Shown: positions 1 through 64,000 of the stretch, piece by piece | Layout of the letters: the number at the start of each line of letters is the position of its first letter | Position numbering within the stretch: the stretch's first letter is position 1 | Assembly (NCBI RefSeq): GCF_002214545.1 | Contig: NZ_CP015105.1 | Location: 496,001-560,000, forward strand | DNA: 64,000 bases | Direction of reading: 5' to 3' | DNA from: Thermococcus thioreducens | GTDB taxonomy: Archaea; Methanobacteriota_B; Thermococci; Thermococcales; Thermococcaceae | The notes under the pieces: model-generated | What the model was told of the DNA's origin: nothing | The model's database searches: none | Seen by the model: only the letters and a program-made list of their open reading frames with translations | Program-made: the position numbers and the translations under genes

Positions 1-1152
1 CCGTTGAGCTTCTTTGCGATAGCCCTTGGCAAATACGCCTCTGAATTCTTGGGGGCCGGCAAAACTGATTCAATACGCTCAATAACCCTTCCCTCATTCC
101 TCCTCCCGCTTGTTGGACTGCTCCTCATCCCTTTAAATCTCTACCTAGGAATCCTTGCAACACTCAGAGGAATTCAGCTGACCCTCAGGAACTTTCTTTA
201 CGGCATCCACCGGGGGGAGCACTACGCGTACATAATAACACTGGCCTTTGTGGGTTTTCTGGTGGGGTTTTTATTCCCCAACGTCTTCGCGCCGTACCTG
301 CTCTTCCTTGGGCTGATTGCGGTTTTCTCTGCCGCTTATCTGGTGAGGTTTGACTTCGTTGGAAAGCCCAGAACTAGCGAGATAGGTCTCCTCATCTCAT
401 ATTCGGCCTTTGCGTTTTTGGGTACCCTATCAGGTGTATTCCTGATACAGGGTCCCTATTTTATGAGTGAATATTTATCCAGCCCGGAGGTTGCTGGGAG
501 AGTGTCGGCGATACTCTCCGCGGCCTTTCTTCTGACGTATCTCCCCCAGATCCTTCAGTCGGCCATAATGCCCCTCTTTTCCTACAAGTACGGGAGAAAT
601 GAGAGCGACTACGTTAAACTCCTCGCCGAGAAGACCACGTCCATTTTGATACTCGTGACCGGTGTTGCAGTCTTTGTTCTCATGTTGCTCGGCAGGGAGG
701 TTCTCTCGGCAATATTTGGCTTCGATGTGGGTTCCGCTTTCTACCTGGCCCTTATGGCTATGGAGGTCTACATAGCTTACAACCCCAGCATAGTCGCCCT
801 GAACTCAACGGCCTATGTCAGGAGAGGGACACTTGTTGCTCTCCTCGGTGCCTTTGCAGTTTTCCTTTCGTGGTTCTACCTCATACCTGCATTTGGAGCT
901 ATGGGTGTGATGGCGGGCTTGATACTTGGTTACTGCCTCATACTCGCAGGCGTTGCCCACTATGCAAGAGCCCTTCTGGATATATCCCCCAGAATATACG
1001 TTCCACTGGCCTTGGCGTTGCTTCTCCAGTCCCTGGTGTTCCTGTCAAAGTTTGCTCTACTGGGAGGATTTCTGCTTTTCCTTGCTTACAATAGAAAGGA
1101 GATAACGGATGGAATAAGTCTGGTCAAATCTTTCCGTGGTAGAGAATCCTGA
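1..1152 (+). CDS. Polysaccharide/lipid-linked oligosaccharide flippase, 5'-truncated
   Basis: The frame is open at the left window edge, so the true start lies outside; about 383 residues are visible. The protein is almost entirely hydrophobic, with roughly ten membrane segments separated by short charged loops, as in the MOP (Wzx/RfbX) flippase superfamily that moves lipid-linked glycans across the membrane. Loop features such as QSAIMPLFSYKYGRN, with a basic cytoplasmic stretch, fit that family. Its 3' end overlaps the convergent downstream gene by 29 nt. The substrate cannot be read from sequence; a MATE-like transporter of the same superfamily is the alternative. Confidence 0.7.
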   Translation, partial: PLSFFAIALGKYASEFLGAGKTDSIRSITLPSFLLPLVGLLLIPLNLYLGILATLRGIQLTLRNFLYGIHRGEHYAYIITLAFVGFLVGFLFPNVFAPYLLFLGLIAVFSAAYLVRFDFVGKPRTSEIGLLISYSAFAFLGTLSGVFLIQGPYFMSEYLSSPEVAGRVSAILSAAFLLTYLPQILQSAIMPLFSYKYGRNESDYVKLLAEKTTSILILVTGVAVFVLMLLGREVLSAIFGFDVGSAFYLALMAMEVYIAYNPSIVALNSTAYVRRGTLVALLGAFAVFLSWFYLIPAFGAMGVMAGLILGYCLILAGVAHYARALLDISPRIYVPLALALLLQSLVFLSKFALLGGFLLFLAYNRKEITDGISLVKSFRGRES

Positions 1153-1879
1153 CGAGCTCCTCTGGCAGGCCTTCCCTGCGTATCCTCTCCTCTATGAGTT
1201 TCTTGTCGTAGTCAACCTCTATGAACTTTGTGTGGAGTGTATCAACATCCACGAGGGCGAACGTGGCCTTGTGCTCCCTTCCAGGTGGGAATCCTATGCT
1301 TCCCGGGCAGATGACCCTTCCGTAGCGGGTCATGGCGTTGACCGGATACCTCGGTGATGCCACGAAGAGTATCTCGTAGTCTTTCATGGGACGCATTATT
1401 GTCTCGTAGTAGCTCGTCGGCTGCTCCGGGAGGACTTTTCCTCCGAACGGATCCAGAGGACTTCCGTAGACGCCAAAAATGTCGTTCTTTCCAATCCTGT
1501 CGACCAGATAAACGGGCAGGTCGCGTATAAACTCCCTGCCCTCGTGGCCGAGCTTTTCCCACGTGTACTTCAGGGCCAGCTTGATGTGCTCTGGGTAGTT
1601 CACACGGCCAATGTAGTCGGGCCCCTCGGCGTGGGGGTCGCTCTCCGCTATGACCTGGTCGAACTCGCCACGGATTACGCTAACCTCATTGTTCCTTATG
1701 AGGTCGTCGAGGGTATCCAGGATCTCCCTCGGATAAGGGAACAGGCCAACTATGTTTCCAAGGATGTAGTACTTCTCGATCTCATAACCCTCCTCTTTGA
1801 GAACCTCTATCTTCTCGATGGCCTTTGCAAGGGCGGGAAGGTTGCCGTTAACGTTTGCCAGAACCGCGACGTACACCAT
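1124..1879 (-). CDS. Metallophosphoesterase-fold protein lacking metal ligands
   Basis: The protein is 251 residues, the usual length of a YfcE-like calcineurin phosphoesterase, and the landmarks of the fold are recognisable in order. The ligands are changed: D-x-H-G-N is LANVNGN (residues 7-13), GD is GN (41-42), GNHD is GEFD (71-74), and no GHTH motif is visible near the C-terminus, where VASPRYPVN occurs. GSIGFPP near residue 200 matches the family's G-S-x-G-x-P turn. Start ATG 1879 follows a GGGTGGGAGG tract; a GTG one codon later or an ATG 30 nt upstream are alternatives. It is probably a non-catalytic binding protein, though that is inference. Confidence 0.7.
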   Translation of the reverse strand: MVYVAVLANVNGNLPALAKAIEKIEVLKEEGYEIEKYYILGNIVGLFPYPREILDTLDDLIRNNEVSVIRGEFDQVIAESDPHAEGPDYIGRVNYPEHIKLALKYTWEKLGHEGREFIRDLPVYLVDRIGKNDIFGVYGSPLDPFGGKVLPEQPTSYYETIMRPMKDYEILFVASPRYPVNAMTRYGRVICPGSIGFPPGREHKATFALVDVDTLHTKFIEVDYDKKLIEERIRREGLPEELVRILYHGKI

Positions 1880-2032
1880 CCTCCCACCCCCCCACTTTTT
1901 CTTACCCAAATTAACTAAAAGTTCCGAAAATATTTAAAGATTTCGGAATGAGAACGGGGGCATGATTTCTCTCCTCTCCAGGCCAAGTCCCTTGGGCGGA
2001 GAAGATATCAGTTGACCGGCCGGGAAAAGGCC

Positions 2033-2125
2033 TCAGATGGTTCGGAGGTCCGTCTTTTTTCTGGATTTCTTCTCCCTGTGTATGCTCGCTAGGTACAGCA
2101 GGAGAGCGTCCTCCACCATATCCAT
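2033..2125 (-). CDS. Putative 30-residue charged small protein
   Basis: A short frame starts at ATG 2125, or at an in-frame ATG at 2119 that sits at better spacing from a perfect GGAGGTG Shine-Dalgarno sequence. The peptide begins MDMVEDALLLYLASIHREKK and ends in a very basic tail, so it looks like an amphipathic helix followed by a basic segment. No family is recognised. The strong ribosome-binding site is the main support; no convincing TATA box was seen. Confidence 0.4.
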   Translation of the reverse strand: MDMVEDALLLYLASIHREKKSRKKTDLRTI

Positions 2126-2336
2126 CACCTCCTGTGGATTCTCACATCCCTTTCTGTTGTTTTTCAACGGGAGCTTTTGAATAGCTCTTTTTGAAAAACG
2201 CTTTACTCTTTCTCTTGAAAGCCTCGCCCTAGGTGGAGAGGTCCAGCAAAGATCCAGTAGTTCTCATGAAATTTTAAATATCTGCCAATAATGCCTGCAA
2301 AATTGGGTAGTGCTGTGGATGCCACAACGTCTGTGG

Positions 2337-2358
2337 AACTTTTTGTCTGACAAAAGTT
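2337..2358 (-). repeat. Inverted repeat just 3' of tRNA-Arg(CCT)
   Basis: On the minus strand the tRNA CCA is followed, after four bases, by AACTTTTGT-(loop)-ACAAAAAGTT, able to form a hairpin. Equivalent repeats follow tRNA-Gly and tRNA-Leu in this window. Confidence 0.6.
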
Positions 2359-2362
2359 TCTA

Positions 2363-2440
2363 TGGCGGACCGGCGGGGATTTGAACCCCGGACCTGCGGC
2401 TTAGGAGGCCGCCGCCCTATCCTAGCTAGGCTACCGGTCC
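2363..2440 (-). tRNA. tRNA-Arg (anticodon CCT)
   Basis: The minus strand folds as a complete tRNA: acceptor GGACCGG/CCGGTCC, anticodon stem GCGGC/GCCGC with loop CTCCTAA (anticodon CCT), T arm with GGTTCAAAT, discriminator G and an encoded CCA. No intron is present. A TATA-like element about 33 bases upstream lies in the spacer shared with the divergent Lrp gene. Confidence 0.95.
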
Positions 2441-2469
2441 TCTGCCCGCTATTCCCTCCAAGGGAAGGG

Positions 2470-2478
2470 TATTTAAAG
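2470..2478. promoter_or_regulatory. TATA box between tRNA-Arg and the Lrp gene
   Basis: TATTTAAAG lies about 33 bases upstream of the minus-strand tRNA 5' end, correct for the tRNA. The same element is about 30 bases upstream of the Lrp start, so it could also drive a nearly leaderless Lrp transcript. Confidence 0.5.
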
Positions 2479-2507
2479 TTTACGGTGTAACAGGACTGGT
2501 GGTGCGG

Positions 2508-2960
2508 ATGGTGGATGAACTGGATCTTAGGATACTCTCTCTGCTTCAGGAGAATGCCAGGTTATCCTATCGTGAGATAGCGCGTGAGCTAAAGGTCGCT
2601 GTTGGGACAGTGTACAACCGCATCAAGAGGATGGAGGAGGAGGGAGTAATCCGGGGATTTGCACCGATTCTTGACTATGAGAAGCTTGGCTTTGGTCTCA
2701 CCACGGTGATAGGGGTTAAGGCCCAGGGCAGGAAGATAGTTGAAATAGAACGGGAAATAGCCCGCAACGATCGGGTTGTGATGGTGTACGACATCACCGG
2801 GGAGTTCGACATAGTTGTGGTGGCCAAGTTCAAAGATAGGGCCGATATGAACCGCTTCGTCAAGTGGCTTCTCTCGCTGGAGGGTGTGGAAAAAACGAAC
2901 ACGAGCGTGGCAATGCAGGTTGTCAAGGAAGATCTGCGGCTTAAGCTAACGGAGGACTAA
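2508..2960 (+). CDS. Lrp/AsnC family transcriptional regulator
   Basis: The 150-residue protein has the full Lrp/AsnC architecture. An N-terminal winged helix (LDLRILSLLQENARLSYREI, then VAVGTVYNRIKRMEEEGVI) occupies roughly residues 5-55, and a C-terminal RAM effector-binding domain (GVKAQGR, YDITGEFDIVVVAKF, TSVAMQVVKED) roughly 65-145. Such proteins are dimeric or octameric DNA-binding regulators that often sense amino acids. ATG 2508 is preferred; GTG at 2499 and 2502 are in frame. It is transcribed divergently from tRNA-Arg and its 3' end overlaps the convergent downstream gene by 15 nt. The effector is unknown. Confidence 0.9.
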   Translation: MVDELDLRILSLLQENARLSYREIARELKVAVGTVYNRIKRMEEEGVIRGFAPILDYEKLGFGLTTVIGVKAQGRKIVEIEREIARNDRVVMVYDITGEFDIVVVAKFKDRADMNRFVKWLLSLEGVEKTNTSVAMQVVKEDLRLKLTED

Positions 2961-3272
2961 AACTTGCTCTAGAAACCGTTTGGCAAAGTCATCAAAGCTC
3001 TCGACCGGAAGCTTCACTTCTTTTCCGTTGACTTTCCCCTCGAATACAAGCATTCTGGCGGCTATTTCGCGTATCTTTTTGAAGTCTGAGTTCTCGGCTA
3101 TGGTGCTCTCAAGGGTCTCGGTAAACTCTTCCTCGCTGGCCAGCCTGACGACTCCCTCTATGACTACCTCCCTGCCGCACTCCTCTTCGGTGCACACGAA
3201 TTTGAAGGGGAGGCCGAGTTCGACCTCCACAGGTATTGTCAGGCCGTCGGCGTTGTAGATGAACACCTTCAT
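2946..3272 (-). CDS. Conserved-looking hypothetical protein, GfcR-operon partner
   Basis: The 108-residue protein begins MKVFIYNADGLTIPVEVELG and carries a short CTEEECG segment near residue 30, where two cysteines might hold a metal or a disulfide. The rest alternates beta and acidic helical segments. No family is recognised. ATG 3272 is chosen because GGAGTGA lies five bases upstream; that sequence is formed by the stop codon region of the preceding regulator, so the two genes are translationally coupled. A shared operon suggests a role linked to that regulator, which is inference. Confidence 0.7.
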   Translation of the reverse strand: MKVFIYNADGLTIPVEVELGLPFKFVCTEEECGREVVIEGVVRLASEEEFTETLESTIAENSDFKKIREIAARMLVFEGKVNGKEVKLPVESFDDFAKRFLEQVLVLR

Positions 3273-3277
3273 CAGTA

Positions 3278-3994
3278 TCACTCCAGCCTTATGAGGCTCT
3301 CCACCGGGATGCTGTACTCCTCCTTGAGGTGGTCGATGACATCACCGACGCTTATGAGGAAGAACATGCCCACGGGTTTTGCCCCCGCCTGTCTGCACAT
3401 CTCAAGGAGAGCCCTCTGGGTCTCACCGCTCCTTATCACGTCATCGACTATGAGGACGTTTTCGCCCTTTCTGAGCGCCCACTGGGGAAGGTACAGGGTT
3501 GTTACGCTTCCAGAGGCGCTCGGAACGTAGCTGACCTCGTAGAACTTCTCGACTCCGACCTCCTTTTTCTTCTTGGCGTATACAACGTCAACGTTGAGTT
3601 CCCTGGCCACGTGGACACCGAGGGCGATTCCGTCGGTTGCGGCGGTGAGGACTTTGTCCACGTTCTTGTCCATGTATCTGCCAGCCACCTCCTCTGCGAT
3701 GAGGCTCATAAGGGATGTATCGCTGAGCACCGGCATGTTGTCAAAAAATCCGTACTCGTCAAATTTTATCCTCTTTCTAACTTCCTCCTCTATGTTGATG
3801 TACGGGAGGAGCAGTTCAAGGAGCTCCTTGGTTCTCTCGGCACTCGGAAGGACCTTCCCCCTCACGTACCTGTTGAGCACAGTGATGGGAAGGCCGGTTA
3901 TCTTGGACAGTTCCTCGTAGGTGTAGGTCTTCTTAAGCAGTCGGAGCACCCTGACCAGTCTGAGCTTTTCCTGGACCGACTTTAGCTGACTCAT
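3278..3994 (-). CDS. gfcR: GfcR-type regulator: HTH plus orotate-phosphoribosyltransferase-like domain
   Basis: The 238-residue protein joins an N-terminal helix-turn-helix (YTYEELSKITGLPITVLNRY, about residues 28-50) to a type I phosphoribosyltransferase domain with the PRPP signature VLIVDDVIRSGET near residue 185. The arrangement matches the archaeal OPRT-like GfcR family, whose haloarchaeal member regulates central carbon metabolism. Whether the Thermococcus protein binds PRPP or sugar phosphates is not shown. Start ATG 3994 has a perfect GGAGGTGA at good spacing. It heads a two-gene operon with the small protein downstream. Confidence 0.8.
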   Translation of the reverse strand: MSQLKSVQEKLRLVRVLRLLKKTYTYEELSKITGLPITVLNRYVRGKVLPSAERTKELLELLLPYINIEEEVRKRIKFDEYGFFDNMPVLSDTSLMSLIAEEVAGRYMDKNVDKVLTAATDGIALGVHVARELNVDVVYAKKKKEVGVEKFYEVSYVPSASGSVTTLYLPQWALRKGENVLIVDDVIRSGETQRALLEMCRQAGAKPVGMFFLISVGDVIDHLKEEYSIPVESLIRLE

Positions 3995-4048
3995 TCTCTC
4001 ACCTCCAGTGGCCAAAAATTAACAAGAAAATGTATAAATAGGTTTCGG

Positions 4049-4549
4049 TCACTCTTGGCTCTTCACAACCTTTCTGCGGTACTCCTCCACAACATCGCCG
4101 TATTCCCTCAGGATGAACTCCCGGGTTATTGGTTCGCCTTCAGGGTGGTCGAGGCCTGGACAGAAGGAGTCCATTTTGACGTATACTTCCATAACTCTTC
4201 CCTGCTTCACGAAGACGAAGGGATACAGCCTGCATGCCAAGGGTCTCTTCCCGTATATCCGGCACCTCATGGTTTCGGGGTCGAGAAAGACACATCCGCC
4301 GTCAAAGGGACGCTTTTTGAGTGCATAGCTCAGGAACTTATCACCCCGGTAAAACATCTTTTCATAGTCCACGAATTCCCAGGCGTTGTAGCCGAGGTCC
4401 TCTATCCTCGCTATGTCCTCATCTCTAACCGGTATCTCAAGCTCGTAGCAGCACTTTCCACAGCTTTCGACGCACTTAAATTTAAAAGAAAGGTCATGCT
4501 CGACTTCGAGGGTGTCGAGGTGGATCGTTGCAACCCACCTCTTTTCCAA
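4049..4549 (-). CDS. YkgJ-family cysteine-cluster protein
   Basis: The 166-residue protein carries the cysteine pattern of the YkgJ (CxCC, UPF0153) family. CVESCGKCC lies near residue 26, followed by GGCVFLD, RCRIYGKRPLACRLYPF and FCPG towards residue 130. Eight or so cysteines probably bind zinc or an Fe-S cluster; the biochemical role of the family is not established. TTG 4549 is the start, with GGGGTGA four bases upstream that overlaps the stop of the preceding gene. It is the last gene of the srp54 operon. Confidence 0.85.
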   Translation of the reverse strand: MEKRWVATIHLDTLEVEHDLSFKFKCVESCGKCCYELEIPVRDEDIARIEDLGYNAWEFVDYEKMFYRGDKFLSYALKKRPFDGGCVFLDPETMRCRIYGKRPLACRLYPFVFVKQGRVMEVYVKMDSFCPGLDHPEGEPITREFILREYGDVVEEYRRKVVKSQE

Positions 4550-4553
4550 GACT

Positions 4554-4793
4554 TCACCCCCTGTACGAGCTGGCTATCAGCGTTTCCGTCATCTCTATGT
4601 TTTTCACTTTTCTCAGCACCTCATCATGGAACCTGTCAAGCTCATGGATGTTCTCAACTTCCACCCGGATTATGATGTCGTACTCTCCATAGACGCGGTA
4701 TATCTCCTTTATCCGTTCCTCCTTTGAGAGGGCGCTGTATACTTTCTCCTCGGTTCCGGGCTTAACAACAACCAGCACGAAGGCCTCGATCAT
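4554..4793 (-). CDS. Stand-alone RAM (Lrp/AsnC ligand-binding) domain protein
   Basis: The 79-residue protein consists of a single RAM domain ([18 protein letters not shown], then [19 protein letters not shown], ending [10 protein letters not shown]) with no helix-turn-helix. Such stand-alone domains are known in archaea and may bind amino acids or form mixed oligomers with full-length Lrp proteins. Its ATG overlaps the srp54 stop as ATGA, so translation is coupled to srp54. Why a ligand-sensing domain is linked to SRP54 is not clear from sequence. Confidence 0.85.
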
Positions 4794-6136
4794 ATCCCAA
4801 ACCCCCCAAAGTTAAATTTCCTTGCCATCTTAGAAAGCTTTCTCTTGTCCATGCTCTTGAACATCTTCCTCATCTGGTTGTACTGGTGGAGCAGTTCCCT
4901 GACCTCCTGGGTGCTGGTTCCGGAACCTCTGGCGATTCTCTTTATCCTCGAATAGTTGATTATCTCCGGGTGTTCGAGCTCCTCCTCCGTCATCGAGTCC
5001 ATTATTATCCTGTACCTCTTCAGCTTCTCCTCTCCGACTTTGACAGCATCATCGGGCAGGGAGTACCCGAGCCCCGGAATCATCTGGAGTATCTGCTTTA
5101 GCGGCCCCATTTTCTGCATTGCCTCAAGCTGGGCGTACATGTCCTTGAGGTTGAACTTGCCCTTGAGGAACTTCTCAAGGTCCTCCTCTTTGAACTCCTG
5201 GGCCTTCTGGAGCTCCTCAAGCTTCTGAAGCAGGCCTTCTATGTCGCCCATGCCGAGCAGTCTGGATACGAAGCGTTTGGGGTCGAAGGGCTCAAGGTCG
5301 TCTATCCTCTCCCCGACGCCTATGAACTTTATGGGCGCCCCGGTAGCGGCAACAGCAGAGAGTGCCCCGCCACCTTTGGCAGAACCGTCGAGTTTGGTGA
5401 CTATTATTGAGCCTATCGGCGTTGCCTCCTTGAACGCAAGCGCCTGGTTGTAGGCCTGCTGGCCGATGGTTCCATCAATGACCAGAATCACCTCATGGGG
5501 CTTTATTGCCTCGCTTATTTGCTTCATCTCCTCGATGAGGCCGGTTTCCTCTTTGTGTCTTCCGGCCGAGTCCACTATTATGACGTCCACACCCTTGCCT
5601 TTGAAGTACTCAACGCCCTCGCGGGCCAGTTTGACGGCATCTTTCTCTTCGGGGTCGCCGAAGACCTCTATCCCAAAGGGTTCAACGAGCTGTTTGAGCT
5701 GGTAATAGGCACCGGGACGCCAGGTGTCCGAACAGACGAGGCCTACTCTGTAGCCCCTCTTCTGGAGATGTCTCGCCAGCTTCGCCACGCTCGTAGTCTT
5801 GCCCGATCCCTGGATACCAACGGTGAGCAGAACAGTCGGCTTATCCTTTATTTCGAGGGGCTTGGCCTCCTTTCCGAGGAACTTTGTGAGCTCCTCATAG
5901 ACTATCTGGATTATGTGCTCCTTCTTTGATGCTCCCGCTGGAGGCTTCTCTTCAAGCGCCCTCTTCTCTATCGTCTTCGTCAACTGGAGGACCATCCTAA
6001 CGTTAACGTCCGCCTGGATGAGCGCCCTCTGTATGTCCCTCACGACCTCTTTTATGAGGGCCTCGTCAACTGTGCCGGAACGGGCGAGCTTCCTGAGGGC
6101 ATTGTTGAGTGCCTTCCCTAGCTTCTCTAAGGCCAT
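4790..6136 (-). CDS. srp54: Signal recognition particle 54 kDa protein
   Basis: SRP54 is the GTPase that binds signal sequences on nascent chains and delivers ribosomes to FtsY at the membrane. This 448-residue protein has an N domain (about 1-95) and a G domain with [24 protein letters not shown] and [11 protein letters not shown]. Its methionine-rich M domain (about 300-440) has [19 protein letters not shown] and [11 protein letters not shown], the 7S RNA-binding motif. ATG 6136 has GGTGGGAGA three bases upstream; a TATA box at 6169-6177 implies a leader of about ten bases. It heads the operon with the RAM-domain and YkgJ-family genes. Confidence 0.97.
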
Positions 6137-6168
6137 TTTCTCCCACCGTAGTGATGGAGTCTCCAAAG

Positions 6169-6177
6169 TTTATAAAC
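6169..6177 (-). promoter_or_regulatory. TATA box of srp54 operon
   Basis: GTTTATAAA on the minus strand, about 37 bases upstream of the srp54 ATG. Confidence 0.7.
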
Positions 6178-6405
6178 GGTTGGGTTTCCGTATCCTGCTC
6201 AAATGTATTCTTTTGGTAAAAGAGGGGCCCTTTTAGGTCTTTAAATTGCTCATTATTGTTCATCCAATATCGAAAATCTTCATTGTTGCTTTTTTGGAAG
6301 ATTGTAGATATTTCATGGGCACAGATGAGGGTTTAAGGGCTAGAAAAGCTTTTAAGCCCAAGATCAGGCCGGACACGCTGGAAGAAGTTAAAAGGGGTGA
6401 GAGGA

Positions 6406-6513
6406 ATGGAGTGGATGACTGCGCTTTACGGCTACCTAGTCGTGAGGGAGATGCTGAGAAAGAGAAATCCAATCCCTGAGGAGCTCGAATACGTCGAGAA
6501 GCTCAGGGCTTGA
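6406..6513 (+). CDS. Small 35-residue protein of unknown function
   Basis: The frame starts at ATG 6406 behind GGGGTGAGAGGA, a strong Shine-Dalgarno sequence, and encodes 35 residues beginning MEWMTALYGYLVVREMLRK and ending with an acidic helix (PEELEYVEKLRA). An AT-rich TATA-like element (CTTTTAAG) lies near 6352. The composition is that of a folded amphipathic helix pair rather than random translation. It lies directly upstream of the DUF89 gene with its own stop 38 bases before that start. No family is recognised. Confidence 0.6.
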   Translation: MEWMTALYGYLVVREMLRKRNPIPEELEYVEKLRA

Positions 6514-6551
6514 TTTATTAAGGGCCTTTTCAATCTTTCCCTGGTGGTAGG

Positions 6552-7406
6552 ATGAAGATTCACTACGAATGTATCGCGTGCACGGTCGCTCAGGCTCAGA
6601 AAATAACCGAGATGAGCACAGAAGACGTGGAGATGCGCAAGAGAGCTATGGTATTCCTCGCAAACAGGCTGGGAGAGTTCTTCAGAGAGGATTCGGTTCC
6701 GGCCACGGACGGGGGCAGGCTGTTCCTTGAGCTCTACGATTTTCTGGGAGACGATGATCCGTTCGGGGAGTATAAGAGAATTTCCACAGGGCTTGCAAGG
6801 AGCGTGGCGGCGGAGGTGCGTAGGGTTGGTGACATAAAACGGGCCCTGAAGCTTGCCATCGCGGGGAACACCATAGACTTTGCTGTTAGTTATGGCCCAA
6901 AGAAGATTGGAAACGACCTCTTCGACCTTGCTTCCAGGGAGCTTTACATTGACCAGAGCGATGAGCTCTTGATGGAGCTTGAGCGGGCGAAAACGCTCCT
7001 CTACCTGGTGGACAACTGCGGTGAGATATACTTTGACAGGATATTCATAGAGCTTATACGCAGGGAGTTTCCGGCTCTTGATGTGTACGTGGCCGCCAAG
7101 GAGGGACCGATAATCAACGACGCAACGGTTGAAGACCTCCGGGAGGCCGGATTTGATAAGATTGCGAGGGTCATTTCTACGGGTTCAAGGCTTCCAGGGG
7201 CGCCTTTGGAGTATGCGTCCCCGGAATTCTTGCGGCTCTTTGAGAGGGCCGATGTAATAATTGCAAAGGGGCAGGCGAATTTTGAGACCCTAAGTGACCT
7301 CGGTGACGGCAGGATATTTTTCCTCCTCAGGGCAAAATGTTCCCCAATTTCAAGAGAGCTGGGCGTCCCAAAGGGGGCGCTGGTTTGCATGCGGTCAAAA
7401 TTTTAG
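6552..7406 (+). CDS. DUF89 / ARMT1-like damage-control phosphatase family protein
   Basis: The 284-residue protein belongs to the DUF89 family of metal-dependent damage-control phosphatases, which hydrolyse reactive or misplaced sugar and cofactor phosphates. An N-terminal CIACTVAQAQ segment (two cysteines near residues 8-11) is typical of the archaeal subfamily. The catalytic landmarks are VDNCGEIYFD (about 152-161), the KEGPIINDAT segment and the terminal KGQANFETL. ATG 6552 follows GGTGGTAGG directly. The physiological substrate of the archaeal proteins is not settled. Confidence 0.85.
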   Translation: MKIHYECIACTVAQAQKITEMSTEDVEMRKRAMVFLANRLGEFFREDSVPATDGGRLFLELYDFLGDDDPFGEYKRISTGLARSVAAEVRRVGDIKRALKLAIAGNTIDFAVSYGPKKIGNDLFDLASRELYIDQSDELLMELERAKTLLYLVDNCGEIYFDRIFIELIRREFPALDVYVAAKEGPIINDATVEDLREAGFDKIARVISTGSRLPGAPLEYASPEFLRLFERADVIIAKGQANFETLSDLGDGRIFFLLRAKCSPISRELGVPKGALVCMRSKF

Positions 7407-7488
7407 TCAATTGTCGATATTATCTTTAACGAATGTCTATGGGAAAGCTTTTTATATTTTAAAGTAGTAGATATAAGTGGTGATACCG

Positions 7489-7698
7489 ATGACAACCGTT
7501 ATCAGACGTGATGCGGAAAGGTTTTTGAAGGAGCTTAGGGCCCATTACGGCGATGTCTGGCGGATACCATCGAGCAGATACCTGTCCAGGCCGGATTTCG
7601 TTGTGGTAGATCCCAAGAGTGGCAAAAAGACCAAGGTAAGCTTTGTCTCTCTCGATGATGGAGAGGTCGTTGGAGTTGTTTACGACGAGCTTGGCTGA
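7489..7698 (+). CDS. Hypothetical small protein
   Basis: The 69-residue protein begins MTTVIRRDAERFLKELRAHY and contains a compact beta-rich second half (DFVVVDPKSGKKTKVSFVSL, then VVGVVYDELG). ATG 7489 is preferred over GTG 7477 because GGTGATA sits four bases upstream of it. A long AT-rich TATA-type stretch (TTTTTATATTTTA) precedes it. No known family is recognised; the pattern resembles a small stand-alone alpha/beta domain. Confidence 0.65.
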   Translation: MTTVIRRDAERFLKELRAHYGDVWRIPSSRYLSRPDFVVVDPKSGKKTKVSFVSLDDGEVVGVVYDELG

Positions 7699-7789
7699 AC
7701 TTTCGTTTTTTGACTAACCTCTTGTGTTATGTTCTGAACACCGGAAACGATTAAATACCATCATATCGTAAGTTTTCCGGGTGAAAATA

Positions 7790-9091
7790 ATGCCATTGGA
7801 CGTTTATCGCGAGGCCCTCCGGTTGGCTTCTGATATACGGGACAAGTACCTCCGGGCAGTCACGTACGCTAAAATTGGTTACTACATGTACCGCGCCAAA
7901 AAGCCGGAGTATAAAACTGCTTTTAAATATGCCTTCAACGCCGCCGCATCAATTGATAACCCCGTTCTTCTGGTCAAAGCCCTCGTGGAGATAGGGGCGT
8001 ACCTTAAGGGGGTAGATGCAAAGACTTCCCAAAAGGTCTTCCATCAGGCTTATGAGTCTATTCTGAGCTTTCCCGAACCCCTGAAGGATGACCTCCTTGA
8101 AGAGCTGGTCATTCGCCTTCTGGAACTGGACATGCCCGATGATGCCCTCTTCTATGCCACCGACGTCAAGGACTCCGTAAAGCGAAACGACCTGTTCCTG
8201 AAGATACTCAGGGTCTACCTCAAGAAGGGCAACATGCGCAGGGCAAGACTCATCATAGAGCGGATAGACGACGAACCCTGGCACTCCATAGCCGCCATAG
8301 AGGCGATAAAGGAGCATCTGAAACGTGAGGAGTTCGGAAGCGCTATCAGGGTTCTCTCGGAACTTAAGAGCGAGTACTGGCTCGGAGAGGCCATGAAGGA
8401 GGTTGCTGTCCACCTGAAGAACTCAGACGTCCCAACGGCCACGTACGAGAAGTTCGTGGACATCGCGCTGGGAATGTCATCAGACACTGGATTTGATGTA
8501 TTGAAGTCCCTCCTAATTGGTCTTGGCAGTCAGGGAGAGCTGGATTTTGTCATGAAGATCCTCGAACGGATGTATCCTGACGAGAGGCTCTCCATCCTGG
8601 AAGGCATCGTCAAAACTTCAGTCGACAAGGAGGATGTTCTACTGGCCCTCCTGGGGTATCTGGAAGGTGAAGAGTTCGAAAGGATAGCCGGGGTTATAAT
8701 GGATCACCTGCTATCTAAAGGGGTCACTGCCAAATATCTGCCCCTTGTCAGGACCATAGGGGAGCACACCCGGGAGGATACAATCAGGGTTAAGGTGGTT
8801 ACGTACCTCTCGAAGCTCGGTGAGTTCGATGAGGCGCTCAGGTTTGCTGGGCTTGTCCGCGGCAACTACCTCCGCTCTCTCGCCTTTGGTAGCATAGCCG
8901 TCTCCAGGCTGAAATCAGGGGACATCGACGGGGCCATAGATGCCGCCCTTGAGGTTAAAGACCCCAAGTGGGGTTCGTGGTTGCTCAGCGAGATTCTCAC
9001 GAAGATACTGGAACTGCAGGCTGAGGGAGAGGTCAGCGAGGACATCGAGGAGAAGGCAAAACACCAGAAGGTTCTGTGGGAGAAGCACTAA
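7790..9091 (+). CDS. Helical-repeat (TPR/HEAT-like) protein
   Basis: The 433-residue protein is built of degenerate helix-turn-helix repeats of about 33-36 residues, for example DPKWGSWLLSEILTK, EYWLGEAMKEVAVH and NYLRSLAFGSIAVSRLKSGD, which form an alpha-solenoid. No enzymatic motif, signal peptide or membrane segment is visible, so it is probably a cytoplasmic scaffold. ATG 7790 follows GGGTGA at good spacing. It ends 41 bases before the purine nucleoside phosphorylase gene. The partner is unknown. Confidence 0.75.
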   Translation: MPLDVYREALRLASDIRDKYLRAVTYAKIGYYMYRAKKPEYKTAFKYAFNAAASIDNPVLLVKALVEIGAYLKGVDAKTSQKVFHQAYESILSFPEPLKDDLLEELVIRLLELDMPDDALFYATDVKDSVKRNDLFLKILRVYLKKGNMRRARLIIERIDDEPWHSIAAIEAIKEHLKREEFGSAIRVLSELKSEYWLGEAMKEVAVHLKNSDVPTATYEKFVDIALGMSSDTGFDVLKSLLIGLGSQGELDFVMKILERMYPDERLSILEGIVKTSVDKEDVLLALLGYLEGEEFERIAGVIMDHLLSKGVTAKYLPLVRTIGEHTREDTIRVKVVTYLSKLGEFDEALRFAGLVRGNYLRSLAFGSIAVSRLKSGDIDGAIDAALEVKDPKWGSWLLSEILTKILELQAEGEVSEDIEEKAKHQKVLWEKH

Positions 9092-9132
9092 CGTTTTAAG
9101 CCCTCCCCCTTTTCTCATTCTCAGGTGATACC

Positions 9133-9936
9133 ATGCCGAGGATAGCAATTATTGGAGGTTCCGGAGTCTACGACCCCAAGCTGCTCCAGAACGTCAGGGA
9201 GGAGTTCGTAAGCACCCCCTACGGAAAGGTCAGGGTGAAGATAGGTGAATACGGTGGCGAGGAAATAGCGTTCCTAGCAAGGCACGGCGAGGGACACAGC
9301 GTTCCCCCCCACAAGATCAACTACCGTGCCAACATATGGGCCCTTTACGAGCTCGGTGTGGAGAGGATTCTCTCAACTTCGGCAGTGGGCTCGCTCAACG
9401 AGGCCATGAAGCCGGGCGACTTCGTTATCCTCGACCAGCTTATTGACTTCACCAAGACGAGGCACTACACCTTCTACGATGGCGACGAGAGCCCTCACGA
9501 CAGAAAGTTTGTGGCCCACGTTGACTTCACCGACCCCTACTGCCCGGAGCTGAGAAAGGCACTGATAACGGCCGCGAGGGAGCTTGGGTTTGAATACCAC
9601 CCAACGGGAACCTACGCCTGCATGGAAGGCCCGAGGTTCGAGACAAGGGCGGAGATAAGGGCCCTTAAAATACTCGGCGCCGACGTCGTTGGCATGACCC
9701 AGTGCCCGGAGGCGGCCCTGGCGAGGGAGCTTGAGATGTGCTACGCCAGCGTGGCCATAGTCACCAACTTCGCCGCGGGGATAAGCAGGGAGAAGCTCAC
9801 CCACACCGAGGTCGTCGAGCTGATGGCCAAAAAGAGCGAGGAGATCAAGTACCTCCTGATGAAGTCCATCAAGTACATTCCAAAGGAGCGCCACTGCGCC
9901 TGCAAGGATGCCCTGAAGGGCGCGACCGGGGAGTGA
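9133..9936 (+). CDS. Purine nucleoside phosphorylase (PNP/MTAP family)
   Basis: The enzyme splits purine nucleosides with phosphate to give free base and (deoxy)ribose-1-phosphate. The 267-residue protein has the PNP/MTAP signatures GGSGVYD at the N-terminus, RHGEGHSVPPHKINYRANIW (about 55-74), EGPRFETRAE and GMTQCPEAALARE. It resembles from memory the Pyrococcus furiosus protein first called MTAP II and later assigned as PNP, which has the same C-terminal Cys-x-Cys (HCACKDA) associated with stabilising disulfides. Choice between inosine/guanosine and methylthioadenosine cannot be made with certainty. ATG 9133 follows GGTGAT. Confidence 0.88.
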   Translation: MPRIAIIGGSGVYDPKLLQNVREEFVSTPYGKVRVKIGEYGGEEIAFLARHGEGHSVPPHKINYRANIWALYELGVERILSTSAVGSLNEAMKPGDFVILDQLIDFTKTRHYTFYDGDESPHDRKFVAHVDFTDPYCPELRKALITAARELGFEYHPTGTYACMEGPRFETRAEIRALKILGADVVGMTQCPEAALARELEMCYASVAIVTNFAAGISREKLTHTEVVELMAKKSEEIKYLLMKSIKYIPKERHCACKDALKGATGE

Positions 9937-9998
9937 TCCTTCTTCTCTCCTTTTGTTTACGGATACTGCTTACATCCAGTCAAGTTTGATAACGAAAC

Positions 9999-10008
9999 TG
10001 TTTAAAAC
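9999..10008 (+). promoter_or_regulatory. TATA-like promoter element with GTT-N3-AAC
   Basis: TGTTTAAAAC lies about 37 bases before the chosen start of the FAD oxidoreductase. It serves as TATA box and contains GTT-TAA-AAC, the core of the palindrome bound by SurR in Thermococcales. The additional downstream GTT of the extended SurR consensus is absent. Confidence 0.45.
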
Positions 10009-10040
10009 CTTTGGGTGGAGATATCAGTGGTGATTTCGAA

Positions 10041-11381
10041 ATGATGAAGTACGATGTTGTGGTTGTCGGCGCGAGCGCCGGCGGCATAACCACGGCCCTC
10101 GCCGCGAAGAGGTTCTATCCCGACAAGAGCGTCTTGGTAATCAAAAAGGAGGACGTTGGGATAATCTCATGCGGCATTCCGTACGTCTTTGGAACCCTCA
10201 AGAGCATTGATGAGGATCTAATCCCCCTCGACATGTTCTTCAAGCCAGCAGGAATAGACGTTCTTGTGGATGAGGCGACCCACATAGACCCCAAGACCAA
10301 GCTCGTAAGGACCAGAGGGGGAGAGGAGGTCCGGTGGGAGAAGCTCGTCATAGCTACCGGCTCCAGACCCGTTATTCCGGAGGTTCCTGGATTTGACCTC
10401 GACGGTGTGTATACCATACCCAAGGATTACGAATACCTAAAGAAGCTTAAGGAGCGGGTGAAGGAGGCAGAGAACGTCGTTATAATCGGTGGCGGGTTCA
10501 TAGCACTTGAAGTGGGTGACGAGATACGAAAACTCGGGAAGGACGTCACTCTGGTCGTCAGAAGCAGGCTCCTGAGGAGCTCCTTTGATCCGGAGTTCAG
10601 CGAAATGGTAGAGAGCAGGCTCCGTGAGGTGGGTGTTGATATTGTTTACGGCCACATCGAAAGGCTCGCTGGTGAACAGAGAGTCGAGAAGGTCAGGCTG
10701 GTTGGTGGCACCGAGCTCCCGGCTGATCTCGTGATATTCTCAATAGGCTACAGGCCGAACGTTGAGCTTGCCGTTAAGGCAGGTCTCAAGGTTACGCGCT
10801 ACGGCATCTGGACCGACGAGTACATGAGAACATCCCATCCGGACATCTTTGCGGTTGGCGACTGTGTGGAGCACAGGGACTTCTTCACGGGGAAGCCGTA
10901 CACCCTTATGCTGGCTTCAACGGCAACCTTTGAGGCCAGAATAGCTGGAGCGAACCTCTTCAGGCTCCAAATAGTAAGGGAGAACAGGAGAACGATAGGC
11001 GTCTACGCCACCCATGTTGCCGGTCTGACCCTCGCGGCGGCAGGCCTTACTGAGGAGGCCGCTAGGAAGGAGGGCTTTGAGGTCATAGTGGGCTATGGAA
11101 AAGCCCCGGACAGGCATCCCGCGGTTTTCCCGGGAACGTCCATGATAACTGCGAAGCTGATATTCTCCCGCGACAGGGGGGCGATACTAGGCGCCCAGAT
11201 AGCTGGAGGTAAGAGCGTCGGTGAGATGATAAACATCCTTGCCCTCGCGATACAGAAAAGGCTAACGGCGAGCGAGCTTTACACGCTCCAGATAGCCACC
11301 CATCCGCTCCTCACGGCCTCGCCGGTTGCCTATCCGATACTTCAGGCGGCTGAAGATGCCTTGGCGAAGCTGAGAACCTAA
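10041..11381 (+). CDS. FAD/NAD(P)-dependent disulfide oxidoreductase, CoA-disulfide reductase/NADH oxidase family
   Basis: The 446-residue flavoprotein has an N-terminal FAD Rossmann motif (VVVGASAGG), a single redox cysteine in SCGIPY (Cys44) typical of CoA-disulfide reductase and NADH oxidase, and the ATGSRP motif. A second Rossmann fold for NAD(P)H (VVIIGGGFIALE, about 150), the second FAD motif DIFAVGDCVE (about 275) and a C-terminal dimerisation domain follow. Family members reduce CoA disulfide, sulfur/polysulfide or O2 with NAD(P)H. ATG 10041 lies after GGTGAT; an ATG follows immediately. A T-rich tract downstream probably terminates transcription. Confidence 0.85.
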   Translation: MMKYDVVVVGASAGGITTALAAKRFYPDKSVLVIKKEDVGIISCGIPYVFGTLKSIDEDLIPLDMFFKPAGIDVLVDEATHIDPKTKLVRTRGGEEVRWEKLVIATGSRPVIPEVPGFDLDGVYTIPKDYEYLKKLKERVKEAENVVIIGGGFIALEVGDEIRKLGKDVTLVVRSRLLRSSFDPEFSEMVESRLREVGVDIVYGHIERLAGEQRVEKVRLVGGTELPADLVIFSIGYRPNVELAVKAGLKVTRYGIWTDEYMRTSHPDIFAVGDCVEHRDFFTGKPYTLMLASTATFEARIAGANLFRLQIVRENRRTIGVYATHVAGLTLAAAGLTEEAARKEGFEVIVGYGKAPDRHPAVFPGTSMITAKLIFSRDRGAILGAQIAGGKSVGEMINILALAIQKRLTASELYTLQIATHPLLTASPVAYPILQAAEDALAKLRT

Positions 11382-11414
11382 GGGGTTTTTTGTGGTTTTC
11401 ACTTCTTCTTTTTG
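11382..11414 (+). terminator. T-rich terminator after the FAD oxidoreductase gene
   Basis: Directly after the stop codon come several T runs (GGTTTTTTG, CTTCTTTTTG), the usual archaeal intrinsic termination signal. Confidence 0.6.
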
Positions 11415-11690
11415 TTTGTTTTGGCATTTTGGAAAAAATTGATAAAGAATGTTCTTCTCTACGAAAGGCAAAAATAAACCGTGCACTGTCTAACTGCGAC
11501 TTAACCTCGGGTTTAACTCCGAAATAAACCTTTTCAAGAGATTTCACTTCTTTTTTGGCGTCCACAGGACGCCTTTCGCTTAGTGAAACCTTGTAAACCT
11601 GAAAGTTAAGGAACAAACCTTTAACGGGTCAATTTTTAGGGAACCCATGGACCCATTGGTAGTAGTGGGACAGTAAGAAACATTTGATCG
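11415..11690. other. Non-coding spacer before tRNA-Gly
   Basis: No frame with a credible ribosome-binding site is seen. A short hairpin-like GGCGTCC-ACA-GGACGCC (about 11558-11574) stands out; its role is unknown. Confidence 0.4.
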
Positions 11691-11710
11691 AACTTTTCTC
11701 CAGAAAAGTT
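11691..11710 (-). repeat. Perfect inverted repeat 3' of tRNA-Gly
   Basis: AACTTTTCT-CC-AGAAAAGTT is a perfect 9-bp inverted repeat four bases downstream of the tRNA CCA (minus-strand direction). It matches in position and core sequence the repeats following tRNA-Arg(CCT) and tRNA-Leu. Confidence 0.75.
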
Positions 11711-11714
11711 TGTG

Positions 11715-11792
11715 TGGTGCGGTGGCCGGGATTTGAACCCGGGCCAGCGGCGTGGCAGGCCGCTGTCCTAGACCAGGCTAGACTACCACCGC
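11715..11792 (-). tRNA. tRNA-Gly (anticodon GCC)
   Basis: The minus strand gives acceptor GCGGTGG/CCACCGC, anticodon stem GCGGC/GCCGC with loop CTGCCAC (anticodon GCC), T loop GGTTCAAAT, discriminator A and encoded CCA. No intron is present. Confidence 0.95.
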
Positions 11793-11896
11793 AGTTCAGG
11801 CCCGTAGAATACTCACCTTCGGGCGCTTTATAAATCTTTCGGTGAGCTGAGACGGTTAAATTTATAAAGACTCCCTTAGAAGGGTTAGCGGGCAGT

Positions 11897-11974
11897 GCCC
11901 CGGTGGCCTAGTCTGGATAGGGCGCGAGGCTGCGGACCTCGAGGTCCGGGGTTCGAATCCCCGCCGGGGCGCCA
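11897..11974 (+). tRNA. tRNA-Arg (anticodon GCG)
   Basis: Acceptor GCCCCGG/CCGGGGC, anticodon stem CGAGG/CCTCG with loop CTGCGGA (anticodon GCG), T loop GGTTCGAAT, discriminator G and encoded CCA. It is followed by T-rich repeats (TTTTGGTTGT twice), unlike the other tRNAs here, and by an AT-rich gene pair. Confidence 0.95.
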
Positions 11975-12079
11975 TCATAATTTTGGTTGTATTTTGGTTG
12001 TTAAGTTGTTAATAAGTTGTGTTTAGATGTTGTTTGAGAATGCTACGTTAATAACTGCTAGCAAAAACACTACAAAAAT

Positions 12080-12089
12080 GTTTAAATAT
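12080..12089 (+). promoter_or_regulatory. TATA box of AT-rich membrane/CBS-HEPN gene pair
   Basis: GTTTAAATAT lies about 48 bases before the first start codon, predicting a leader of about 20 bases. Confidence 0.6.
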
Positions 12090-12132
12090 TCTTTGAGCAT
12101 ACATACTATAACATCAATCTCGGGTGAGTAAA

Positions 12133-12591
12133 ATGAATAACAAAACCCTACTTGTTAGTTGGATAACTGCTAGCCTTGGAGGGATTTGGGGGACGTATGT
12201 AGGATACGACGCAGGATATGGATACCAGTTAGGCACCTTTCAGATAAATCAACTGGAAATATTCGCATATGGGGTCCTTGCTGCCATAATCTTTAGTGCC
12301 GTTGTTGCATCAGTATATAAGGGAGTAGTAGATAAACAATGTCCCAAACCTCTATCCACGCTTTTCATAGTGTTCAGCCTCATGGTACTAGTTAGCTATT
12401 ATGTAGGAGTTACACTAGGGCAAAATACTGGAAAAGGTGACGCGTTTTTCATGGAGTATACTGGACCATCAGGTAGCGATATTGTCATGGTCATAATATT
12501 CTCATTAGTTATAGCAATCGGAGCAATATACCTAGGTAGGCTAGCATCGAATGACACAAGCGCATTAGCAGGAGTTAAAAAGAAAACATAA
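12133..12591 (+). CDS. Four-helix membrane protein of unknown function
   Basis: The 152-residue protein has about four hydrophobic segments (around residues 8-28, 45-65, 78-98 and 115-135) and a basic tail ending GVKKKT. No family is recognised. ATG 12133 follows GGGTGA with five bases spacing. It is AT-rich relative to flanking core genes and lies just downstream of tRNA-Arg, a common integration site. It is followed after 38 bases by the CBS-HEPN gene, so the two probably form one transcription unit. Confidence 0.7.
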   Translation: MNNKTLLVSWITASLGGIWGTYVGYDAGYGYQLGTFQINQLEIFAYGVLAAIIFSAVVASVYKGVVDKQCPKPLSTLFIVFSLMVLVSYYVGVTLGQNTGKGDAFFMEYTGPSGSDIVMVIIFSLVIAIGAIYLGRLASNDTSALAGVKKKT

Positions 12592-12629
12592 AAGGTGTAT
12601 TGGTGATAAATGATTTAGGGTGATAACTT

Positions 12630-13442
12630 GTGAATGGCATAGCCTTCTTTCAAAACGTGTTACCTCCGAAACTTCAACCCTTAATAGATGCACTTACCGT
12701 AAGAATGATAATGACGCCAAAAGAGCATTTTGTTTATTATGAAGATTATCCTCCTGAAAAATTAGAAAATTGTGAGTATGATGTTTTACCTTGTAGGGAT
12801 CTAAAACGTTATTATGATACAAAAACTGGGAAGATAAGGTTAATTTTGGCAGAAAACGTTATCTCAGCTGATACGCGATTGTTTGACTTAATTGATTTGT
12901 TCAACGAGGAGCATACTGTCTATTTTGTTAAGGAAGGAAAGAGCATTGTGGGTCTTGTTCACTATTCTGACCTTAAGAAGCACCCTGTGAGAGTGTTGTT
13001 TTATCTAATGGTGGCTGAATTGGAGTCAAACCTTCGGAAAGTGCTGGAAACATATTATGGTACTAAACTTGATGATGCTATAAAAAAGCAAATAAAACCT
13101 GAGAAGCTCTCCAAGATAGAGGGTTACTTGGGTGAGGATCGCAAGAAAAATGAAAACCTGAGATATATTGACTATTTGTATCTTGAAGACCTTAGGGATA
13201 TTCTGTTAAAGGATATGGGGTTGTGGAGCCTAGTGAAATCTCATTCACGGTTTAGTAGCAAAAATAAATTTGAAAGTAATATTAATCCGTTGATTGATTT
13301 GAGAAATTGGGTGGCTCACCCTGTGAAAGAAGAATTGCCAAGAAAAGAACCTATTTATCTGGTCTTGGCCAAAATGAAAGACAGAGTTATGAGATTGAAT
13401 AGTGCTCTTTATAACGTGCTACAGGCTATGAAGGAAAATTAA
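12630..13442 (+). CDS. CBS-like plus HEPN-domain protein, candidate RNase
   Basis: The 270-residue protein has a CBS-like segment at about 70-118 (AENVISADTRLFDLIDLFNE, then YFVKEGKSIVGLVHYSDLKK). A helical C-terminal domain follows, holding DLRNWVAHP at residues 223-231. R225-x4-H230 is the active-site pattern of HEPN ribonucleases. The CBS unit could sense a nucleotide and gate the HEPN part, but that is inference. GTG 12630 follows GGTGAT. Codon use is AT-rich, unlike neighbours, suggesting transfer. The preceding membrane protein may be its partner. A non-catalytic HEPN helper is the alternative. Confidence 0.6.
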   Translation: MNGIAFFQNVLPPKLQPLIDALTVRMIMTPKEHFVYYEDYPPEKLENCEYDVLPCRDLKRYYDTKTGKIRLILAENVISADTRLFDLIDLFNEEHTVYFVKEGKSIVGLVHYSDLKKHPVRVLFYLMVAELESNLRKVLETYYGTKLDDAIKKQIKPEKLSKIEGYLGEDRKKNENLRYIDYLYLEDLRDILLKDMGLWSLVKSHSRFSSKNKFESNINPLIDLRNWVAHPVKEELPRKEPIYLVLAKMKDRVMRLNSALYNVLQAMKEN

Positions 13443-13453
13443 GGGACAGTAAA

Positions 13454-14290
13454 TCAAACCCTTTCCAACCCTGGGAACCACACCTTCTTTCCGGCATTCT
13501 CCTTCTCCTCGTCCCACTCGGCGAGTATCTTCACTGCCTCGCTGGCAACTAATGCTGCCTCCTTCTCCCCGGCCTTTCCGAACTCGTTGGTAACGCGGTT
13601 GGCGAAGACCGCGCAGACACAGCCGGCCCTCAGTCCGTATATGTTCGCGAGGGTGTAAAGGGTCGCCGCCTCCATCTCGAAGTTGGTGACGTTCGCCTGC
13701 CTCAGGTCGTCCATTATGTTCTTCGCGAAGCTCGGGAAGTAGCCCTTGAGTCCCGGTCTTCCCTGGCCGAGGTAGAAGCTGTCGGTTGAAGCGGTTATGC
13801 CGATGTGGTAGCGGACGCCCAAAGTTTCAGCCGCCTCGATTAACGCAAGCGTGACCTCAAGGTCTGCAACTGCTGGATATTCAACGCGGACGTACTGCTT
13901 TGAAGTCCCCTCAAGCCTCACCGCGGCTTTCGCTATTATCAGGTCTCCGATTTCCATCCCCGGCTGTATCGCGCCGGTGGAGCCGACGCGGATGAAAGTG
14001 TCGGCACCTATCGCCGCGAGCTCCTCTATGGCTATGGCAGTGGACGGCCCTCCGATTCCGGTGGACGTCACGCTTATCGGGACGCCCTTATACCTGCCTG
14101 TGTGTGTCCTGTATTCCCTGTGGAAAGCTATCTCCCTCGCCTCGTCCCAGAGGGAGCTTATCTTCGGCACCCTCTCAGGATCGCCGGGAAGTAAAACGTA
14201 CCTTGAAACGTCCCCCGGCTTGCAGGCGATGTGGTACTGGTAGCCCTCCTCTGTCTGGGGCCTCTCGGCGGAAACAAACTTCTCAACCAT
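13454..14290 (-). CDS. udp: Uridine phosphorylase
   Basis: The enzyme converts uridine and phosphate to uracil and ribose-1-phosphate for pyrimidine salvage, which fits the upp gene elsewhere in the window. The 278-residue protein has LLPGDPERVPKI (about 32-43), the phosphate-binding GSTGAIQPG, the S-x-G-x-GGPS motif (STGIGGPSTAIA) and the substrate segment NFEMEAATLY. ATG 14290 (MVEKFVSAERP) is preferred because AAGGTGG lies upstream and a TATA-like element near 14340 predicts initiation about 14315. An ATG at 14320 is the alternative. Confidence 0.9.
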   Translation of the reverse strand: MVEKFVSAERPQTEEGYQYHIACKPGDVSRYVLLPGDPERVPKISSLWDEAREIAFHREYRTHTGRYKGVPISVTSTGIGGPSTAIAIEELAAIGADTFIRVGSTGAIQPGMEIGDLIIAKAAVRLEGTSKQYVRVEYPAVADLEVTLALIEAAETLGVRYHIGITASTDSFYLGQGRPGLKGYFPSFAKNIMDDLRQANVTNFEMEAATLYTLANIYGLRAGCVCAVFANRVTNEFGKAGEKEAALVASEAVKILAEWDEEKENAGKKVWFPGLERV

Positions 14291-14359
14291 GGCAACCACC
14301 TTTTTATCCACTTGTGCCATAGATATCGCTCGTGGAAATAAAAAACCTTGGGTGGTACG

Positions 14360-15415
14360 ATGCTCGTCTGCTCACGTTGCGGTAGGGAGTACCCGGAGAC
14401 GTTTCGTCTGACCTGCGACTGCGGCGGAACCCTGCTAGTCAGGCGGAACCACTTCAGCTTCTTCGGTAGCCTTCTCCCGTACCTGGACATGCGCCGCTAC
14501 CTCAACTCCCTCCCCGTGGGCGGGAACTACCTCCCCCCGGCGGTGCCCGCTATCACCCCGACCGCTGCACTCCAGATAGGTCATGTCATTGGACTGTTCA
14601 AGCTCGAATACCTCCATCCGAGTGGCTCCTTCAAGGATCGTGGGACCTACGTCACCGTGGCAAAGCTCATGGAGGAAGGGATCCGGGAGGTCGTCCTCGA
14701 CAGCTCCGGCAACGCGGCCCTGAGCATGGCCTTGTACTCCCTTCCGGCCGGGATAACCACCCACCTATTCGTCTCATACAATACGATGCCGGAGAAGCTC
14801 TCCCTTCTGGAGGGGCTTGGGGCGGTACTCCACTTCGTCGACGGTGACAGGATGGCCGTTCACGAAATGGCGGTGGGGTTTGCAGAGCGCGAGGGGGTAA
14901 CCTACGTCTCCCACTGGCTCAACCCATACTTCATCGAGGGTACAAAAACGGTGGCCTTTGAGACATACGAGCAGGTCGGTGTTCCCGACTACGTTTTGGT
15001 CCCCACTGGGAGCGGAACGCTCTTCCTCGGCCTCTGGAAGGGCTTCACGGAATTAAAGGATATGGGCGAGATCGCGGAGCTCCCCCGGCTCGTTGCTGTT
15101 CAGGCTTCAGGTTTTGAAAGTCTCTGCGAGCGTTCGCCCCTCACCAACAGCCTGGCTGATGGGATAGCGATTCCGGAACCTCCGAGGATTGATGAAATGA
15201 AGAGGGCGATCAAGGAAACAAACGGTCTCTGTGTGAGCATTGAAGGGCCCGAAACGGTGGAAGCATTGAACTGGCTCAAGCGGGCGGGTTTTCTGGTTGA
15301 GCCTACCTCTGCCGTTGTCCTCGCGGCTCTGTGGAAGCTAGTCGAGAGCGGCGAAATTCCGGATGGTTCGAGGGTTCTTCTCCCCCTCACCGGCTCGGGC
15401 CTCAAACTGACCTAA
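14360..15415 (+). CDS. Threonine synthase (PLP-dependent, fold type II)
   Basis: The 351-residue protein starts with a small zinc-ribbon-like segment (CSRCGREY, then CDCGG), then a fold type II PLP domain. The Schiff-base lysine lies in PSGSFKDRG (about residue 96), the phosphate-binding loop in PTGSGTLFLG, and the LPLTGSGLK tail ends the protein. Threonine synthase converts O-phosphohomoserine to threonine; related enzymes such as cysteate synthase look similar. ATG 14360 follows GGGTGGTAC. A second threonine-synthase-like protein at 58541 has Arg at the lysine position, so this copy is the better enzyme candidate. Confidence 0.8.
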   Translation: MLVCSRCGREYPETFRLTCDCGGTLLVRRNHFSFFGSLLPYLDMRRYLNSLPVGGNYLPPAVPAITPTAALQIGHVIGLFKLEYLHPSGSFKDRGTYVTVAKLMEEGIREVVLDSSGNAALSMALYSLPAGITTHLFVSYNTMPEKLSLLEGLGAVLHFVDGDRMAVHEMAVGFAEREGVTYVSHWLNPYFIEGTKTVAFETYEQVGVPDYVLVPTGSGTLFLGLWKGFTELKDMGEIAELPRLVAVQASGFESLCERSPLTNSLADGIAIPEPPRIDEMKRAIKETNGLCVSIEGPETVEALNWLKRAGFLVEPTSAVVLAALWKLVESGEIPDGSRVLLPLTGSGLKLT

Positions 15416-15458
15416 GGTATTTAGACCTTGAGGACGATGAACCTTTGGAGGTGGGATC

Positions 15459-16337
15459 ATGGAGGTAAGGTATCCTGCCGTCGCTGGCAGTTTTTACCCT
15501 TCGGGTGAAGACCTCTTGCTGATGCTGGGGGAGTTCTTCAGCGACCTCGGAGAGGAGGGAAGCGAGAGAAGGATAACAGCCGGCGTTGCGCCCCATGCGG
15601 GCTACGTCTTCTCGGGCTACACGGCTTCGAGAACATACAGGGCTATCTTTGAGGACGGCCTGCCCGAGACCTTCGTCATCCTCGGGCCGAACCACACCGG
15701 CCTCGGCTCGCCGATAGCGGTCTACCCCTCCGGAAAGTGGCGCACGCCCCTCGGCGACGTGGATGTTGATTCCGAGATGGCCAAGGCCATAGCGAAGCTC
15801 TCAGGAATAGCCGATTTGGACGAGCTTGCCCACAAATATGAGCACTCGATAGAGGTTCAGCTTCCCTTCATCCAGTACCTCAGCGAGCTCGCCGGAAAGG
15901 AAGTTAGAATAGTCCCGATAGCCCTCGGCATTCAGGACGAGGAGGTCTCGGAAGACCTTGGAAAGGCCATCTTTGAAGCCTCTAAGGAGCTCGGCAGGGA
16001 CGTTGTGGTAATAGCGAGCACCGACTTCATGCACTACGGAGCTATGTACGGCTACGTACCCTTTAGGGCGAGGGCTGATGAGCTTCCCCACAGGATAAAG
16101 GAGTGGGACTTCAGGGTGATAAGGAGAATCCTCGATTTCGACGTTGGGGGCATGTTCAGGGAGCTCCGCGAGATGGGCCACACAATGTGTGGGCCGGGTG
16201 GAGTTGGAACTGCGGTGGTTTACTCCCGCCTTGCCGGAGCGCTTGAGGCGGAGCTGCTCCACTACACGACGAGCTTCGAGGTGAGCCGTTCAACCGATGC
16301 CATAGTAGGCTACGCGAGCATAGTCTTCAAACGCTGA
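15459..16337 (+). CDS. MEMO1 family protein (AmmeMemoRadiSam system protein B)
   Basis: The 292-residue protein belongs to the MEMO family, related to extradiol dioxygenases. Motifs are [11 protein letters not shown] at the N-terminus, [13 protein letters not shown] (about 45-57), LGPNHTGLG, the HSIEVQLPF segment and STDFMHYG (about 187-194); the histidines are candidate metal ligands. The biochemical role in archaea is not established; the gene is often near mevalonate-pathway genes in Thermococcales, as here. ATG 15459 follows GGAGGTGGGATC. Confidence 0.9.
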
Positions 16338-16375
16338 ACGAAAAGGCCATAAGGGATTTCTCCCATTCTTTACCC

Positions 16376-16750
16376 ATGAACATTTGGAATGCCGTTGGAA
16401 AAATCCTTGAGCTTGGGGGAAAGAGGGTGAAGTTCGTAATTCTCTTTGGCTCCCAATCCAGAGGTGAGGCTCGAAAGGACAGTGACGTAGACCTGTGCGT
16501 TTACTACGAGGGAAGTCCCAAGGATGCATTTAAATTCCGGATGCTCGTCCTTGGAAGCCTTCCCGAGAATTATGACGTTCAGATTTTTCAGCTCCTGCCG
16601 GTTTATCTCAAGAAGGAGTGCCTCAAGGGTAAAGTCCTCTTCTGCAGAGACGAGACTTTTCTATACGACCTTGCCTACGAAACGCTCAAGGAGTGGGAGG
16701 ATTTCAGGAGATACTACTACGACTACCTTGGGCTGGAGGCGATAGAATGA
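16376..16750 (+). CDS. mntA: MntA-type nucleotidyltransferase antitoxin
   Basis: The 124-residue protein is a minimal nucleotidyltransferase with LFGSQSRGEARKDSDVDL: Gly25-Ser26, then Asp37 and Asp39 of the GS-x10-DxD motif. MntA proteins adenylylate a tyrosine of the partner HepT ribonuclease and thereby silence it (type VII toxin-antitoxin). Its stop overlaps the HepT start as ATGA, so the two are translationally coupled. The pair sits between the MEMO gene and mevalonate kinase, inside an otherwise conserved cluster. Confidence 0.9.
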   Translation: MNIWNAVGKILELGGKRVKFVILFGSQSRGEARKDSDVDLCVYYEGSPKDAFKFRMLVLGSLPENYDVQIFQLLPVYLKKECLKGKVLFCRDETFLYDLAYETLKEWEDFRRYYYDYLGLEAIE

Positions 16751-17169
16751 GGGTCGAGGTCATACGCTCCAAGATTGAAGGGATACTTGAGAGTCTCAGG
16801 CTTATTGAGGAAAACCTCCCGGATGATTTTGAGGACTTCGAATCGCTTGGTATAGTCAAGGACGGAATTTACAAGCGGGCTGAATTTGCGATTCAGAACG
16901 TCATTGACATATGTGCTGTAATAAACTCCGACCTGAGGATCACAATGCCGGAAAGGGAGGAGGACGTTTTTGAAGGGCTTGTGCGCGCCGGGATAATTCC
17001 TGAGGGGATGGCCCACAAGCTCAGGCTGATGAAGGGCTTTCGCAACATCCTTGTCCACAGATATGGGAGGATTAATGATAGACTGGCCTTTGAAGTCCTC
17101 CACGAGCATCTTAAAGACATTTACGAATTCATTGAGGTAATAGAGAATTTCTTGGAGGGTCAAGGATGA
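16747..17169 (+). CDS. hepT: HepT-type HEPN ribonuclease toxin (DUF86)
   Basis: The 140-residue all-helical protein carries the HEPN active site as [12 protein letters not shown]: Arg99-x4-His104-x-Tyr106, the complete Rx4HxY motif. In characterised pairs the Tyr is the target of MntA adenylylation. ATG 16747 overlaps the mntA stop (ATGA), and the hepT stop overlaps the mevalonate kinase start (ATGA at 17166), so mntA, hepT and mvk are read as a coupled string. All key residues are intact, so the toxin is predicted active. Confidence 0.9.
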
Positions 17170-18170
17170 GGGTTCTGGCATCCGCTCCGGCTAAAATTAT
17201 ACTCTTCGGCGAGCATAGCGTCGTCTACGGTAAGCCTGCCATTGCCGCGGCCATAGACCTCAGGACCTACGTGTGGGCGGAGTTCAACGATAGGGGTGCG
17301 ATAAAGATAGAGGCCAAGGACATCCGCGTTCCTGGTTTAACCGTTTCCTTCTCCGAGGACGAGATTTACTTCGAGAGCGACTACGGCAAAGCTGCCGAGG
17401 TTCTCAGCTACGTCCGTCAGGCGATAGAGCTGGTGAGGGAGGAGGCCGATGCTAATGGGAAAGGGATTACAGTCTCGATAACGTCCCAGATTCCTGTTGG
17501 TGCCGGCCTCGGTTCTTCCGCCGCCGTGGCTGTGGCGACAATCGGGGCCGTCTCGAAGCTCCTGGGCCTTGAGCTGAGCAACGAGGAGATAGGAAAGCTG
17601 GGCCATAAGGTCGAACTCCTCGTCCAGGGGGCATCGAGCGGTATAGACCCAACGGTTTCAGCCATAGGCGGCTTCATCCACTACGAAAAAGGGAACTTCG
17701 AACACCTGCCCTTCATGGAGCTGCCCATAGTCGTCGGCTACACGGGTTCGAGCGGCTCAACAAAGGAGCTCGTCGCGATGGTGAGGAGAACCTACGAGGA
17801 GATGCCCGAGGTCATAGAGCCAGTGCTCATAGCGATGGGCAAGATAGTCGAGAAAGCCCGGGAAGTAATAACCTCGGACCTCGATGACGAAATCCGCTTT
17901 GCCCAGCTCGGCAGGCTCATGAACATCAACCATGGGCTTTTGGATGCCATTGGGGTTTCAACGAAAAAGCTCAGCGAGCTGGTCTATGCCGCGAGGGTTG
18001 CGGGAGCGATAGGGGCAAAGATAACCGGCGCCGGTGGCGGTGGCTGTATGTACGCCTTGGCTCCCGAGAACCAGAGCGAAGTGGCAACGGCAATAACCAT
18101 AGCCGGCGGGACGCCGATGATAACGAGGATAAGCCGCGAAGGGTTGAGGATAGAGGAGGTTCTGTCATGA
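17166..18170 (+). CDS. mvk: Mevalonate kinase
   Basis: The enzyme phosphorylates mevalonate with ATP, an early step of archaeal isoprenoid lipid synthesis. The 334-residue GHMP kinase has the substrate-site [11 protein letters not shown] (about 16-26), the ATP motif [15 protein letters not shown] (about 110-124) and the C-terminal [16 protein letters not shown]. Length matches archaeal mevalonate kinases. The ATG overlaps the hepT stop, and its own stop overlaps the isopentenyl phosphate kinase start, so expression is coupled on both sides. Confidence 0.97.
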
Positions 18171-18964
18171 TAATCGTCAAAATCGGTGGCAGTGTCTTCA
18201 GCGACAAGAAAGGTGAACCGGAGAACTTTGACCATGAGACCGTGAGAAGCATAGCCAGGGAGATAGCCAAATTCTATCCCCGTGAGGACTTCATCATCGT
18301 CCACGGCGGCGGGAGTTTTGGCCACCATTACGCCAAGAAATACGGAATCAGAGAAGGCCTTCCGGAGGACTGGGATACCGCCAACTTCAGGAGGATAGGC
18401 TTCACCGAGACCCATCAGGCCATGCTCCGGGCAAACGCGAACTTTATCAAAGCCTTCATCCGCGAGGGTCTGCCGGCCTTCTCGGTCTCGACATCGTCCG
18501 TCTTCATAACCGAGAACGGTGAAGTTGTTTACGGTGACCTTGAGATAATCGAAAGGCTCCTTGAGCTCAGGTTCATTCCCGTTCTCTTCGGCGATGTCTC
18601 CATAGACCTCGCAAAGGGCATAGACATACTCTCCGGCGACCAGATCATCACCTACCTCGCCAAGATGCTTGAGCCGGAGAAGGTGATATTCCTAATGGAC
18701 GTTGACGGGATCTACGATGGCAAACCCGGTGAGGGGGGACTGATTCAAAACCTCCCCAAAGGGGATATAGAGGCTCTCCTCGAAAGGCTCCACTGCACCT
18801 CAGCGGGAACCGACGTCACCGGCGGAATCTGCAACAAGCTGAGGGAGGCGAAGAAGATAGCGGAGCACTCGGAGGTCTGGTTCGTCAACGGGAAGGTTCC
18901 GGGAAGGCTGGGCGGGGCGATAAGGGGCGACGGCTTTGGGACGAGAATTAACATTGGGATTTAG
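18167..18964 (+). CDS. ipk: Isopentenyl phosphate kinase
   Basis: This amino-acid-kinase-family enzyme phosphorylates isopentenyl phosphate to IPP, the last step of the alternative archaeal mevalonate pathway. The 265-residue protein has [11 protein letters not shown] at the N-terminus, the glycine-rich [15 protein letters not shown] (about 46-60) with the phosphate-contacting histidine, and the nucleotide-site segments [10 protein letters not shown] and [10 protein letters not shown]. The start ATG overlaps the mvk stop as ATGA. Confidence 0.95.
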
Positions 18965-19089
18965 TGTTCCTCTTTGCTTTGTTTGGTCTTTTACTCTGGT
19001 TTCTGTTGATTAATTGGGTTCCTGAACATTCGGTTGAAAAGTAAGAACTCACCAGAAAATCGTAATAAATTGTTACTCATAAACGGAAA

Positions 19090-19099
19090 TATTTATAAG
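19090..19099 (+). promoter_or_regulatory. TATA box for small-protein gene
   Basis: TATTTATAAG lies about 50 bases upstream of the 40-residue frame at 19146, giving a predicted leader near 26 bases. Confidence 0.6.
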
Positions 19100-19145
19100 T
19101 CTTGGAGTCAGAAGTATTGTTGCAGTATTTAGTAGGGGTGCAAGC

Positions 19146-19268
19146 ATGAAAAGACTGCTTGCGCCACTTGTTGTGTTGTTAATAGTGGCAAAACATGGGA
19201 TAAAACAAATGATGATAGAAGATGTTTGGGGGTATTATGAGAAATATGTTCTCGGTCAGAGAAAGTGA
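19146..19268 (+). CDS. Small 40-residue protein with hydrophobic N-terminus
   Basis: The frame encodes MKRLLAPLVVLLIVAKHG followed by a polar tail ending YVLGQRK. The N-terminal part could be a membrane anchor or a signal-peptide-like segment. ATG 19146 has GGGGTG five bases upstream and a good TATA box at 19090. It is AT-rich and lies in the insertion between isopentenyl phosphate kinase and IPP isomerase, upstream of a small membrane protein. No family is recognised. Confidence 0.5.
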   Translation: MKRLLAPLVVLLIVAKHGIKQMMIEDVWGYYEKYVLGQRK

Positions 19269-19316
19269 CTTTTTATTCTTATTTTTTGTTCCACAAGTAT
19301 TAGTAGGGTGATACTT

Positions 19317-19763
19317 ATGCGAACGATCTCTATAGTTCGTGGATCTTTACTGGCTGTAGCGGTTCTTTTGATTCTCTTGGGATTAACATTCGTGATTGAT
19401 TATCAGCTTAACAAGGACAATCAATATTTTAAAGATCTTGATACGGTTGAGATTACTTATGGAGTCGCCACATATTTCCTTATAACAAGTGTAATATTCT
19501 TGCTTTTTGGTATGTTTTATAAAGAAAATATGAATCCTGCAGTGGACTTAGTCGTCACATTTTTCTTGGCATTGGCCGCATATGCTGGATATATTTTAGC
19601 TGTTACTGGCACGGGGAAAGACTTTCCATCATGTGGATGTTATGAAAGGCCGGAGCTTATCCGGTATTTGGGGTCACTCCTATTTCTGATGAGTTTAGCT
19701 GCTTTGATGTTAGTGTGGATCAACTTTGCCCTAAAGACATTCTGGAAAAGAGTCAGTCGATAG
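19317..19763 (+). CDS. Four-helix membrane protein of unknown function
   Basis: The 148-residue protein has hydrophobic segments at about residues 10-28, 48-68, 78-98 and 118-140, and a conserved-looking SCGCYERPE loop with two cysteines between helices three and four. Start ATG 19317 follows GGGTGAT; a GTG at 19308 is in frame. The gene is AT-rich and interrupts the isoprenoid gene cluster. It resembles in size and topology the membrane protein at 12133, but no clear sequence relation was seen by eye. Confidence 0.65.
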   Translation: MRTISIVRGSLLAVAVLLILLGLTFVIDYQLNKDNQYFKDLDTVEITYGVATYFLITSVIFLLFGMFYKENMNPAVDLVVTFFLALAAYAGYILAVTGTGKDFPSCGCYERPELIRYLGSLLFLMSLAALMLVWINFALKTFWKRVSR

Positions 19764-19820
19764 AAAACGAGCATCCAAAAACCTCTTAACCCCCAGCCTC
19801 AACTTTTTCCGGTGGTTGAA

Positions 19821-20951
19821 ATGCAGGCTTTCGATAGGGAGGAGCTCACGATCATCAGGAAGTTTGAGCACATCGAGCACTGCCTGAAGAGAAACGTTCA
19901 GGCCCACGTTTCCAACGGTTTTGAGGATGTGCACTTCGTCCACATGAGCCTTCCCGAGATAGACAAGGAGGAAATAGACCTGGGTGTCGAGTTTCTCGGG
20001 CGGAAGTTCGATTACCCAATTTTCATAGCCGGAATGACCGGCGGAACAAAAGGCTCCCAGCTCGCCGGAAAGATAAACAAGACTTTAGCGAAGGCCGCCC
20101 AGGAGCTTAACATCCCGATGGGCGTTGGAAGCCAGAGGGCGATGATAAGGAAGCCCGAGACGTGGGAGAGCTACTACGTCCGCGACGTTGCCCCGGACGT
20201 CTTTCTCGTCGGCAACCTTGGGGCGCCGCAGTTTGCCGAGACAATGCCTGACAGGTACGGCATTGATGAGGCTTTAAAGGCCGTCGAGACGATTCAGGCG
20301 GACGCTCTGGCGATCCACATGAACCCGCTCCAGGAGAGCGTCCAGCCGGAGGGCGACACGCAGTACAGGGGTGTCCTGAAGGCCCTCGCCGAGCTTAAGG
20401 CCGAGTTCCCCTATCCGATTATAGCGAAGGAAACCGGTGCTGGCGTTTCGATGGAGGTCGCGATAAGGCTTGAGAGCATCGGTATAGATGCCATCGACGT
20501 CGGCGGCCTCGGTGGAACGAGCTGGAGCGCGGTCGAGTACTACCGCGCCAAGGATGAGATGGGCAGGAACCTCGCCTTGAAGTTCTGGGATTGGGGGATT
20601 AAGACCTCAATAAGCGTCGCCGAGGTCAGGTATTCAACCGAGCTGCCGATCATAGCCACCGGCGGAATGCGCGACGGGATAACGATGGCAAAGGCCTTAG
20701 CGATGGGTGCGACCTTCGCCGGCGTTGCCCTGCCTCTCCTCAAGCCAGCTGTAAAGGGCGACGTTGAGGGCGTCATCAAGGTTCTCAGGCGCTACATCGA
20801 GGAGATAAGGAACGCTATGTTCCTCGTTGGGGCCAGAAACGTCGAGGAGCTCAGAAGGGTCCCGCTCGTGGTCACAGGATTCACGAGGGAGTGGCTTGAG
20901 CAGAGGATTGACTTAGTTGAGTTTCTCAGGACAAGGCAGAGGAAAGCTTAA
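19821..20951 (+). CDS. fni: Isopentenyl-diphosphate delta-isomerase, type 2
   Basis: This FMN- and NAD(P)H-dependent enzyme interconverts IPP and DMAPP. The 376-residue TIM-barrel protein has [10 protein letters not shown] near the N-terminus, the FMN-site segments [11 protein letters not shown] (about 70-80) and VGSQRAMI, the substrate motif [14 protein letters not shown] (about 170-183), [19 protein letters not shown] and the phosphate loop [11 protein letters not shown] 19821 follows GGTGGTTG; GTG 19812 is in frame. It belongs to the isoprenoid cluster but is separated from IPK by an AT-rich insertion. Confidence 0.95.
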
Positions 20952-20993
20952 CTTTTCTGCTTTCTAATACTCGTTTTTGTTCGCCCTTTTACA
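20952..20993 (+). terminator. T-rich terminator region after IPP isomerase
   Basis: Several T-rich tracts (ACTTTTCTGCTTTC, CGTTTTTG, CCCTTTTA) follow the stop codon, consistent with archaeal intrinsic termination. Confidence 0.45.
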
Positions 20994-21222
20994 CAGGCTT
21001 CTCTTGACTCGTTCTAAGAGAAAAATCGTAGTCAGAATAAATTTATACTCAAAAAATAAAGAAAAGAATCTTCACTCCAAGTAAAAAGAAAAGCTTATAG
21101 GATAAAGTTGTATAATGTTGATTGCAGACGACCAATGGAGGTGAATCACGTGAAGTGGAAGCCGTTGTTAGCAGTCCTGTTGGGGCTGCTGATGGTTGGA
21201 GTTTTGGCAAAAAATGTAAGTG
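20987..21222 (+). repeat. Promoter plus signal-peptide cassette, copy A
   Basis: This stretch is closely similar to 26772-27007. The shared parts are GACTCGTTCTAAGAG, a TTATACTC element, a TATA box (about 21093), GCAGAC-ACCAATGGAGGTGAA including the Shine-Dalgarno sequence, and the signal-peptide codons. Similarity ends at the mature protein. Confidence 0.8.
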
Positions 21223-21941
21223 CATACAAAGGACTTGGGTGGAGCAAGTATACCACAACGGTTTCTTACTATGGTAGCAGTGCGCGGGTTGATGAGACAA
21301 TCTTCCTCTATGGCGAATATCCGCACATAAGTGCAGGCACTCAGCAGACACTTATCATAAGTAGCTTCACGGGAATTGATAATGAACCCCTCTGCCATTT
21401 AAGTTCTGGCTGTTTTATGTCCAAAAACAAGCGGCTGACTGTATCTCAGATCAGTGGCCCAACGAAGGTTGAATATGAGCTCTGGTGGGTAGGGGATAAT
21501 GATGGAAGCGGCATCCCTTCTAACTATGCCTCTCTCATTAATGGTGCGGTAGGATATATGATAGATAAAATCGCTAGTTACATCCCCTATGCGGATCTGG
21601 TCATAGATTTCATCAAGCTTCTAACGAGATATGATTATTCTCAGATGGGACCTCAGCTTATAACTGATTCAAGTTTCTCAAGATACATTGGAGATCATAT
21701 AACTGGTGGTATGATACTTAGAGTCAAACCGACAGATACGGGAAGATTGGGAAGGGGTACGTACAGTTACAGGATACGGGCTTACTCAAGGACTGAAATT
21801 TGGTTCTACGAACATTCCAGCTGGGTGTTTAACAGGAATATCAAAAGAGAGGCCAGCATACAGCCGCTTGGAATTTCGAAGTACATAAGAACGGTCTCAG
21901 TAAGTAAGGATTATACGTTAACAGTAGTTAAAAATTGGTGA
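21150..21941 (+). CDS. Secreted protein with duplicated signal-peptide leader
   Basis: The 263-residue protein starts at GTG 21150 behind GGAGGTGA. Its leader (MKWKPLLAVLLGLLMVGVLA, cleavage probably after NVSA) is nearly the same as that of the protein at 26935, yet the mature parts differ. The mature region opens with a beta-rich Tyr/Ser segment (KYTTTVSYYGSSARVDETI), has two cysteines near residues 93-99 (CHLSSGC), one amphipathic region near 125-160, and ends in beta strands. No known family is recognised. A membrane-anchored protein follows immediately, so the two form an operon. AT-rich and probably mobile. Confidence 0.75.
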   Translation: MKWKPLLAVLLGLLMVGVLAKNVSAYKGLGWSKYTTTVSYYGSSARVDETIFLYGEYPHISAGTQQTLIISSFTGIDNEPLCHLSSGCFMSKNKRLTVSQISGPTKVEYELWWVGDNDGSGIPSNYASLINGAVGYMIDKIASYIPYADLVIDFIKLLTRYDYSQMGPQLITDSSFSRYIGDHITGGMILRVKPTDTGRLGRGTYSYRIRAYSRTEIWFYEHSSWVFNRNIKREASIQPLGISKYIRTVSVSKDYTLTVVKNW

Positions 21942-21946
21942 TGGCT

Positions 21947-23158
21947 ATGAAAGAAAAAAGCTTTCTCGCATTACTTCTAATAGGGATTGTGCTTTTTGGT
22001 CTTTTTCTCTATTTTAGAACTCCGAATGGACCAGAAGAGAAGTCAGAGATTCCCGGGTATTCCGTAGATGAGATGTACGCCCACCATTCGTTTGAGCGAG
22101 AATTCGGAAAGTTCTCTTTCTGGGACATCGTGAGCAAAAAGGACGTTGAAACACTCCGTTCTCAGGTTGGAGATGGTAATGGGTCAAAATTTGAGGAAAC
22201 CTTTTATGGAACTGGCATATACACATGGCCCCTTTACTCTTCCTACGCGTGGAATAGTATATGGAATAACGTTTCCTGCCCGAAAAACATGACCTCCAAG
22301 GAGTTCAACGCTTTAATACAAAATGTAACACCCAGATATGGGAAGTTGAGGGAGAGGCAGGAATACTATTTAATAACCTTCAAGAAGCTCGAGGGCGAAA
22401 TCACAGAGCCGAGAGCGTATGCATTCTTGGCGTGGCTCGAACTTTTGCTGGTTGATAACCATGATTTAGATTATGATGAGTATGCAAGAGAATACGGCTT
22501 CTCTGAAGACGTGTGCAAATCCCTCCTGGGACTCCCAGAATATTATGAGAACTATGTCTTTCCTTACGTTGATCGCGGGATTGAACAAGTTATAAAGCTC
22601 AACTTGGAATCTCCAGGTGGAAAAGCTTTAAGCGAAAAGGCCCACAAAATAATCCAAAACAGGGAAAGCAAGTTGTTCTCTGAACTTGTCCTCATTAACA
22701 ACACAAAGCAGGGGAGCTTGGAGGTCTATGGAGCATATGGATTGACTTATTACAGCCTTTCAAAAAACTTATCTGCCCAGGGATTTAATTCTCTAGCGCT
22801 CTTCTATTTCAGCTGGGCCGAAGGGTACTATAATATCTCCAAAGACGATGTCGCAAACGTCCCAATGAGACTTGATTATCCATTCAATGTGTCCAAAATT
22901 AGAGACATGGTATACTCAGAGACCAACAACCTCCTGAACCAGCTCCACAGAGACAACATTTACACCCTCGATCCACTGATTTCCCAGGTAGTGTTATATC
23001 ACATCGCTAGAGTAGACTATACAGTGCTTCCAAAGCTTCAAGACAGAAATTCAGAACTGTACTTCTTGTATCCCTCAGAGGTGTACACTGAATATCTCCG
23101 GATATTGGCGAAAATTAGGGGGGTGGAGACGTTCTACGAATACTTGGTAGATCCATAA
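21947..23158 (+). CDS. Membrane-anchored extracytoplasmic protein of unknown function
   Basis: The 403-residue protein has one N-terminal hydrophobic helix (SFLALLLIGIVLFGLFLYF, about residues 5-23) and then a long polar, Tyr-rich, mostly helical domain with several N-glycosylation-type sites, so it is probably exposed outside the cell. ATG 21947 is chosen for GGTGAT just upstream, which overlaps the stop of the secreted protein. No family is recognised. The partnership with the secreted protein suggests a receptor, immunity or assembly role; that is inference. Confidence 0.7.
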   Translation: MKEKSFLALLLIGIVLFGLFLYFRTPNGPEEKSEIPGYSVDEMYAHHSFEREFGKFSFWDIVSKKDVETLRSQVGDGNGSKFEETFYGTGIYTWPLYSSYAWNSIWNNVSCPKNMTSKEFNALIQNVTPRYGKLRERQEYYLITFKKLEGEITEPRAYAFLAWLELLLVDNHDLDYDEYAREYGFSEDVCKSLLGLPEYYENYVFPYVDRGIEQVIKLNLESPGGKALSEKAHKIIQNRESKLFSELVLINNTKQGSLEVYGAYGLTYYSLSKNLSAQGFNSLALFYFSWAEGYYNISKDDVANVPMRLDYPFNVSKIRDMVYSETNNLLNQLHRDNIYTLDPLISQVVLYHIARVDYTVLPKLQDRNSELYFLYPSEVYTEYLRILAKIRGVETFYEYLVDP

Positions 23159-23280
23159 GTGGTAAGAACAGCATGGGTTCTTTACCGTTCTTTTCTTTAC
23201 TGCATTTTGAAAGCCTCGCCCGTGGTCTGAAAATGTTATGGGGATTAGTAAGATAGTTGCTTGCTTTGAAAATGCACACC

Positions 23281-23289
23281 TTTTTAAAC
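23281..23289 (+). promoter_or_regulatory. TATA box of rnj
   Basis: TTTTTAAAC lies about 76 bases before the RNase J start. Initiation would fall near 23310, giving a leader of about 50 bases that begins almost directly with a strong hairpin. Confidence 0.65.
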
Positions 23290-23315
23290 CCCTGCCCACA
23301 ACTAAGACCAACGCA

Positions 23316-23344
23316 GCCCCACGCCTCAGGAGAGGCCTGGGGGC
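23316..23344 (+). promoter_or_regulatory. Stable hairpin in RNase J 5' leader
   Basis: GCCTC-AGGA-GAGGC forms the inner stem and flanking CCCCA/TGGGG extends it, separated by a C-C mismatch. The hairpin sits at the predicted 5' end and ends just before the AAGGAGGAA Shine-Dalgarno sequence. Confidence 0.6.
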
Positions 23345-23360
23345 GTAAGGAGGAATAGAC

Positions 23361-24683
23361 ATGATAAAAATCCACACAGTTAGCGGTTACGAGGAAGTCG
23401 GCAAGAACATGACAGCCGTCGAGTACAACGGGGAAGTCGTTATAATCGACATGGGGATAAGGCTTGACCGCGTTCTCATCCATGAGGACGTCAACATCCA
23501 GCAGTTCCCCACGAAGGAACTCCAGAAGCTCGGTGCGATTCCTGACGATTCTTCAATCAGAAACAAGAAGGTTGTCGCCATAACCTTCACCCACGGTCAC
23601 CTCGACCACATAGGGGCGGTCGCCAAGCTCGCCCCCCACTACCCGGACGTCCCAATATACGGCACGCCCTACACGATAAAGCTCGCGAAGGGCGAGGTCA
23701 AGAGCGAGCAGTACTTCGAGGTCAAGAACCCGATGTACGAGACCGAGTACGGCGAGATAGTCCAGGTGAGCGAGAACCTGGCTATAGAGTTCGTCCAGAT
23801 AACGCACTCAATACCGCAGTCCGCGATGGTGGTTGTCCACACCCCTGAGGGCGCGGTCGTCCACACGGGCGACTTCAAGTTCGACAACAACAACCCCCTC
23901 GGGGAGAGGCCCGACTACAAACGCCTGAAGGAGCTCGGGAAGGAGGGCGTCAAGGTCCTCATAGCGGAATCAACCCGCGTCGCTGAACCAACCAAGACGC
24001 CGAGCGAGGCCGTTGCACAGATGCTCCTTGAGGACTTCTTCCTCTACGAGGGCATGGAGGCGGACGGGCTTATAGCTACGACCTTCGCCAGCCACATTTC
24101 TCGCCTTCAGGAGCTCATCTGGATAGCCAACAAGATGGGCAGGCAGGCCGTTCTGGTCGGCCGCTCGCTCGCCAAGTACACCGGAATAGCCAAGCAGCTC
24201 GGTCTCATCAAGATGAAGGGAGCGAAGGCCGTGAGGAGCCCAAACGCCGTCAGGAAGGTTCTCAAGGAGGTCTCTCAGGCAAGGGAGAACTATCTGCTGA
24301 TAGTCACCGGACACCAGGGGGAGCCCGGTGCAGTCCTTACGAGGATGGCCAACGGGGAGCTATACGACATCGGCAAGCGCGATACGGTCGTCTTCTCCGC
24401 CGGAACGATACCCAACCCGCTCAACAGGGCACAGCGCTACGTCCTCGAGACGAAGCTCAAGATGAAGGGAGTCAGAATGATAAAAGACCTCCACGTCAGC
24501 GGCCACGCCAGCAGGGAAGACCACCGCTACCTCATCAGAATGCTGAACCCGGAGAACATAGTTCCAGCGCACGGTGAGTTCAGAATGCTGACCCACTACG
24601 CGGAGCTGGCCGAGGAGGAAGGCTACCTGATAGGCAGGGACGTCTTCGTGTCGAGGAACGGCTACATGGTCGAAATACGCTGA
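23361..24683 (+). CDS. rnj: Archaeal ribonuclease J (5'-3' exoribonuclease)
   Basis: The 440-residue protein is a metallo-beta-lactamase/beta-CASP nuclease. The zinc motif FTHGHLDHIGA lies at about 75-85, with HTGDFKFDNN, the beta-CASP motifs AESTRVAEPT, VTGHQGEPGAVLTRM and HVSGHASREDHR, and the final VPAHGEFRML. Euryarchaeal RNase J degrades RNA 5' to 3' from monophosphorylated ends. ATG 23361 has GGAGGAA at ideal spacing. It lies upstream of GGPP synthase, a conserved neighbourhood in Thermococcales. The leader contains a strong hairpin that may influence its own stability. Confidence 0.95.
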   Translation: MIKIHTVSGYEEVGKNMTAVEYNGEVVIIDMGIRLDRVLIHEDVNIQQFPTKELQKLGAIPDDSSIRNKKVVAITFTHGHLDHIGAVAKLAPHYPDVPIYGTPYTIKLAKGEVKSEQYFEVKNPMYETEYGEIVQVSENLAIEFVQITHSIPQSAMVVVHTPEGAVVHTGDFKFDNNNPLGERPDYKRLKELGKEGVKVLIAESTRVAEPTKTPSEAVAQMLLEDFFLYEGMEADGLIATTFASHISRLQELIWIANKMGRQAVLVGRSLAKYTGIAKQLGLIKMKGAKAVRSPNAVRKVLKEVSQARENYLLIVTGHQGEPGAVLTRMANGELYDIGKRDTVVFSAGTIPNPLNRAQRYVLETKLKMKGVRMIKDLHVSGHASREDHRYLIRMLNPENIVPAHGEFRMLTHYAELAEEEGYLIGRDVFVSRNGYMVEIR

Positions 24684-24758
24684 ACGTCGAGGGCAAAACT
24701 GATAAACCGTTGCCCTATTTTTCCTTTAGGTTGTTTTCATCACTCACGGGGTGATAGA

Positions 24759-25790
24759 ATGGGGAAGTACGATGAGCTGTTCGCAAGGGTTAAAGAGACC
24801 GCAAAGGACGTTGATAAGGCAATATTCGAGCTCATCCCTGAAAAAGAGCCGGATAAGCTCTATGATGCAGCCAGACACTATCCACTCGCGGGCGGAAAGA
24901 GGGTTCGTCCGTTCGTCGTCCTGAGGGCGGCTGAAGCCGTCGGCGGCGATCCAGTCAAGGCGCTCTATCCAGCGGCCGCCGTCGAGTTCATCCACAACTA
25001 TTCGCTGGTTCACGACGACATAATGGACATGGACGAGCTGAGGCGCGGAAGGCCGACCGTCCATAAAATATGGGGCGTCAACATGGCAATCCTCGCCGGA
25101 GACCTGCTGTTCTCCAAGGCCTTCGAGGCGGTAGCTAAAGCGGAGGTCAGCCCAGAGAAAAAGGCGAGGATTTTAGAAGTCCTCGTCCAGACTTCCAACG
25201 AGCTCTGCGAGGGGCAGGCCCTCGACATCGAGTTCGAGACGAGGGAAGAGGTCACAGTTGATGAATACCTCAGGATGATAAGCGGCAAGACGGGTGCGCT
25301 CTTCGATGGCTCCGCAACGATAGGCGCTATCGTTGGAACTGAGGACGAGGAGTACATTCAGGCGCTCTCGAAGTGGGGGAGGAACGTTGGAATAGCCTTC
25401 CAGATATGGGACGACGTTCTTGACCTCATAGCCGACGAGGAGAAGCTCGGAAAACCCGTCGGTAGCGACATCAGGAAGGGCAAGAAGACGCTCATAGTGG
25501 GCCACTTCTTTGACAATGCAACTGAGAAGGACAAGGCCGAGTTCCTGAAGGTCTTCGGCAAGTACGCCGGCGACGCCAAGGGCGACGCGCTCATCCACGA
25601 CGAGAAGGTCAAGGAAGAAGTTGCCAGAGCTATCGAGCTCCTCAGGAAGTACGGCAGCATCGATTACGCCGCAGAATACGCTAAGAACCTCGTCAGGGAG
25701 GCAAACGAGGCCTTGAAGGTTCTCCCGGAGAGCGAGGCTAGGAAGGATTTGGAGCTTTTGGCGGAGTTTTTGGTTGAGAGGGAGTTCTGA
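24759..25790 (+). CDS. Geranylgeranyl/farnesyl diphosphate synthase
   Basis: The enzyme condenses IPP with allylic diphosphates to make the C15-C20 chains of archaeal ether lipids. The 343-residue protein has the first aspartate-rich motif HDDIMDMD (about 87-94), the GGKRVRPF IPP site (about 46-53), and the second aspartate-rich motif QIWDDVLDL (about 215-223). Product length is set by residues before the first motif (FIHNYSL); archaeal enzymes of this type often make both FPP and GGPP. ATG 24759 follows GGGGTGAT. Confidence 0.93.
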   Translation: MGKYDELFARVKETAKDVDKAIFELIPEKEPDKLYDAARHYPLAGGKRVRPFVVLRAAEAVGGDPVKALYPAAAVEFIHNYSLVHDDIMDMDELRRGRPTVHKIWGVNMAILAGDLLFSKAFEAVAKAEVSPEKKARILEVLVQTSNELCEGQALDIEFETREEVTVDEYLRMISGKTGALFDGSATIGAIVGTEDEEYIQALSKWGRNVGIAFQIWDDVLDLIADEEKLGKPVGSDIRKGKKTLIVGHFFDNATEKDKAEFLKVFGKYAGDAKGDALIHDEKVKEEVARAIELLRKYGSIDYAAEYAKNLVREANEALKVLPESEARKDLELLAEFLVEREF

Positions 25791-26601
25791 GCTTTACTCC
25801 TCTTTTTCCGCCAGAACCATCCCACAGGAGGATGCTCCGTCCCCTTCTTCCACTTTTCATGTGCTTTATCCCAGCGCTCCAGAAGTTCGGCGCGCTTTTT
25901 CTCGTCTTTTATCTGCTCCACGTATTCCCGCGGGATGTAGGCTAAGTAGTGCGGCAGGCCCGGCTCAAAGGTTCCGCTTTCGGTTATCTTTCCACCTGCC
26001 GTTTTCACCAGCTCTTTCAGCTTTTTCAGTGGAGATAGTGCAGGTCGTCCTTCTCGCCGAAGAGCGCCTCAAAGATATCCTCGCGCAGGTTGTAGAGCTC
26101 AAGATGTGCCCTTTGCCTCTCGTTGTTCGCTATGGGGAGACTCTCCGCTATGAAAACCATGTTTGCCACGCGGAGCATCTCGGAGAAGACCCTAACCATC
26201 GTTTCCTCATTTTTCAGGCTTCTAACTCCATGAACGAGAACGGCTAAATCGAAGGTCTTAAACGGAAAAGGCAGCTCCTTCGCGTCTACCTTAAGTGGGA
26301 TTATCCGGTGCTTCATTCCGGTGGAGGATGCCACTTCCTCGAAGAAGCGCCACCTGCTCAGATCAACGGCAACAATGCGGCCGGTTTCTCCAACGGAATA
26401 TGCTAAAGGAACAGTTGTTAGGGCATGTGCACCGCAACCTACCTCAAGCACGTTCATGCCCTCTCTAATCGGCGCAAACTGAAGGACGCGGAAGCGTTCG
26501 AGCATTTCCACATGCAACCAATCTGGTGGTAAAGGCGGCTCGTTTCGAAGCGGAATTCTTGAAAGGATTTCTCTCTTAAACCTTTCCTCTCCAGCAGGCA
26601 T
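25664..26601 (-). pseudogene. Class I SAM-dependent methyltransferase, frameshifted
   Basis: The first frame (26026-26601, start ATG 26601) gives a class I methyltransferase: LEVGCGAHALTT (SAM motif I), IVAVDLSRWRF, PFKTFDLAVLVHGV. It stops early at DDLHYLH. The next frame, open across the stop, encodes LKKLKELVKTAGGKITESG, exactly the helix and strand expected at the C-terminus of such a fold. A one-base deletion near 26030-26050 therefore seems to split the gene. The second frame runs to 25664, antisense into the 3' end of GGPP synthase, so its natural stop may also be lost. A sequencing error could explain it. Confidence 0.6.
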
Positions 26602-26771
26602 GGAAAACACCGAAAAATGTTAAAAACGTTCTCTTTAAGGCTTTTTTGGAGAAAAAGATTTATAAGATGTGATTGAATTAATGGCAGGGTTGAAATTCTT
26701 CTTATTGTGGCCTCTGACGCTGGTGAGTCATCATCTTAGTTACATATTGCATGATTGCGTCGTCATGCAAC
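26602..26771. other. AT-rich spacer upstream of cassette copy B
   Basis: A TATA-like TTTATAAG (about 26659) is followed by a 37-codon frame at 26681 that lacks a Shine-Dalgarno sequence. Nothing else is seen. Confidence 0.35.
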
Positions 26772-27007
26772 TCTTTTACTCGGGCTTCTTTTGACTCGTT
26801 CTAAGAGAAAAAATCATGGTTAGAATAAACTTATACTCGAAAAAAAGGAAGAAATCTTACTTATAGTAAAAGAAAAAATTTATAAGGAACAGTTGCATAG
26901 CAGACATTGCAGACAACCAATGGAGGTGAACCATGTGAAGTGGAAGCCGTTGTTCGCGGCCCTGTTGGGACTGCTGATGATCGGAATGACGGCAGGAAGT
27001 GCAAGCG
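26772..27007 (+). repeat. Promoter plus signal-peptide cassette, copy B
   Basis: This is the second copy of the leader at 20987-21222. It has the same GACTCGTTCTAAGAG block, TTATACTC element, TATA box (TTTATAAGG near 26878), CCAATGGAGGTGAA ribosome-binding region and signal-peptide codons. TATA-to-start spacing is conserved within a base. Confidence 0.8.
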
Positions 27008-27384
27008 CGGGGGATGTTTTCTCTTTGAAGTTCTCTCATAAAAGAGGGGAAGTCGTCTATGGTGGGTGGGAAGATTACTTCTATTGCTCTTGGAAATTCT
27101 TGTCTGGACAATCTTACGATGCATGGGGTGTTAGAATATATTATGTTCCCGGTAAGTATTTGACGATTTCAGATCATTGGGGCCGTGGAATTATAACACA
27201 TCCCCAAACATACAAATGGTTTGTTGAAGAACGAATTGAAGCTGGGGATCACAGTCCATACGACTACTACTTTGGTTTGCCTGCTCCATGGCTTAAAGTT
27301 CGGTATAACTATGTTGGTGGAACTCACAGGGTTACGTATAACTGTGCTCTTGATTTGTTCGTTAAGAGGCTAGAAAATCTTTAA
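26935..27384 (+). CDS. Secreted protein with duplicated leader, probably frameshifted
   Basis: The 149-residue product starts at GTG 26935 behind GGAGGTGA and has a signal peptide nearly the same as the protein at 21150 (MKWKPLFAALLGLLMIGMTA, cleavage likely after SASA). The mature part is rich in Tyr and Trp (YGGWEDYFYCSWKF, then AWGVRIYYVPGKY) and looks like a beta sandwich. It ends abruptly in DLFVKRLENL. An A4 run at 27374-27377 just before the stop marks a possible one-base insertion; removing one A would join it to the next open frame (to 27742), giving about 268 residues, close to the 263 of the other copy. Confidence 0.65.
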   Translation: MKWKPLFAALLGLLMIGMTAGSASAGDVFSLKFSHKRGEVVYGGWEDYFYCSWKFLSGQSYDAWGVRIYYVPGKYLTISDHWGRGIITHPQTYKWFVEERIEAGDHSPYDYYFGLPAPWLKVRYNYVGGTHRVTYNCALDLFVKRLENL

Positions 27385-27472
27385 TACTCCAATATACTTC
27401 AAAACAAAGACTGTTACAAGCTCATTTGACCTCTTTGTTCTTGGCCCCTCAGTTTCTTCGCCTGCGGTTCCT

Positions 27473-27742
27473 GTGTCAACACCTTCTAGGGACCATGTGG
27501 AAGAGTATGCCACTTTCACTTTCCCAGAGATAAGCTACCTCAAAAAGACCATTATGAAGACATTAATGCTTTCAAAGCATCGTCCAGATTTCATTATAGT
27601 GGAAACTAAAAATGTAGGTGACAAAGAATTACTTATCCTGACTGGATACAAGAGGCATAGAAATAACAAAATAGAGGTTATCTTTAAACAGTCAAAAGAG
27701 ATAGCAGTAAAAAAAGGATATAAGGTGACGGGAGATGAATAG
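27473..27742 (+). CDS. Hypothetical frame, probably the 3' part of the secreted gene
   Basis: The frame from GTG 27473 encodes 89 residues (ATFTFPEISYLKKTIMKTLM, then FIIVETKNVGDKELLILTGY) with no recognised family. No Shine-Dalgarno sequence precedes the GTG. The same frame is open upstream to 27374, where it would read IFNTPIYFKTKTVTSSFDLF and a Ser/Pro/Val-rich linker. This supports it being the C-terminal half of the frameshifted secreted protein rather than a separate gene. Its end overlaps the start of the downstream membrane protein. Confidence 0.5.
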   Translation: MSTPSRDHVEEYATFTFPEISYLKKTIMKTLMLSKHRPDFIIVETKNVGDKELLILTGYKRHRNNKIEVIFKQSKEIAVKKGYKVTGDE

Positions 27743-28094
27743 ACACAGTGTTCTTCTAACTTTTTTGGGAGATTTGTTTATAATTATTTTTTTGGGAGCT
27801 GTTATCGGCGCTATTATTTATGCTGCGGGTAGTTGGTTCGAAATTCAGAATGAATACTGCGATGCAGTGTTCTCGTCGATTATTACGTTAATGGGCATGT
27901 CTGTGTTTAGGCGTGGAACATTATCTATCTTGGATCTGAAGTTGGCGTCTATTATCACGTATCCTATGGTTGCTATTATACCAATTATGTTCATCTTGGG
28001 ACACTGGATAGCTGGTGGCATTGTTGTTGGATTTTTAGGAGGTTACTTGGAAACCCAAAGAAAGATTTCAAATGGACAAATGCCTGTAAAATAA
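27735..28094 (+). CDS. Small membrane protein of unknown function
   Basis: The 119-residue protein has about three or four hydrophobic helices (around 8-30, 42-58, 68-88 and 90-105). ATG 27735 overlaps the previous frame by eight bases, and AGGTGACGGG upstream acts as Shine-Dalgarno, so translation is coupled to the secreted-protein locus. It ends 15 bases before the convergent leuS. No family is recognised. Confidence 0.65.
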   Translation: MNRHSVLLTFLGDLFIIIFLGAVIGAIIYAAGSWFEIQNEYCDAVFSSIITLMGMSVFRRGTLSILDLKLASIITYPMVAIIPIMFILGHWIAGGIVVGFLGGYLETQRKISNGQMPVK

Positions 28095-28109
28095 ATTAAA
28101 GAAGAATCC

Positions 28110-31013
28110 TCACTCCACAAACACCGCCGGCTTCAGCGGCATCGCGGCCTTCCTCTTTCCTCCCTTGTCTTCCTCTGGGTTGATGATTATCTCGATGCCA
28201 AGTTCTTTCTCTATGAACTCCTTCGCCTCTCTCAGGGCCTTCTCCTCGTTGATGCGCTTGACGTCGAAGGCTCTCTCCTTAATAAGTCTCTGTATCAGCC
28301 TGCTGATCTCCTTACCGTGCTTCCTCATCTCTGGGTCTTTCATGAGCTCTGCCATGGCTGACTTGAAGTCCCTCTTCTCCGCGACCACTTCTACAACGCG
28401 CCACTTCCACTCCGGGGCGGTGTAAATGTAGGCCCTCCTGGCATCCTCTATCTTCGCTACCCTGATAATCTCCTTGATGTCCTCGATGAGGGCCTTTACG
28501 AACTCCTCCTCGGCCTCGACCGTCTCGTTCCACCACTCCGGAACCGGCTCTGGCCAGGGGGCGAGACTGACGAAGCCCTCTCCGCCGAGCTTCTCCCAGA
28601 GCTCCTCGCTGATGTGCGGTGTGAACGGGGCCATGAGCCTGACCCATACATCCGCCAGCGTTCTCAGGACGTAGCGCTTGGCCTCGTCGTCCCTGCCCTC
28701 GGTTCTCCTCATGTACCAGCGCAGGTCATTGAGGACGCTGTAAAACGCCCACTGCACGGCCGTCCTCGTCCTGAACTCCTCCAGGGCCTTGGTGGCTCCC
28801 TCGATGGCCCTGTTCAGCCTGTGGAGCATCCACCTGTCTATGTCCTTGAGTTCGACATCCTCCTTTGTCTCATAGCCCGCGAACTCGCTCACCAGCTCGT
28901 AGAACCTCTCGACCTGCTTCCTGAGCTTGCCGACCTCCTTCCTGCGCCAGTCGAAGTCGCTGTCGTGCTCGGCCAAACCCATTATGTAGAGCCTCACCAC
29001 ATCGGCACCGTTCTCCTCGATGGCATCTATGAAGTTCAGCACGTTGCCCTTGCTCTTGCTCATCTTCGTTCCTTCGAGCGTTCCGAAGCCGTTGACGGCG
29101 ATGCCCCTTGGCCAGTGCTCCTTTCTGAATATGGCCGTGTGGTTGAAGATGAAGAACGTCAGGTGGTTCGGGATGAGGTCTTTGGCAGAGCAGCGCCAGT
29201 CGAGCGGGTACCAGTACTCGAACTCCTCCTTCATCTCGTGGATAACCTCGGCTGGAATTCCGGTCTTCTCGGCCAGCTCCCTCTCCTTCTCTTCGCTGAA
29301 CTCCTCCAGGAACAGGTAGTCGAAGAACTCCCTGTCAATCTTCTCCGGGTCGAGTTTACCCTCTTCCCGTAGCCTGTTCATGTGCCTGCTTATGGTGTAG
29401 TAGGCCATGTAGATAGTCGAGTCGCTCAGGCTCTCGATGACCCAGTCCGGGTCCCACGGGAGCGGGGTTCCCAATCCAACTTTCCTCGCGCAGGCCTTCT
29501 TGTCGAGCCAGTCTATCACCGCCTCGAACTGGGCCCTTCTGCTCTCGGGGTATATTGTCATCTCCGCCAGAGCTTCCCTGGCCCTCTCCTTCCACTCGGG
29601 ATTTCCGTAGTCTATGAACCACTGGTCGTGGATTATCTTGATGACCGCCTGGTTGCCGAAGCGCGAGATGACCGGCTTCTCGGCGAACTCGTACATTATC
29701 TCGGCGATGCCTTTCTCCTGGAGCTCCTTCGCTATCAGGTCCTTCGCCTCCTGGACGGACTTGCCGGCGTAGGGCTCTATCTTGAAGACTCCCTTGTGAT
29801 ATTCGGCCTTGTAGATGTTCTTGGTGGCCTCTTCAAGCTTCTCAACGTCCTTCTGGCTCTTCACGCCGAGCCTCTCTGCCTCTTCCACAGCTGGAAAGTC
29901 GCCGTAGCCCTCAAGCTTTATCAGAGAGATGTAGCTTATCTCCTCGACCACGCGCGGGTCGATGTCGTACTTCAGCAGAATCTCGGTCTCCTTCTTAAGA
30001 TCTTCGAGGGCGACGTGGTCGAAGGGGGCATGGGCCGGAACGCTCATGACAACTCCGGTCGCGTTGTCTGGGTCAACGAACTCAGCCGGCAGGATTATGA
30101 CCTCGTCGCCGGTGACGGGGTTCTTCACGTATTTTCCGATCAGCCTCTCACCCCTGAACTCCTCGATGACCTCTATCTCCCTGTCCTGGAAGGAGAGCTT
30201 GTACGCTGCTTCCCTGCTGATTATCCACGTCTCGACCTTCTCGCCGCGCTTGACTCTGGCCTTCACGTAGGTTGCCCCGGGGTTCAGCCACATGTTGGTG
30301 ACGCCGTATACTGTTTCAGGCCTCAGCGTCGCGGCAGGCATGTAGACTTCCTCACCATTCTCCTCCAGGATGAACTTGATGATGATGTAATCGAGTATTT
30401 GGACATCTTCCCCCTCCATTATGTCGTGGTCTCCCAGGGGAGTTCCAACGACCGGGTCCCACCTCACGCGGTGCGCTCCCTTGACGACCAGTCCCTTGTC
30501 CTTGAGCGTCCAGAACTGCCACTCTATGAACTTGCTGAAGGGCGGGAAGAGGCTCGTCGTGTGGAACTCGCGCGTCCAGTCAACGGAGAAGCCTGCCCTG
30601 ATGAAGGTCTCCTTCGCGGCCTTCATGAAGTACTTGACTATCTCCTTAGGGTCTTCAAACTTCCAGAGAACATCCTCAGGCACCTTGTAGACGTCACGGT
30701 AGATGTGTATCGTCTTGGGGTCGCGCTGCTTTATCCTCTCGGCGATTCCGACTATCGGCGCTCCTGTGATGTGCCACGCCATGGGGAACAGCACGTTGTA
30801 GCCCTGCATGCGCTTGAATCGCGCTATGACGTCTGGGATCGTATAGGTCCTTGCGTGGCCGACGTGAAGGTGCCCCGAGAGGTACGGGAAGGCGACCGTG
30901 ATGTAGAACTTCTTCTCCTTGGGCTTCTCATTCGCCTTCGGCTCGAAGGCCTTCTCCTCCAGCCAGCGCTTCTGCCACTTCTCCTCAATGGCCTTAAAGT
31001 TAAGCTCAGCCAT
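28110..31013 (-). CDS. leuS: Leucyl-tRNA synthetase
   Basis: The 967-residue class I synthetase has the archaeal/eukaryotic LeuRS layout. The HIGH-type motif lies in [20 protein letters not shown] (about 41-60), followed by a large editing domain with the [11 protein letters not shown]-type segment ([15 protein letters not shown]). The KMSKS loop is [10 protein letters not shown] (about 650), and an anticodon-binding helical C-terminal part ends the protein. ATG 31013 follows GGAGGT at six bases. A leader of roughly 125 bases is predicted from the TATA box at 31160, unusually long for this organism. Confidence 0.97.
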
Positions 31014-31159
31014 GGCGATACCTCCTCAGAATTTTTTCAAAAGAGCGTGAGCGATACTCCAGAATAGGGGGGTTATCCGGGAAATCAGGCACGGTTGCGA
31101 TTCCAGCGATGGAGAAGACACTCCCCCCTCATTGGCATCGCACCGAATAACGGTTTTGA
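31014..31159 (-). promoter_or_regulatory. Long structured leader of leuS
   Basis: The predicted transcript begins near 31143. Minus-strand AGGGGGG (31123-31129) can pair with CCCCCCT (31066-31072). A 17-codon frame (31085-31138) beginning MPMRGECLLHRW, with two adjacent Leu codons, spans the first arm. No other gene is seen here. Confidence 0.4.
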
Positions 31160-31168
31160 GTATTTAAG
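31160..31168 (-). promoter_or_regulatory. TATA box of leuS
   Basis: CTTAAATAC on the minus strand, the only good TATA element upstream of leuS. Confidence 0.6.
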
Positions 31169-31309
31169 GTTTTGGGTGCTAAGTGGATTGTCTACAAGAC
31201 AATGATCGGGCCTTTTAACAATGTTACATCCTTGAGAAATTGTCATTCCCTTTAAAGAACGTAGTGTACTTATTTATTGATGCAATTTAAACAAAATCTT
31301 CTTATATGC
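31169..31309. other. AT-rich spacer between leuS promoter and surface-protein promoter
   Basis: The stretch between the divergent TATA boxes is AT-rich and shows no frame with a ribosome-binding site. Nothing else was recognised. Confidence 0.4.
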
Positions 31310-31318
31310 TAAAAAGAT
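31310..31318 (+). promoter_or_regulatory. TATA box of the beta-propeller surface protein
   Basis: TCTTATATG lies about 50 bases upstream of the GTG start; predicted leader about 20 bases. Confidence 0.55.
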
Positions 31319-31360
31319 ATCTTGTCATCGCGATGTAATTAATCTGCGGGAGGGATCAAT

Positions 31361-33733
31361 GTGAGGAAAATACTTGGTTGGATCTTTGTCGTACTATTGC
31401 TGGTAACGTTAGTACCGACTGAGGTGAAAGCCCAGGTGGTAGAAAAAGAACCTCTGTGGAGCCATAACGTTGATGGTTTCTTTACAGCAGTTTCTACTTC
31501 GGCAGATGGGAGCTACATTGTGGCAGGTTCCGCTTCACCAGATAACAAGATTTACTTCTTTAACATGGCCGGTGAGTTGTTGTGGAGTTACAATGTGGGT
31601 GACTGGGTATACGATGTTTCTGTCTCTTCAGACGGTTCTTACATTGTAGTGGGGTCTGGAGATAAGGTTTACTTTTTCAACAAAAATGGAGAACTATTAT
31701 GGGATTATGAGACTAAGGGCTTTGTTTGGAGTGTTTCTATGTCCCGTGATGGATCCTATATTGTCGTGGGCTCCGGTTGGAAAAGTGGGGCAGAAAGTTA
31801 TTATGGCAAAGTTTACTTTTTCAATCGGAATGGAGAACTGTTATGGAGTCACGAAACTCGTAGTGAAGCGTACAGTGTTTCCCTATCGGCGAATGGGAAT
31901 TACGTTGTAGTCGGCTCTTGGGATGATGTTTACTTCTTTAACCAGCAAGGTGAATTGCTGTGGAAGTACAAAACCAATGACAGGGTTTACAGTGTCTCCG
32001 TTTCAGCAAATGGTTCTTATGTTGCAGTGGGTCTCGAGTTCAGTAATGAAATTTACTTCTTTAACAGCGATGGGAAGTTATTGTGGAGTTACAAGGGAGA
32101 GAAGGTTCACAGTATAAAATATTCACTTCATAACGGGCTTTCAATGTCTTCTGATGGAAGATATATAGCAGTGATATTCCCGTTAGATAGCAAGGTTTAT
32201 CTTTTTGACCGGCAGGGTAAGTTATTATGGAGTTACGATGCCAGAGACTATATTTGGAGTGTTTATATCTCCGTAGACGAGAACTATGTAGCAATATCCT
32301 CTGACAAGGTGTATTTATTTAGTGAGAATGGTACCTTGCTGTGGGATACCAACACATCACCCCGGGGGTGGGTGGAAGGTGTTGTTCTTTCAGCGAACGG
32401 AAACTACACTGCAGTATGGGCATTCCTGAGGATTTACCTCATTAACAAGGATGGAGAACTGTTGTGGGATTACAAGATTGGCAACTATGTCTATAGCGCC
32501 TCTATTTCAAAGAACGGCTCTTACGTTGCAGTTGGCTCGGCGGATAACAAGATTTACTTCTTCAATCGGCAAGGTGAATTGCTGTGGAATTACGAGACCA
32601 GTAGTCGAGTATATAGCGTTTCTATTTCAGCAAACGGTTCCTACATTGCGGCAGGCTCAAAGGGCAATGTTTATTTTCTCAATAGCAGGGGAGAGTTATT
32701 GTGGAGCTATGAAACTGGAGGTCGGGTTAGGAGTGTCTCCATCTCCTCAGACGGACGTTATGTCATAGCGGGCTCAGATAATGGCAGAGTTTACTTCTTC
32801 AATCGAGATGGAGAGTTGTTGTGGAGTTACAAAGCCAATGGTCATATTTCGAGTGTTTCAATATCCGCCAACGGCTCGTATATTGGAGTGGGCTCTTATG
32901 ATCACTGGATCTACTTTTTCAACAGGGATGGAGAGCTATTGTGGAAATACCCAACTGGTTATCCCATCCTCAGCGTTTCTATATCTCCGGACGGAAATTA
33001 CACTGCAGCAGGTTCGTATAGTAATAGAGTTTACTTCCTCAACAAGACTGGAGAATTATTATGGAGTTACAAAACCGGCGGGGGAGTTTACAGTGTTTCT
33101 ATTTCCATGGATGGTTCTTACATTGTGGCAGGCTCCGGGGACAACAAAGTATATCTCTTTAACAGGGAGGGAGAGTTACTGTGGAGTTATGATACCGGCG
33201 ATGGTGTCTACAGTGTTTCCATGTCTGAAGACGGGAATTATGTTGCAGTAGGATCCTACTCAATGGTTTACTTCTTCTCCAGATCGCCATTAGTGTGGGA
33301 TTATTCACCGCCGCTTCAAGTTTATGCCGGTGGGGAGATTTCAATTCCAATAAAAATCCAGTACAACTTTTCCGCGAATTCAAAAGTGCTTGTTAAGATA
33401 CTACGATCCTTTGAAGTCTGGAGTACAGAAGAGGTCGTAAATGCAGGGCCTGGAGGGTTATCACTTATCGCTAAATTCACTGCTCCAGTAGATGCCGGGC
33501 AGTACACCTACAAGGTCCAAGTTTTTTACTTGGATAATGGCAAGTGGATTAAAGGAGACGAGAAGACTTTCACATTAAATGTTAAAAAACCGCCGGAAAC
33601 CCGAACTACTACAACAAGCACAACAGGTATCACTGAGACCCAGACAACAAGCACCACAGGTAGCGGCATCTGTGGACCAGCTTTCATGCTCTTTTTTATC
33701 ATGGTTCCACTTGTGAGAAGAAGAGAGAGATAA
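31361..33733 (+). CDS. CGPA-CTERM surface protein with PQQ/WD-like beta-propeller repeats
   Basis: The 790-residue protein has a signal peptide (MRKILGWIFVVLLLVTLV, cleavage likely after VKA). About fifteen repeats of roughly 40 residues follow, each with the pattern VYSVSIS-DGSYI-AGS-NKVYFFN-GELLWSY. They predict one or two beta-propellers (residues about 30-640). A beta-sandwich stalk (about 650-745), a Thr-rich stretch and a C-terminal GICGPAFMLFFIMVPLVRRR tripartite tail, the Thermococcales CGPA-CTERM anchor, complete it. GTG 31361 follows GGAGGG. The repeats are also near-identical in DNA, suggesting recent expansion. Ligand unknown. Confidence 0.85.
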   Translation: MRKILGWIFVVLLLVTLVPTEVKAQVVEKEPLWSHNVDGFFTAVSTSADGSYIVAGSASPDNKIYFFNMAGELLWSYNVGDWVYDVSVSSDGSYIVVGSGDKVYFFNKNGELLWDYETKGFVWSVSMSRDGSYIVVGSGWKSGAESYYGKVYFFNRNGELLWSHETRSEAYSVSLSANGNYVVVGSWDDVYFFNQQGELLWKYKTNDRVYSVSVSANGSYVAVGLEFSNEIYFFNSDGKLLWSYKGEKVHSIKYSLHNGLSMSSDGRYIAVIFPLDSKVYLFDRQGKLLWSYDARDYIWSVYISVDENYVAISSDKVYLFSENGTLLWDTNTSPRGWVEGVVLSANGNYTAVWAFLRIYLINKDGELLWDYKIGNYVYSASISKNGSYVAVGSADNKIYFFNRQGELLWNYETSSRVYSVSISANGSYIAAGSKGNVYFLNSRGELLWSYETGGRVRSVSISSDGRYVIAGSDNGRVYFFNRDGELLWSYKANGHISSVSISANGSYIGVGSYDHWIYFFNRDGELLWKYPTGYPILSVSISPDGNYTAAGSYSNRVYFLNKTGELLWSYKTGGGVYSVSISMDGSYIVAGSGDNKVYLFNREGELLWSYDTGDGVYSVSMSEDGNYVAVGSYSMVYFFSRSPLVWDYSPPLQVYAGGEISIPIKIQYNFSANSKVLVKILRSFEVWSTEEVVNAGPGGLSLIAKFTAPVDAGQYTYKVQVFYLDNGKWIKGDEKTFTLNVKKPPETRTTTTSTTGITETQTTSTTGSGICGPAFMLFFIMVPLVRRRER

Positions 33734-33800
33734 TGGTAATGTGGTTGCATTTCTTTTTTATTCTTCATTATCCCCACTGCGCCGTGTGGCAGTTGCAATC

Positions 33801-34874
33801 CTACCCAATCGTGATCAGCTCCCTCTCCGCCCTCGTCAGCCTCTTTCCTTTTCCATCGTGGACAACAACGTCGTCCTCTATGCGAACCCCTCCGAGGCCG
33901 GGGACGTAGATTCCTGGCTCTATGGTGAAGACCATGCCGTTTTCGAGGATCACGTTTCCGTCCGGGCCGATGTACGGCTCCTCATGGACGTCCAGGCCAA
34001 GACCGTGTCCCGTCCGGTGGGTGAAGTACTCGCCGTAGCCGGCATTCTCTATGACCTCTCTTGCCGCTCTGTCCACCGCTTTAGCCTCAACTCCCTCACG
34101 GACAGCTCTGTAAGCTCTCTCCTGTGCCCCCTTGACGACCTCGTAAATCTCCACGAGCTTCTCGTTCGGCCTGCCGAGGGCTATTGTCCTTGTGATGTCC
34201 GAGCAGTAGCCCTTCCATCTCGCACCGTAGTCGAGTATCACCATGTCCCCCTTTCTGAGCCTTCTCTCACCGGGCTCATGGTGGGGATTGGCCGCGTTCT
34301 CTCCACTCGCTACTATCGGTGGGAACGATATTCCATCGCTGAGCTCTCTCAATGCCAGCTCTATCTTAAGGGCAAGCTCCCGCTCGCGCATTCCCACTAG
34401 ATCCCAGCTCAGGATCTCATCAAAGACTCTGTCGGCGGCCTTGGCGGCGTGTCCCATCATCTCTATCTCGTGCTTATCCTTCCTCATGCGGAGCTCCCTC
34501 ACGAGCGAGCTCAAGGGATAGAACTCGAAGGGACCGAGCTTCATGACGTTCATCAGCCAGTCGGCGCGCATCGTGTCCTCTATCAGAAGTCTGCCGTCTG
34601 ATAGATGAAGCTCCGCTAAAATCCAGGCGAGCTTGTCGTAGGGGTTCTCCCCGTCGCGCCAGAACGTAACCGGGAAGTCCCTGACAACGTTTTCGTAGAG
34701 GCTCGGCGCTAGGAGCCTGTAATCGCCGTCGGCGCTTACGACCAAAACCGTGAGCCTCTCGCCTGCCTCGTGTATACTCAGCCCCGTGAGGTAGTAGAGG
34801 TTCGTCCCGGGGCTTATTAGAGCACCGTCGAAGTTTTTCTCATTCATGAGGGATACGAGTCTTTGAAGGCGCAT
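33801..34874 (-). CDS. pepQ: Xaa-Pro dipeptidase/aminopeptidase (M24, prolidase)
   Basis: The enzyme cleaves dipeptides or N-termini at Xaa-Pro bonds with a dinuclear metal site. The 357-residue protein has the creatinase-type N domain (about 1-125) and the pita-bread C domain. The metal ligands are visible: VILDYGARWKGYCSDITRT (two Asp), THRTGHGLGLDVHEEPYIG (His), FTIEPGIYVPG (Glu) and VRIEDDV (Glu). Length is close to Pyrococcus furiosus prolidase. ATG 34874 has GGTGA upstream; a GTG at 34886 is in frame. Confidence 0.92.
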   Translation of the reverse strand: MRLQRLVSLMNEKNFDGALISPGTNLYYLTGLSIHEAGERLTVLVVSADGDYRLLAPSLYENVVRDFPVTFWRDGENPYDKLAWILAELHLSDGRLLIEDTMRADWLMNVMKLGPFEFYPLSSLVRELRMRKDKHEIEMMGHAAKAADRVFDEILSWDLVGMRERELALKIELALRELSDGISFPPIVASGENAANPHHEPGERRLRKGDMVILDYGARWKGYCSDITRTIALGRPNEKLVEIYEVVKGAQERAYRAVREGVEAKAVDRAAREVIENAGYGEYFTHRTGHGLGLDVHEEPYIGPDGNVILENGMVFTIEPGIYVPGLGGVRIEDDVVVHDGKGKRLTRAERELITIG

Positions 34875-34901
34875 TGGGTTCACCACGTTAACTACTCCGC
34901 A

Positions 34902-34911
34902 AGGCTTAAAA
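34902..34911 (+). promoter_or_regulatory. TATA-like element of rpl15e
   Basis: AGGCTTAAAA lies about 95 bases before rpl15e; initiation would be near 34935, placing two hairpins in the leader. Confidence 0.45.
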
Positions 34912-34938
34912 ACTCAACCTCGAACCTCGACCGACTGG

Positions 34939-34976
34939 GCGGGCCAGGCCCGCGGGATGTTCCCGTAAGGGAGAAC
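34939..34976 (+). promoter_or_regulatory. Two hairpins in the rpl15e leader
   Basis: GCGGGCC-A-GGCCCGC (34939-34953) is self-complementary, and GTTCCC-GTAAG-GG-A-GAAC (34959-34976) forms a second, bulged stem. Both lie between the predicted start site and the AAGGAGGG Shine-Dalgarno sequence. Confidence 0.5.
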
Positions 34977-35001
34977 CACAAACACGGAAGGAGGGAGCAA
35001 G

Positions 35002-35586
35002 ATGGGAATGTACAAGTACATTAGGGAAGCCTGGAAGAGCCCCAAGAAGAGCTACGTCGGGGAGCTTCTCAAGGTCAGGATGATAAAGTGGAGGAGAGAA
35101 CCGGTCGTCGTTAGGATTGAGAGGCCGACCAGGCTTGACAGGGCAAGGAGCCTCGGCTATCAGGCCAAGCAGGGCTACGTGATGGTTAGAGTCAGAGTCA
35201 GGAAGGGCGGAAGGAAGAGGCCCAGGTGGAAGGGCGGAAGGAAGCCGAGCAAGATGGGTCAGGTCAAGTACAGCCCGAAGAAGAGCCTCCAGTGGATAGC
35301 CGAGGAGAAGGCGGCCAGAAAGTTCCCCAACCTTGAGGTCCTCAACAGCTACTGGGTCGGCGAGGACGGAATGTACAGGTGGTTTGAGGTCATAATGGTC
35401 GACCCGCACCACCCGGTCATAAAGAGCGACCCGAAGATCGCCTGGATAGCAGGCAAGGCCCACAAGGGCAGGGTCTTCCGCGGACTCACTTCAGCAGGCA
35501 GGAAGAGCAGGGGACTTAGGAACAAGGGCAAAGGAGCTGAAAAGGTCAGGCCCAGCATAAGGGCCAACAAGGGCAAGGGCAAGTGA
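35002..35586 (+). CDS. rpl15e: Large-subunit ribosomal protein eL15 (L15e)
   Basis: The 194-residue, very basic protein has the eL15 signatures [14 protein letters not shown] at the N-terminus, [19 protein letters not shown] (about 41-59), RGGRK-type basic loops ([14 protein letters not shown]), the core [20 protein letters not shown] (about 114-133) and a Lys/Gly-rich tail. It is an archaeal/eukaryotic 60S-type protein near the base of the peptidyl-transferase region. ATG 35002 follows AAGGAGGGAGCAAG. Confidence 0.97.
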
Positions 35587-35753
35587 AGTTTTCTCCCCGT
35601 CCTCTTTCTGTTATTGTCTGATCTTTGATTGCGAATTAATGTGTTAGGCATCTTTGAGATGTGTATTATTTGTGGGATTTTATACGGTCAAACTAAACCA
35701 GAATAACAAGATAAAATTCCATTAATACCAATAATAGTGTAAAAAGTCAAAAA

Positions 35754-35763
35754 GTTTAAATAG
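35754..35763 (+). promoter_or_regulatory. TATA box of DUF4855-like gene
   Basis: GTTTAAATAG lies 43 bases before the ATG at 35797, predicting a leader of roughly 13 bases containing AGTGAT. Confidence 0.6.
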
Positions 35764-35796
35764 TTACAATTAAGAACTATAGATTGAAGTGATATA

Positions 35797-36685
35797 ATGG
35801 CAACATATGGATTGTGGTATTTTAAAGCACAAAATGGGAGTTATGGAACATTTCCCTCTGCAGGGACACCCTCTCAGTTGGAAGACAGAGGCTTCACCTA
35901 TGCAGTAGCATTACACTCTTCTGCAAAAGATGAAAATGGAAACTTGCTCTATGGTAATATTCCGTTTAGTGGGTATTCTTACAATGATGGATATCAAGAT
36001 GGGGCATCTCTTGGAAGATGGGTAGATTCAATATTGAGGGGAATTGATTACCTAGTTGTGATTCCAGTTCTTATTGACGAGAGCAAGACCCGGGGAGTTA
36101 GAGGAATCCAATATTGGAAAGGATGGGTTGATGGAGTATACAATAACACGAGTGGCTACCAAGTGGGTTTCTATTGGTATCTTGAATATCCTTGGCAGGT
36201 TAGTGATGGGATTGTTTATGAAGAAGATATTCAAGAAATCTCCGATTATATTAAAAACAAATGGCAACAATTCATTTGGATACCATATGTTCACGATAAA
36301 CTGAATCTTGATAACACTAACATAAAATTATTGGCAAACTACTTTACATTTGTTTTTGTTCAGCCTCATTATTATCAGAGATGGAGAGATTACTATACTG
36401 GAGATTTAGAAGGATCTCCAGAGGAATATCCATATCTGGATCCGACTAGGGGTATTGATGCACTAGTTGAGATCCTGAGATGGATATGGGATATCCCTAA
36501 ATGGATATATAGAAATGGAAGTTGATGGGACTATCAACCTATATCCAGAATTGATACATAAAGCATGTGATTACGTCGAAGCTCAAAAAAGAGCCACTGG
36601 ATTTATATGGTCTCAAAGAGCATACTACTACAATGCTAATATAAACAATATTGATGGAGTGAGAAATCAATGTCCAGAGTGGTAG
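35797..36685 (+). pseudogene. DUF4855-like protein, interrupted by a frameshift
   Basis: The first frame (35797-36525) encodes 242 residues with ATYGLWYFKAQNG, GFYWYLEYPWQ, WQQFIWIPYV and FTFVFVQPHYYQRW, features that recall DUF4855 proteins. It stops at WIYRNGS. The +1 frame is open from about 36480 to 36685 and encodes NGYIEMEVDGTINLYPELIH and then ATGFIWSQRAYYYN, the acidic E-x-D segment expected next. A single-base change near 36478-36490 thus splits the gene. No signal peptide is seen. AT-rich, and followed by a secreted-protein gene whose start overlaps its end by 16 bases. Confidence 0.55.
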
Positions 36686-38115
36686 GTTCTAAAAAGTTAC
36701 CGGTTTTGTTTCTATTATTTTTGCTCATCGGGTCTATCCCGGTATGGGGTAAGGGCGATGATCTGAAAATCCTGGATGCCTACTCTGCTGAGGGAAAGAT
36801 TGCTTTTCTGGTCTTTAATGAGACCTCTGAGGAGCTCTACAGTGTAGTCTACAATGGCCACTCCTTCGAAGCCGAACGGCTTAACCTTACCTTAAGTCGT
36901 TATCAAGTGCGGCACTGGAACGGTGAATACTGGCTCCTTCAGAAAGGAGAGAGGGGGACTGTTGAGCTTTATACGTATCACAAAGGCAAGCTCAGGCTTA
37001 TTGAAACTTTTACTGGAGGGAGTCTGTGCACCGACAATGATTTGGATGTTAAGTGGAATGGCGGGGAGTACTTCCTGACGTTTATAATGCAGGATTCCAA
37101 CGACGACCTTAACACCGGGGAATGTAATTTTATCTTTAAGTACTACCTTCTGAAGGACGAAAATCTAATCCCCTTGAACGTCTCCGGACCGGCGATGTGG
37201 ATTCCAGCACTCAACGCCTGGCTCGTTGGAGGGCCTCTTGTATACTTGGTCGATGAAAGCGGGAAGCTACTCGACGAGTACAACTTCAGCAAAACGGGCA
37301 TATATTCCGCGGGCTTAGTAATTAATGGCAATGAAACCTTGGTTACAGTATCTGCAGATACGGGGTGGGTTCGGATATTTGCCATCAGGGACTCTTCATT
37401 GGTTTTAATCTACAATAAGAGATTTGGAGAAAGAGAACTGGGGGAAGGGCCGTATCCCCCTAAGGTGTGGGTCGGAAAACCGGTACTTTTTGACAGAGAT
37501 ACGCGTAATGATTCAATTTCTATTGTCTGGTTATATAACGGCACCGATTTCATTAAGATACATACGTTTGAAGGCTACGCAACGCTTTATCCGGTAACGG
37601 CCTTCAATAGGAGTTATATCCTTTCAGGAACTCCTGCTAACAGGGGAACCCACATCTTGCTCAATCTATTTGAACTCAGGGATTTTTCACTCGTCCACCT
37701 CAGTTCCCTGAAAGTTAGAAACGGCTACATTAAAGTGGTCAATACAGGGGAGCTAAAGGGATTCCCAGCGCTAAAGGTTGAGTCCGGAAGCATGCTTGTG
37801 GTCTCTGGAGAAAATTCAGTCTTTCTTTTTAACTCCACTGACATGTTTGACCTCACATCAGGAGAGGGCATTGACCTTCCAAATGCTCTTAAAAATCATG
37901 AGTACAAGCTATCATTTTGCTGTGGAGGAGTGGTGGTATTTAATGAAAACAGGGCATATTTCTTTGAAAATGGCAAATTCAGTGACATAACCCCTGAAAT
38001 GCTTTCAGCGTTATCCAGAAATTCGGAGAGTAATGGGTTTTCAACACCCTTTACTCTGATTACTCTTGCTGTTATAATAATTGTCTTGTTAGTTTCCCTG
38101 AGAAAAAGAAGATAA
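36670..38115 (+). CDS. Secreted, C-terminally anchored protein, propeller-like
   Basis: The 481-residue protein has a signal peptide (about 1-28, ending SIPVWG), an extracellular region of alternating beta strands with many N-x-S/T sites, and a C-terminal membrane helix (FTLITLAVIIIVLLVSL) followed by RKRR. Segments such as WNGEYWLL, WNGGEYFLTF and FFENGKFSDIT recur in a propeller-like way, but no named repeat family is assigned. ATG 36670 follows GGAGTGA. Likely a surface protein co-transcribed with the frameshifted gene upstream. Confidence 0.7.
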   Translation: MSRVVGSKKLPVLFLLFLLIGSIPVWGKGDDLKILDAYSAEGKIAFLVFNETSEELYSVVYNGHSFEAERLNLTLSRYQVRHWNGEYWLLQKGERGTVELYTYHKGKLRLIETFTGGSLCTDNDLDVKWNGGEYFLTFIMQDSNDDLNTGECNFIFKYYLLKDENLIPLNVSGPAMWIPALNAWLVGGPLVYLVDESGKLLDEYNFSKTGIYSAGLVINGNETLVTVSADTGWVRIFAIRDSSLVLIYNKRFGERELGEGPYPPKVWVGKPVLFDRDTRNDSISIVWLYNGTDFIKIHTFEGYATLYPVTAFNRSYILSGTPANRGTHILLNLFELRDFSLVHLSSLKVRNGYIKVVNTGELKGFPALKVESGSMLVVSGENSVFLFNSTDMFDLTSGEGIDLPNALKNHEYKLSFCCGGVVVFNENRAYFFENGKFSDITPEMLSALSRNSESNGFSTPFTLITLAVIIIVLLVSLRKRR

Positions 38116-38182
38116 CGCTGCATTTATTCAAGTGCAAAGGTTATGTGAATGTCCTCCTAGGAGTCCTTATCGGGATTTGCCA

Positions 38183-38548
38183 TTATTCCGGACTTTCGAG
38201 CTTTATCCTTTTGATTCCTACCTCCTCAAAGGCTTTGTCTGAGCTTATTATTGTCCCCCCACATTTTGCCGCGTGAACGGCATCGAAGGGATTGAGTCTG
38301 TGCTCCTTCATGTAGTATGCCGCCCGGAGGTAGTCCTCTTTTTCTTCCCCTATTACCGCCATGACCGCTGCCAAAAGTCTAACAGGGTCAAGGTTGAACT
38401 TCTTTGAGAGTATCAGTAGCTCAAGAAACGTTGCTTCTGAAGTTGTTATCTCGTCCATGTATCTTTCGTAGATTTTTCTGGCGTTTTCCTTAAGCCAGTC
38501 GGAGGGCTTTAAAAGGGCTAGAAAAAAGTCGGTGTCAGCGTAGACCAT
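38183..38548 (-). CDS. vapC: VapC-type PIN-domain ribonuclease toxin
   Basis: The 121-residue PIN protein has the acidic active-site residues in MVYADTDFFLALL (Asp5/Asp7), a Glu in TSEATFLELL (about 38-47), NPFDAVHAAKC (Asp near residue 90) and SSDKAFEEVG. VapC toxins cut RNA and are neutralised by the upstream partner. ATG 38548 is preferred (GGTGAGTGAA upstream) and overlaps the antitoxin stop region, so the pair is coupled. All key residues are present. Confidence 0.9.
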   Translation of the reverse strand: MVYADTDFFLALLKPSDWLKENARKIYERYMDEITTSEATFLELLILSKKFNLDPVRLLAAVMAVIGEEKEDYLRAAYYMKEHRLNPFDAVHAAKCGGTIISSDKAFEEVGIKRIKLESPE

Positions 38549-38549
38549 T

Positions 38550-38780
38550 TCACTCACCTGCGAGCTTTTCGGCCTCTTTTAGGATTTCCACCTTGATTTC
38601 CTCAATCGGGATGTCCGGAAGGTTTTTTCCAAGCTCTTCAAGCTCCTTTAAGGGGTCTTCTGGCTTGGGAACTATGAGTATGCCATCATCCACCCTGACG
38701 AGGTAAACCTCTTTTGGGAGATTCTTCCTCAGCTCCTTGGGAAGGTACAGTCTTCCCTTTGGGTCCACTTTTGCCAGCAT
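38550..38780 (-). CDS. vapB: VapB/AbrB-type antitoxin
   Basis: The 76-residue protein has an N-terminal SpoVT-AbrB swapped-hairpin DNA-binding domain (AKVDPKGRLYLPKELRKNLP, about 3-22, and VYLVRVDDGILIVPKP) and an acidic C-terminal helix that would occupy the toxin. ATG 38780 follows GGTGGGAAT. A TATA box at 38810 implies a short leader and possible autoregulation by the complex, as is usual for such pairs. Confidence 0.9.
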   Translation of the reverse strand: MLAKVDPKGRLYLPKELRKNLPKEVYLVRVDDGILIVPKPEDPLKELEELGKNLPDIPIEEIKVEILKEAEKLAGE

Positions 38781-38809
38781 ATTCCCACCATAGTTAGTTT
38801 AATGGGATT

Positions 38810-38818
38810 TTATTTAAG
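38810..38818 (-). promoter_or_regulatory. TATA box of vapBC
   Basis: CTTAAATAA on the minus strand, about 30 bases before the vapB ATG. Confidence 0.55.
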
Positions 38819-38884
38819 TTTTTCCCAAACGGTAGTTGCGGTTACCTTTTAAAGCACCGGCTCCAATTCTCTCCGGTGAGAGCA

Positions 38885-39340
38885 ATGGGGAAGATACGGG
38901 CGCATCACATCAGGATTACCACTTTCATCCAGGCAACGGAAGACGAGGACAAGGTTCTCGAGGCGATAGCCACATTCATCCCCGAGGAGATAGACGACGA
39001 GGACATAATCTTTGACATAGACGAGACCACGGGGTTCTTCGGCAACCCCATCAAGGTCGTCAACGTCGAAATCAAGCGGAGCAGGGCGGTTAGAAAGTTC
39101 CTCGACCACTTCAAGGAACTGCTGAGCGAGGAGGACAAACGCTACATCATCGACAACCTCGACGAGAAGGTCGATGAGGAGGGAACCCTATACGTCCGCT
39201 TCAACAAGCAGAAGGCTTACCTCGGCGAGCCGGAGATAGATGAGGGCGGCGACACTATTCAGGTCAAGATAAAGGTCAAGGCCTTCCCGATGAGAAAGGA
39301 AGCGGTCGTCAAAGCCGTCAGGGAGTGGCTTGAGGAATGA
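38885..39340 (+). CDS. RNA-binding protein (COG1325-type, exosome-associated family)
   Basis: The 151-residue protein begins MGKIRAHHIRITTFIQATED and has the conserved NPIKVVNVEIKRSRAVRKFL segment (about 56-75) and a KQKAYLGEP beta strand typical of the archaeal COG1325 RNA-binding family. ATG 38885 follows GGTGA. Its stop overlaps the Rpp30 gene start by four bases (ATGA), a coupling that fits a joint role in RNA processing. Confidence 0.85.
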   Translation: MGKIRAHHIRITTFIQATEDEDKVLEAIATFIPEEIDDEDIIFDIDETTGFFGNPIKVVNVEIKRSRAVRKFLDHFKELLSEEDKRYIIDNLDEKVDEEGTLYVRFNKQKAYLGEPEIDEGGDTIQVKIKVKAFPMRKEAVVKAVREWLEE

Positions 39341-39999
39341 GCGAGGAGGTCTCTTTTTCCCGCGACTACTTCATCGAGATGGATGTTAGGAGCGGGGACG
39401 CCTACGATTTGGCCAAAGAGTGGTTCGACGAGGTCGTGTTCACAAAAAAGCTCGTCCTCGAAAGTTCTCCCGACTGGAGCGGGCTGAAGGAGGAGATTAA
39501 ATTCCTCCGGGAGACCTGCGGTAAGGTTGCCCTCCTGATAGTCACCAAAAAGCCGAGCCTCATCCGGGAAGTCAAGAACCGCAATCCGAAGGCGTTAATC
39601 TACGTCCAGGGAGGAGACATGAGGGTGAACCGCTTCGCCCTTGAGGCGGGTGTCGATGCCCTTATAAGCCCCTGGCTGGGGAGGAAGGATCCGGGCTTTG
39701 ACCACATCTTGGCGAGGATAGCGGCCAGAAAGAACGTTGCGATAGGGTTCTCTCTGGCACCGCTCCTCAGGGCGAACTCCTATGAGAGGGTTCAAATCCT
39801 GCGCTTCATGGCCAAGACTTGGCAACTTGTTGACAAGTACTCGGTTCCGAGGTTTATCACAAGTTCGGCCGAAACGCGGTGGGAGGTTCGCTCTCCGAGG
39901 GATTTGATGAGCCTCGGGATAAACCTGGGAATGGAGATCCCTCAGGCGAGGGCGAGCCTGAACTTCTACCCGAAAAGGATTCTGTCAAAGTTAAAGTGA
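39337..39999 (+). CDS. rnp3: Ribonuclease P protein component 3 (Rpp30)
   Basis: Rpp30 is a TIM-barrel protein subunit of archaeal RNase P, which matures tRNA 5' ends. The 220-residue protein has YFIEMDVRSGDAYDLAKEW at the N-terminus, YVQGGDMRVNRFALEAGVDA (about 88-107), NVAIGFSLAPLLRANSYER and FITSSAETRWEVRSPRDL, all typical of the family. The ATG overlaps the stop of the RNA-binding protein gene. Confidence 0.95.
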   Translation: MSEEVSFSRDYFIEMDVRSGDAYDLAKEWFDEVVFTKKLVLESSPDWSGLKEEIKFLRETCGKVALLIVTKKPSLIREVKNRNPKALIYVQGGDMRVNRFALEAGVDALISPWLGRKDPGFDHILARIAARKNVAIGFSLAPLLRANSYERVQILRFMAKTWQLVDKYSVPRFITSSAETRWEVRSPRDLMSLGINLGMEIPQARASLNFYPKRILSKLK

Positions 40000-40018
40000 A
40001 AGTTAAAGTGGAGAGGGC

Positions 40019-41344
40019 TCATCCTTCCAGAGCCGGGAACAGTTCGGGCTCGTAGTCCTCAAGCTTTTCGTCGAGATAATCCGCGTAGCCCCTGAGGTCG
40101 AGCAGGCCGTGGCCGCTAAGGTTGAATAGTATGACCTCATCCCTGCCTTTTTCCTTGGCTTTAAGTGCCCTATCTATGGTGGCTTTAACTGCATGTGCGC
40201 TCTCCGGTGCAGGGATTATTCCCTCCGTCCTAGCAAACAGGTGGGCCGCCTGAAAGACCTCGTTCTGGTGGTAGGCTACCGGTTTGACGATGCCGTGGTT
40301 TATAAGTATGCTCAGCGTTGGAGCCAGGCCGTGGTATCTCAACCCGCCCGCGTGGATTGGCGGGACGTAGTAGGTGTGGCCGAGGGTGTGCATCTTCATC
40401 TTCGGCGTGTATCCCCCTGAATCGCCGAAGTCGTATTTATAGACCCCTCTCGTCATGCTCGGTGCGGCCTTCGGTTCAACGGCTATGAACTCGTAGTCCG
40501 CTTTTCCGTCGAGGACGTCCTTCACGAAGGGGTAAGCCAAACCCGCGAAGTTGCTCCCGCCGCCGACGCAGCCGATTATAACGTCCGGCTCCTCGAACTC
40601 CTTCATCTGCTCCCTGGCTTCCAAACCGATGACCGTCTGATGCATGAGAACGTGGTTTAAGACACTTCCAAGGGCGTAGCGTGCCTTCTCATCGCGGAGA
40701 ACGTCCTCGATGGCCTCGCTTATCGCTATCCCCAGTCCGCCGGGGTGGTTGGGGTCTTCCGCCAGGAACTTCCTGCCTATTTCGGTTCTGTTGCTCGGGC
40801 TTGGATAAATCTCGGCCCCGTAGAGGTGCATTATCGTCTTCCTGTAGGGCTTTTGCTGGTAGCTCGCCCTCGCCATGTAAACCCTTATCTTCAGCCCCAT
40901 AAGCGCCCCGGCCAGGCTCAAAGCTGTCCCCCACTGTCCGGCTCCAGTTTCAGTTATAAGCTTCTCTATTCCCTGTTCCTTCGCGTAGTACGCCTGGGCC
41001 AGGGCGGTGTTTATCTTGTGGCTACCAGTTACTGTTGCACCCTCGTACTTGAAGTAAATCCTCGCCGGCGTTCCAAGGGCTTTTTCGAGGTTTGTGGCAC
41101 GGAAGAGCGGCGTAGGGCGGCCAATCTTGGCGTACAGCTCGCGGACTTTCCTGGGAATCTCAACGTACCTTTCGGTGCTCATCTCCTGCTTTACGAGTTC
41201 TTCTGCGAAAATCCTCAACAGTTTCTCCGGCTCCATCGGCTCCTCTGTCTCTGGATCGAGGGGAGGCGCCAGCTCCTCCGGCAGGTCGGACAGTATGTTG
41301 TACCACCTCTTTGGTATTCTCGAATCCGGCAGAACGGCTTTCAT
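40019..41344 (-). CDS. trpB2: TrpB-like PLP-dependent enzyme (tryptophan synthase beta 2)
   Basis: The 441-residue protein belongs to the TrpB2 subfamily, longer than TrpB1 at the N-terminus ([15 protein letters not shown]). The PLP lysine lies in [15 protein letters not shown] (about 106-120), [14 protein letters not shown] follows, and the phosphate loop is [15 protein letters not shown]. TrpB2 makes tryptophan from serine and indole, often without TrpA; no trp operon is seen here, as is common for this subfamily. ATG 41344 follows AAAGGAGGTG. Confidence 0.93.
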
Positions 41345-41583
41345 TCTAACACCTCCTTTAGTCCTTTCAAGAAACGTCCCAAAGAGGAGGGAATAACGAG
41401 CGTGAGGGCTAACTTAAAGCAGAAAACTCTGGCTGTTCCTCTAAAACCTCCAAAAACGAGCCCCCCTATCAGTCAGGCCAAAAGCAATCCCGCCCTTGAG
41501 TCGTTGGACTAACCAGAAGATTCAGAGAGGCCTCAGAGACGCCAAAAACAATCACTCCTGGTAATCATGGCGCATCGACCTGT

Positions 41584-41598
41584 GGGGGTCAAACCCCC
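41584..41598 (-). terminator. Hairpin directly after membrane-protein stop
   Basis: GGGGGT-TTG-ACCCCC on the minus strand forms a 6-bp perfect stem immediately downstream of the stop codon of the gene at 41599. It is a candidate terminator or mRNA 3' stabiliser. Confidence 0.5.
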
Positions 41599-42933
41599 TT
41601 AAGTTCTTTTTGGTTGTTTTATTGACGATAAAACAACGCTCACGCTTTTAGCATCTCCCTCAATCGCCACGGTGACAAAGTATCCTCCCCGCCCGATGCA
41701 GATTGACGTCGTATTCTCTCCGGTGTCGAGCAGGTAGCGGGCGTAGTTGCACTGCCATTGAGTTCCGTAAACGAGAAGTGTCACGCTCAGGTTTTCGCCC
41801 ACTAACTTCTCCCCCGCAAGGGCCCAGGGGTTTTGTTCCTGGGCTGGTTTCAGGGCAAAGCTCCCGTTGAGCGCAGACACCACGAGGTTGAGCAGCTCTT
41901 CCGGCGTCTTCCCTTCATCTTTTCGGCTGTTCTTCATCCCGCAGGGCGAAACCTTCTCCGCGGTTCTTTCAACGTCTTCCGTTTTCCCGCTCAGCACGAG
42001 GATTTCTTTGCCTTTAATAGCTAGATAGTGTGATTTCTCCCCCCTCGTCCAGAGGGACCACCTGCAGTCCCCGATTTTTCCCTCCATCTGCTTGACGTAT
42101 CCAGTTCCTTTGAGCTCGATTTCTATGGCTTTGTAGGTGTTCTTCACCCATTCCTTCGGCCATTCCACTGGGATGAACCTCCCGATTTTAACGCCTTCCT
42201 TTGAGCTCCAGTTGAAGCGGTACCTCTCAAAGATGGGCGATTCGCTAACGTTCCAGAGATAGTCGTCGTGCCAGCGAAGTGCGAACCCCTTGACGCTCCT
42301 GCACGGACCACGTGCTGAAATAACTGCGAGACCCCCACCGAGAACCCTGGTTTCCATCAGGTAGACACACTCGTTTCCTTTGACGAACAGGGCATCTTTT
42401 ATGGTGTGGGAGTACGTTCCGTAGTTCTCCGCGAGCTTGATGTAGCCCTCCAATTCGAGGCGTTCTGTGGCCTCGCGGTAGGCTTTATCCGCCTTCTCCC
42501 GTGGTTCATATAGGGTTACAAAGCCGCCGAGGAGGGGCAGTTCAACACTGACTGATTTCCATGCGACACCGCTGACGCGAACCGTCGAGTATGCAGCTAT
42601 CTCGTTGCAGGAATAGGAGAGCTCTCCCTCGCTTAGAGGCCATATATCCCCTTCCTTTTCCCAACAGCCCGTGGCGAAGTGGAGGCCGAAATAGATGTTG
42701 GGGCCGGAGACCGGAGGGGGTTGGAAGAGGAACATCAGGATGAGCGATGCCGCCAGAAACGGTGCCAGCTGGAGGGGCCTTTTGCTGTAGTAGTCCCTGA
42801 AAACCGCCGGAGGTATGATGACCGCGGAGATAAAGAGGAGGACTCCGAGGAAGTGGTTGAGCTGGAGAAGTATCCACGCGAGGAAAGAGAGCAACGCCGA
42901 GATGGCGATGGAGACAGCCAGTTTGCCCGCCAT
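41599..42933 (-). CDS. Membrane-anchored hypothetical protein
   Basis: The 444-residue protein has two or three N-terminal hydrophobic helices (about 5-25, 28-48 and 58-72), then a large extracytoplasmic region with several cysteines (GCWEKEG, NECVYLM, RGPCRSV, WQCNYARYL, TSICIGRG) that could form disulfides and several N-glycosylation-type sites. No family is recognised. ATG 42933 follows GGAGG. It stands alone, with a hairpin at its 3' end. Confidence 0.7.
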   Translation of the reverse strand: MAGKLAVSIAISALLSFLAWILLQLNHFLGVLLFISAVIIPPAVFRDYYSKRPLQLAPFLAASLILMFLFQPPPVSGPNIYFGLHFATGCWEKEGDIWPLSEGELSYSCNEIAAYSTVRVSGVAWKSVSVELPLLGGFVTLYEPREKADKAYREATERLELEGYIKLAENYGTYSHTIKDALFVKGNECVYLMETRVLGGGLAVISARGPCRSVKGFALRWHDDYLWNVSESPIFERYRFNWSSKEGVKIGRFIPVEWPKEWVKNTYKAIEIELKGTGYVKQMEGKIGDCRWSLWTRGEKSHYLAIKGKEILVLSGKTEDVERTAEKVSPCGMKNSRKDEGKTPEELLNLVVSALNGSFALKPAQEQNPWALAGEKLVGENLSVTLLVYGTQWQCNYARYLLDTGENTTSICIGRGGYFVTVAIEGDAKSVSVVLSSIKQPKRT

Positions 42934-43049
42934 GTTCCTCCATAACCTCTACGTCGTGGAGGGTTATAAGGTTTGCAATTGTTTCAAATTATATTGAAGC
43001 GTTTCCGGAAGGGTTATTAGAGTGGGTGCCGTAGGGTCTTTGATGTCCC

Positions 43050-44051
43050 ATGCTCCGGCTGGAAATCTACTGCGGCGAGGACGAGAGTGAGAAGGTTAGG
43101 GAGGTTCTGGTTAAGTGGGGCCTCCAGTTCTACGCCGAGGAAGTGCAGAGCAACGAGCATCAGGCGCTTAAATTCACGGTTCTCGTGCCTGATTTTGTGA
43201 TCAACGACGTCGTTGACGAGCTGATGAAGGCCGTTGACCTGCGGAAGGGGCACTCCTCGATAACTTGGACGCCTGTCAGCGGGAAGTCGGTGAAATACTC
43301 CAACTCGGTCAAGTCGCTCAGAAAATTCAAGCGCCGCTGGAGTCTCGCCGCCATAGAGGGGCTCATCGAGAACGCCAACAGCGGGGCCCAGGTTGACCCG
43401 ATCCAGCTCACCCTCGGTGCCGTTGCCTCGATCATAGCGCTCTTCGGCCTTATCAACGACAGCATAGTCATGATAATTTCGGCCATGCTCCTCTCGCCGA
43501 TTCTCGGCCCGCTCTATGGCTTCTCCCTCAACATCGTCATGGGCAGGGGCAGGGATGCCCTCGATGCAGTTTACTCAATCCTGAAGCTTCTCGCCGTCAT
43601 ATTCTTATCGGCTCTCCTCGCCTCCCTGGCCCTCAGATTTGCCGGCTCGATGCCCGCTCAACCAACCCACGAGATACTCGTCCGCGGCGATTCTGGCCTC
43701 GTCTACATTCTCCTGGCGATAATCCTCGGCTACGCCGGAATAGTTGCCATAGTTAGCAGAATTCCGGAGATCCTCGCTGGAGTCTCAATTGCGGCCGCAC
43801 TGGTTCCACCAACGACGGTGATAGGGATTTCCCTGGCCATGGGGTGGTGGGACGTTTTTGCCGGCTCGCTTGCCCTCACCGTTGAGAACGTCCTCGGTCT
43901 TCTCAGCGGTTCTCTCCTCGGACTCTACATACTCAACGTCTCCCCAAGGAGCTACTATGAAAAGAGGGCGGCGAAGCTCTACACAAAGAGAACGGTGCTC
44001 GTGCTTGCCCTCATGCTTGCCGCTCTCGTCCTTGTGGAACTCCTGAGCTAG
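43050..44051 (+). CDS. DUF389 (TIGR00341-like) membrane protein
   Basis: The 333-residue protein has an N-terminal cytoplasmic ferredoxin-like domain (about 1-85) and then about seven membrane helices. The conserved core DPIQLTLGAVASIIALFGLI (about 116-135), IISAMLLSPILGPLYGFSLN and GVSIAAALVPPTTVIGISLA is characteristic of DUF389. The function of the family is not known; a transporter has been suggested. Its 3' end overlaps the convergent downstream gene by four bases. Confidence 0.85.
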   Translation: MLRLEIYCGEDESEKVREVLVKWGLQFYAEEVQSNEHQALKFTVLVPDFVINDVVDELMKAVDLRKGHSSITWTPVSGKSVKYSNSVKSLRKFKRRWSLAAIEGLIENANSGAQVDPIQLTLGAVASIIALFGLINDSIVMIISAMLLSPILGPLYGFSLNIVMGRGRDALDAVYSILKLLAVIFLSALLASLALRFAGSMPAQPTHEILVRGDSGLVYILLAIILGYAGIVAIVSRIPEILAGVSIAAALVPPTTVIGISLAMGWWDVFAGSLALTVENVLGLLSGSLLGLYILNVSPRSYYEKRAAKLYTKRTVLVLALMLAALVLVELLS

Positions 44052-44494
44052 GCCACTTCGGTCTGTTCGTAGACAGGCTTTCCCTGCCTATGCTTGACGA
44101 GCAGGCCGTAGAAGAACTCCTTTAAGTCGGAGCTCATGTCGTCGTCGAGGAGCAGATCCGCCCTACCTGGGTAATCTTTCTCCGCCTTAGTTATCAGGAG
44201 GGCTATCTGGGGGGCCAGATGTTCGAGAAGCGCCCTGACGAGCTCGGGATATACCTCCTCTTCCAGCTCTTCATCCGATTCAATACCGAGATAGACGACG
44301 AAGCCCTTCATCTGAACCACAAGTACGAATTCCTCCTCACTAAGCTCAAAGAACGAGAAGTTATAGCCCTTGGAGTCGGTTCTGGCAAGAAGGACGCCCC
44401 TTATTGAAAGGGTTACCGGTTCATCGTCTATCTCAAACACGAGGTCTTTTGCCAGCTCTCTGGTGGTTATTGCGTAGAGTTCTTCCATTGGCAT
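44048..44494 (-). CDS. Hypothetical acidic protein
   Basis: The 148-residue protein begins [20 protein letters not shown] and alternates beta strands ([32 protein letters not shown]) with acidic helices. No family is recognised. The frame is open much further upstream but would run through nikR on the other strand, so that part is rejected. A TATA-like CTTTTATTT near 44515 predicts initiation at about 44494, suggesting a leaderless mRNA at this ATG; ATG 44488 is the alternative. Confidence 0.6.
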
Positions 44495-44575
44495 AGGGCT
44501 AACTTCTCTCCAAGAAATAAAAGAATTTCGCGTCACGTTTTTAACGATGACGTTCAAAGAAATTACGGTGGTGTC

Positions 44576-44992
44576 ATGAAGATTACACGCTTTGGGGTCT
44601 CGGTTCCGAGTGAACTGCTTGAAAAGTTCGACCGTATAATCACTGAGAAAGGATACGTTAACAGGAGTGAGGCCATAAGGGACATGATGAGGGACTTTAT
44701 AGTCCGACACGAATGGGAGGAGGGCGACAGGGACGTTGCCGGTACAATAACCATAGTTTACAACCACGACGAGGCCGATGTCGTGAAGGAACTTCTGGAT
44801 TTACAGCACGACTACGTTGACGAGATAATTTCAAGCCTCCATGTCCATATGGACGAACACAACTGCCTTGAGGTGGTCGTGGTCAGGGGCAAGGCCACTC
44901 GGATAAAGGAGATAGCCGAGAGGCTGATAAGCCTCAAGGGGGTAAAGCACGGAAAGCTCGTGATGACGACCACCGGGAGGGAGCTGGTCTAA
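44576..44992 (+). CDS. nikR: Nickel-responsive regulator NikR
   Basis: NikR is a tetrameric ribbon-helix-helix repressor that binds DNA when loaded with Ni2+. The 138-residue protein has the RHH domain ([20 protein letters not shown], about 3-22, and [13 protein letters not shown]) and an ACT-like metal domain. The Ni ligands are visible as His78, His89, His91 and Cys97, with the same spacing as the E. coli set. No nickel transporter lies next to it; it is divergent from the hypothetical gene at 44048. Confidence 0.95.
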
Positions 44993-45015
44993 TAAAATTT
45001 AGGGAGGTGGTGAAT

Positions 45016-45426
45016 ATGAGGCTCTTCTCCTTCCTGTCCTCCCTTCTGGTGGTTCTCTCCTTCGCACTTCCATGGTTCCGCTTCGATGGTGGTGAGATAA
45101 CCTTCCTTGGTATCCTCCGTGAAGTTCTGACGATGCCCGGGGGCTTTAACGGGGCCTTCTGGTGGCTCAATCCAAACAGCACCGCGGGCATGTTTACCTT
45201 CATAGCGTTCTTTGCGGGAATATTTATGATACTCATCGGCGTGCTCTTCGGCGTTCTGGGGGGAAGGGTCGGCCCGGGAGTGGGTACGGTGGGGATGCTG
45301 GTGTTTACCCTCACATCATGGTACGTCTACGGTTCGGGCTATTTTGAGGTCTTGGCAGAGGGATACATCATAGCCCTGCTGAGCTTTGTTGTGGGTTTTG
45401 TGGTAGCCGGCGGCGAAAAGCTTTAG
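45016..45426 (+). CDS. Small four-helix membrane protein
   Basis: The 136-residue protein has about four hydrophobic segments (1-20, 55-80, 85-102 and 112-132) with a polar loop near residue 25 (FRFDGGEITFLG). ATG 45016 follows GGAGGTGGTGAAT. Its 3' end overlaps the convergent rqcH by four bases. No family is recognised. Confidence 0.65.
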   Translation: MRLFSFLSSLLVVLSFALPWFRFDGGEITFLGILREVLTMPGGFNGAFWWLNPNSTAGMFTFIAFFAGIFMILIGVLFGVLGGRVGPGVGTVGMLVFTLTSWYVYGSGYFEVLAEGYIIALLSFVVGFVVAGGEKL

Positions 45427-47375
45427 CCCACAACCTCGACCACATCGCCGTTCCCCGGCGGCAGGACGGACATTACGTCCTCTTCCCTCACCTTGTACCC
45501 CCACTTTTCAAGGATGTGCCTGATTTTCTTTACAAGTTCGCTCTTCCTCAGCGAACCCGGGCGGATTATGATATACCTGTCCGTGTGGGCTTTTATGGCC
45601 TCAACCGGCGCGCAGACAACGAAGTCTTCGCCCTCATAGTTGATTACACCGACGGCGAGCTTGAGGGGAAGCCCGTGAAGCCAGTTCCTTTTTCCATAGA
45701 CCATGAAAGCACCCTTGCCCAGATATTCACCGCTCGGCGTCTGCTTGGTGACCTGGTTCGGATACGCCCAGTAAGCATCTTCGCTGTAAACCCCCCTGCT
45801 CCACGCCTTGCTCATCGAAACCGCGAACTGACAGGCCTCAAATATGGTTCTTTCTTCGGCCTTCTGCCCGTCCTTGATGACGACGTGCGGGGCGCCGTAA
45901 ACGTCGGCGTGGCAGTAGAGGTCGTTCTCGCCCATGTGCTTCTTGATAAGGATCTCGTTGGTGCTTGCATCTTTTCCGGCCAATACGAGAAAGCCCTCGC
46001 TCGAAACGAACCAGCGGAACTTTTCGAACCACTTCTTCTTTCTCCTCTCTATGCGCTTGACGTTCAGCTCCTTCTTCATTTCCTCCTCGATGAGCCTCTC
46101 CACCTCGTCGAGCTTCTTCTTCGTGTCCTCGTAGGCCTTAAGAGCACCCTCGTACTTGTGGCGGAACTTCTTGGCCTTCTCGTAGTAGAGCTCCGCGTTC
46201 TCGCCGATGCTCCTGTTGAGATACAGCCTGACCTTCTTTCCATCGAGCTCTATCGTTACAGATTTCTCCTTCGGGTCGGTGCCCTTTACCATGAGAGCGA
46301 TTTTGTTGCCCGCCCTCTTGCCCTCCTCTATCCTCCTCCTGAACTCGTCCCAGCCGAGCCTCTCTGTGGCTTTTCTGAACTCCTCCAAAAGCCTCTCTAT
46401 GAGGGCGTAGTTCGCGTAGATCAGGTCGCCTATCTCCTGGTTTGCCTTCGCCCCCTCCTCGAAGCCCTTCAGCATCTCCTCCTGCTTTTTAAGCGTCATG
46501 AGGAGCTGCCTCTTCTTGGCCTCAAGCCTCTTCGTCTGCTCCATCCGGGCTTTTTCAATGGTGATCTTTCCGAAGTATTCATCCAAAGCCTCGCTGAAGG
46601 TGGTAAAATAGCGCTTCTCAAGTCCGTCGTAGATTTTCAGGTCGATAGGAACGACGTCATGCATTTTTCCGTCCTTGAAGACGATGTTGGGCTTTGGCTC
46701 GTCGTTGAACGTGTTCATCATGGCCTCGTAGACCCTAAGCAGGTCGTCATCGCTCAGCTCCTTAACTGGTGTCGTCTTGTCGAAGCCTGCCCTGGTGGAG
46801 ATCTCCTCCGCGTACATGCCGCCCATGTTGAGCTTTCTAGCCAAGGCACGCACGAGCTCAAGCTCCTCGTTTTCACGCATCAGCTCGATAAACCTCTCCT
46901 TCGTTACCTCAAGCGGGTTCTCCCTCGCCGGCGGAAACCTGTATTCAACCTTAGGCCTTATCGCCCTGTCCTTGTATTCCTCGTAGCGTAATGCCGCAAC
47001 AATCCTGTTCTCCCCATCAACGAGTATGACGTTGCCCCTCCGGAAGAGCTCGCCGATGAGCGTGTAGTCTCCGACGCAAATCTTAACTATTCTATCAAAG
47101 CCGTGCTGCTCTATTGCGTCTATGAAGCCCCCGCTCAGGTGCTTTCTCAGGAGCATGGTGAAGCTTGACGGCTGTTTTGGGGCCTCCCTGACGTAGCTGG
47201 TCAGGTGGAACCTCTTGCCTGCCTGGAGGATTAGATCGGCTCGCCCTTCCTTTGTGCGGAGCTTTATCCTTATCTCGTCGCCGTCGTGATAGATCTTGTC
47301 AACGCGAGAACCGACCAGCCACTGAAGCTCCCTCACTATGTAGCGGATATCAACGCTGCTCATCTCTTCCTTCAT
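45423..47375 (-). CDS. rqcH: RqcH/NEMF family ribosome quality-control protein (NFACT)
   Basis: The 650-residue protein has the NFACT-N domain (SVDIRYIVRELQWLVGSRVD at the start, then LRKHLSGGFIDAIEQHGFDR), two helix-hairpin-helix regions, a long coiled coil (about residues 290-450), and the NFACT-R domain (WFVSSEGFLVLAGKDASTNE, then HADVYGAPHVVIK). RqcH/Rqc2 proteins bind stalled 50S subunits carrying peptidyl-tRNA and add C-terminal tails. ATG 47375 follows GGGTGAGAGG. Confidence 0.93.
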   Translation of the reverse strand: MKEEMSSVDIRYIVRELQWLVGSRVDKIYHDGDEIRIKLRTKEGRADLILQAGKRFHLTSYVREAPKQPSSFTMLLRKHLSGGFIDAIEQHGFDRIVKICVGDYTLIGELFRRGNVILVDGENRIVAALRYEEYKDRAIRPKVEYRFPPARENPLEVTKERFIELMRENEELELVRALARKLNMGGMYAEEISTRAGFDKTTPVKELSDDDLLRVYEAMMNTFNDEPKPNIVFKDGKMHDVVPIDLKIYDGLEKRYFTTFSEALDEYFGKITIEKARMEQTKRLEAKKRQLLMTLKKQEEMLKGFEEGAKANQEIGDLIYANYALIERLLEEFRKATERLGWDEFRRRIEEGKRAGNKIALMVKGTDPKEKSVTIELDGKKVRLYLNRSIGENAELYYEKAKKFRHKYEGALKAYEDTKKKLDEVERLIEEEMKKELNVKRIERRKKKWFEKFRWFVSSEGFLVLAGKDASTNEILIKKHMGENDLYCHADVYGAPHVVIKDGQKAEERTIFEACQFAVSMSKAWSRGVYSEDAYWAYPNQVTKQTPSGEYLGKGAFMVYGKRNWLHGLPLKLAVGVINYEGEDFVVCAPVEAIKAHTDRYIIIRPGSLRKSELVKKIRHILEKWGYKVREEDVMSVLPPGNGDVVEVVG

Positions 47376-47482
47376 CCTCTCACCCGTTCCGGGTTGTCTC
47401 TTCCCCTTTAAACTCCTTCGCTGTCCTGAGATGTGCACGAGCTCAACCCTGTTCCGGATAAGGTTAAATACTCCAAGTACAA

Positions 47483-47499
47483 TAACACTCCCGGTGATA
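47483..47499 (+). promoter_or_regulatory. TGM-like palindrome before branching enzyme
   Basis: TAACAC-TCCCG-GTGATA differs by one base from TATCAC-N5-GTGATA, the motif bound by the Thermococcales glycolytic regulator Tgr. Its right half is also the Shine-Dalgarno sequence, so chance is possible. Confidence 0.35.
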
Positions 47500-47503
47500 C
47501 AGA

Positions 47504-49513
47504 ATGAAAGGCTACTTCACGTTCGTCCTCCACACCCACCTCCCCTACGTCCGGAAGCACGGAAGATGGCCCTTCGGCGAGGAGTGGCTCTACGAGGCGA
47601 TGAGCGAGACCTACATTCCCCTCCTCATGGAGTTTGAACGCCTCCGTTCTTCGGGCATCAGGTTCCAGCTCGTGATCAACATAACCCCCGTTCTGGCCGA
47701 ACAGCTGGCCGACGACTACATCAAGGCCGAGTTCGAGAGGTACCTCCTCCGGAAGATTGAGACCACAGAAGAAGACCTGAAATCGGGCAGGTACGATGAA
47801 AAGGCGGTTAAAGCCTCTCTCGGCCACTTCAGGAAGGTTTATGACTACTGGAGGGCCATAAACGGCGACATCGTCGGCAAGTTCCGCGAGTTCCAGGATG
47901 AGGGATACATTGAAATAATAACCTCCGCGGCAACGCACGGCTATCTACCACTCCTCGGCAGGGACGAGGCCATAAGGGCCCAGCTCGCCAACGGGATAGC
48001 GACCTACGAGAAGCACTTCGGCAGGAGGCCGAGGGGGATATGGCTCCCGGAGTGCGCCTACCGGCCGGCCGGGGAGTGGGAGCTTCCCGGTGGAAGGAAG
48101 GTTGAAAGACCCGGTATAGAGAAGTTTCTGGAGGAGTTCGGCATCGAGTACTTCTTCGTTGAGAGCAGCCTGATTGATGAGGGCCCCGTGACTGGGGGCT
48201 ACGGTGAGATTCCGCTCTACGGGGGAGAAAAGAGCACGCTGAGGCCCTACTGGGTCAAGGGTTCCAGCGTGGCGGTCTTCGCCCGCAACAGGGAGACGGG
48301 CCACCAGGTATGGAGCGCACACTACGGCTACCCCGGCGACTTCTGGTACAGGGAGTTCCACAGGAAGGCCCCGGAGAGCGGGGGGCAGTACTGGAGGATA
48401 ACGGGAAAGGACGTTGAGCTCGGCGAGAAGGAGTTCTACGACCCCGATAAAGCGATGGAGCGCGTTGAAGAGCACGCGAGGCACTTCGTCTCGCTGGTGG
48501 AGGGGCTTTTGGTTGAGTTCGAGGAGAGAGCAGGTGAGAGGGGGATAGTCGTCTCTCCCTACGACACCGAGCTCTTTGGCCACTGGTGGTTTGAGGGAGT
48601 TAAATGGCTCGGCAGGGTTCTTGAGCTGATGGCTGAGAGGGGAATAGTCACAACGACGCTTTCCACCTTCCTCGACAACTACCGCGGTGAGAGGTACGAA
48701 ATTGAACTCCCTGAGGGCTCGTGGGGAGCTAATTCAGACCACTCGACATGGTGGAACAAGGAGACGGAGTGGACGTGGGGGCACCTCTACCGCGCTGAGG
48801 AGAGAATGGTGGCGCTGGCGAGCAGGTACTACGGACGGGACAGAACCGCCGACAGGATCCTTGAGCAGCTCGCGAGGGAGCTCTTGATCCTCGAAGCCAG
48901 CGACTGGCAGTTCCTCATAACGACGGGTCAGGCGAAGGAATACGGGAAGAGAAGGATTTTAATCCACAGCAGGGACTTCCACAGGCTGGCAAACGAGCTG
49001 GAGCGGTACGTTAAAACCGGGAAGTTCGATTCTCGGCTCCTGGAGGAGCTTGAGGAGAGGGACAACGCCTTCCGGCCGGTGGTGGTTGCGAGCTACGTGA
49101 GCGAAAATCCCCCGGAATTCCCGGAGTACGTAGAGCCCCCGGAGGTTCCGTCAGCGGAGAGCGAAAGGCCCGCTGAACGGCATAAGAACGTTCCGGAGAG
49201 GGCCTACGCCACGGAGGTCGTTAAGGTTGCAGCCATAAAGTCACCCAGTAACGCTGAAAAGCCGTCCAGATCAAAAAGAGTTAGAAGAACCGGGATGAAG
49301 CCGGGTGGAATCTCGAAGAAAGGAGAGAAACATAAGGTGGGGAAGAGCGACCTCCTAATGATAAAGGGCATCGGGCCGAAGACCCTGGCAAAGCTTCAGC
49401 GTGCCGGGGTTCACACGGTGGAAGACCTTAAAAACGCCGATATTGAAGAGCTGGCCAGGAAAACGCGTATCTCACCTAAAAGACTGAGGAAGTTCCTGGC
49501 TCAGATTTCCTGA
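47504..49513 (+). CDS. glgB: 1,4-alpha-glucan branching enzyme, GH57, with HhH tail
   Basis: The 669-residue GH57 enzyme introduces alpha-1,6 branches into glycogen-like glucan. Conserved GH57 regions are HTHLPYV (about 10-16), GIWLPECAY with nucleophile Glu183, and SPYDTELFGHWW with acid/base Asp354, the same positions reported for T. kodakarensis TK1436. After a charged linker (about 525-610) the C-terminus carries a helix-hairpin-helix unit (LLMIKGIGPKTLAKLQRAGV), also known from TK1436. ATG 47504 follows GGTGATAC. Confidence 0.95.
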   Translation: MKGYFTFVLHTHLPYVRKHGRWPFGEEWLYEAMSETYIPLLMEFERLRSSGIRFQLVINITPVLAEQLADDYIKAEFERYLLRKIETTEEDLKSGRYDEKAVKASLGHFRKVYDYWRAINGDIVGKFREFQDEGYIEIITSAATHGYLPLLGRDEAIRAQLANGIATYEKHFGRRPRGIWLPECAYRPAGEWELPGGRKVERPGIEKFLEEFGIEYFFVESSLIDEGPVTGGYGEIPLYGGEKSTLRPYWVKGSSVAVFARNRETGHQVWSAHYGYPGDFWYREFHRKAPESGGQYWRITGKDVELGEKEFYDPDKAMERVEEHARHFVSLVEGLLVEFEERAGERGIVVSPYDTELFGHWWFEGVKWLGRVLELMAERGIVTTTLSTFLDNYRGERYEIELPEGSWGANSDHSTWWNKETEWTWGHLYRAEERMVALASRYYGRDRTADRILEQLARELLILEASDWQFLITTGQAKEYGKRRILIHSRDFHRLANELERYVKTGKFDSRLLEELEERDNAFRPVVVASYVSENPPEFPEYVEPPEVPSAESERPAERHKNVPERAYATEVVKVAAIKSPSNAEKPSRSKRVRRTGMKPGGISKKGEKHKVGKSDLLMIKGIGPKTLAKLQRAGVHTVEDLKNADIEELARKTRISPKRLRKFLAQIS

Positions 49514-49578
49514 ATTTTCCTCTTGTTTCGTTTCGAAAGCCTTTTCTGAAGTTTTGACAGACTATCTATGTGGTTGCC

Positions 49579-49896
49579 ATGAAAAAAGTTGAGGCGATTA
49601 TTAGGGGAAACGACTTTGACCGCGTGAAGAATGCCCTCAAGCAGATAGGTATAGTGCCCCTGACGGCATACCCCGTGCAGGGGAGAGGCGTCCAGGGCGG
49701 TGTTCCGCCGTACGACCTCCTCCCGAAGATGAAGCTTGAGATCGTCGTGAAGGACAAGGATCTTGAGAAAGTTGTGGACGTCATCATCAGAAACGCGAGA
49801 AGCGGGACGCCGGGTGACGGGAAGATTTTCATAATTCCCGTTGAGGATGCTGTGCGGATAAGAACGGGGGAAAGGGGGAACGAAGCCCTCTACTGA
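49579..49896 (+). CDS. PII-like signalling protein with short T-loop
   Basis: The 105-residue protein matches the GlnB/GlnK core: KKVEAIIRGND, LLPKMKLEIVVKDKDLEKVV, ARSGTPGDGKIFIIPVEDA and VRIRTGERGNEAL. The T-loop between GRGVQGG and YDLLPK is about eight residues shorter than in GlnK and has no tyrosine at the usual uridylylation position. ATP/2-oxoglutarate binding elements around GDGKIF remain. No ammonium transporter or glutamine synthetase is adjacent. It may signal through a different partner. ATG 49579 is chosen over an upstream GTG. Confidence 0.8.
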   Translation: MKKVEAIIRGNDFDRVKNALKQIGIVPLTAYPVQGRGVQGGVPPYDLLPKMKLEIVVKDKDLEKVVDVIIRNARSGTPGDGKIFIIPVEDAVRIRTGERGNEALY

Positions 49897-49908
49897 GGGC
49901 TTTCTTTT

Positions 49909-50637
49909 TCACAGGAACGCGTGCCTGTGCTTGTAGAGCATGTAGCTGGCGTAGCCGAGCAGGATTAGTGTTGCCGCTCCGAGAGCTCCGATTACGGCCA
50001 CAACACCCTGGGCGAAGGTGATGCTTCTGCCAAAGGCTTCAGCTATTCTCGCCAGCTCGGCTGGGTCGTTGAACGCATATACTGCGTACCTTATCGAGAA
50101 CGCCCCCATGACCATTGGGATTGGCATGACTGCGAAGGACAGCATCAGACCGAGGTTCCCCCTCTTCCTCAGGCTCAGCATGGCCAGGAGCGTTGGGATT
50201 ATCAATATGAGCGCAGTAACCGCGTAGACTGGTCCGAATATGCCGGATACGATATAGAACGGGACCATTCCGAACAGGAACGCCCTGTACGCCCTGCGGA
50301 GAATCTTGACCTCCCCGGCGAAATCGTAGGGAGCGACTTTGGAATACTTGTTTATCGCGGATACGTCTTTCATGTACTCTTTTTCTCCCATTTTCTCGAT
50401 GTACCGGTCGTTTGTGTTGTTCTTCAGCCTGACGGCCCTCTTAAGGAAGAAGTTGGCCAACTCCTCGTTATCGGTTGCGAGGTTTTCCGACAGCTGGAGG
50501 AAGTTCTCACGGGCTTCGTGGATGAGCCTGAGGGCTTTCTGCTTGTTTTTATCTGAGAGGTTTTTTAGTGAGTTGATTTTCTTTTCAACATCCTCTAACG
50601 TCTGCGCGACGTCTCGCAGAATCTCTGCGCTTTTCAT
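49909..50637 (-). CDS. Hypothetical membrane protein with N-terminal coiled coil
   Basis: The 242-residue protein begins with a long helical region (about 1-95, LEDVEKKINSLKNLSDKNKQ, likely coiled coil) and then has about four membrane helices (around 118-140, 142-160, 168-190 and 212-235). ATG 50637 follows GGAGGTGTAGTC. It lies 35 bases downstream of the NSS small-subunit gene on the same strand and may share its transcript. No family is recognised. Confidence 0.65.
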   Translation of the reverse strand: MKSAEILRDVAQTLEDVEKKINSLKNLSDKNKQKALRLIHEARENFLQLSENLATDNEELANFFLKRAVRLKNNTNDRYIEKMGEKEYMKDVSAINKYSKVAPYDFAGEVKILRRAYRAFLFGMVPFYIVSGIFGPVYAVTALILIIPTLLAMLSLRKRGNLGLMLSFAVMPIPMVMGAFSIRYAVYAFNDPAELARIAEAFGRSITFAQGVVAVIGALGAATLILLGYASYMLYKHRHAFL

Positions 50638-50672
50638 GACTACACCTCCAAAAGGTAAAAGAAAAGGGGGCT

Positions 50673-50783
50673 TTAAGCCTTTTGCTGTTTCTCATGGTGC
50701 AGGAGCTTCGTAATGCTCCAGTACATCATGATGAATATTGAACCCCAGGCAAATATAAGGAAAGCAAGGGCTCCCGTGTCCAT
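50673..50783 (-). CDS. MetS-like NSS transporter small subunit
   Basis: The 36-residue peptide is MDTGALAFLIFAWGSIFIMM followed by a short basic-acidic tail (LLHHEKQQKA), one membrane helix in all. Size, topology and position immediately after an NSS-family transporter match the MetS-type small subunits known from MetP/MetS systems. GAGGTG lies six bases before ATG 50783; an ATG at 50789 is in frame. The Shine-Dalgarno sequence overlaps the transporter stop, so translation is coupled. Confidence 0.7.
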   Translation of the reverse strand: MDTGALAFLIFAWGSIFIMMYWSITKLLHHEKQQKA

Positions 50784-50793
50784 CTTCATCACC

Positions 50794-52377
50794 TCAGAGC
50801 TTTATCAGCACCTCGTTCTTCGCGAGCTCTTCGCCGTACTTCTTCTTGATGGCCATGTATGCCTCGATGGCACCGATGATGAGGATTATGAATATCACTA
50901 TCCTGGCCCTGGTGATGAGGCTGATGACCTCAGGCGTGTAGTCGTAGCCAAGGACGTTGGTAACGTAGGACTCTGAGACGCTGAAGGCTCCCATCTGGAT
51001 GTAGTCCCAGGTGTTTCCTGCGAGGAGGATTATCATGAACAGTGGCGCTATGAAGACCATGATGGGCTTGAACCAGCCGGGCACGTTGATGTAGGCCCCC
51101 TTGTGGAGCTCCTCCCAGAAGTTGTCGGGCTTGAAGAGCCAGACTGCAACGATGACGTCGAAGAGACCGAGCAGGACGAGGAAGTAGCTGCCGACCCACA
51201 TGTCGAGCTCGCTGAGGTAAGCAAGGCTGCTGTCGAGTGCAACCGGGAGTCCGAGGATGAACAGGAATACCCAGACGGCCCAGGTGCCTATCTTCCTCTC
51301 CAGGTGTATGTCCTCCTCAAGCATGGCCACGAGGTAGTTGTAGGTTGCTATGGCCGAAGTGAATCCTGCGAACCAGAGGAGCAGGAACCACATCGCACCG
51401 AATATCTGGCCGGCTGGCATGTTGGCGAAGACGTTCGGTAGTGCCATGTAGGCAAGGCCAACGCCACCCTTGATGGCCTGCTCCGGACCGAGGTAGGCGA
51501 AGGCTATCGGGATAGCGAGTGAACCACCGAGGATGACCTCTGCGAACTCGTTGAGCGAAACGGTGGCGAGACCGCTGAGGGCAACGTCGTCCTCCGGGCC
51601 AAGGTAGCTGGCGTAGTTGTGGATGATACCCATACCGAGAGACAGTGTGAAGAATATCTGGCCCGCGGCCGCAAGGCTGATCTTGAAGAAGTTCTGGCTC
51701 AGCGTCTGGAAGTCTGGCTTCCAGATGTACTCAAGGCCCTTGATAGCGCTCCACTCTGGCTTGACCGGTGAACCGAGGGTCAGTGCCCTGATGACAAGGA
51801 GTATGGCAAACACGTAGAGGAGCGGCATCATGACCTTGACCCAGCGCTCGATACCCTTGCTAACACCCTGTCCGACCGCTATTCCGAGGAGGACCATTGT
51901 CAGTCCCCAGAAGAATATGACCGCCTTGGTGTTGGCCACGTAGTCCAGGAAGAACTGCACCGTGTCCTTTCCGAAGTATGCTCCGGTTAGGCTGTAGTAG
52001 GTGTATGCCGCTGACCAGCCGATTACCTGGTAGTAGTATGAGCTCAGCAGCGAAGCGACCGAGAAAGCCAGCATACCACCGATGATACCAAAGATAAGGG
52101 CGGTCTTTGGCTTCAGGCTTTCCCTGGCCATGAGGTAGAACATCGGACCAATTGTACCGTGGCCGTACTTGCCACCGTATCTTCCCGTTGTCCACTCAAT
52201 CCACATCACTGGTATTCCAAGGAAGAGCAGGGCTATAAAGTACGGTATCATGAAGGCGCCGCCACCGTTGCTAGCCAGCTGGTATGGGAACCTCCAGAAG
52301 TTACCAAGACCGATGGCGTTGCCTGCCATAGCTAAAATCAAACCGAGTTTGGTTGCCCATTGATCTCTTTGTTCCAC
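50794..52377 (-). CDS. Sodium-dependent NSS-family amino-acid transporter
   Basis: The 527-residue protein has about twelve membrane helices and the LeuT-fold sodium and substrate motif NAIGLGNFWRFPYQLASNGG (about 19-38), the GIPVMWIEWTTGRYGG segment and an unwound helix 6 region (FTLSLGMGIIHNYASYLG). Substrate is an amino acid, identity unknown. GTG 52377 (MEQRDQWATKLG) is preferred: GGGGGTGA precedes it. It is followed by a MetS-like small subunit. The long leader contains a TATA element near 52460. Confidence 0.92.
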   Translation of the reverse strand: MEQRDQWATKLGLILAMAGNAIGLGNFWRFPYQLASNGGGAFMIPYFIALLFLGIPVMWIEWTTGRYGGKYGHGTIGPMFYLMARESLKPKTALIFGIIGGMLAFSVASLLSSYYYQVIGWSAAYTYYSLTGAYFGKDTVQFFLDYVANTKAVIFFWGLTMVLLGIAVGQGVSKGIERWVKVMMPLLYVFAILLVIRALTLGSPVKPEWSAIKGLEYIWKPDFQTLSQNFFKISLAAAGQIFFTLSLGMGIIHNYASYLGPEDDVALSGLATVSLNEFAEVILGGSLAIPIAFAYLGPEQAIKGGVGLAYMALPNVFANMPAGQIFGAMWFLLLWFAGFTSAIATYNYLVAMLEEDIHLERKIGTWAVWVFLFILGLPVALDSSLAYLSELDMWVGSYFLVLLGLFDVIVAVWLFKPDNFWEELHKGAYINVPGWFKPIMVFIAPLFMIILLAGNTWDYIQMGAFSVSESYVTNVLGYDYTPEVISLITRARIVIFIILIIGAIEAYMAIKKKYGEELAKNEVLIKL

Positions 52378-52454
52378 ACAATTCACCCCCGTTCTTAAGT
52401 GTATGGGCTTTAGCACCCCATGCATGGCTGTGGGGCATTATGTATAAGGCAAGG

Positions 52455-52464
52455 CATTCTATAA
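52455..52464 (-). promoter_or_regulatory. TATA box of NSS transporter operon
   Basis: CTTTTTATAG on the minus strand, about 80 bases before the GTG start. Confidence 0.5.
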
Positions 52465-52676
52465 AAAGCTTTCTGATAGCTTTTTTCGACAAAAGACGAT
52501 TTACTCTGACTTAAAAGTTGAGTTCCTCCTTTCTCGTCATTTTTTCAGTACGTCAGGTTAACGTAAGCGTTAGGGCAACGTATTGACAATCAATAACTGG
52601 ATAATAAATCATAGTGACGAACAATAGAGTGGAAAAATGGGGAAAGATTTAACTGGTGGGAGAGCAAAGTGGAAAC
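52465..52676. other. AT-rich non-coding spacer
   Basis: No frame with a credible start is seen between the transporter promoter and the sRNA. Confidence 0.4.
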
Positions 52677-52735
52677 GCCCGATGATTGGAACGAGAGTGA
52701 TCTGACGGGATGATGACCGACTTCTCGCTGAGGGC
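52677..52735 (+). ncRNA. C/D box sRNA (predicted 2'-O-methylation guide)
   Basis: The order is C-like CGATGA (52680-52685), a guide of 16 bases, D' CTGA (52702-52705), spacer CGGG, a perfect C' ATGATGA (52710-52716), an 11-base guide CCGACTTCTCG, and D CTGA (52728-52731). GCCC and GGGC flank the C and D boxes and can pair as the terminal stem. Spacing matches archaeal C/D sRNAs, which guide L7Ae/Nop5/fibrillarin to methylate rRNA or tRNA. The first C box lacks the initial UG, its only weakness. Targets were not determined. Confidence 0.7.
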
Positions 52736-52927
52736 CCTCGTTTCAATATAGTTTCATTCATTTTTATTCAATGGTGCCTTTTTATGTGCTCCAATGTATA
52801 AAAAATCTTGGATGTACAGCACTGTTTTTGTCTTAAAATTTCGGCAGATTTTTTCTTTTCGCCGAAAATTTCCGTATATAACTTTTTGTTTAAAATTAAC
52901 CGTTCTCCTGCCTCCTTTGGCGAAAGG

Positions 52928-52938
52928 TTTATATATGC
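52928..52938 (+). promoter_or_regulatory. TATA box of gdhA
   Basis: TTTATATATGC, a strong TATA element 49 bases before the ATG; predicted leader about 30 bases. This fits high expression of glutamate dehydrogenase. Confidence 0.75.
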
Positions 52939-52986
52939 AAATGCCTAAGGGTATCTCGCAAATTACCGAAACCCGAGGTGGGAAAA

Positions 52987-54246
52987 ATGGTCGAGATTGA
53001 CCCGTTTGAGATGGCCGTTCAGCAGCTTGAGAGGGCTGCCCAGTTCATGGACATAAGCGAAGAGGCCCTTGAGTGGCTCAAGAAGCCCATGAGGATTGTT
53101 GAGGTCTCAGTTCCGCTTGAGATGGACGACGGTTCTGTTAAGGTTTTCACCGGTTTCCGTGTTCAGCACAACTGGGCCCGCGGTCCGACCAAGGGTGGTA
53201 TAAGGTGGCACCCGGCCGAGACCCTCAGCACTGTCAAGGCCCTCGCTACCTGGATGACCTGGAAGGTCGCCGTCGTTGACCTCCCCTACGGTGGAGGTAA
53301 GGGTGGCATCATAGTCGACCCGAAGAAGCTCTCCGAGAGGGAGAAGGAGAGGCTTGCCAGGAACTACATAAGGGCCATCTACGACGTCATCAGCCCGTAC
53401 ACCGACATCCCTGCCCCTGACGTTTACACCAACCCGCAGATCATGGCCTGGATGATGGACGAGTACGAGGCCATCAGCAGGAGGAAGGTTCCGAGCTTCG
53501 GAATCATCACCGGCAAGCCGCCTGGTGTCGGTGGTATCGTCGCCAGGATGGACGCAACAGCAAGGGGTGCCAGCTTCACCGTCCGCGAGGCCGCCAAGGC
53601 CCTCGGAATGGACCTCAAGGGCAAGACCATAGCCATCCAGGGTTACGGTAACGCCGGCTATTACATGGCCAAGATCATGAGCGAGGAGTACGGCATGAAG
53701 GTCGTCGCCGTCAGCGACAGCAAGGGCGGTATCTACATGGAGGACGGCATAAACGCCGACGAGGTTCTCAAGTGGAAGCGTGAGCACGGCTCAGTTAAGG
53801 ACTTCCCGGGAGCCACCAACATCACCAACGAGGAGCTCCTTGAGCTCGAAGTCGACGTCCTCGCCCCGAGCGCTATTGAGGGTGTCATCACCAAGGACAA
53901 CGCTGACAAGATCAAGGCCAAGATTATTGCCGAGCTCGCCAACGGCCCGACAACGCCGGAGGCCGACGAGATACTCCACGAGAAGGGCGTCCTCATCATA
54001 CCTGACTTCCTCTGTAACGCCGGCGGTGTTACCGTCAGCTACTTCGAGTGGGTCCAGAACATAACCGGCGACTACTGGGACACCGAGACTACAAGAGCAA
54101 AGCTCGACAAGAAGATGACCAAGGCCTTCTGGGACGTCTACAACACCCACAAGGAGAAGGGTATCCAGATGAGGGATGCCGCCTACGTCGTCGCCGTCCA
54201 GAGGGTCTACGACGCCATGAAGTGGCGCGGATGGGTGAAGAAGTGA
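52987..54246 (+). CDS. gdhA: Glutamate dehydrogenase
   Basis: This hexameric enzyme interconverts glutamate with 2-oxoglutarate and ammonia and is abundant in Thermococcales. The 419-residue protein has the substrate lysines in [11 protein letters not shown] and PYGGGKGGI (about 66-112), the conserved Asp in [10 protein letters not shown] (about 143-152), the Rossmann motif [14 protein letters not shown] (about 219-232) and the late [13 protein letters not shown] 52987 follows GAGGTGGGAAAA. Codon choice is strongly biased, as expected of a highly expressed gene. NADP preference is likely but not certain. Confidence 0.98.
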
Positions 54247-54281
54247 TTTTTCCCCTCCCTTTCTCTTAGTTTCTGTTCTTC
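54247..54281 (+). terminator. T-rich terminator of gdhA
   Basis: TTTTTCCCCTCCCTTTCTC and TTTCTGTTCTTC follow the stop codon, a pyrimidine-rich archaeal terminator. Confidence 0.5.
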
Positions 54282-54304
54282 TGCAGGGATACAATGTCAA
54301 TGTT

Positions 54305-54595
54305 CTAGAGCTTTTTGCCCCTTTCCTGATACAGCCTTGATATTGCCTGCATCGCGGCCACGACTATTATTCCCGTCATTATCATTCCCAGTATGGGCAG
54401 TATGAAGGCACAGAGGAGCTTTGATATCGGTGTTGTGGGAATTATGTCTCCATAGCCAACCGTGAAGGCTGATATGAAAGCGAAATAAATCCCGTTGCCG
54501 ATGCTCAGGGATTCCTGGAAGGCGAGCACTACCCCGAAAACCATTATCAGGCTAAAAAGGCCCAGAAGAATGCTTTTAACGTAGTAGAGGACCAT
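54305..54595 (-). CDS. Two-helix potassium channel protein
   Basis: The 96-residue protein has two membrane helices (about 5-27 and 60-85) flanking a pore helix and the selectivity filter TVGYGD (about 46-51), the minimal 2TM K+ channel core. No RCK gating domain is attached, and none is encoded next to it, so gating is unclear. Start ATG 54595 has no strong Shine-Dalgarno sequence. Confidence 0.85.
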   Translation of the reverse strand: MVLYYVKSILLGLFSLIMVFGVVLAFQESLSIGNGIYFAFISAFTVGYGDIIPTTPISKLLCAFILPILGMIMTGIIVVAAMQAISRLYQERGKKL

Positions 54596-54671
54596 TAAAA
54601 ATTCGTGGAGGAAGGTTCGAAAGCCTATGAGTTAGATTTCGAGCCCTTCCTCTCTTTCCTTCTCCATTCCC

Positions 54672-55835
54672 TCACACCTTTGCCCAGTATTCCTTCTCCT
54701 CGACCATGACCCTTATCATCTCGTCCTCGTCCTTGAACATGGTTCTCCGTGAGGGGTTCTGCATGCCGTAGAACTCCATGAACGGGCTCGGCCTTCTGTC
54801 GAAGGGGTAGTAGAGGTATATCGCCGCCAGCGTTCTGTATGCCTCGGCCATCTCACTGATGACCCCCGCGGAGACGCCCTCAGCGTAGTGGTAGACCGCT
54901 ATGGCCTTGCTGACGTCGACAAGGTTGAAGTCCCTCTCGACGAGCTGGCGCCTCAGTATGTCGGTGGCCTGCTCTATGTCCTCTCTGTCGAGTTCCTCGA
55001 CTTCCTCACCGTCCAGAAGGTGCTTTATCCGGATGCGCTTTATTGAAGGGTCAGCGTTAACCTGGGCATCGTATTCAGCAACGACCCACCAGTCGTCCAG
55101 AGCGCCGGGGTCAAGGACTGTAAAGTGTTCACTGAGCTTGTTGTAGAATCCCCTGACCCGCTGGTAGTACTCCTCCTCGTGACCGGTCATCGGATAGCTG
55201 AGGTAAACGAGCGGCTTTTCTTCTTCCCTGAATATCAGGTCGAGAAAGACTTCGTAGGGGTGTCTTATTCCGAACTGGAGGATATAGCGGACCTCGATAC
55301 CTTCTTTCTTAAGCTCATGTATCAGGGTTTTAACGTGGTTTATTGCATCCTCACGCCACATGACTAGGGTGGTGAGCTTGATGTTCTCGGGATTCTCACC
55401 GAAGCGCTCGAACCACTCCGGGTCGTTGATGATACGCCTCCTTACGGACAGGACATCGTCCAGGACTATTATTACCCGGTTCGGCCTCAGAAGCTTCAGA
55501 TTGCTAGTTGTGAAGCCTATAACGCTCCCGCTTCCCCAGCGGAAGAGGCTCGGTGTTGAGACCAGGTGGAACTTACGGTCACTTTTATCTATTTCCTTTC
55601 TTATTCTATTGAAAGCCTCATCCCTTATCTCGTTCATCAAATCCTGGTGGCTTATGGCAAAGTCAAGGACGTTCTTTCGGGTTATCTTGACGCCCAGTTC
55701 CTTTCCGACCTCCCTGATGTAGTCGAAGACGTGGTAGTAGGCGTAGCTCTCTTCGTCGGCGAGCTTTAGTGCCTCGGTTATGTACTCGTCGCGCCCGTTG
55801 AGCGGCGGCCCGGTTAGGAGTATGACCTCGTTCAT
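54672..55835 (-). CDS. P-loop kinase-like protein fused to deoxyribosyltransferase-like domain
   Basis: The 387-residue protein starts with a nucleotide-kinase-like fold: LLTGPPLNGRDEYITEALKL (about 5-24), where the Walker A lysine is replaced by Arg in GPPLNGRDE, and IIVLDDVLSVRRRI near 125. From about residue 205 a second domain begins LVYLSYPMTGHEEEYYQRVR, resembling nucleoside 2-deoxyribosyltransferase folds (VYLAGP-type), and ends with conserved AVYHYAEGVSAGVISEMAEA. The function is unknown. ATG 55835 follows GGGGTGAT; it is divergent from psmB. Confidence 0.65.
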   Translation of the reverse strand: MNEVILLTGPPLNGRDEYITEALKLADEESYAYYHVFDYIREVGKELGVKITRKNVLDFAISHQDLMNEIRDEAFNRIRKEIDKSDRKFHLVSTPSLFRWGSGSVIGFTTSNLKLLRPNRVIIVLDDVLSVRRRIINDPEWFERFGENPENIKLTTLVMWREDAINHVKTLIHELKKEGIEVRYILQFGIRHPYEVFLDLIFREEEKPLVYLSYPMTGHEEEYYQRVRGFYNKLSEHFTVLDPGALDDWWVVAEYDAQVNADPSIKRIRIKHLLDGEEVEELDREDIEQATDILRRQLVERDFNLVDVSKAIAVYHYAEGVSAGVISEMAEAYRTLAAIYLYYPFDRRPSPFMEFYGMQNPSRRTMFKDEDEMIRVMVEEKEYWAKV

Positions 55836-55877
55836 TCTATCACCCCGCGGCATCTAAGCGTAGGCTTCGGACGAAAC

Positions 55878-55887
55878 CTTTAAATAC
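55878..55887 (+). promoter_or_regulatory. TATA box of psmB
   Basis: CCTTTAAATA, about 70 bases before the psmB start, in the divergent spacer. Confidence 0.5.
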
Positions 55888-55953
55888 TATTCCCCTAAAC
55901 TGGCGTTGTAGAGGTTCTTCTATTCTAAAAACATACCAGCAGGGGTGTTGTAA

Positions 55954-56565
55954 TTGGCTGAAAAGCTAAAGGGAACGACTACGGTCGGCATTGTGTGTAA
56001 GGACGGCGTCGTCCTAGCGGCGGACAGGAGGGCATCGCTCGGCAACATGGTGCTTTCGGGGAACGTCACAAAGGTATTCCAGATAGACGACCACTTGGCC
56101 TTGGCCGGTGCCGGAAGCGTTGGGGACATCCTCTCACTCGTCAGGCTTCTGAGGGCCGAGGCTAGACTGTACAGGGCCAGGGTCGGGAACGAGATGGGTG
56201 TGAAGGCCCTTGCTACGCTGACTTCTAACATCCTCCACGGCAGGAGGTTCATGCCGTACTTTGGGTGGTTCCTCATAGCGGGCTACGATGAGAGGCCCGG
56301 ACTGTACTCGATAGACATGGCCGGCGGCGTTACCGAAGACAGATTCACCGCTGCCGGTTCTGGAATGGAGTTTGCCTTCGCGGTTCTTGAGGATGGGTAT
56401 AGCGAGGATATGGAGCTTGAGGGGGGTATCAGACTTGCCCTCAAGGCGATAAAGGTAGCCACAAGGCGCGATGTTTTCACGGGGGATGGGGTAACCCTCG
56501 TTACCGTCACGGAAGACGGTTACAGGGAGCTGACCAAGGAGGAGATGGAAGCTCTTCTAAAGTGA
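55954..56565 (+). CDS. psmB: Proteasome beta subunit
   Basis: The 203-residue precursor has a seven-residue propeptide (MAEKLKG) and then Thr8, the catalytic nucleophile, in [19 protein letters not shown] with Lys and Asp in place. Further conserved parts are [21 protein letters not shown] and [14 protein letters not shown]. It forms the proteolytic rings of the 20S proteasome. TTG 55954 is the start, with GGGGTG at six bases. The aCPSF1 gene follows closely on the same strand. Confidence 0.95.
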
Positions 56566-56575
56566 GGTGGTGGCT

Positions 56576-58522
56576 TTGATAAGGAGAGAAACTTTCGTTG
56601 ATGACATTCTACGTGACATAAAAGCTGTAATAAGCCAGATGGTTCCGAGGGAGGCTAGGATAACTGAAGTTGAATTCGAAGGGCCAGAGCTTGTAATCTA
56701 CGTCAAGAACCCCGAAGCCATAATGCAGGACGGGGAGCTCATCAAAAACCTCGCCAAGGTTTTAAAGAAGCGCATCAGCGTCCGTCCAGACCCTGAAGTC
56801 CTCCTTCCTCCGGAGAGGGCAGAGGAGATGATAAAGCAGATTGTTCCTGCGGAGGCCGAGATAACCAACATAAGCTTTGACCCGTCCGTCGGTGAGGTTC
56901 TCATAGAGGCCAAAAAGCCGGGCCTGGTTATAGGAAAGAACGGCGAAACGCTTCGCTTGATAACCCAGAAGGTTCACTGGGCGCCTCGCGTCATAAGGAC
57001 ACCACCGCTTCAGAGCCAGACCATATACTCGATAAGGCAGATACTTCAGGCGGAGGCTAGGGACAGGAGGAAGTTCCTCCGCCAGGTTGGCCGGAATATC
57101 TACCGCAAACCCGAGCTAAAAAGCGAGTGGATTAGGATAACCAGCCTTGGGGGCTTCCGTGAGGTTGGTAGAAGTGCCCTTCTAGTCCAGACTAACGAAA
57201 GTTATGTTCTCGTGGACTTCGGTGTTAACATAGCCGCCCTCCGCGACCCCAAAAAGGCATTTCCGCATTTTGACGCGCCCGAGTTCAGGTACGTTCTTGA
57301 TGCTGGGTTACTCGATGCGATCATCATAACCCACGCCCACCTCGACCACAGCGGAATGCTCCCTTACCTCTTCCGCTACAAGCTCTTCGACGGCCCGATA
57401 TACACGACGCCGCCGACGAGGGATCTGATGGTGCTCCTCCAGCAGGACTTCATCGAGATACAGCAGATGAACGGCGTCGAGCCTCTCTACCGGCCGAGGG
57501 ACATCAAAGAGGTCATCAAGCACACGATAACCCTCGACTACGGCGAGGTTCGCGACATCGCTCCGGACATGAGGCTCACCCTCCACAATGCAGGCCACAT
57601 TCTCGGGTCGTCGATAGTCCACCTCCACATAGGCAACGGGCTTCACAACATAGCCATAACCGGAGACTTCAAGTTCATCCCTACGAGGCTCTTTGAACCC
57701 GCTGTAAGCAGGTTCCCCCGTCTGGAGACCCTCATCATGGAGTCCACCTACGGAGGAAGCAACGACTACCAGATGCCGCGTGAAGAAGCCGAGAAGCGCC
57801 TTATAGAGGTCATCCATCAGACGATTAGGAGGGGAGGTAAGGTTCTCATACCTGCCATGGCGGTCGGCAGGGCACAGGAGATAATGATGGTTCTCGAAGA
57901 GTACGCCCGGGTCGGCGGTATCGAGGTGCCCATATACCTCGATGGAATGATATGGGAGGCCACTGCAATCCACACGGCCTATCCAGAGTACCTCAGCAAG
58001 CATCTGCGCGAGCAGATATTCCACGAGGGCTACAACCCGTTCCTCAATCCGGTTTTCAAGAGCGTCGCCAACTCCCGTGAGAGGCAGGATATCATAGACA
58101 GCGGAGAGCCGGCAATAATCATCGCCACTTCGGGTATGCTCGTCGGCGGGCCGAGCGTGGAGTACTTCAAACAGCTCGCTCCCGACCCGAAGAACAGCAT
58201 GATCTTCGTCAGCTACCAGGCCGAGGGAACGCTTGGAAGACAGGTTCAGAGGGGACTCAGGGAGATACCGCTGGTCGGAGAGGGTGGAAAGACCGAGGTC
58301 GTCAAGGTCAACATGCAGGTTCACACTATCGACGGCTTCTCCGGCCACGCCGACAGGAGAGAGCTCATCAGCTATATAGCCAGGCTGAGACCGAGGCCTG
58401 AGAGGGTGATAACCGTCCACGGAGAACCACACAAGTGTCTTGACCTGAGCACCAGCATCCACAAGAAGTTCGGTATCTCAACGCGCGCCCCGAACAACCT
58501 GGATGCAATAAGGCTTAAGTGA
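56576..58522 (+). CDS. fttA: aCPSF1/FttA transcription termination factor and ribonuclease
   Basis: The 648-residue protein has two N-terminal KH-type domains (IRRETFVDDILRDIKAVISQ onward; GKNGETLRLITQK near 125), a metallo-beta-lactamase domain with ITHAHLDHSGMLPYLFR (about 250) and a beta-CASP domain, then DGFSGHADRRELISYIARLR and the HGEPHKCLDL motif. aCPSF1 cleaves RNA at U-rich 3' ends and terminates archaeal transcription. TTG 56576 has GAGGTGGT at best spacing; GTG 56567 and 56570 are alternatives. The neighbour psmB is the usual arrangement in Thermococcales. Confidence 0.95.
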   Translation: MIRRETFVDDILRDIKAVISQMVPREARITEVEFEGPELVIYVKNPEAIMQDGELIKNLAKVLKKRISVRPDPEVLLPPERAEEMIKQIVPAEAEITNISFDPSVGEVLIEAKKPGLVIGKNGETLRLITQKVHWAPRVIRTPPLQSQTIYSIRQILQAEARDRRKFLRQVGRNIYRKPELKSEWIRITSLGGFREVGRSALLVQTNESYVLVDFGVNIAALRDPKKAFPHFDAPEFRYVLDAGLLDAIIITHAHLDHSGMLPYLFRYKLFDGPIYTTPPTRDLMVLLQQDFIEIQQMNGVEPLYRPRDIKEVIKHTITLDYGEVRDIAPDMRLTLHNAGHILGSSIVHLHIGNGLHNIAITGDFKFIPTRLFEPAVSRFPRLETLIMESTYGGSNDYQMPREEAEKRLIEVIHQTIRRGGKVLIPAMAVGRAQEIMMVLEEYARVGGIEVPIYLDGMIWEATAIHTAYPEYLSKHLREQIFHEGYNPFLNPVFKSVANSRERQDIIDSGEPAIIIATSGMLVGGPSVEYFKQLAPDPKNSMIFVSYQAEGTLGRQVQRGLREIPLVGEGGKTEVVKVNMQVHTIDGFSGHADRRELISYIARLRPRPERVITVHGEPHKCLDLSTSIHKKFGISTRAPNNLDAIRLK

Positions 58523-58540
58523 CCGTCCGAGTGATGCCCG

Positions 58541-59875
58541 ATGCAGGTTCGATGTCCAAGCTGTGGGAGGCTCTACTCCTCCTTTATTCCCCCAACGTGC
58601 TCCTGCGGTGAGCCGCTCAGGATAGCGTACGACTATGAATCCGTGGACGTTTATTCATGGAAAGGGAGAAGGCCCGGTGTCTGGAAGTATCGGGAGCTTC
58701 TTCCCGATGTGGACCGTGTCATCAGCCTGAACGAGGGCGGAACGCCCCTTCTGAAGGCTAAACTCGGTGAGGAACTCGGTCTGAACGTCTTCATCAAAGA
58801 CGAGACGAGGAATCCCACTGGCTCGTTCAGGGACAGGCTCATCACTGTGGCGGTCTCCTACGGCATTCCCCACGCAGAGAACGGTTTTGTTGTGGCCAGC
58901 AACGGAAACGCCGCCGCTTCCCTTTCGGCCTATGCCGCCCGGGCTGGGAAGCCTGCTTACACAGTCGTTCCAAAACTGGTTGAGCAGGGGAAGCTGAACC
59001 AGATAGTGGCTTTCGGTGCGAAGGTGATCCGCTACGGTGAGAGCGTTGATGAGGGCATAAGCTACGCGGAAGGATTGGCTGAGGGCAAGGGGCTCTACAA
59101 CGTCACCCCCGAGAGCAACCTCGTCGGTTTGGAGGGGCAGAAGACGCTCGCCTTTGAGCTGTGGGAGGAGCTGAACCCGACCCACGTGGTGATCCCGACG
59201 GGAAGTGGAAGCAACCTCTACAGCATCTATAAGGGCTTTACCGAGCTCATGGAGATAGGTGCCATTGAGGAAATGCCCAGACTCATAGCGGTGCAGGCGG
59301 AGAAATGCTCCCCCATAGCGAGTGAGGTTCTGGGCGTCGAGCCGAGGGCGGAGCCGACCAAGGCGCTGGCGCTCTACGTGAAGAACCCCGTGATGAAGGA
59401 GCTGGCTTTGAAGGCCATAGGCGAGACCGACGGGACCGCTGTGCTAGTCGGCGAGGATGAGCTCGACCTTGGGCAGAGGTTGCTCGCCGGGGAGGGGATC
59501 TTTGCGGAGTACGCTTCGGCAGTGATAGTTCCTGCCCTGCTCAAGCTGGCCGAGGAAGGTTACTTTGAGAGGGACGACAGAATAGCGCTTATCGTGACCA
59601 GCTCTGGCCTCAAGGGACACTACGCTGAGACACGGGAAAAGTTCAGCATAGGGGGAACAAAGCTTGATATACTGAGACTTCTCAGCGGGAGGGTCATGTA
59701 CGGCTATGAGATATGGGAGGCCCTTGAGAAGCCGCTCAAGTATCAGGCGGTTTACCAGCACCTCCGTGAGCTTGAGAGTCTGGGCCTAATAGACGAATCC
59801 CATAGAAGGGGCAGGCGCGTCTACTACAGGCTGACGGATAAAGGGCGCAGGTTCCTGGAGACACTATCTGAGTAA
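58541..59875 (+). CDS. Threonine-synthase-like protein fused to PadR-type winged helix
   Basis: The 444-residue protein begins with a zinc-ribbon-like segment (CPSCGRLY, CSCGE) and a fold type II PLP domain (about 25-355) with VIPTGSGSNLYSIYKG and VTSSGLKGHYA. The usual lysine motif S-F-K-D-R is S-F-R-D-R here (Arg97), so the PLP lysine is absent from that place. A C-terminal winged helix (about 368-444: LDILRLLSGRVMYGYEIWEA, YQHLRELESLGLID, YYRLTDKG) resembles PadR regulators. It may be a PLP- or ligand-sensing regulator or an altered enzyme; both are inference. The normal copy lies at 14360. Confidence 0.75.
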   Translation: MQVRCPSCGRLYSSFIPPTCSCGEPLRIAYDYESVDVYSWKGRRPGVWKYRELLPDVDRVISLNEGGTPLLKAKLGEELGLNVFIKDETRNPTGSFRDRLITVAVSYGIPHAENGFVVASNGNAAASLSAYAARAGKPAYTVVPKLVEQGKLNQIVAFGAKVIRYGESVDEGISYAEGLAEGKGLYNVTPESNLVGLEGQKTLAFELWEELNPTHVVIPTGSGSNLYSIYKGFTELMEIGAIEEMPRLIAVQAEKCSPIASEVLGVEPRAEPTKALALYVKNPVMKELALKAIGETDGTAVLVGEDELDLGQRLLAGEGIFAEYASAVIVPALLKLAEEGYFERDDRIALIVTSSGLKGHYAETREKFSIGGTKLDILRLLSGRVMYGYEIWEALEKPLKYQAVYQHLRELESLGLIDESHRRGRRVYYRLTDKGRRFLETLSE

Positions 59876-59923
59876 CGGAAAGGTTTTAAAAGGTCTTTTT
59901 AAAGCTAAGCGTAGGTGAAGAAC

Positions 59924-60268
59924 GTGGGGCTGGCAATTGAACACAAGTTTTCACTATCCGTTTACCTGTGGGGACTCATCTGTGGTCTGGTTAGTGGGGT
60001 TGCCGCCGCAAAGTTCCAGTACGGCTGGATGATAGGCATCGCCATGTTCCTGATCATCGACAAGGTAGTCATGGCCCTCATAAAGGAGCTGCCGCCCGAC
60101 ATCGAGGAGGAGCGCCTGATACTCAGGAAGGCCTTCTTTGGCTGGTTCCTGTTCTGGCTGTACTTCACCATGCTCAGCTACACCCTGATGGTCAACTTCC
60201 AGCCCCAGTTCTACTCAAACCAGAGCCTGCTTTATAAACTCACGCAGAACGGAACGGTGATGGGGTGA
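59924..60268 (+). CDS. Small membrane protein upstream of rpiA
   Basis: The 114-residue protein has about three hydrophobic segments (around 12-30, 33-50 and 75-97) separated by an acidic loop (KELPPDIEEERLILRK). GTG 59924 follows AGGTGA at five bases; a GTG at 59915 is in frame. Its stop lies four bases before the rpiA start, so the two are co-transcribed. No family is recognised. Confidence 0.65.
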   Translation: MGLAIEHKFSLSVYLWGLICGLVSGVAAAKFQYGWMIGIAMFLIIDKVVMALIKELPPDIEEERLILRKAFFGWFLFWLYFTMLSYTLMVNFQPQFYSNQSLLYKLTQNGTVMG

Positions 60269-60272
60269 GCCT

Positions 60273-60956
60273 ATGGAGGAGCTCAAGAGGGCGGTTGCCA
60301 AGGAGGCCCTGAAGTTCATTGAGGATGATATGGTAGTCGGCCTCGGCACAGGCTCCACTACTGCATACTTTATCGAGTATCTGGGCAAGCTCATTATGGA
60401 GGGGGAGCTTGAAGACGTTTACGGCATTCCCACGTCCTATCAGGCTAGGCTTCTCGCCCTTGAGAACGGCGTCCCGGTAGTCGGCCTGGACGAAGTCGAT
60501 GCGATAGACATAGCCGTTGACGGCGCCGACGAAGTTGACCCCTATCTGAACCTCATAAAGGGCCGCGGTGCGGCGCTCACCATGGAGAAGATAATCGAAT
60601 ACCGCGCTGGAACGTTCCTCGTTCTCGTTGACGAGAGCAAGCTGGTCGAGAGGCTCGGCCAGAAGATGCCCGTTCCCATTGAGGTCATTCCGGCAGCCTG
60701 GCGCGCCATAGCCGAGGAGATAGAGGTCTTCAACGCCACTGCTGAACTGAGGATAGCGAGCAAGAAGGACGGGCCGGTCGTTACCGACAACGGCAACTTC
60801 ATTCTCGACGCCAGGTTCCACCGCATAGACGACCCGCTCGACCTTGAGATAGAGCTCAACAACATCCCCGGTGTGGTGGAGAACGGCATCTTTGCGGACA
60901 TAGCCGACATAGTCCTCGTTGGAACCAGGGACGGCGTCAAGAAGCTGGAGCGCTGA
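60273..60956 (+). CDS. rpiA: Ribose-5-phosphate isomerase A
   Basis: The enzyme interconverts ribose-5-phosphate and ribulose-5-phosphate; in Thermococcales it connects the ribulose monophosphate route to PRPP and nucleotide synthesis. The 227-residue protein has VGLGTGSTTAYFIEYLG (about 22-38), IDIAVDGADEVDPYLNLIKG (about 77-96) with catalytic Asp residues, GRGAALTMEKI and the D-N-G-N segment (TDNGNFILDARF). ATG 60273 follows GGGTGA. Confidence 0.96.
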   Translation: MEELKRAVAKEALKFIEDDMVVGLGTGSTTAYFIEYLGKLIMEGELEDVYGIPTSYQARLLALENGVPVVGLDEVDAIDIAVDGADEVDPYLNLIKGRGAALTMEKIIEYRAGTFLVLVDESKLVERLGQKMPVPIEVIPAAWRAIAEEIEVFNATAELRIASKKDGPVVTDNGNFILDARFHRIDDPLDLEIELNNIPGVVENGIFADIADIVLVGTRDGVKKLER

Positions 60957-60972
60957 GGTTTTTCTTTTCCAA
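60957..60972 (+). terminator. T-rich terminator of rpiA
   Basis: GGTTTTTCTTTTCC directly after the stop codon. Confidence 0.5.
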
Positions 60973-61417
60973 CTCTTGCTTGGTGGTTTTCCCTAGAATG
61001 AATCCGTTCTTCCCATCGAGGGCAAAGAGTCAGTCTCCAAAAGCAAGTGAATAAAAAACCCACTCATAAAAGGAGCACATTCCAAAATTGCACCAACCTT
61101 CCGTCATCCGTTAAGGACGCTTGAACGATAGTGAAAGCGGCGCTGAAGCTTTTAGATAGTCTCACCAAAAGTTCGTGGTTCTTGCGAGAGTTTGCCATTC
61201 AAAAAGGGATTCAACGTTAAAAATCTCTCAATTAAACCTGAATTCAACTCATACGGGCATTTTAGGGGGAGTTCAAATTCTAGCCGACGCCCAAAGGGCG
61301 TCAAAGAGGAGGAACTCCTGGGGAGGGTGATAATGCAGGAATTCAACCCAAAAAATAGCCCGTAAAAAGGAATCCCTCAGCGCTTTGGCATTTCAAAAAG
61401 GAACCCTAAACTTTGAT
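60973..61417. other. Non-coding spacer between rpiA and tRNA-Leu
   Basis: About 440 bases without a frame carrying a plausible start. A GACGCCCAAAGGGCGTC inverted repeat (about 61285-61301) and GGGGAGGGTGATAATG near 61320 stand out, but the frame after the latter is too short and no coding was accepted. Confidence 0.4.
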
Positions 61418-61440
61418 GAAACTTTGCCCAGCAAAGTTTC
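61418..61440 (-). repeat. Perfect inverted repeat 3' of tRNA-Leu
   Basis: GAAACTTTGC-CCA-GCAAAGTTTC is a perfect 10-bp inverted repeat that abuts the encoded CCA of tRNA-Leu. It shares the AACTTT/AAAGTT core with the repeats after tRNA-Arg(CCT) and tRNA-Gly. Confidence 0.8.
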
Positions 61441-61528
61441 TGGTGCGGGGGCGGGGATTTGAACCCCGGAACCCCTGCGGGAGTGGATCTTGAGTCCACC
61501 GCCTTTGACCAGGCTCGGCAACCCCCGC
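61441..61528 (-). tRNA. tRNA-Leu (anticodon CAA)
   Basis: The minus strand has acceptor GCGGGGG/CCCCCGC, anticodon stem GTGGA/TCCAC with loop CTCAAGA (anticodon CAA), a long variable arm (class II), T loop GGTTCAAAT, discriminator A and encoded CCA. A TATA box lies about 40 bases upstream at 61566. Confidence 0.95.
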
Positions 61529-61565
61529 ACACTGCGGGTTTCAAAAAGAATAACAAAAGGCCGGC

Positions 61566-61576
61566 TTATAAATTTA
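61566..61576 (-). promoter_or_regulatory. TATA box of tRNA-Leu
   Basis: TAAATTTATAA on the minus strand, about 40 bases upstream of the tRNA 5' end. Confidence 0.65.
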
Positions 61577-61611
61577 ACGTCCGCGAGCAGAGAAAACGGA
61601 AAGAAGGAATT

Positions 61612-62280
61612 TCAAACCTTAATCGGCGCACCGAAGGCCCTGTCGCCGGCATCGCCGAGGCCGGGGAGTATGTAGCCGTGGTCGTTGAGCTCCCTGTCTA
61701 TCGCCGCCACGAACATCTCGACCTCCGGGTGGGCTTCCTTTATCCTGCTTATTCCCTCTGGAGCCGCGAGAACCCCGACTATGACGTAGCGCTTGGCCTT
61801 CCCGTACCTCTTAACCTCGTCAAGAACCTTGATGAGAGTTGAACCGGTGGCTATCATCGGATCCGCTATGATAACTGTATCCTCCGGCTTTACCTGAGGC
61901 ACTTTCACGTATTTCATCTCTATCTCGAACTTCGGGGCCTTTCCCCGCGATGCTGAGACTATTCCAACCCTTGCGTGGTCAAGAACCTTGATGAGTCCCT
62001 CCATCAGCGGTATTGCCGCACGGAGAACGGTGATTATGACGACGTTTCGCCTGTCTCTGACTATCGTTCCAACGGTTTCTTCAAGCGGCGTTTTTATCGG
62101 AATCCTCTCGACCTCCATCGTTTTGGTCAGCTCGTAGGCCATGTAGCGGCCGAGCTTGACGAGTCCCTTTCTGAACGGTATCGGCCCCGTTCTCTCGTCC
62201 CTCAGCTCCGTCAGAATCTCCATGATGAACGGGGAGTCCTCAAAGGAGTAAACACCCTTCCACCGCTTATCCTCTATCAT
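61612..62280 (-). CDS. upp: Uracil phosphoribosyltransferase
   Basis: UPRT joins uracil to PRPP to make UMP. The 222-residue protein has [13 protein letters not shown] (about 83-95), the PRPP signature [17 protein letters not shown] (about 136-152) and the uracil-binding end [21 protein letters not shown] 62280 follows GGTGAGGGCG; a GTG at 62289 is in frame. Together with uridine phosphorylase at 13454 it completes a uridine-to-UMP salvage route. Confidence 0.96.
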
Positions 62281-62330
62281 CGCCCTCACCGGTGGTAGGT
62301 CAGAGAAAGGGTTTATTAGCCTTCCGGATG

Positions 62331-63785
62331 TTAAGCAGTGGCCTTCTCAGGCTCGGTTTTTGACTTCTCTTCGATTATCCGTTTCATCCACGTGCCGCGC
62401 AGGAACCAGGCGAGAGCAACCATCGCGGCTATAAAGTTGCTCATGCCCATGCCGAAGAACACTCCCCTGCTCGTGAAGCCGAAGAGCTCCGCGAGAGGTA
62501 CGGTGATTCCAAGGATTGTTATGGCACCGATGTAGCCGAAGGCGTAGCTGAGCGGAATCCTCAGCCCCCAGAGGCGGAATATCCCGAGGGCCATGCTCTT
62601 CTTGGTGTGGCCCGCCGAACTGAAGGTTCTGTTGACGACTATGAATATTCCATTGAAAAACGGCACCGAGATTAGGAAGTATTTCATAACGACCTCGCTC
62701 TCCTTGATGACGGCAGGGTCGTTTAAGAACACGCGGAATATCTCGACGCGGAAGACCCCGATTATCAGTATCGCGAGGCTAGCTATTGCGAAGTTTATGA
62801 GCATCGCCCTCTCGGCTATTCTTTTTGCCCTTTCGTAGTTCTCCGCTCCGACGTTCTGGGCTATCATCGTCCCCATCGCCATACTTATTCCGCGAGAGAT
62901 GCTCGTGAGGAAGTTCACCAGTCTGGTAGTTATAACGTAGGCGGCGTAGGTGACATCTCCGAAACCGAATATTATCCTAGTGAGGATAACGAAGCCGAAG
63001 CTGTTCGCCGACTGGCCGATGCTCGACGGCAGGCCAACCTTGAATATCTTCTTGTAGAACTCGAAGTCTGGCTTGAGGCTCTCAAGGCTCAGGCTCAGCC
63101 CGACCCTATCGGTTAAGAGGAGGTAGAGTCCTATGAATGCTCCTACCGAGTTTGCAAAGACCGTCGCTATTGCAGCCCCTGCAACTCCCAGCTTCGGGAA
63201 GCCCAGCCAGCCGAATATCAGTATCGGGTCTAGGATTATGTTTATCGCCACGGTGAGAAGGGTTATCTTGACCGGTGTTTTCGTGTCCCCCGTTGCTCTC
63301 ACGAGCGCTCCAAAGGCCATGAAAGTGAAGGAAAATGGGATGCCGAGGAATATTATCGTCGCGTAGGTGAGCGAGTATGGGTAGACGTTCTCGCTGACCT
63401 TCATGAAGTGCAGGGCGTACGGCAGGAGGAGCGTTCCAATTATGGCAGTTGCCGTCGCGAAGAACAGCATGAGTGAGTAGAGTGCCCCGGCGGAGCGGTT
63501 TGCCCTGTCATACTTCTCAGCGCCTATATACTGGCCTACGAAGGCAAAGCCCGCTGTGGTAAACCCGAGTCCAAGGGCCATTAATGTGCCGATTATTGGC
63601 CACGTGACTCCCGGGGCCGAGAGCGCCTCCCTCCCGAGTTTGCCGAGCCAGAAGGTATCGGTTATGTTGTAGACAACTTGGACTAGGTTGTTTACAATGA
63701 GCGGGCCCGCCAGAACGAGAAGTGTCTTTTCTATGGGCCCGGTTAGTATCTCTTCGCGCATCCTCCCGATTTTCTCGCTCTTCAT
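62331..63785 (-). CDS. MATE-family multidrug/cation exporter
   Basis: The 484-residue protein has twelve membrane helices in two repeats ([20 protein letters not shown] at the start; [20 protein letters not shown] near residue 240), the DinF/NorM MATE architecture that exports drugs or organic cations with Na+ or H+. A TATA box about 63813-63822 predicts initiation near 63792, so ATG 63785 would be read from a leaderless mRNA; ATG 63761 with GGGAGG is an alternative. A second MATE gene lies just upstream on the same strand. Confidence 0.9.
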
Positions 63786-63812
63786 GTGCAATCAGACCGC
63801 AATCGAAACGGT

Positions 63813-63822
63813 GATATAAAAG
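63813..63822 (-). promoter_or_regulatory. TATA box of MATE gene
   Basis: TTTTATATCA on the minus strand, about 30 bases before ATG 63785. Confidence 0.55.
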
Positions 63823-63824
63823 GT

Positions 63825-64000
63825 TTATGATGCGCTCGCGGGTTCCTCGATTATCCTTTCCATCCAGCTCCCGGTCAGGAACCAGGCGAGAGCAACAACC
63901 GCGCCGAGAACGTTGCTCAGACCCATCCCGAGCCACATTCCGGAGGTGTCCCTCACGAGGATTCCGAGGCCGTAGCTGAGGGGCAACCTTAGCCCCCAGA
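63825..64000 (-). CDS. Second MATE-family exporter, C-terminal part only
   Basis: The frame continues past the right window edge; about 58 C-terminal residues are visible (WGLRLPLSYGLGILVRD, then VVALAWFLTGSWMERIIEEP). They align by eye with the C-terminus of the neighbouring MATE protein ([16 protein letters not shown] and [14 protein letters not shown]). It therefore appears to be a tandem paralogue. Stop TAA is at 63825-63827. Confidence 0.8.
   Translation of the reverse strand, partial: WGLRLPLSYGLGILVRDTSGMWLGMGLSNVLGAVVALAWFLTGSWMERIIEEPASAS

Follow-up and report, generated by a model that had tools for sequence, protein, structure and literature searches.

Fusions of CBS and HEPN domains have been known since Anantharaman et al. 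2013, in the accessible text of which a nucleotide-regulated decay of RNA is proposed for them and Ex3[KR] and Rx4H are given as the two active-site motifs of HEPN domains (PMC3710099). One such fusion, DS-11 (DefensePredictor, 2026), is a validated one-protein anti-phage system that protects E. coli, with the protection abolished both by Y157A, a change at the adenine contact of the CBS domain, and by mutants of the HEPN catalytic site (PMC13092281). The accessible text presents it as the first defence system containing a CBS domain to have been characterised, its adenine-type ligand being unknown, and has three other DefensePredictor systems reach the Halobacteria, with DS-11 not named among them there (PMC13092281). 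A literature search on CBS-HEPN and DS-11, which covered mostly open-access main text, returned no report of an archaeal CBS-HEPN protein. The preliminary description of the DNA considered here had regarded the pairing of the two domains as its own inference; it is, however, already published (PMC3710099) and has been validated in the form of DS-11 (PMC13092281).

The window, a stretch of 64,000 nucleotides from the archaeon Thermococcus thioreducens, belongs to a genome of 2.07 Mb in a single contig that holds one CBS-HEPN copy. This gene (12630..13442, + strand) is intact, starts with GTG and encodes 270 aa, with a ribosome-binding site GGGTGAT read from the sequence at 12618..12624 (+). It lies 38 bases behind a gene on the same strand (12133..12591, +) that encodes a membrane protein of 152 aa with three clear hydrophobic segments; the start of the latter is the ATG at 12133, the GTG at 12124 falling within its GGTGA ribosome-binding site. 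A TATA-box-like sequence, TTTAAATA (12081..12088, +), lies 5' of the gene pair and would be an archaeal promoter, and in the window the two genes are probably co-transcribed. They are the whole content of a slot of 1479 bases that runs from a divergent tRNA-Gly/tRNA-Arg pair, of which tRNA-Arg(GCG) at 11897..11974 (+) forms the flank, to a convergent uridine-phosphorylase-like (udp-like) gene (13454..14320, - strand). Both reading frames lie where they had been placed before, and the AT-richness then ascribed to the pair is borne out, with a GC content of 0.41 for the membrane gene and 0.36 for the CBS-HEPN gene against 0.52 for the window, and GC3 values of 0.34 and 0.37, where two genes nearby have 0.78 and 0.73.

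The immediate neighbours of the CBS-HEPN gene look like housekeeping genes and not like a defence island. Three kb away, with housekeeping-type genes between, the window carries a HepT-MntA type VII toxin-antitoxin pair (16376-17169), both proteins of which exceed their NCBIfam cut-offs. Elsewhere in the window there are an AT-rich gene for a 790-aa beta-propeller protein (31361-33733), an ORF with a PIN domain (38186-38557) and further AT-rich ORFs at 19308, 21108, 21935, 26893, 27735 and 36670 that have no Pfam match.

The protein divides into a diverged CBS pair at residues of about 25-118 (12702..12983, +), recognised by a model match, a Pfam scan of the half and the family profile, and a helical, HEPN-like half at residues 119-270 (12984..13439, +), for which there are a sub-threshold match to PF18735 and a structural match to 2hsb. 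Scanned whole against Pfam, it scores 18.6 bits for CBS (cut-off 24) and 18.6 bits for HEPN_RiboL-PSP (cut-off 28.4), both sub-threshold, and when the halves are scanned separately the values are 19.2 bits for CBS and 20.6 bits, with an E of 4.6e-4, for HEPN_RiboL-PSP (PF18735). Thus the HMM search called for earlier finds CBS and HEPN in the expected order and place, although all HMM scores of the window protein fall under the curated cut-offs. The relative P0005 exceeds the Pfam cut-off for CBS (29.4 bits against 24), and columns 10-117 of the family profile (A5) align with the CBS pair in the structure of an IMP dehydrogenase, 2cu0, at an E of 1.9e-5; phmmer of the window protein alone against solved structures gave no match.

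The two HEPN active-site motifs are present in the C-terminal half as E132-x3-R136 (13023..13037, +), the Ex3[KR] motif seen in the alignment, and R225-N-W-V-A-H230 (13302..13319, +), the Rx4H motif seen in the sequence and the alignment, with R225 and H230 at exactly the residues named in the preliminary description. The Rx4H motif by itself is weak evidence because chance often produces it: when the C-terminal half (159 residues) was shuffled 20,000 times, R-x4-H arose in 17% of the shuffles and R-[NDH]-x3-H in 2.5%. It is conservation across relatives that convinces. In an alignment of 19 archaeal sequences the most strongly conserved of the columns that hold 15 letters or more include D114 (19/19), E132 (19/19), R225 (18/18) and H230 (17/18), and R136 is kept in 17/19, the conservation being somewhat inflated as five of the 19 sequences came from a profile that contained the motifs. 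D114 corresponds to the ribose-binding Asp of the CBS GxxTxxD motif. The sole relative without H230 is a Halorhabdus protein, the reading frame of which stops at an IS630-like element. Placement of the Methanofastidiosia Rx4H depends on the alignment, MAFFT having misplaced it in A4 and A6, which are small, with the motif in register in A1, A5 and the 19-row alignment. The earlier picture of a CBS-like segment joined to a helical domain with Rx4H is upheld by this conservation, including that of R225 and H230 on which it had staked itself, and the window protein is, as judged from its sequence, a well supported candidate for a CBS-HEPN RNase.

Structure prediction speaks in the same direction with lower confidence. 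An AlphaFold2 model was built from a three-row alignment and has a mean pLDDT of 64 and a pTM of 0.51. With VIA-align its residues 25-117 match CBS pairs, several of which were solved with AMP, ATP or Ap4A, among them 7msu (Mg-ATP, Z 7.9), 3hf7 (AMP, Z 7.7) and AcuB, 9s4y (Ap4A, Z 6.4). For residues 83-268 HEPN proteins rank first, the top match being 2hsb (Z 9.3, rmsd 2.7, 109 aligned), followed by Csm6' 8pe3 (Z 8.0) and HepT toxins (Z 7.4-7.9), among them 7ae9, 6m6u and 7bxo (Z 7.6-7.9), values that helical bundles may reach by chance and that were obtained with a model of pLDDT 64. Foldseek with the model returned nothing at E <= 0.001. As to the HEPN four-helix bundle expected earlier, the helical half of the full model best matches HEPN proteins, at low confidence, whereas the HEPN half modelled alone from its single sequence (pLDDT 54) had no HEPN protein among its 50 best rows; a HEPN fold of the C-terminal half has the support of one of the two models and is not proven. 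Among the CBS matches are also SriC and SriD (PDB 9zni, 9znf), CBS proteins found on the Methanosarcina ribosome, and they bring to mind that the ribosome can be a direct target of archaeal CBS proteins.

Relatives of the protein are sparse and scattered. With the window protein (P0001) tblastn found them in 4/101 genomes, namely its own, two of Thermococcus and one of Methanofastidiosia, the closest among named relatives at the locus being that of a Thermococcus MAG; a scan of genome contigs gave just two MAG contigs, apparently those of G025 and G069, which were already among these. A haloarchaeal plasmid set was assembled by tblastn with P0001 and the haloarchaeal P0007; P0007 has matches in 10 of 72,556 plasmid records, all of them haloarchaeal, and P0001 matches a Haloarcula pelagica plasmid at an E of 0.07. 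A profile search added five further places in three archaeal genomes (G304, G333, G251). The matches to profile A1 in a search of the phylum (21/115 genomes) and to profile A5 (95/396 genomes) are mostly to CBS alone, and the set of relatives omits several A5 matches to HEPN alone (G068, G357, G205, G077, G067, G072 and G065). In all collections searched the relatives are archaeal, which is not evidence of their absence from bacteria since bacterial genomes lay outside the profile search. Compared profile against profile, the Thermococcus/Methanofastidiosia set and the haloarchaeal set match over both CBS and HEPN with a probability of 96 and an E of 3e-9. At the level of sequence, then, the domain order, the conserved motifs, the homology of the family and its patchy occurrence are apparent, and the proteins of Thermococcus, Methanofastidiosia and haloarchaeal plasmids, together with fusions to a methyltransferase-like segment, appear to make up a new archaeal CBS-HEPN family. 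The fusions are found in Haladaptatus (L045 4077-5549) and Natrinema thermotolerans (L052 5287-6702), where the methyltransferase-like segment stands N-terminal to CBS-HEPN; it matches Methyltransf_25 in one protein at a sub-threshold 20.6 bits and was likened by eye in the other. Beside the Haladaptatus fusion (L045) lie a UvrD-type helicase and an 1144-aa protein without Pfam or PADLOC match. A second CBS-HEPN copy in G251 (L117) looks as if it has been split by inserted transposase-like genes.

A viral or phage origin of the gene was considered and set aside, with no relative found in 50,697 phage records or in four scans of viral contigs, although this absence is weak, the pattern-based scans being insensitive to a family so diverged.

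The place next to the tRNA was compared in 31 loci (30 and the locus L002), the slot being taken to run from udp to the tRNA pair. Its content is variable: CBS-HEPN occupies it in 2/31, these being the window and a decayed copy in G050 (L002), an ORF of 318-390 aa adjoins udp in 17/31, an ORF of 199 aa is present in 1/31 and other tRNAs in 1/31, with the remaining 10/31 bare over 201-532 bases. In the G050 copy the frame is interrupted by numerous stops and the Rx4H stretch is gone. In the MAG G025 CBS-HEPN directly follows tRNA-Arg, the contig ending within the gene, and over 133 codons the comparison with the window gene gives a pN of 0.17 and a pS of 0.79 (saturated); on these sequences the overlap of the two copies is under purifying selection. 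The preliminary description had placed the gene pair directly after tRNA-Arg, which holds, as it begins 158 bases beyond the end of that tRNA on the same strand, and had taken the tRNA for a usual integration point, which finds no support. As an attachment site tRNA-Arg was rejected: among exact k-mers of 11-18 bases of the tRNA in the window there is no att-like direct repeat, the only repeats of at least 11 bases being in another tRNA gene and an 11-mer of the anticodon region that recurs at 55287, and there is no integrase in the slot. Across Thermococcus the content of the slot just varies. Sporadic occurrence in the same slot, with decay, is what accessory or defence genes usually show, and vertical presence with repeated loss fits the pattern as well as transfer does. 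The divergent tRNA-Gly/tRNA-Arg pair itself (11715-11974 in the window; loci L054-L083 and L002) occurs in both orientations among Thermococcus, as if invertible.

The loci of the relatives have a suggestive association with defence. In a raw count, genes of defence type are nearby in five of the 19 loci outside the window: HsdM and HsdS adjoin CBS-HEPN in G333, a Mrr-type endonuclease lies one small gene away in Halorientalis with another restriction gene further on, an annotated restriction endonuclease is 2 kb off in Natrinema thermotolerans, the UvrD-type helicase just upstream in Haladaptatus resembles GajB, and in G251 an AriA/AbiLi-like ATPase lies about 1 kb downstream. The family scans behind these assignments covered ten proteins and then nine neighbours or members. 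In the haloarchaeal plasmids a homologous divergent ORF of 115-127 aa lies directly upstream in 8/8 copies of the main group (L009 4309-4665, L010 4293-4649, L011 4341-4688, L012 4285-4641, L046 3521-3904, L047 3524-3880, L048 3533-3889 and L049 3530-3886), that of Halorhabdus being the most diverged of the eight. Two examples were scanned and had no family match; the small ORF is possibly a regulator or antitoxin of the haloarchaeal CBS-HEPN protein.

The reading that is preferred, at a probability of about 0.62, is that the window protein is a single-protein, nucleotide-gated CBS-HEPN ribonuclease, most likely in defence against viruses or mobile elements by analogy with bacterial DS-11. Its CBS pair, probably dimeric, would bind an adenine-type nucleotide (ATP, AMP, Ap4A or an alarmone akin to these), binding would rearrange the C-terminal HEPN dimer, and R225/H230 with E132/R136 would then cut RNA and so stop growth or virus replication. 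Dimerisation, ligand, RNase activity and defence role we infer alike. A nucleotide-gated HEPN RNase in defence, which had first been proposed alongside a role in stress, is probable, whereas the membrane sensor proposed along with it has fallen away. That the membrane gene belongs to a two-gene toxin module, as sensor or antitoxin to a HEPN toxin, might be thought from the shared strand, the gap of 38 bases, the common low GC and the single TATA-like box upstream of both, yet in the Thermococcus MAG (L003/L050) CBS-HEPN comes directly after the tRNA without a membrane gene, as is also true of the decayed copy in L002. With the gene thus absent at the slot from the two other copies in Thermococcus, no match of its product among 72,556 records of plasmids or 50,697 of phages, and a single weak match in 100 other genomes (35% across 65 residues, in a frame of 654 residues), such a module is very improbable. 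The membrane gene is discarded as a conserved partner; most likely it stands beside CBS-HEPN by accident and is no part of the system.

CBS pairs are general energy sensors, and the Thermococcus gene stands alone among genes of housekeeping appearance, so the protein could also be a cellular RNase without a specific antiviral role, the CBS pair of which would read AMP/ATP or Ap4A in heat or starvation while the HEPN domain trims RNA and slows growth. A regulation of RNA stability by nucleotides has indeed been proposed for CBS-HEPN proteins in the accessible text of the 2013 survey (PMC3710099). A housekeeping regulator should however be common, yet relatives occur in 4/101 genomes, one copy has decayed and many relatives are on plasmids or beside restriction genes, which leaves this explanation unlikely. 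It is improbable, too, that the HEPN-like half serves to bind RNA or protein and cuts nothing. HEPN domains devoid of RNase activity do exist according to the accessible part of the same survey (PMC3710099), and the fold evidence here is weak, but Rx4H and Ex3R are among the most conserved positions of the family, whereas in HEPN families fused to nucleotidyltransferases and likely non-catalytic the motif is described there as lost (PMC3710099).

Extended beyond the window, the preferred reading of a nucleotide-gated defence RNase would mean that the archaea have a mobile family of their own, made up of antiviral HEPN RNases gated by CBS domains, which corresponds to DS-11 of bacteria and takes in at least Thermococcus, Methanofastidiosia, haloarchaeal plasmids and other archaea, with a methyltransferase-like gain and possibly a small-gene regulator or antitoxin in the haloarchaea; this is put forward tentatively, at somewhat less than even odds. 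If true, DS-11 would respond to an adenine-type signal of infection that is ancient and common to bacteria and archaea, and CBS-gated RNases would seem to belong to archaeal immunity, a point absent from the accessible text of the two works (PMC3710099, PMC13092281). A presumably heat-stable archaeal relative, along with diverged members that mark D114, E132, R225 and H230 as kept positions, would make the question of the DS-11 ligand testable by crystallography and binding assays.

Among the systems already described, the CBS-HEPN and CBS-HD-HEPN proteins of Anantharaman et al. 2013 have the same pairing of domains and the same logic of nucleotide sensing leading to RNA cleavage, but the examples given in the accessible text are bacterial (Pelobacter; alr3009 with HD) and no archaeal family is named there (PMC3710099). 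RiboL-PSP-HEPN (PF18735) is, of the HEPN families in Pfam, the one that fits the C-terminal half best, although 20.6 bits is under the gathering value of 28.4 and the window protein has no L-PSP domain. The CRISPR ancillary RNases Csm6/Csx1 likewise join a nucleotide sensor to a HEPN RNase, and Csm6' is the second structural match, but the sensor in the window protein is a CBS pair and not CARF, phmmer against structures gave no sequence match to them, and on inspection no CRISPR gene was recognised among the immediate neighbours. With HepT-MntA the protein shares a HEPN RNase with the same type of motif; it has no adjacent MNT gene, however, as the MntA at 16376 is paired with a HepT of its own, and a profile comparison of CBS-HEPN with the HepT of the window aligned only 18 columns around the motif at a probability of 0.3.

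The closest likeness is to DS-11. Against the NCBIfam model DS11_antiphage (NF053863) the window protein scores 27.1 bits with an E of 2e-6 over residues 73-159, and because the cut-off is 260 it is not filed as DS-11; nor can this score by itself place the protein there, as ordinary CBS proteins match NF053863 in 21/21 genomes at up to 60 bits, with no specificity. Four haloarchaeal proteins also match the model, one of which, P0007, covers its positions 81-284; the Haladaptatus protein P0013 aligns residues 244-463 to 79-299 of 305 (E 6e-7). By rough model coordinates (72-117 to 143-190) the position of Y157 in DS-11 would fall near residues 84-86 of the window protein, F85 included. The window protein is about 35 residues shorter than the model and comes from an archaeal hyperthermophile, and it is DS-11 for which anti-phage activity is known. 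Both are single proteins in which a CBS pair is followed by a C-terminal HEPN domain with its motif near the C-terminus, and the archaeal relatives align over most of the NF053863 model. The window protein is thus best described as DS-11-like and not as DS-11, and it probably works as DS-11 does.

Follow-up and report, generated by a model that had tools for sequence, protein, structure and literature searches.

What does a protein do that folds like threonine synthase, carries arginine where the enzyme has its PLP lysine, and ends in a DNA-binding domain? This question is raised by a gene near the end of the 64-kb window, the stretch of Thermococcus thioreducens DNA that we analyzed (Table 1). 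We refer to its product as the regulator, in anticipation of the reading that we prefer. Pfam places a PALP domain at residues 61 to 353 (2e-65) and a PadR domain at residues 377 to 440 (2.8e-10; 40.5 bits against a cut-off of 27). In the AlphaFold model (mean pLDDT, 89.7), a threonine-synthase fold is joined to a well-predicted winged helix, and threonine synthases were its top solved-structure matches in Foldseek. The winged helix thus resembles the PadR family (PF03551) in scoring over the Pfam cut-off, and differs from it in what follows. PadR proteins have a C-terminal helical dimerisation domain, whereas the regulator lacks one; its chain ends at residue 444, one residue past the last helix of the winged domain.

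Table 1. Features of the regulator gene, its neighbors, and the predicted operators in the source genome (positions within the window unless given as contig positions)
Feature	Position	Strand	Remarks
Proteasome beta subunit (presumed), upstream neighbor	55954-56565	+	
KH/beta-CASP RNase aCPSF1 (presumed), upstream neighbor	56567-58522	+	
PALP-PadR fusion regulator gene	58541..59875	+	444 aa, ATG start; annotated family NF004170/PRK05638 'threonine synthase'
N-terminal zinc ribbon	58541..58630	+	Invariant C5, C8, C20, C22; alignment
Fold-type-II PALP domain, threonine-synthase-like	58721..59599	+	aa 61-353; Pfam, AlphaFold model, Foldseek matches to threonine synthases
Arg97, codon AGG	58829..58831	+	PLP Schiff-base lysine position (Lys61 of T. 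thermophilus threonine synthase)
Asn123	58907..58909	+	PLP-shell residue kept (Asn87 of T. thermophilus enzyme)
Gly196	59126..59128	+	Replaces phosphohomoserine-phosphate-binding Arg of enzymes (Arg160, T. thermophilus)
PLP-phosphate loop GSGSN	59201..59215	+	aa 221-225; kept
Disordered linker between sensor and DNA-binding domains	59612..59647	+	aa 358-369; pLDDT <50
PadR-like winged helix	59657..59869	+	aa 373-443; Pfam, AlphaFold model
Putative recognition helix, QAVYQHLRELESL	within 59657..59869	+	aa 401-413, in the winged helix; conserved from Thermococcales to Thermoproteota
Predicted operator at S-component gene	contig 2047594-2047611		Source genome
Two tandem predicted operators at pdxS	contig 276619-276636, 276643-276660		Source genome; weaker sites

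The surroundings of the gene say little about its function. In Thermococcales, it lies downstream of genes for what we take, from their sequences, to be a proteasome beta subunit and the RNase aCPSF1, and these neighbors are uninformative. Only 18 bp separate the end of the aCPSF1 gene from the regulator start (gene starts were taken from a simple ORF caller), so the three genes are probably co-transcribed.

An earlier note on this DNA had pointed to arginine at the PLP lysine, to a paralog that keeps the lysine, and to a PadR-like C-terminal domain in the same protein. All three observations stand: residue 97 is Arg within NPTGSFRDR, and the paralog whose open reading frame starts at 14360 reads SGSFKDR. 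Is this arginine a peculiarity of one genome? Orthologues are present in roughly half of Thermococcus, in all the other genera of Thermococcales, and in many Thermoproteota. Every Thermococcales orthologue compared in which the stretch is intact has Arg at this position, which rules out a frame or sequencing artefact, and so do almost all relatives in Thermoproteota that are fused to a winged helix; the exceptions are Lys in L135 and L120 and Met in L073. In a second Thermoproteota subfamily of fused proteins, the position is occupied by L, I, M, T, V, or F. Because the position varies in this way, Arg is not a new catalyst, and a role as a special catalytic substitute can be discarded; the trait that these proteins share is the absence of Lys. 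By comparison, Lys is kept in all 17 to 18 unfused paralogs compared. The fused relatives form one clade (SH-aLRT, 93), which is widespread in Thermococcales and Thermoproteota and is marked by the non-Lys state. The two fused proteins that do have Lys, L135 (genome G023) and L120 (genome G316), are each a lone branch inside the Arg clade and look like natural reversions. One of them has its operators (described below) intact. Lysine, whether kept or regained, can thus coexist with operators, and its loss is not strictly required. We also considered a viral or plasmid origin of the family: no relative was found in viral contigs, and plasmid matches were all below 60% identity and mostly annotated as threonine synthase.

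We then asked which ligand the pocket could still hold. The residues that surround PLP are conserved throughout the fused group: N123 (the Asn of SxGN), the phosphate loop G221-S222-G223, and T353 (the Thr of TGxGLK). The residues N154, S155, R160, and T88 of the Thermus thermophilus enzyme, which we take to hold the phosphate of the substrate phosphohomoserine, are lost from the fused group, and the regulator has Pro190, Glu191, Gly196, and Ala124 in their place. A retained PLP shell combined with a dismantled substrate site favors PLP, and not phosphohomoserine, as the ligand. The regulator therefore shares with threonine synthase (ThrC; TIGR00260, NF004170/PRK05638) the zinc ribbon, the PALP fold, and the PLP-shell residues. 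It differs in lacking the Schiff-base Lys and the phosphohomoserine-binding residues, in its additional winged helix, and in scoring under the TIGR00260 cut-off.

In Thermoproteota, the neighborhood of the regulator gene is more telling. The gene for an ECF transporter S component is its most conserved neighbor (25 of 40 loci). In the Arg subfamily, this gene lies downstream on the same strand; the second subfamily mostly has it in divergent orientation. Five loci of the divergent kind (L107, L109, L110, L112, and L116) encode fused regulators with Leu, Ile, Met, or Val at the Lys position. The S component belongs to Pfam family PF07155. Sequence and profile searches of the PDB gave a single relative, HmpT (4hzu; 1.9e-19), and the compound recovered from that protein was identified as pyridoxamine (PMC4860826). 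When we mapped the HmpT/PdxU pocket onto the archaeal S components by alignment, four of its six conserved residues were identical (E41, Y120, N140, and Q143), whereas H84 is replaced by Lys and Q87 by Glu. These data suggest that the S component carries B6; PF07155 S components can transport other vitamins. Within Thermococcus, the S component is present in all 35 regulator-bearing genomes compared to 14 of the 26 others. Its gene lies directly behind a class-III aminotransferase-like gene (∼448 aa) in the Thermococcales loci L161 to L196. The absence of PdxS was considered as an explanation for the transporter: PdxS is missing in 37 of 41 regulator-bearing Thermoproteota versus 9 of 13 controls, a difference that is suggestive only.

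Does the DNA in front of the S gene carry a site that such a regulator could recognize? In Thermoproteota, the intergenic stretches ahead of the S gene have a palindrome in common that was first picked by eye; its core is AAGTT-NN-AACTT, and L098, for example, has AGTAAAGTTATAACTTTACT. The same core lies just 5' of the S gene in regulator-bearing Thermococcus and in 0 of 11 genomes without the regulator. A matrix built from Thermoproteota sites only separated the Thermococcus S genes with a regulator from the 11 without (P ∼ 3e-6, a value that ignores phylogeny and, the genomes being related, overstates their independence). Scanning 489 kb of loci with the matrix gave 29 matches of at least 14 bits, 16 of them at the S gene. 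The site is weak or absent at the S gene in some regulator-bearing genomes (L170, L178, L197, L199, and L200). In the second Thermoproteota subfamily, a different palindrome, TATAAGCT-NN-AGCTTATA, lies between the regulator and the S gene in three intergenic regions. Within the 64-kb window, we found no operator beyond those expected by chance.

An exact, class-wide genome search for the palindrome led to a second target that had not been sought, pdxS. In this search, ten Thermococcales genomes had the palindrome 28 to 43 bp before pdxS, and in a single genome from Thermoproteota the distance was 9 bp; more broadly, the palindrome lies ∼24 to 43 bp ahead of pdxS in regulator-bearing genera and close ahead of the gene in two Thermoproteota. 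All 30 regulator-bearing Thermococcus genomes with a readable pdxS start have the site, versus 2 of 23 genomes without the regulator. One of these two matches comes from an assembly that is 73% complete, and the PdxS encoded there clusters with that of a regulator-bearing genome; the other is A+T-rich, weak, further upstream, and chance-like. On the PdxS tree, at least three changes are required to explain which genomes have the regulator, and the match between operator and regulator is therefore not a single event. Three lines of support do not depend on the initial choice by eye: the matrix test across phyla, the controls lacking a regulator, and the unplanned matches at pdxS. The pdxS palindromes of the source genome directly follow the TATA box (TTTATATTCAAG...). 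The position just after the TATA box is that of archaeal repressor sites.

On the basis of these results, the protein is likely to sense PLP and to repress transcription of the genes for vitamin B6 synthesis and uptake. This reading builds on what can be seen in the sequences, namely, the architecture, the lost lysine, the kept PLP shell, and operators that co-occur with the regulator. In the mechanism that we propose, the threonine-synthase-like domain would have lost its chemistry and kept its cofactor pocket (the phosphate loop, the Asn meeting O3', and the Thr meeting the ring nitrogen). With Arg instead of the lysine that locks PLP in place, PLP or a close B6 vitamer would bind reversibly and report its own concentration; loss of the lysine would thus make the cofactor usable as a gauge. 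When PLP is plentiful, the C-terminal winged helices of a dimer would grip palindromes of the form (T)TNAAGTT-NN-AACTTNA(A) immediately downstream of the TATA box. The bound dimer would silence both B6 synthesis, through the PLP-synthase gene pdxS and pdxT behind it, and B6 uptake, through the gene for the HmpT-like ECF S component; falling PLP would release repression. In the source genome, pdxS and the S-component gene are the predicted targets. Repression is the simplest reading because the site, just 3' of the TATA box, takes up the place that TFB and RNA polymerase have to occupy. PLP would be the natural ligand and corepressor, since synthesis and uptake would then be shut together.

Could the same regulon respond to a different ligand? 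Another vitamer or precursor, such as pyridoxal, pyridoxamine, or a thiamine pyrimidine like HMP, is conceivable: hydroxymethyl pyrimidine was the first proposed substrate of HmpT-family transporters, and some S genes have thiL-like or AIRS-family genes nearby. The operators at pdxS, however, point to B6, and the loop that binds the phosphate of PLP has been retained, so we regard a different ligand as unlikely. With regard to these neighbors, the S gene adjoins the thiL-like gene in Pyrococcus-like genomes (L197 to L199), and an AIRS-family protein is encoded beside the S gene in most of nine loci (L098, L099, L101, L107, L113, L114, L121, L122, and L125). This protein falls between HypE, SelD, and ThiL, was below all cut-offs in the one case tested, and may possibly be a B6- or cofactor-related kinase.

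If PLP repression via the palindrome is accepted, is the PALP-PadR protein the factor that acts there? The pairing of regulator and operator is a prediction from sequence, and the B6 regulon could be real with another transcription factor on the palindrome, the PALP-PadR protein doing something else, such as carrying PLP. Three observations make this quite improbable. The operator tracks the presence of the regulator gene across Thermococcus, the regulator gene adjoins the operator-bearing target in Thermoproteota, and the regulator has a conserved winged helix, whose putative recognition helix (QAVYQHL) is conserved in both of the phyla with the operator. We therefore infer that the regulator binds these operators.

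The earlier note had read the protein as a retired PLP enzyme that serves as the sensor of a transcription factor, with threonine-pathway metabolites as its signal. The first part agrees with our data; the threonine pathway as signal or target is not supported by them. A degenerate domain that binds threonine or phosphohomoserine and controls thr genes would suit the closest fold, threonine synthase, and a Lys-type thrC is divergent to the regulator in eight Thermoproteota loci, with hom nearby in three. This association is confined to one Thermoproteota subclade, however, and the Arg, Asn, Ser, and Thr that bind phosphohomoserine are gone. The predicted operators are at pdxS and the HmpT-like transporter gene, and the scan of 489 kb of loci gave no match of at least 14 bits at thrC or at the regulator's own start. 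We found no report in the open-licence literature that supports a threonine sensor, and we consider one highly improbable. ThrRS, mevalonate kinase, and fibrillarin genes were also examined as meaningful neighbors and set aside, as they occur in a few loci and are not conserved. In L048, L104, and L118 (Thermoproteota), the regulator adjoins an archaeal-type ThrRS-like gene and a gene for a PP-loop ATPase, both presumptive names; they are not a co-directional pair with the regulator in L048 and L104 and are thus probably not co-regulated with it.

That the protein is still an enzyme, in which Arg97 or another Lys supports PLP chemistry and the winged helix is a side feature, is hardly credible despite an intact fold in the AlphaFold model and the NCBI name of threonine synthase for the whole family (NF004170), as position 97 varies freely among fused members (R, L, I, M, T, V, and F), the substrate residues are gone, and the protein scores 141.3 bits on the curated thrC model TIGR00260 (cut-off, 167 bits), which two (L002 and L003) of the three Lys-type paralogs in the same genome pass.

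The PLP-sensing repressor that we favor has a close parallel in Bacteria. In the MocR group, PdxR regulates both pdxST and B6 transport (PMC5320631), the same functions that we predict for the archaeal regulator, and in both cases a sensor derived from a PLP enzyme is fused to a winged helix. The differences lie in the parts. PdxR and MocR proteins have a fold-type-I aminotransferase-like domain behind an N-terminal GntR winged helix, whereas the archaeal regulator has an unrelated fold-type-II PALP domain and a PadR-like winged helix at its C terminus, the reversed domain order that the earlier note had recognized. In contrast to PdxR, the archaeal regulator has also lost the Schiff-base Lys, and its predicted repressor site follows a TATA box. 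Archaea are reported to have no MocR proteins (PMC5320631). The best explanation is that the regulator is an archaeal functional counterpart of PdxR and not a MocR member. In open-licence papers, we found no description of a B6 regulator in Archaea, and none of a threonine synthase with a PadR domain or winged helix, of PRK05638, or of archaeal pdxS regulons.

On balance, we lean toward a broader view. Two archaeal phyla would have in common a hitherto unrecognized family of B6 repressors, wrongly annotated as threonine synthases. By losing the Schiff-base Lys, a fold-type-II enzyme would have become a reversible PLP gauge; PdxR-like control would have evolved independently in Archaea, from a different PLP fold, and an archaeal B6 transporter would thereby be identified. 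For most species, B6 transporters are described as unknown (PMC9997740). Regulator protein, candidate operators, and predicted target genes come together here as one concrete proposal, and the key step in the conversion of enzyme to sensor is visible: one lysine lost together with a winged helix gained.

Our reading also corrects a curated family name, NF004170 'threonine synthase', that is used in archaeal genome annotation. The regulator scores 753.6 bits on NF004170/PRK05638 against a curated cut-off of 421, and it appears to be the fused family without Lys that this model describes. The name is likewise doubtful for the Lys-type paralog at 14360-15415 (PRK08329 'threonine synthase'), because Phe replaces the phosphohomoserine-binding Arg in that protein (NPYFIEGTKT).
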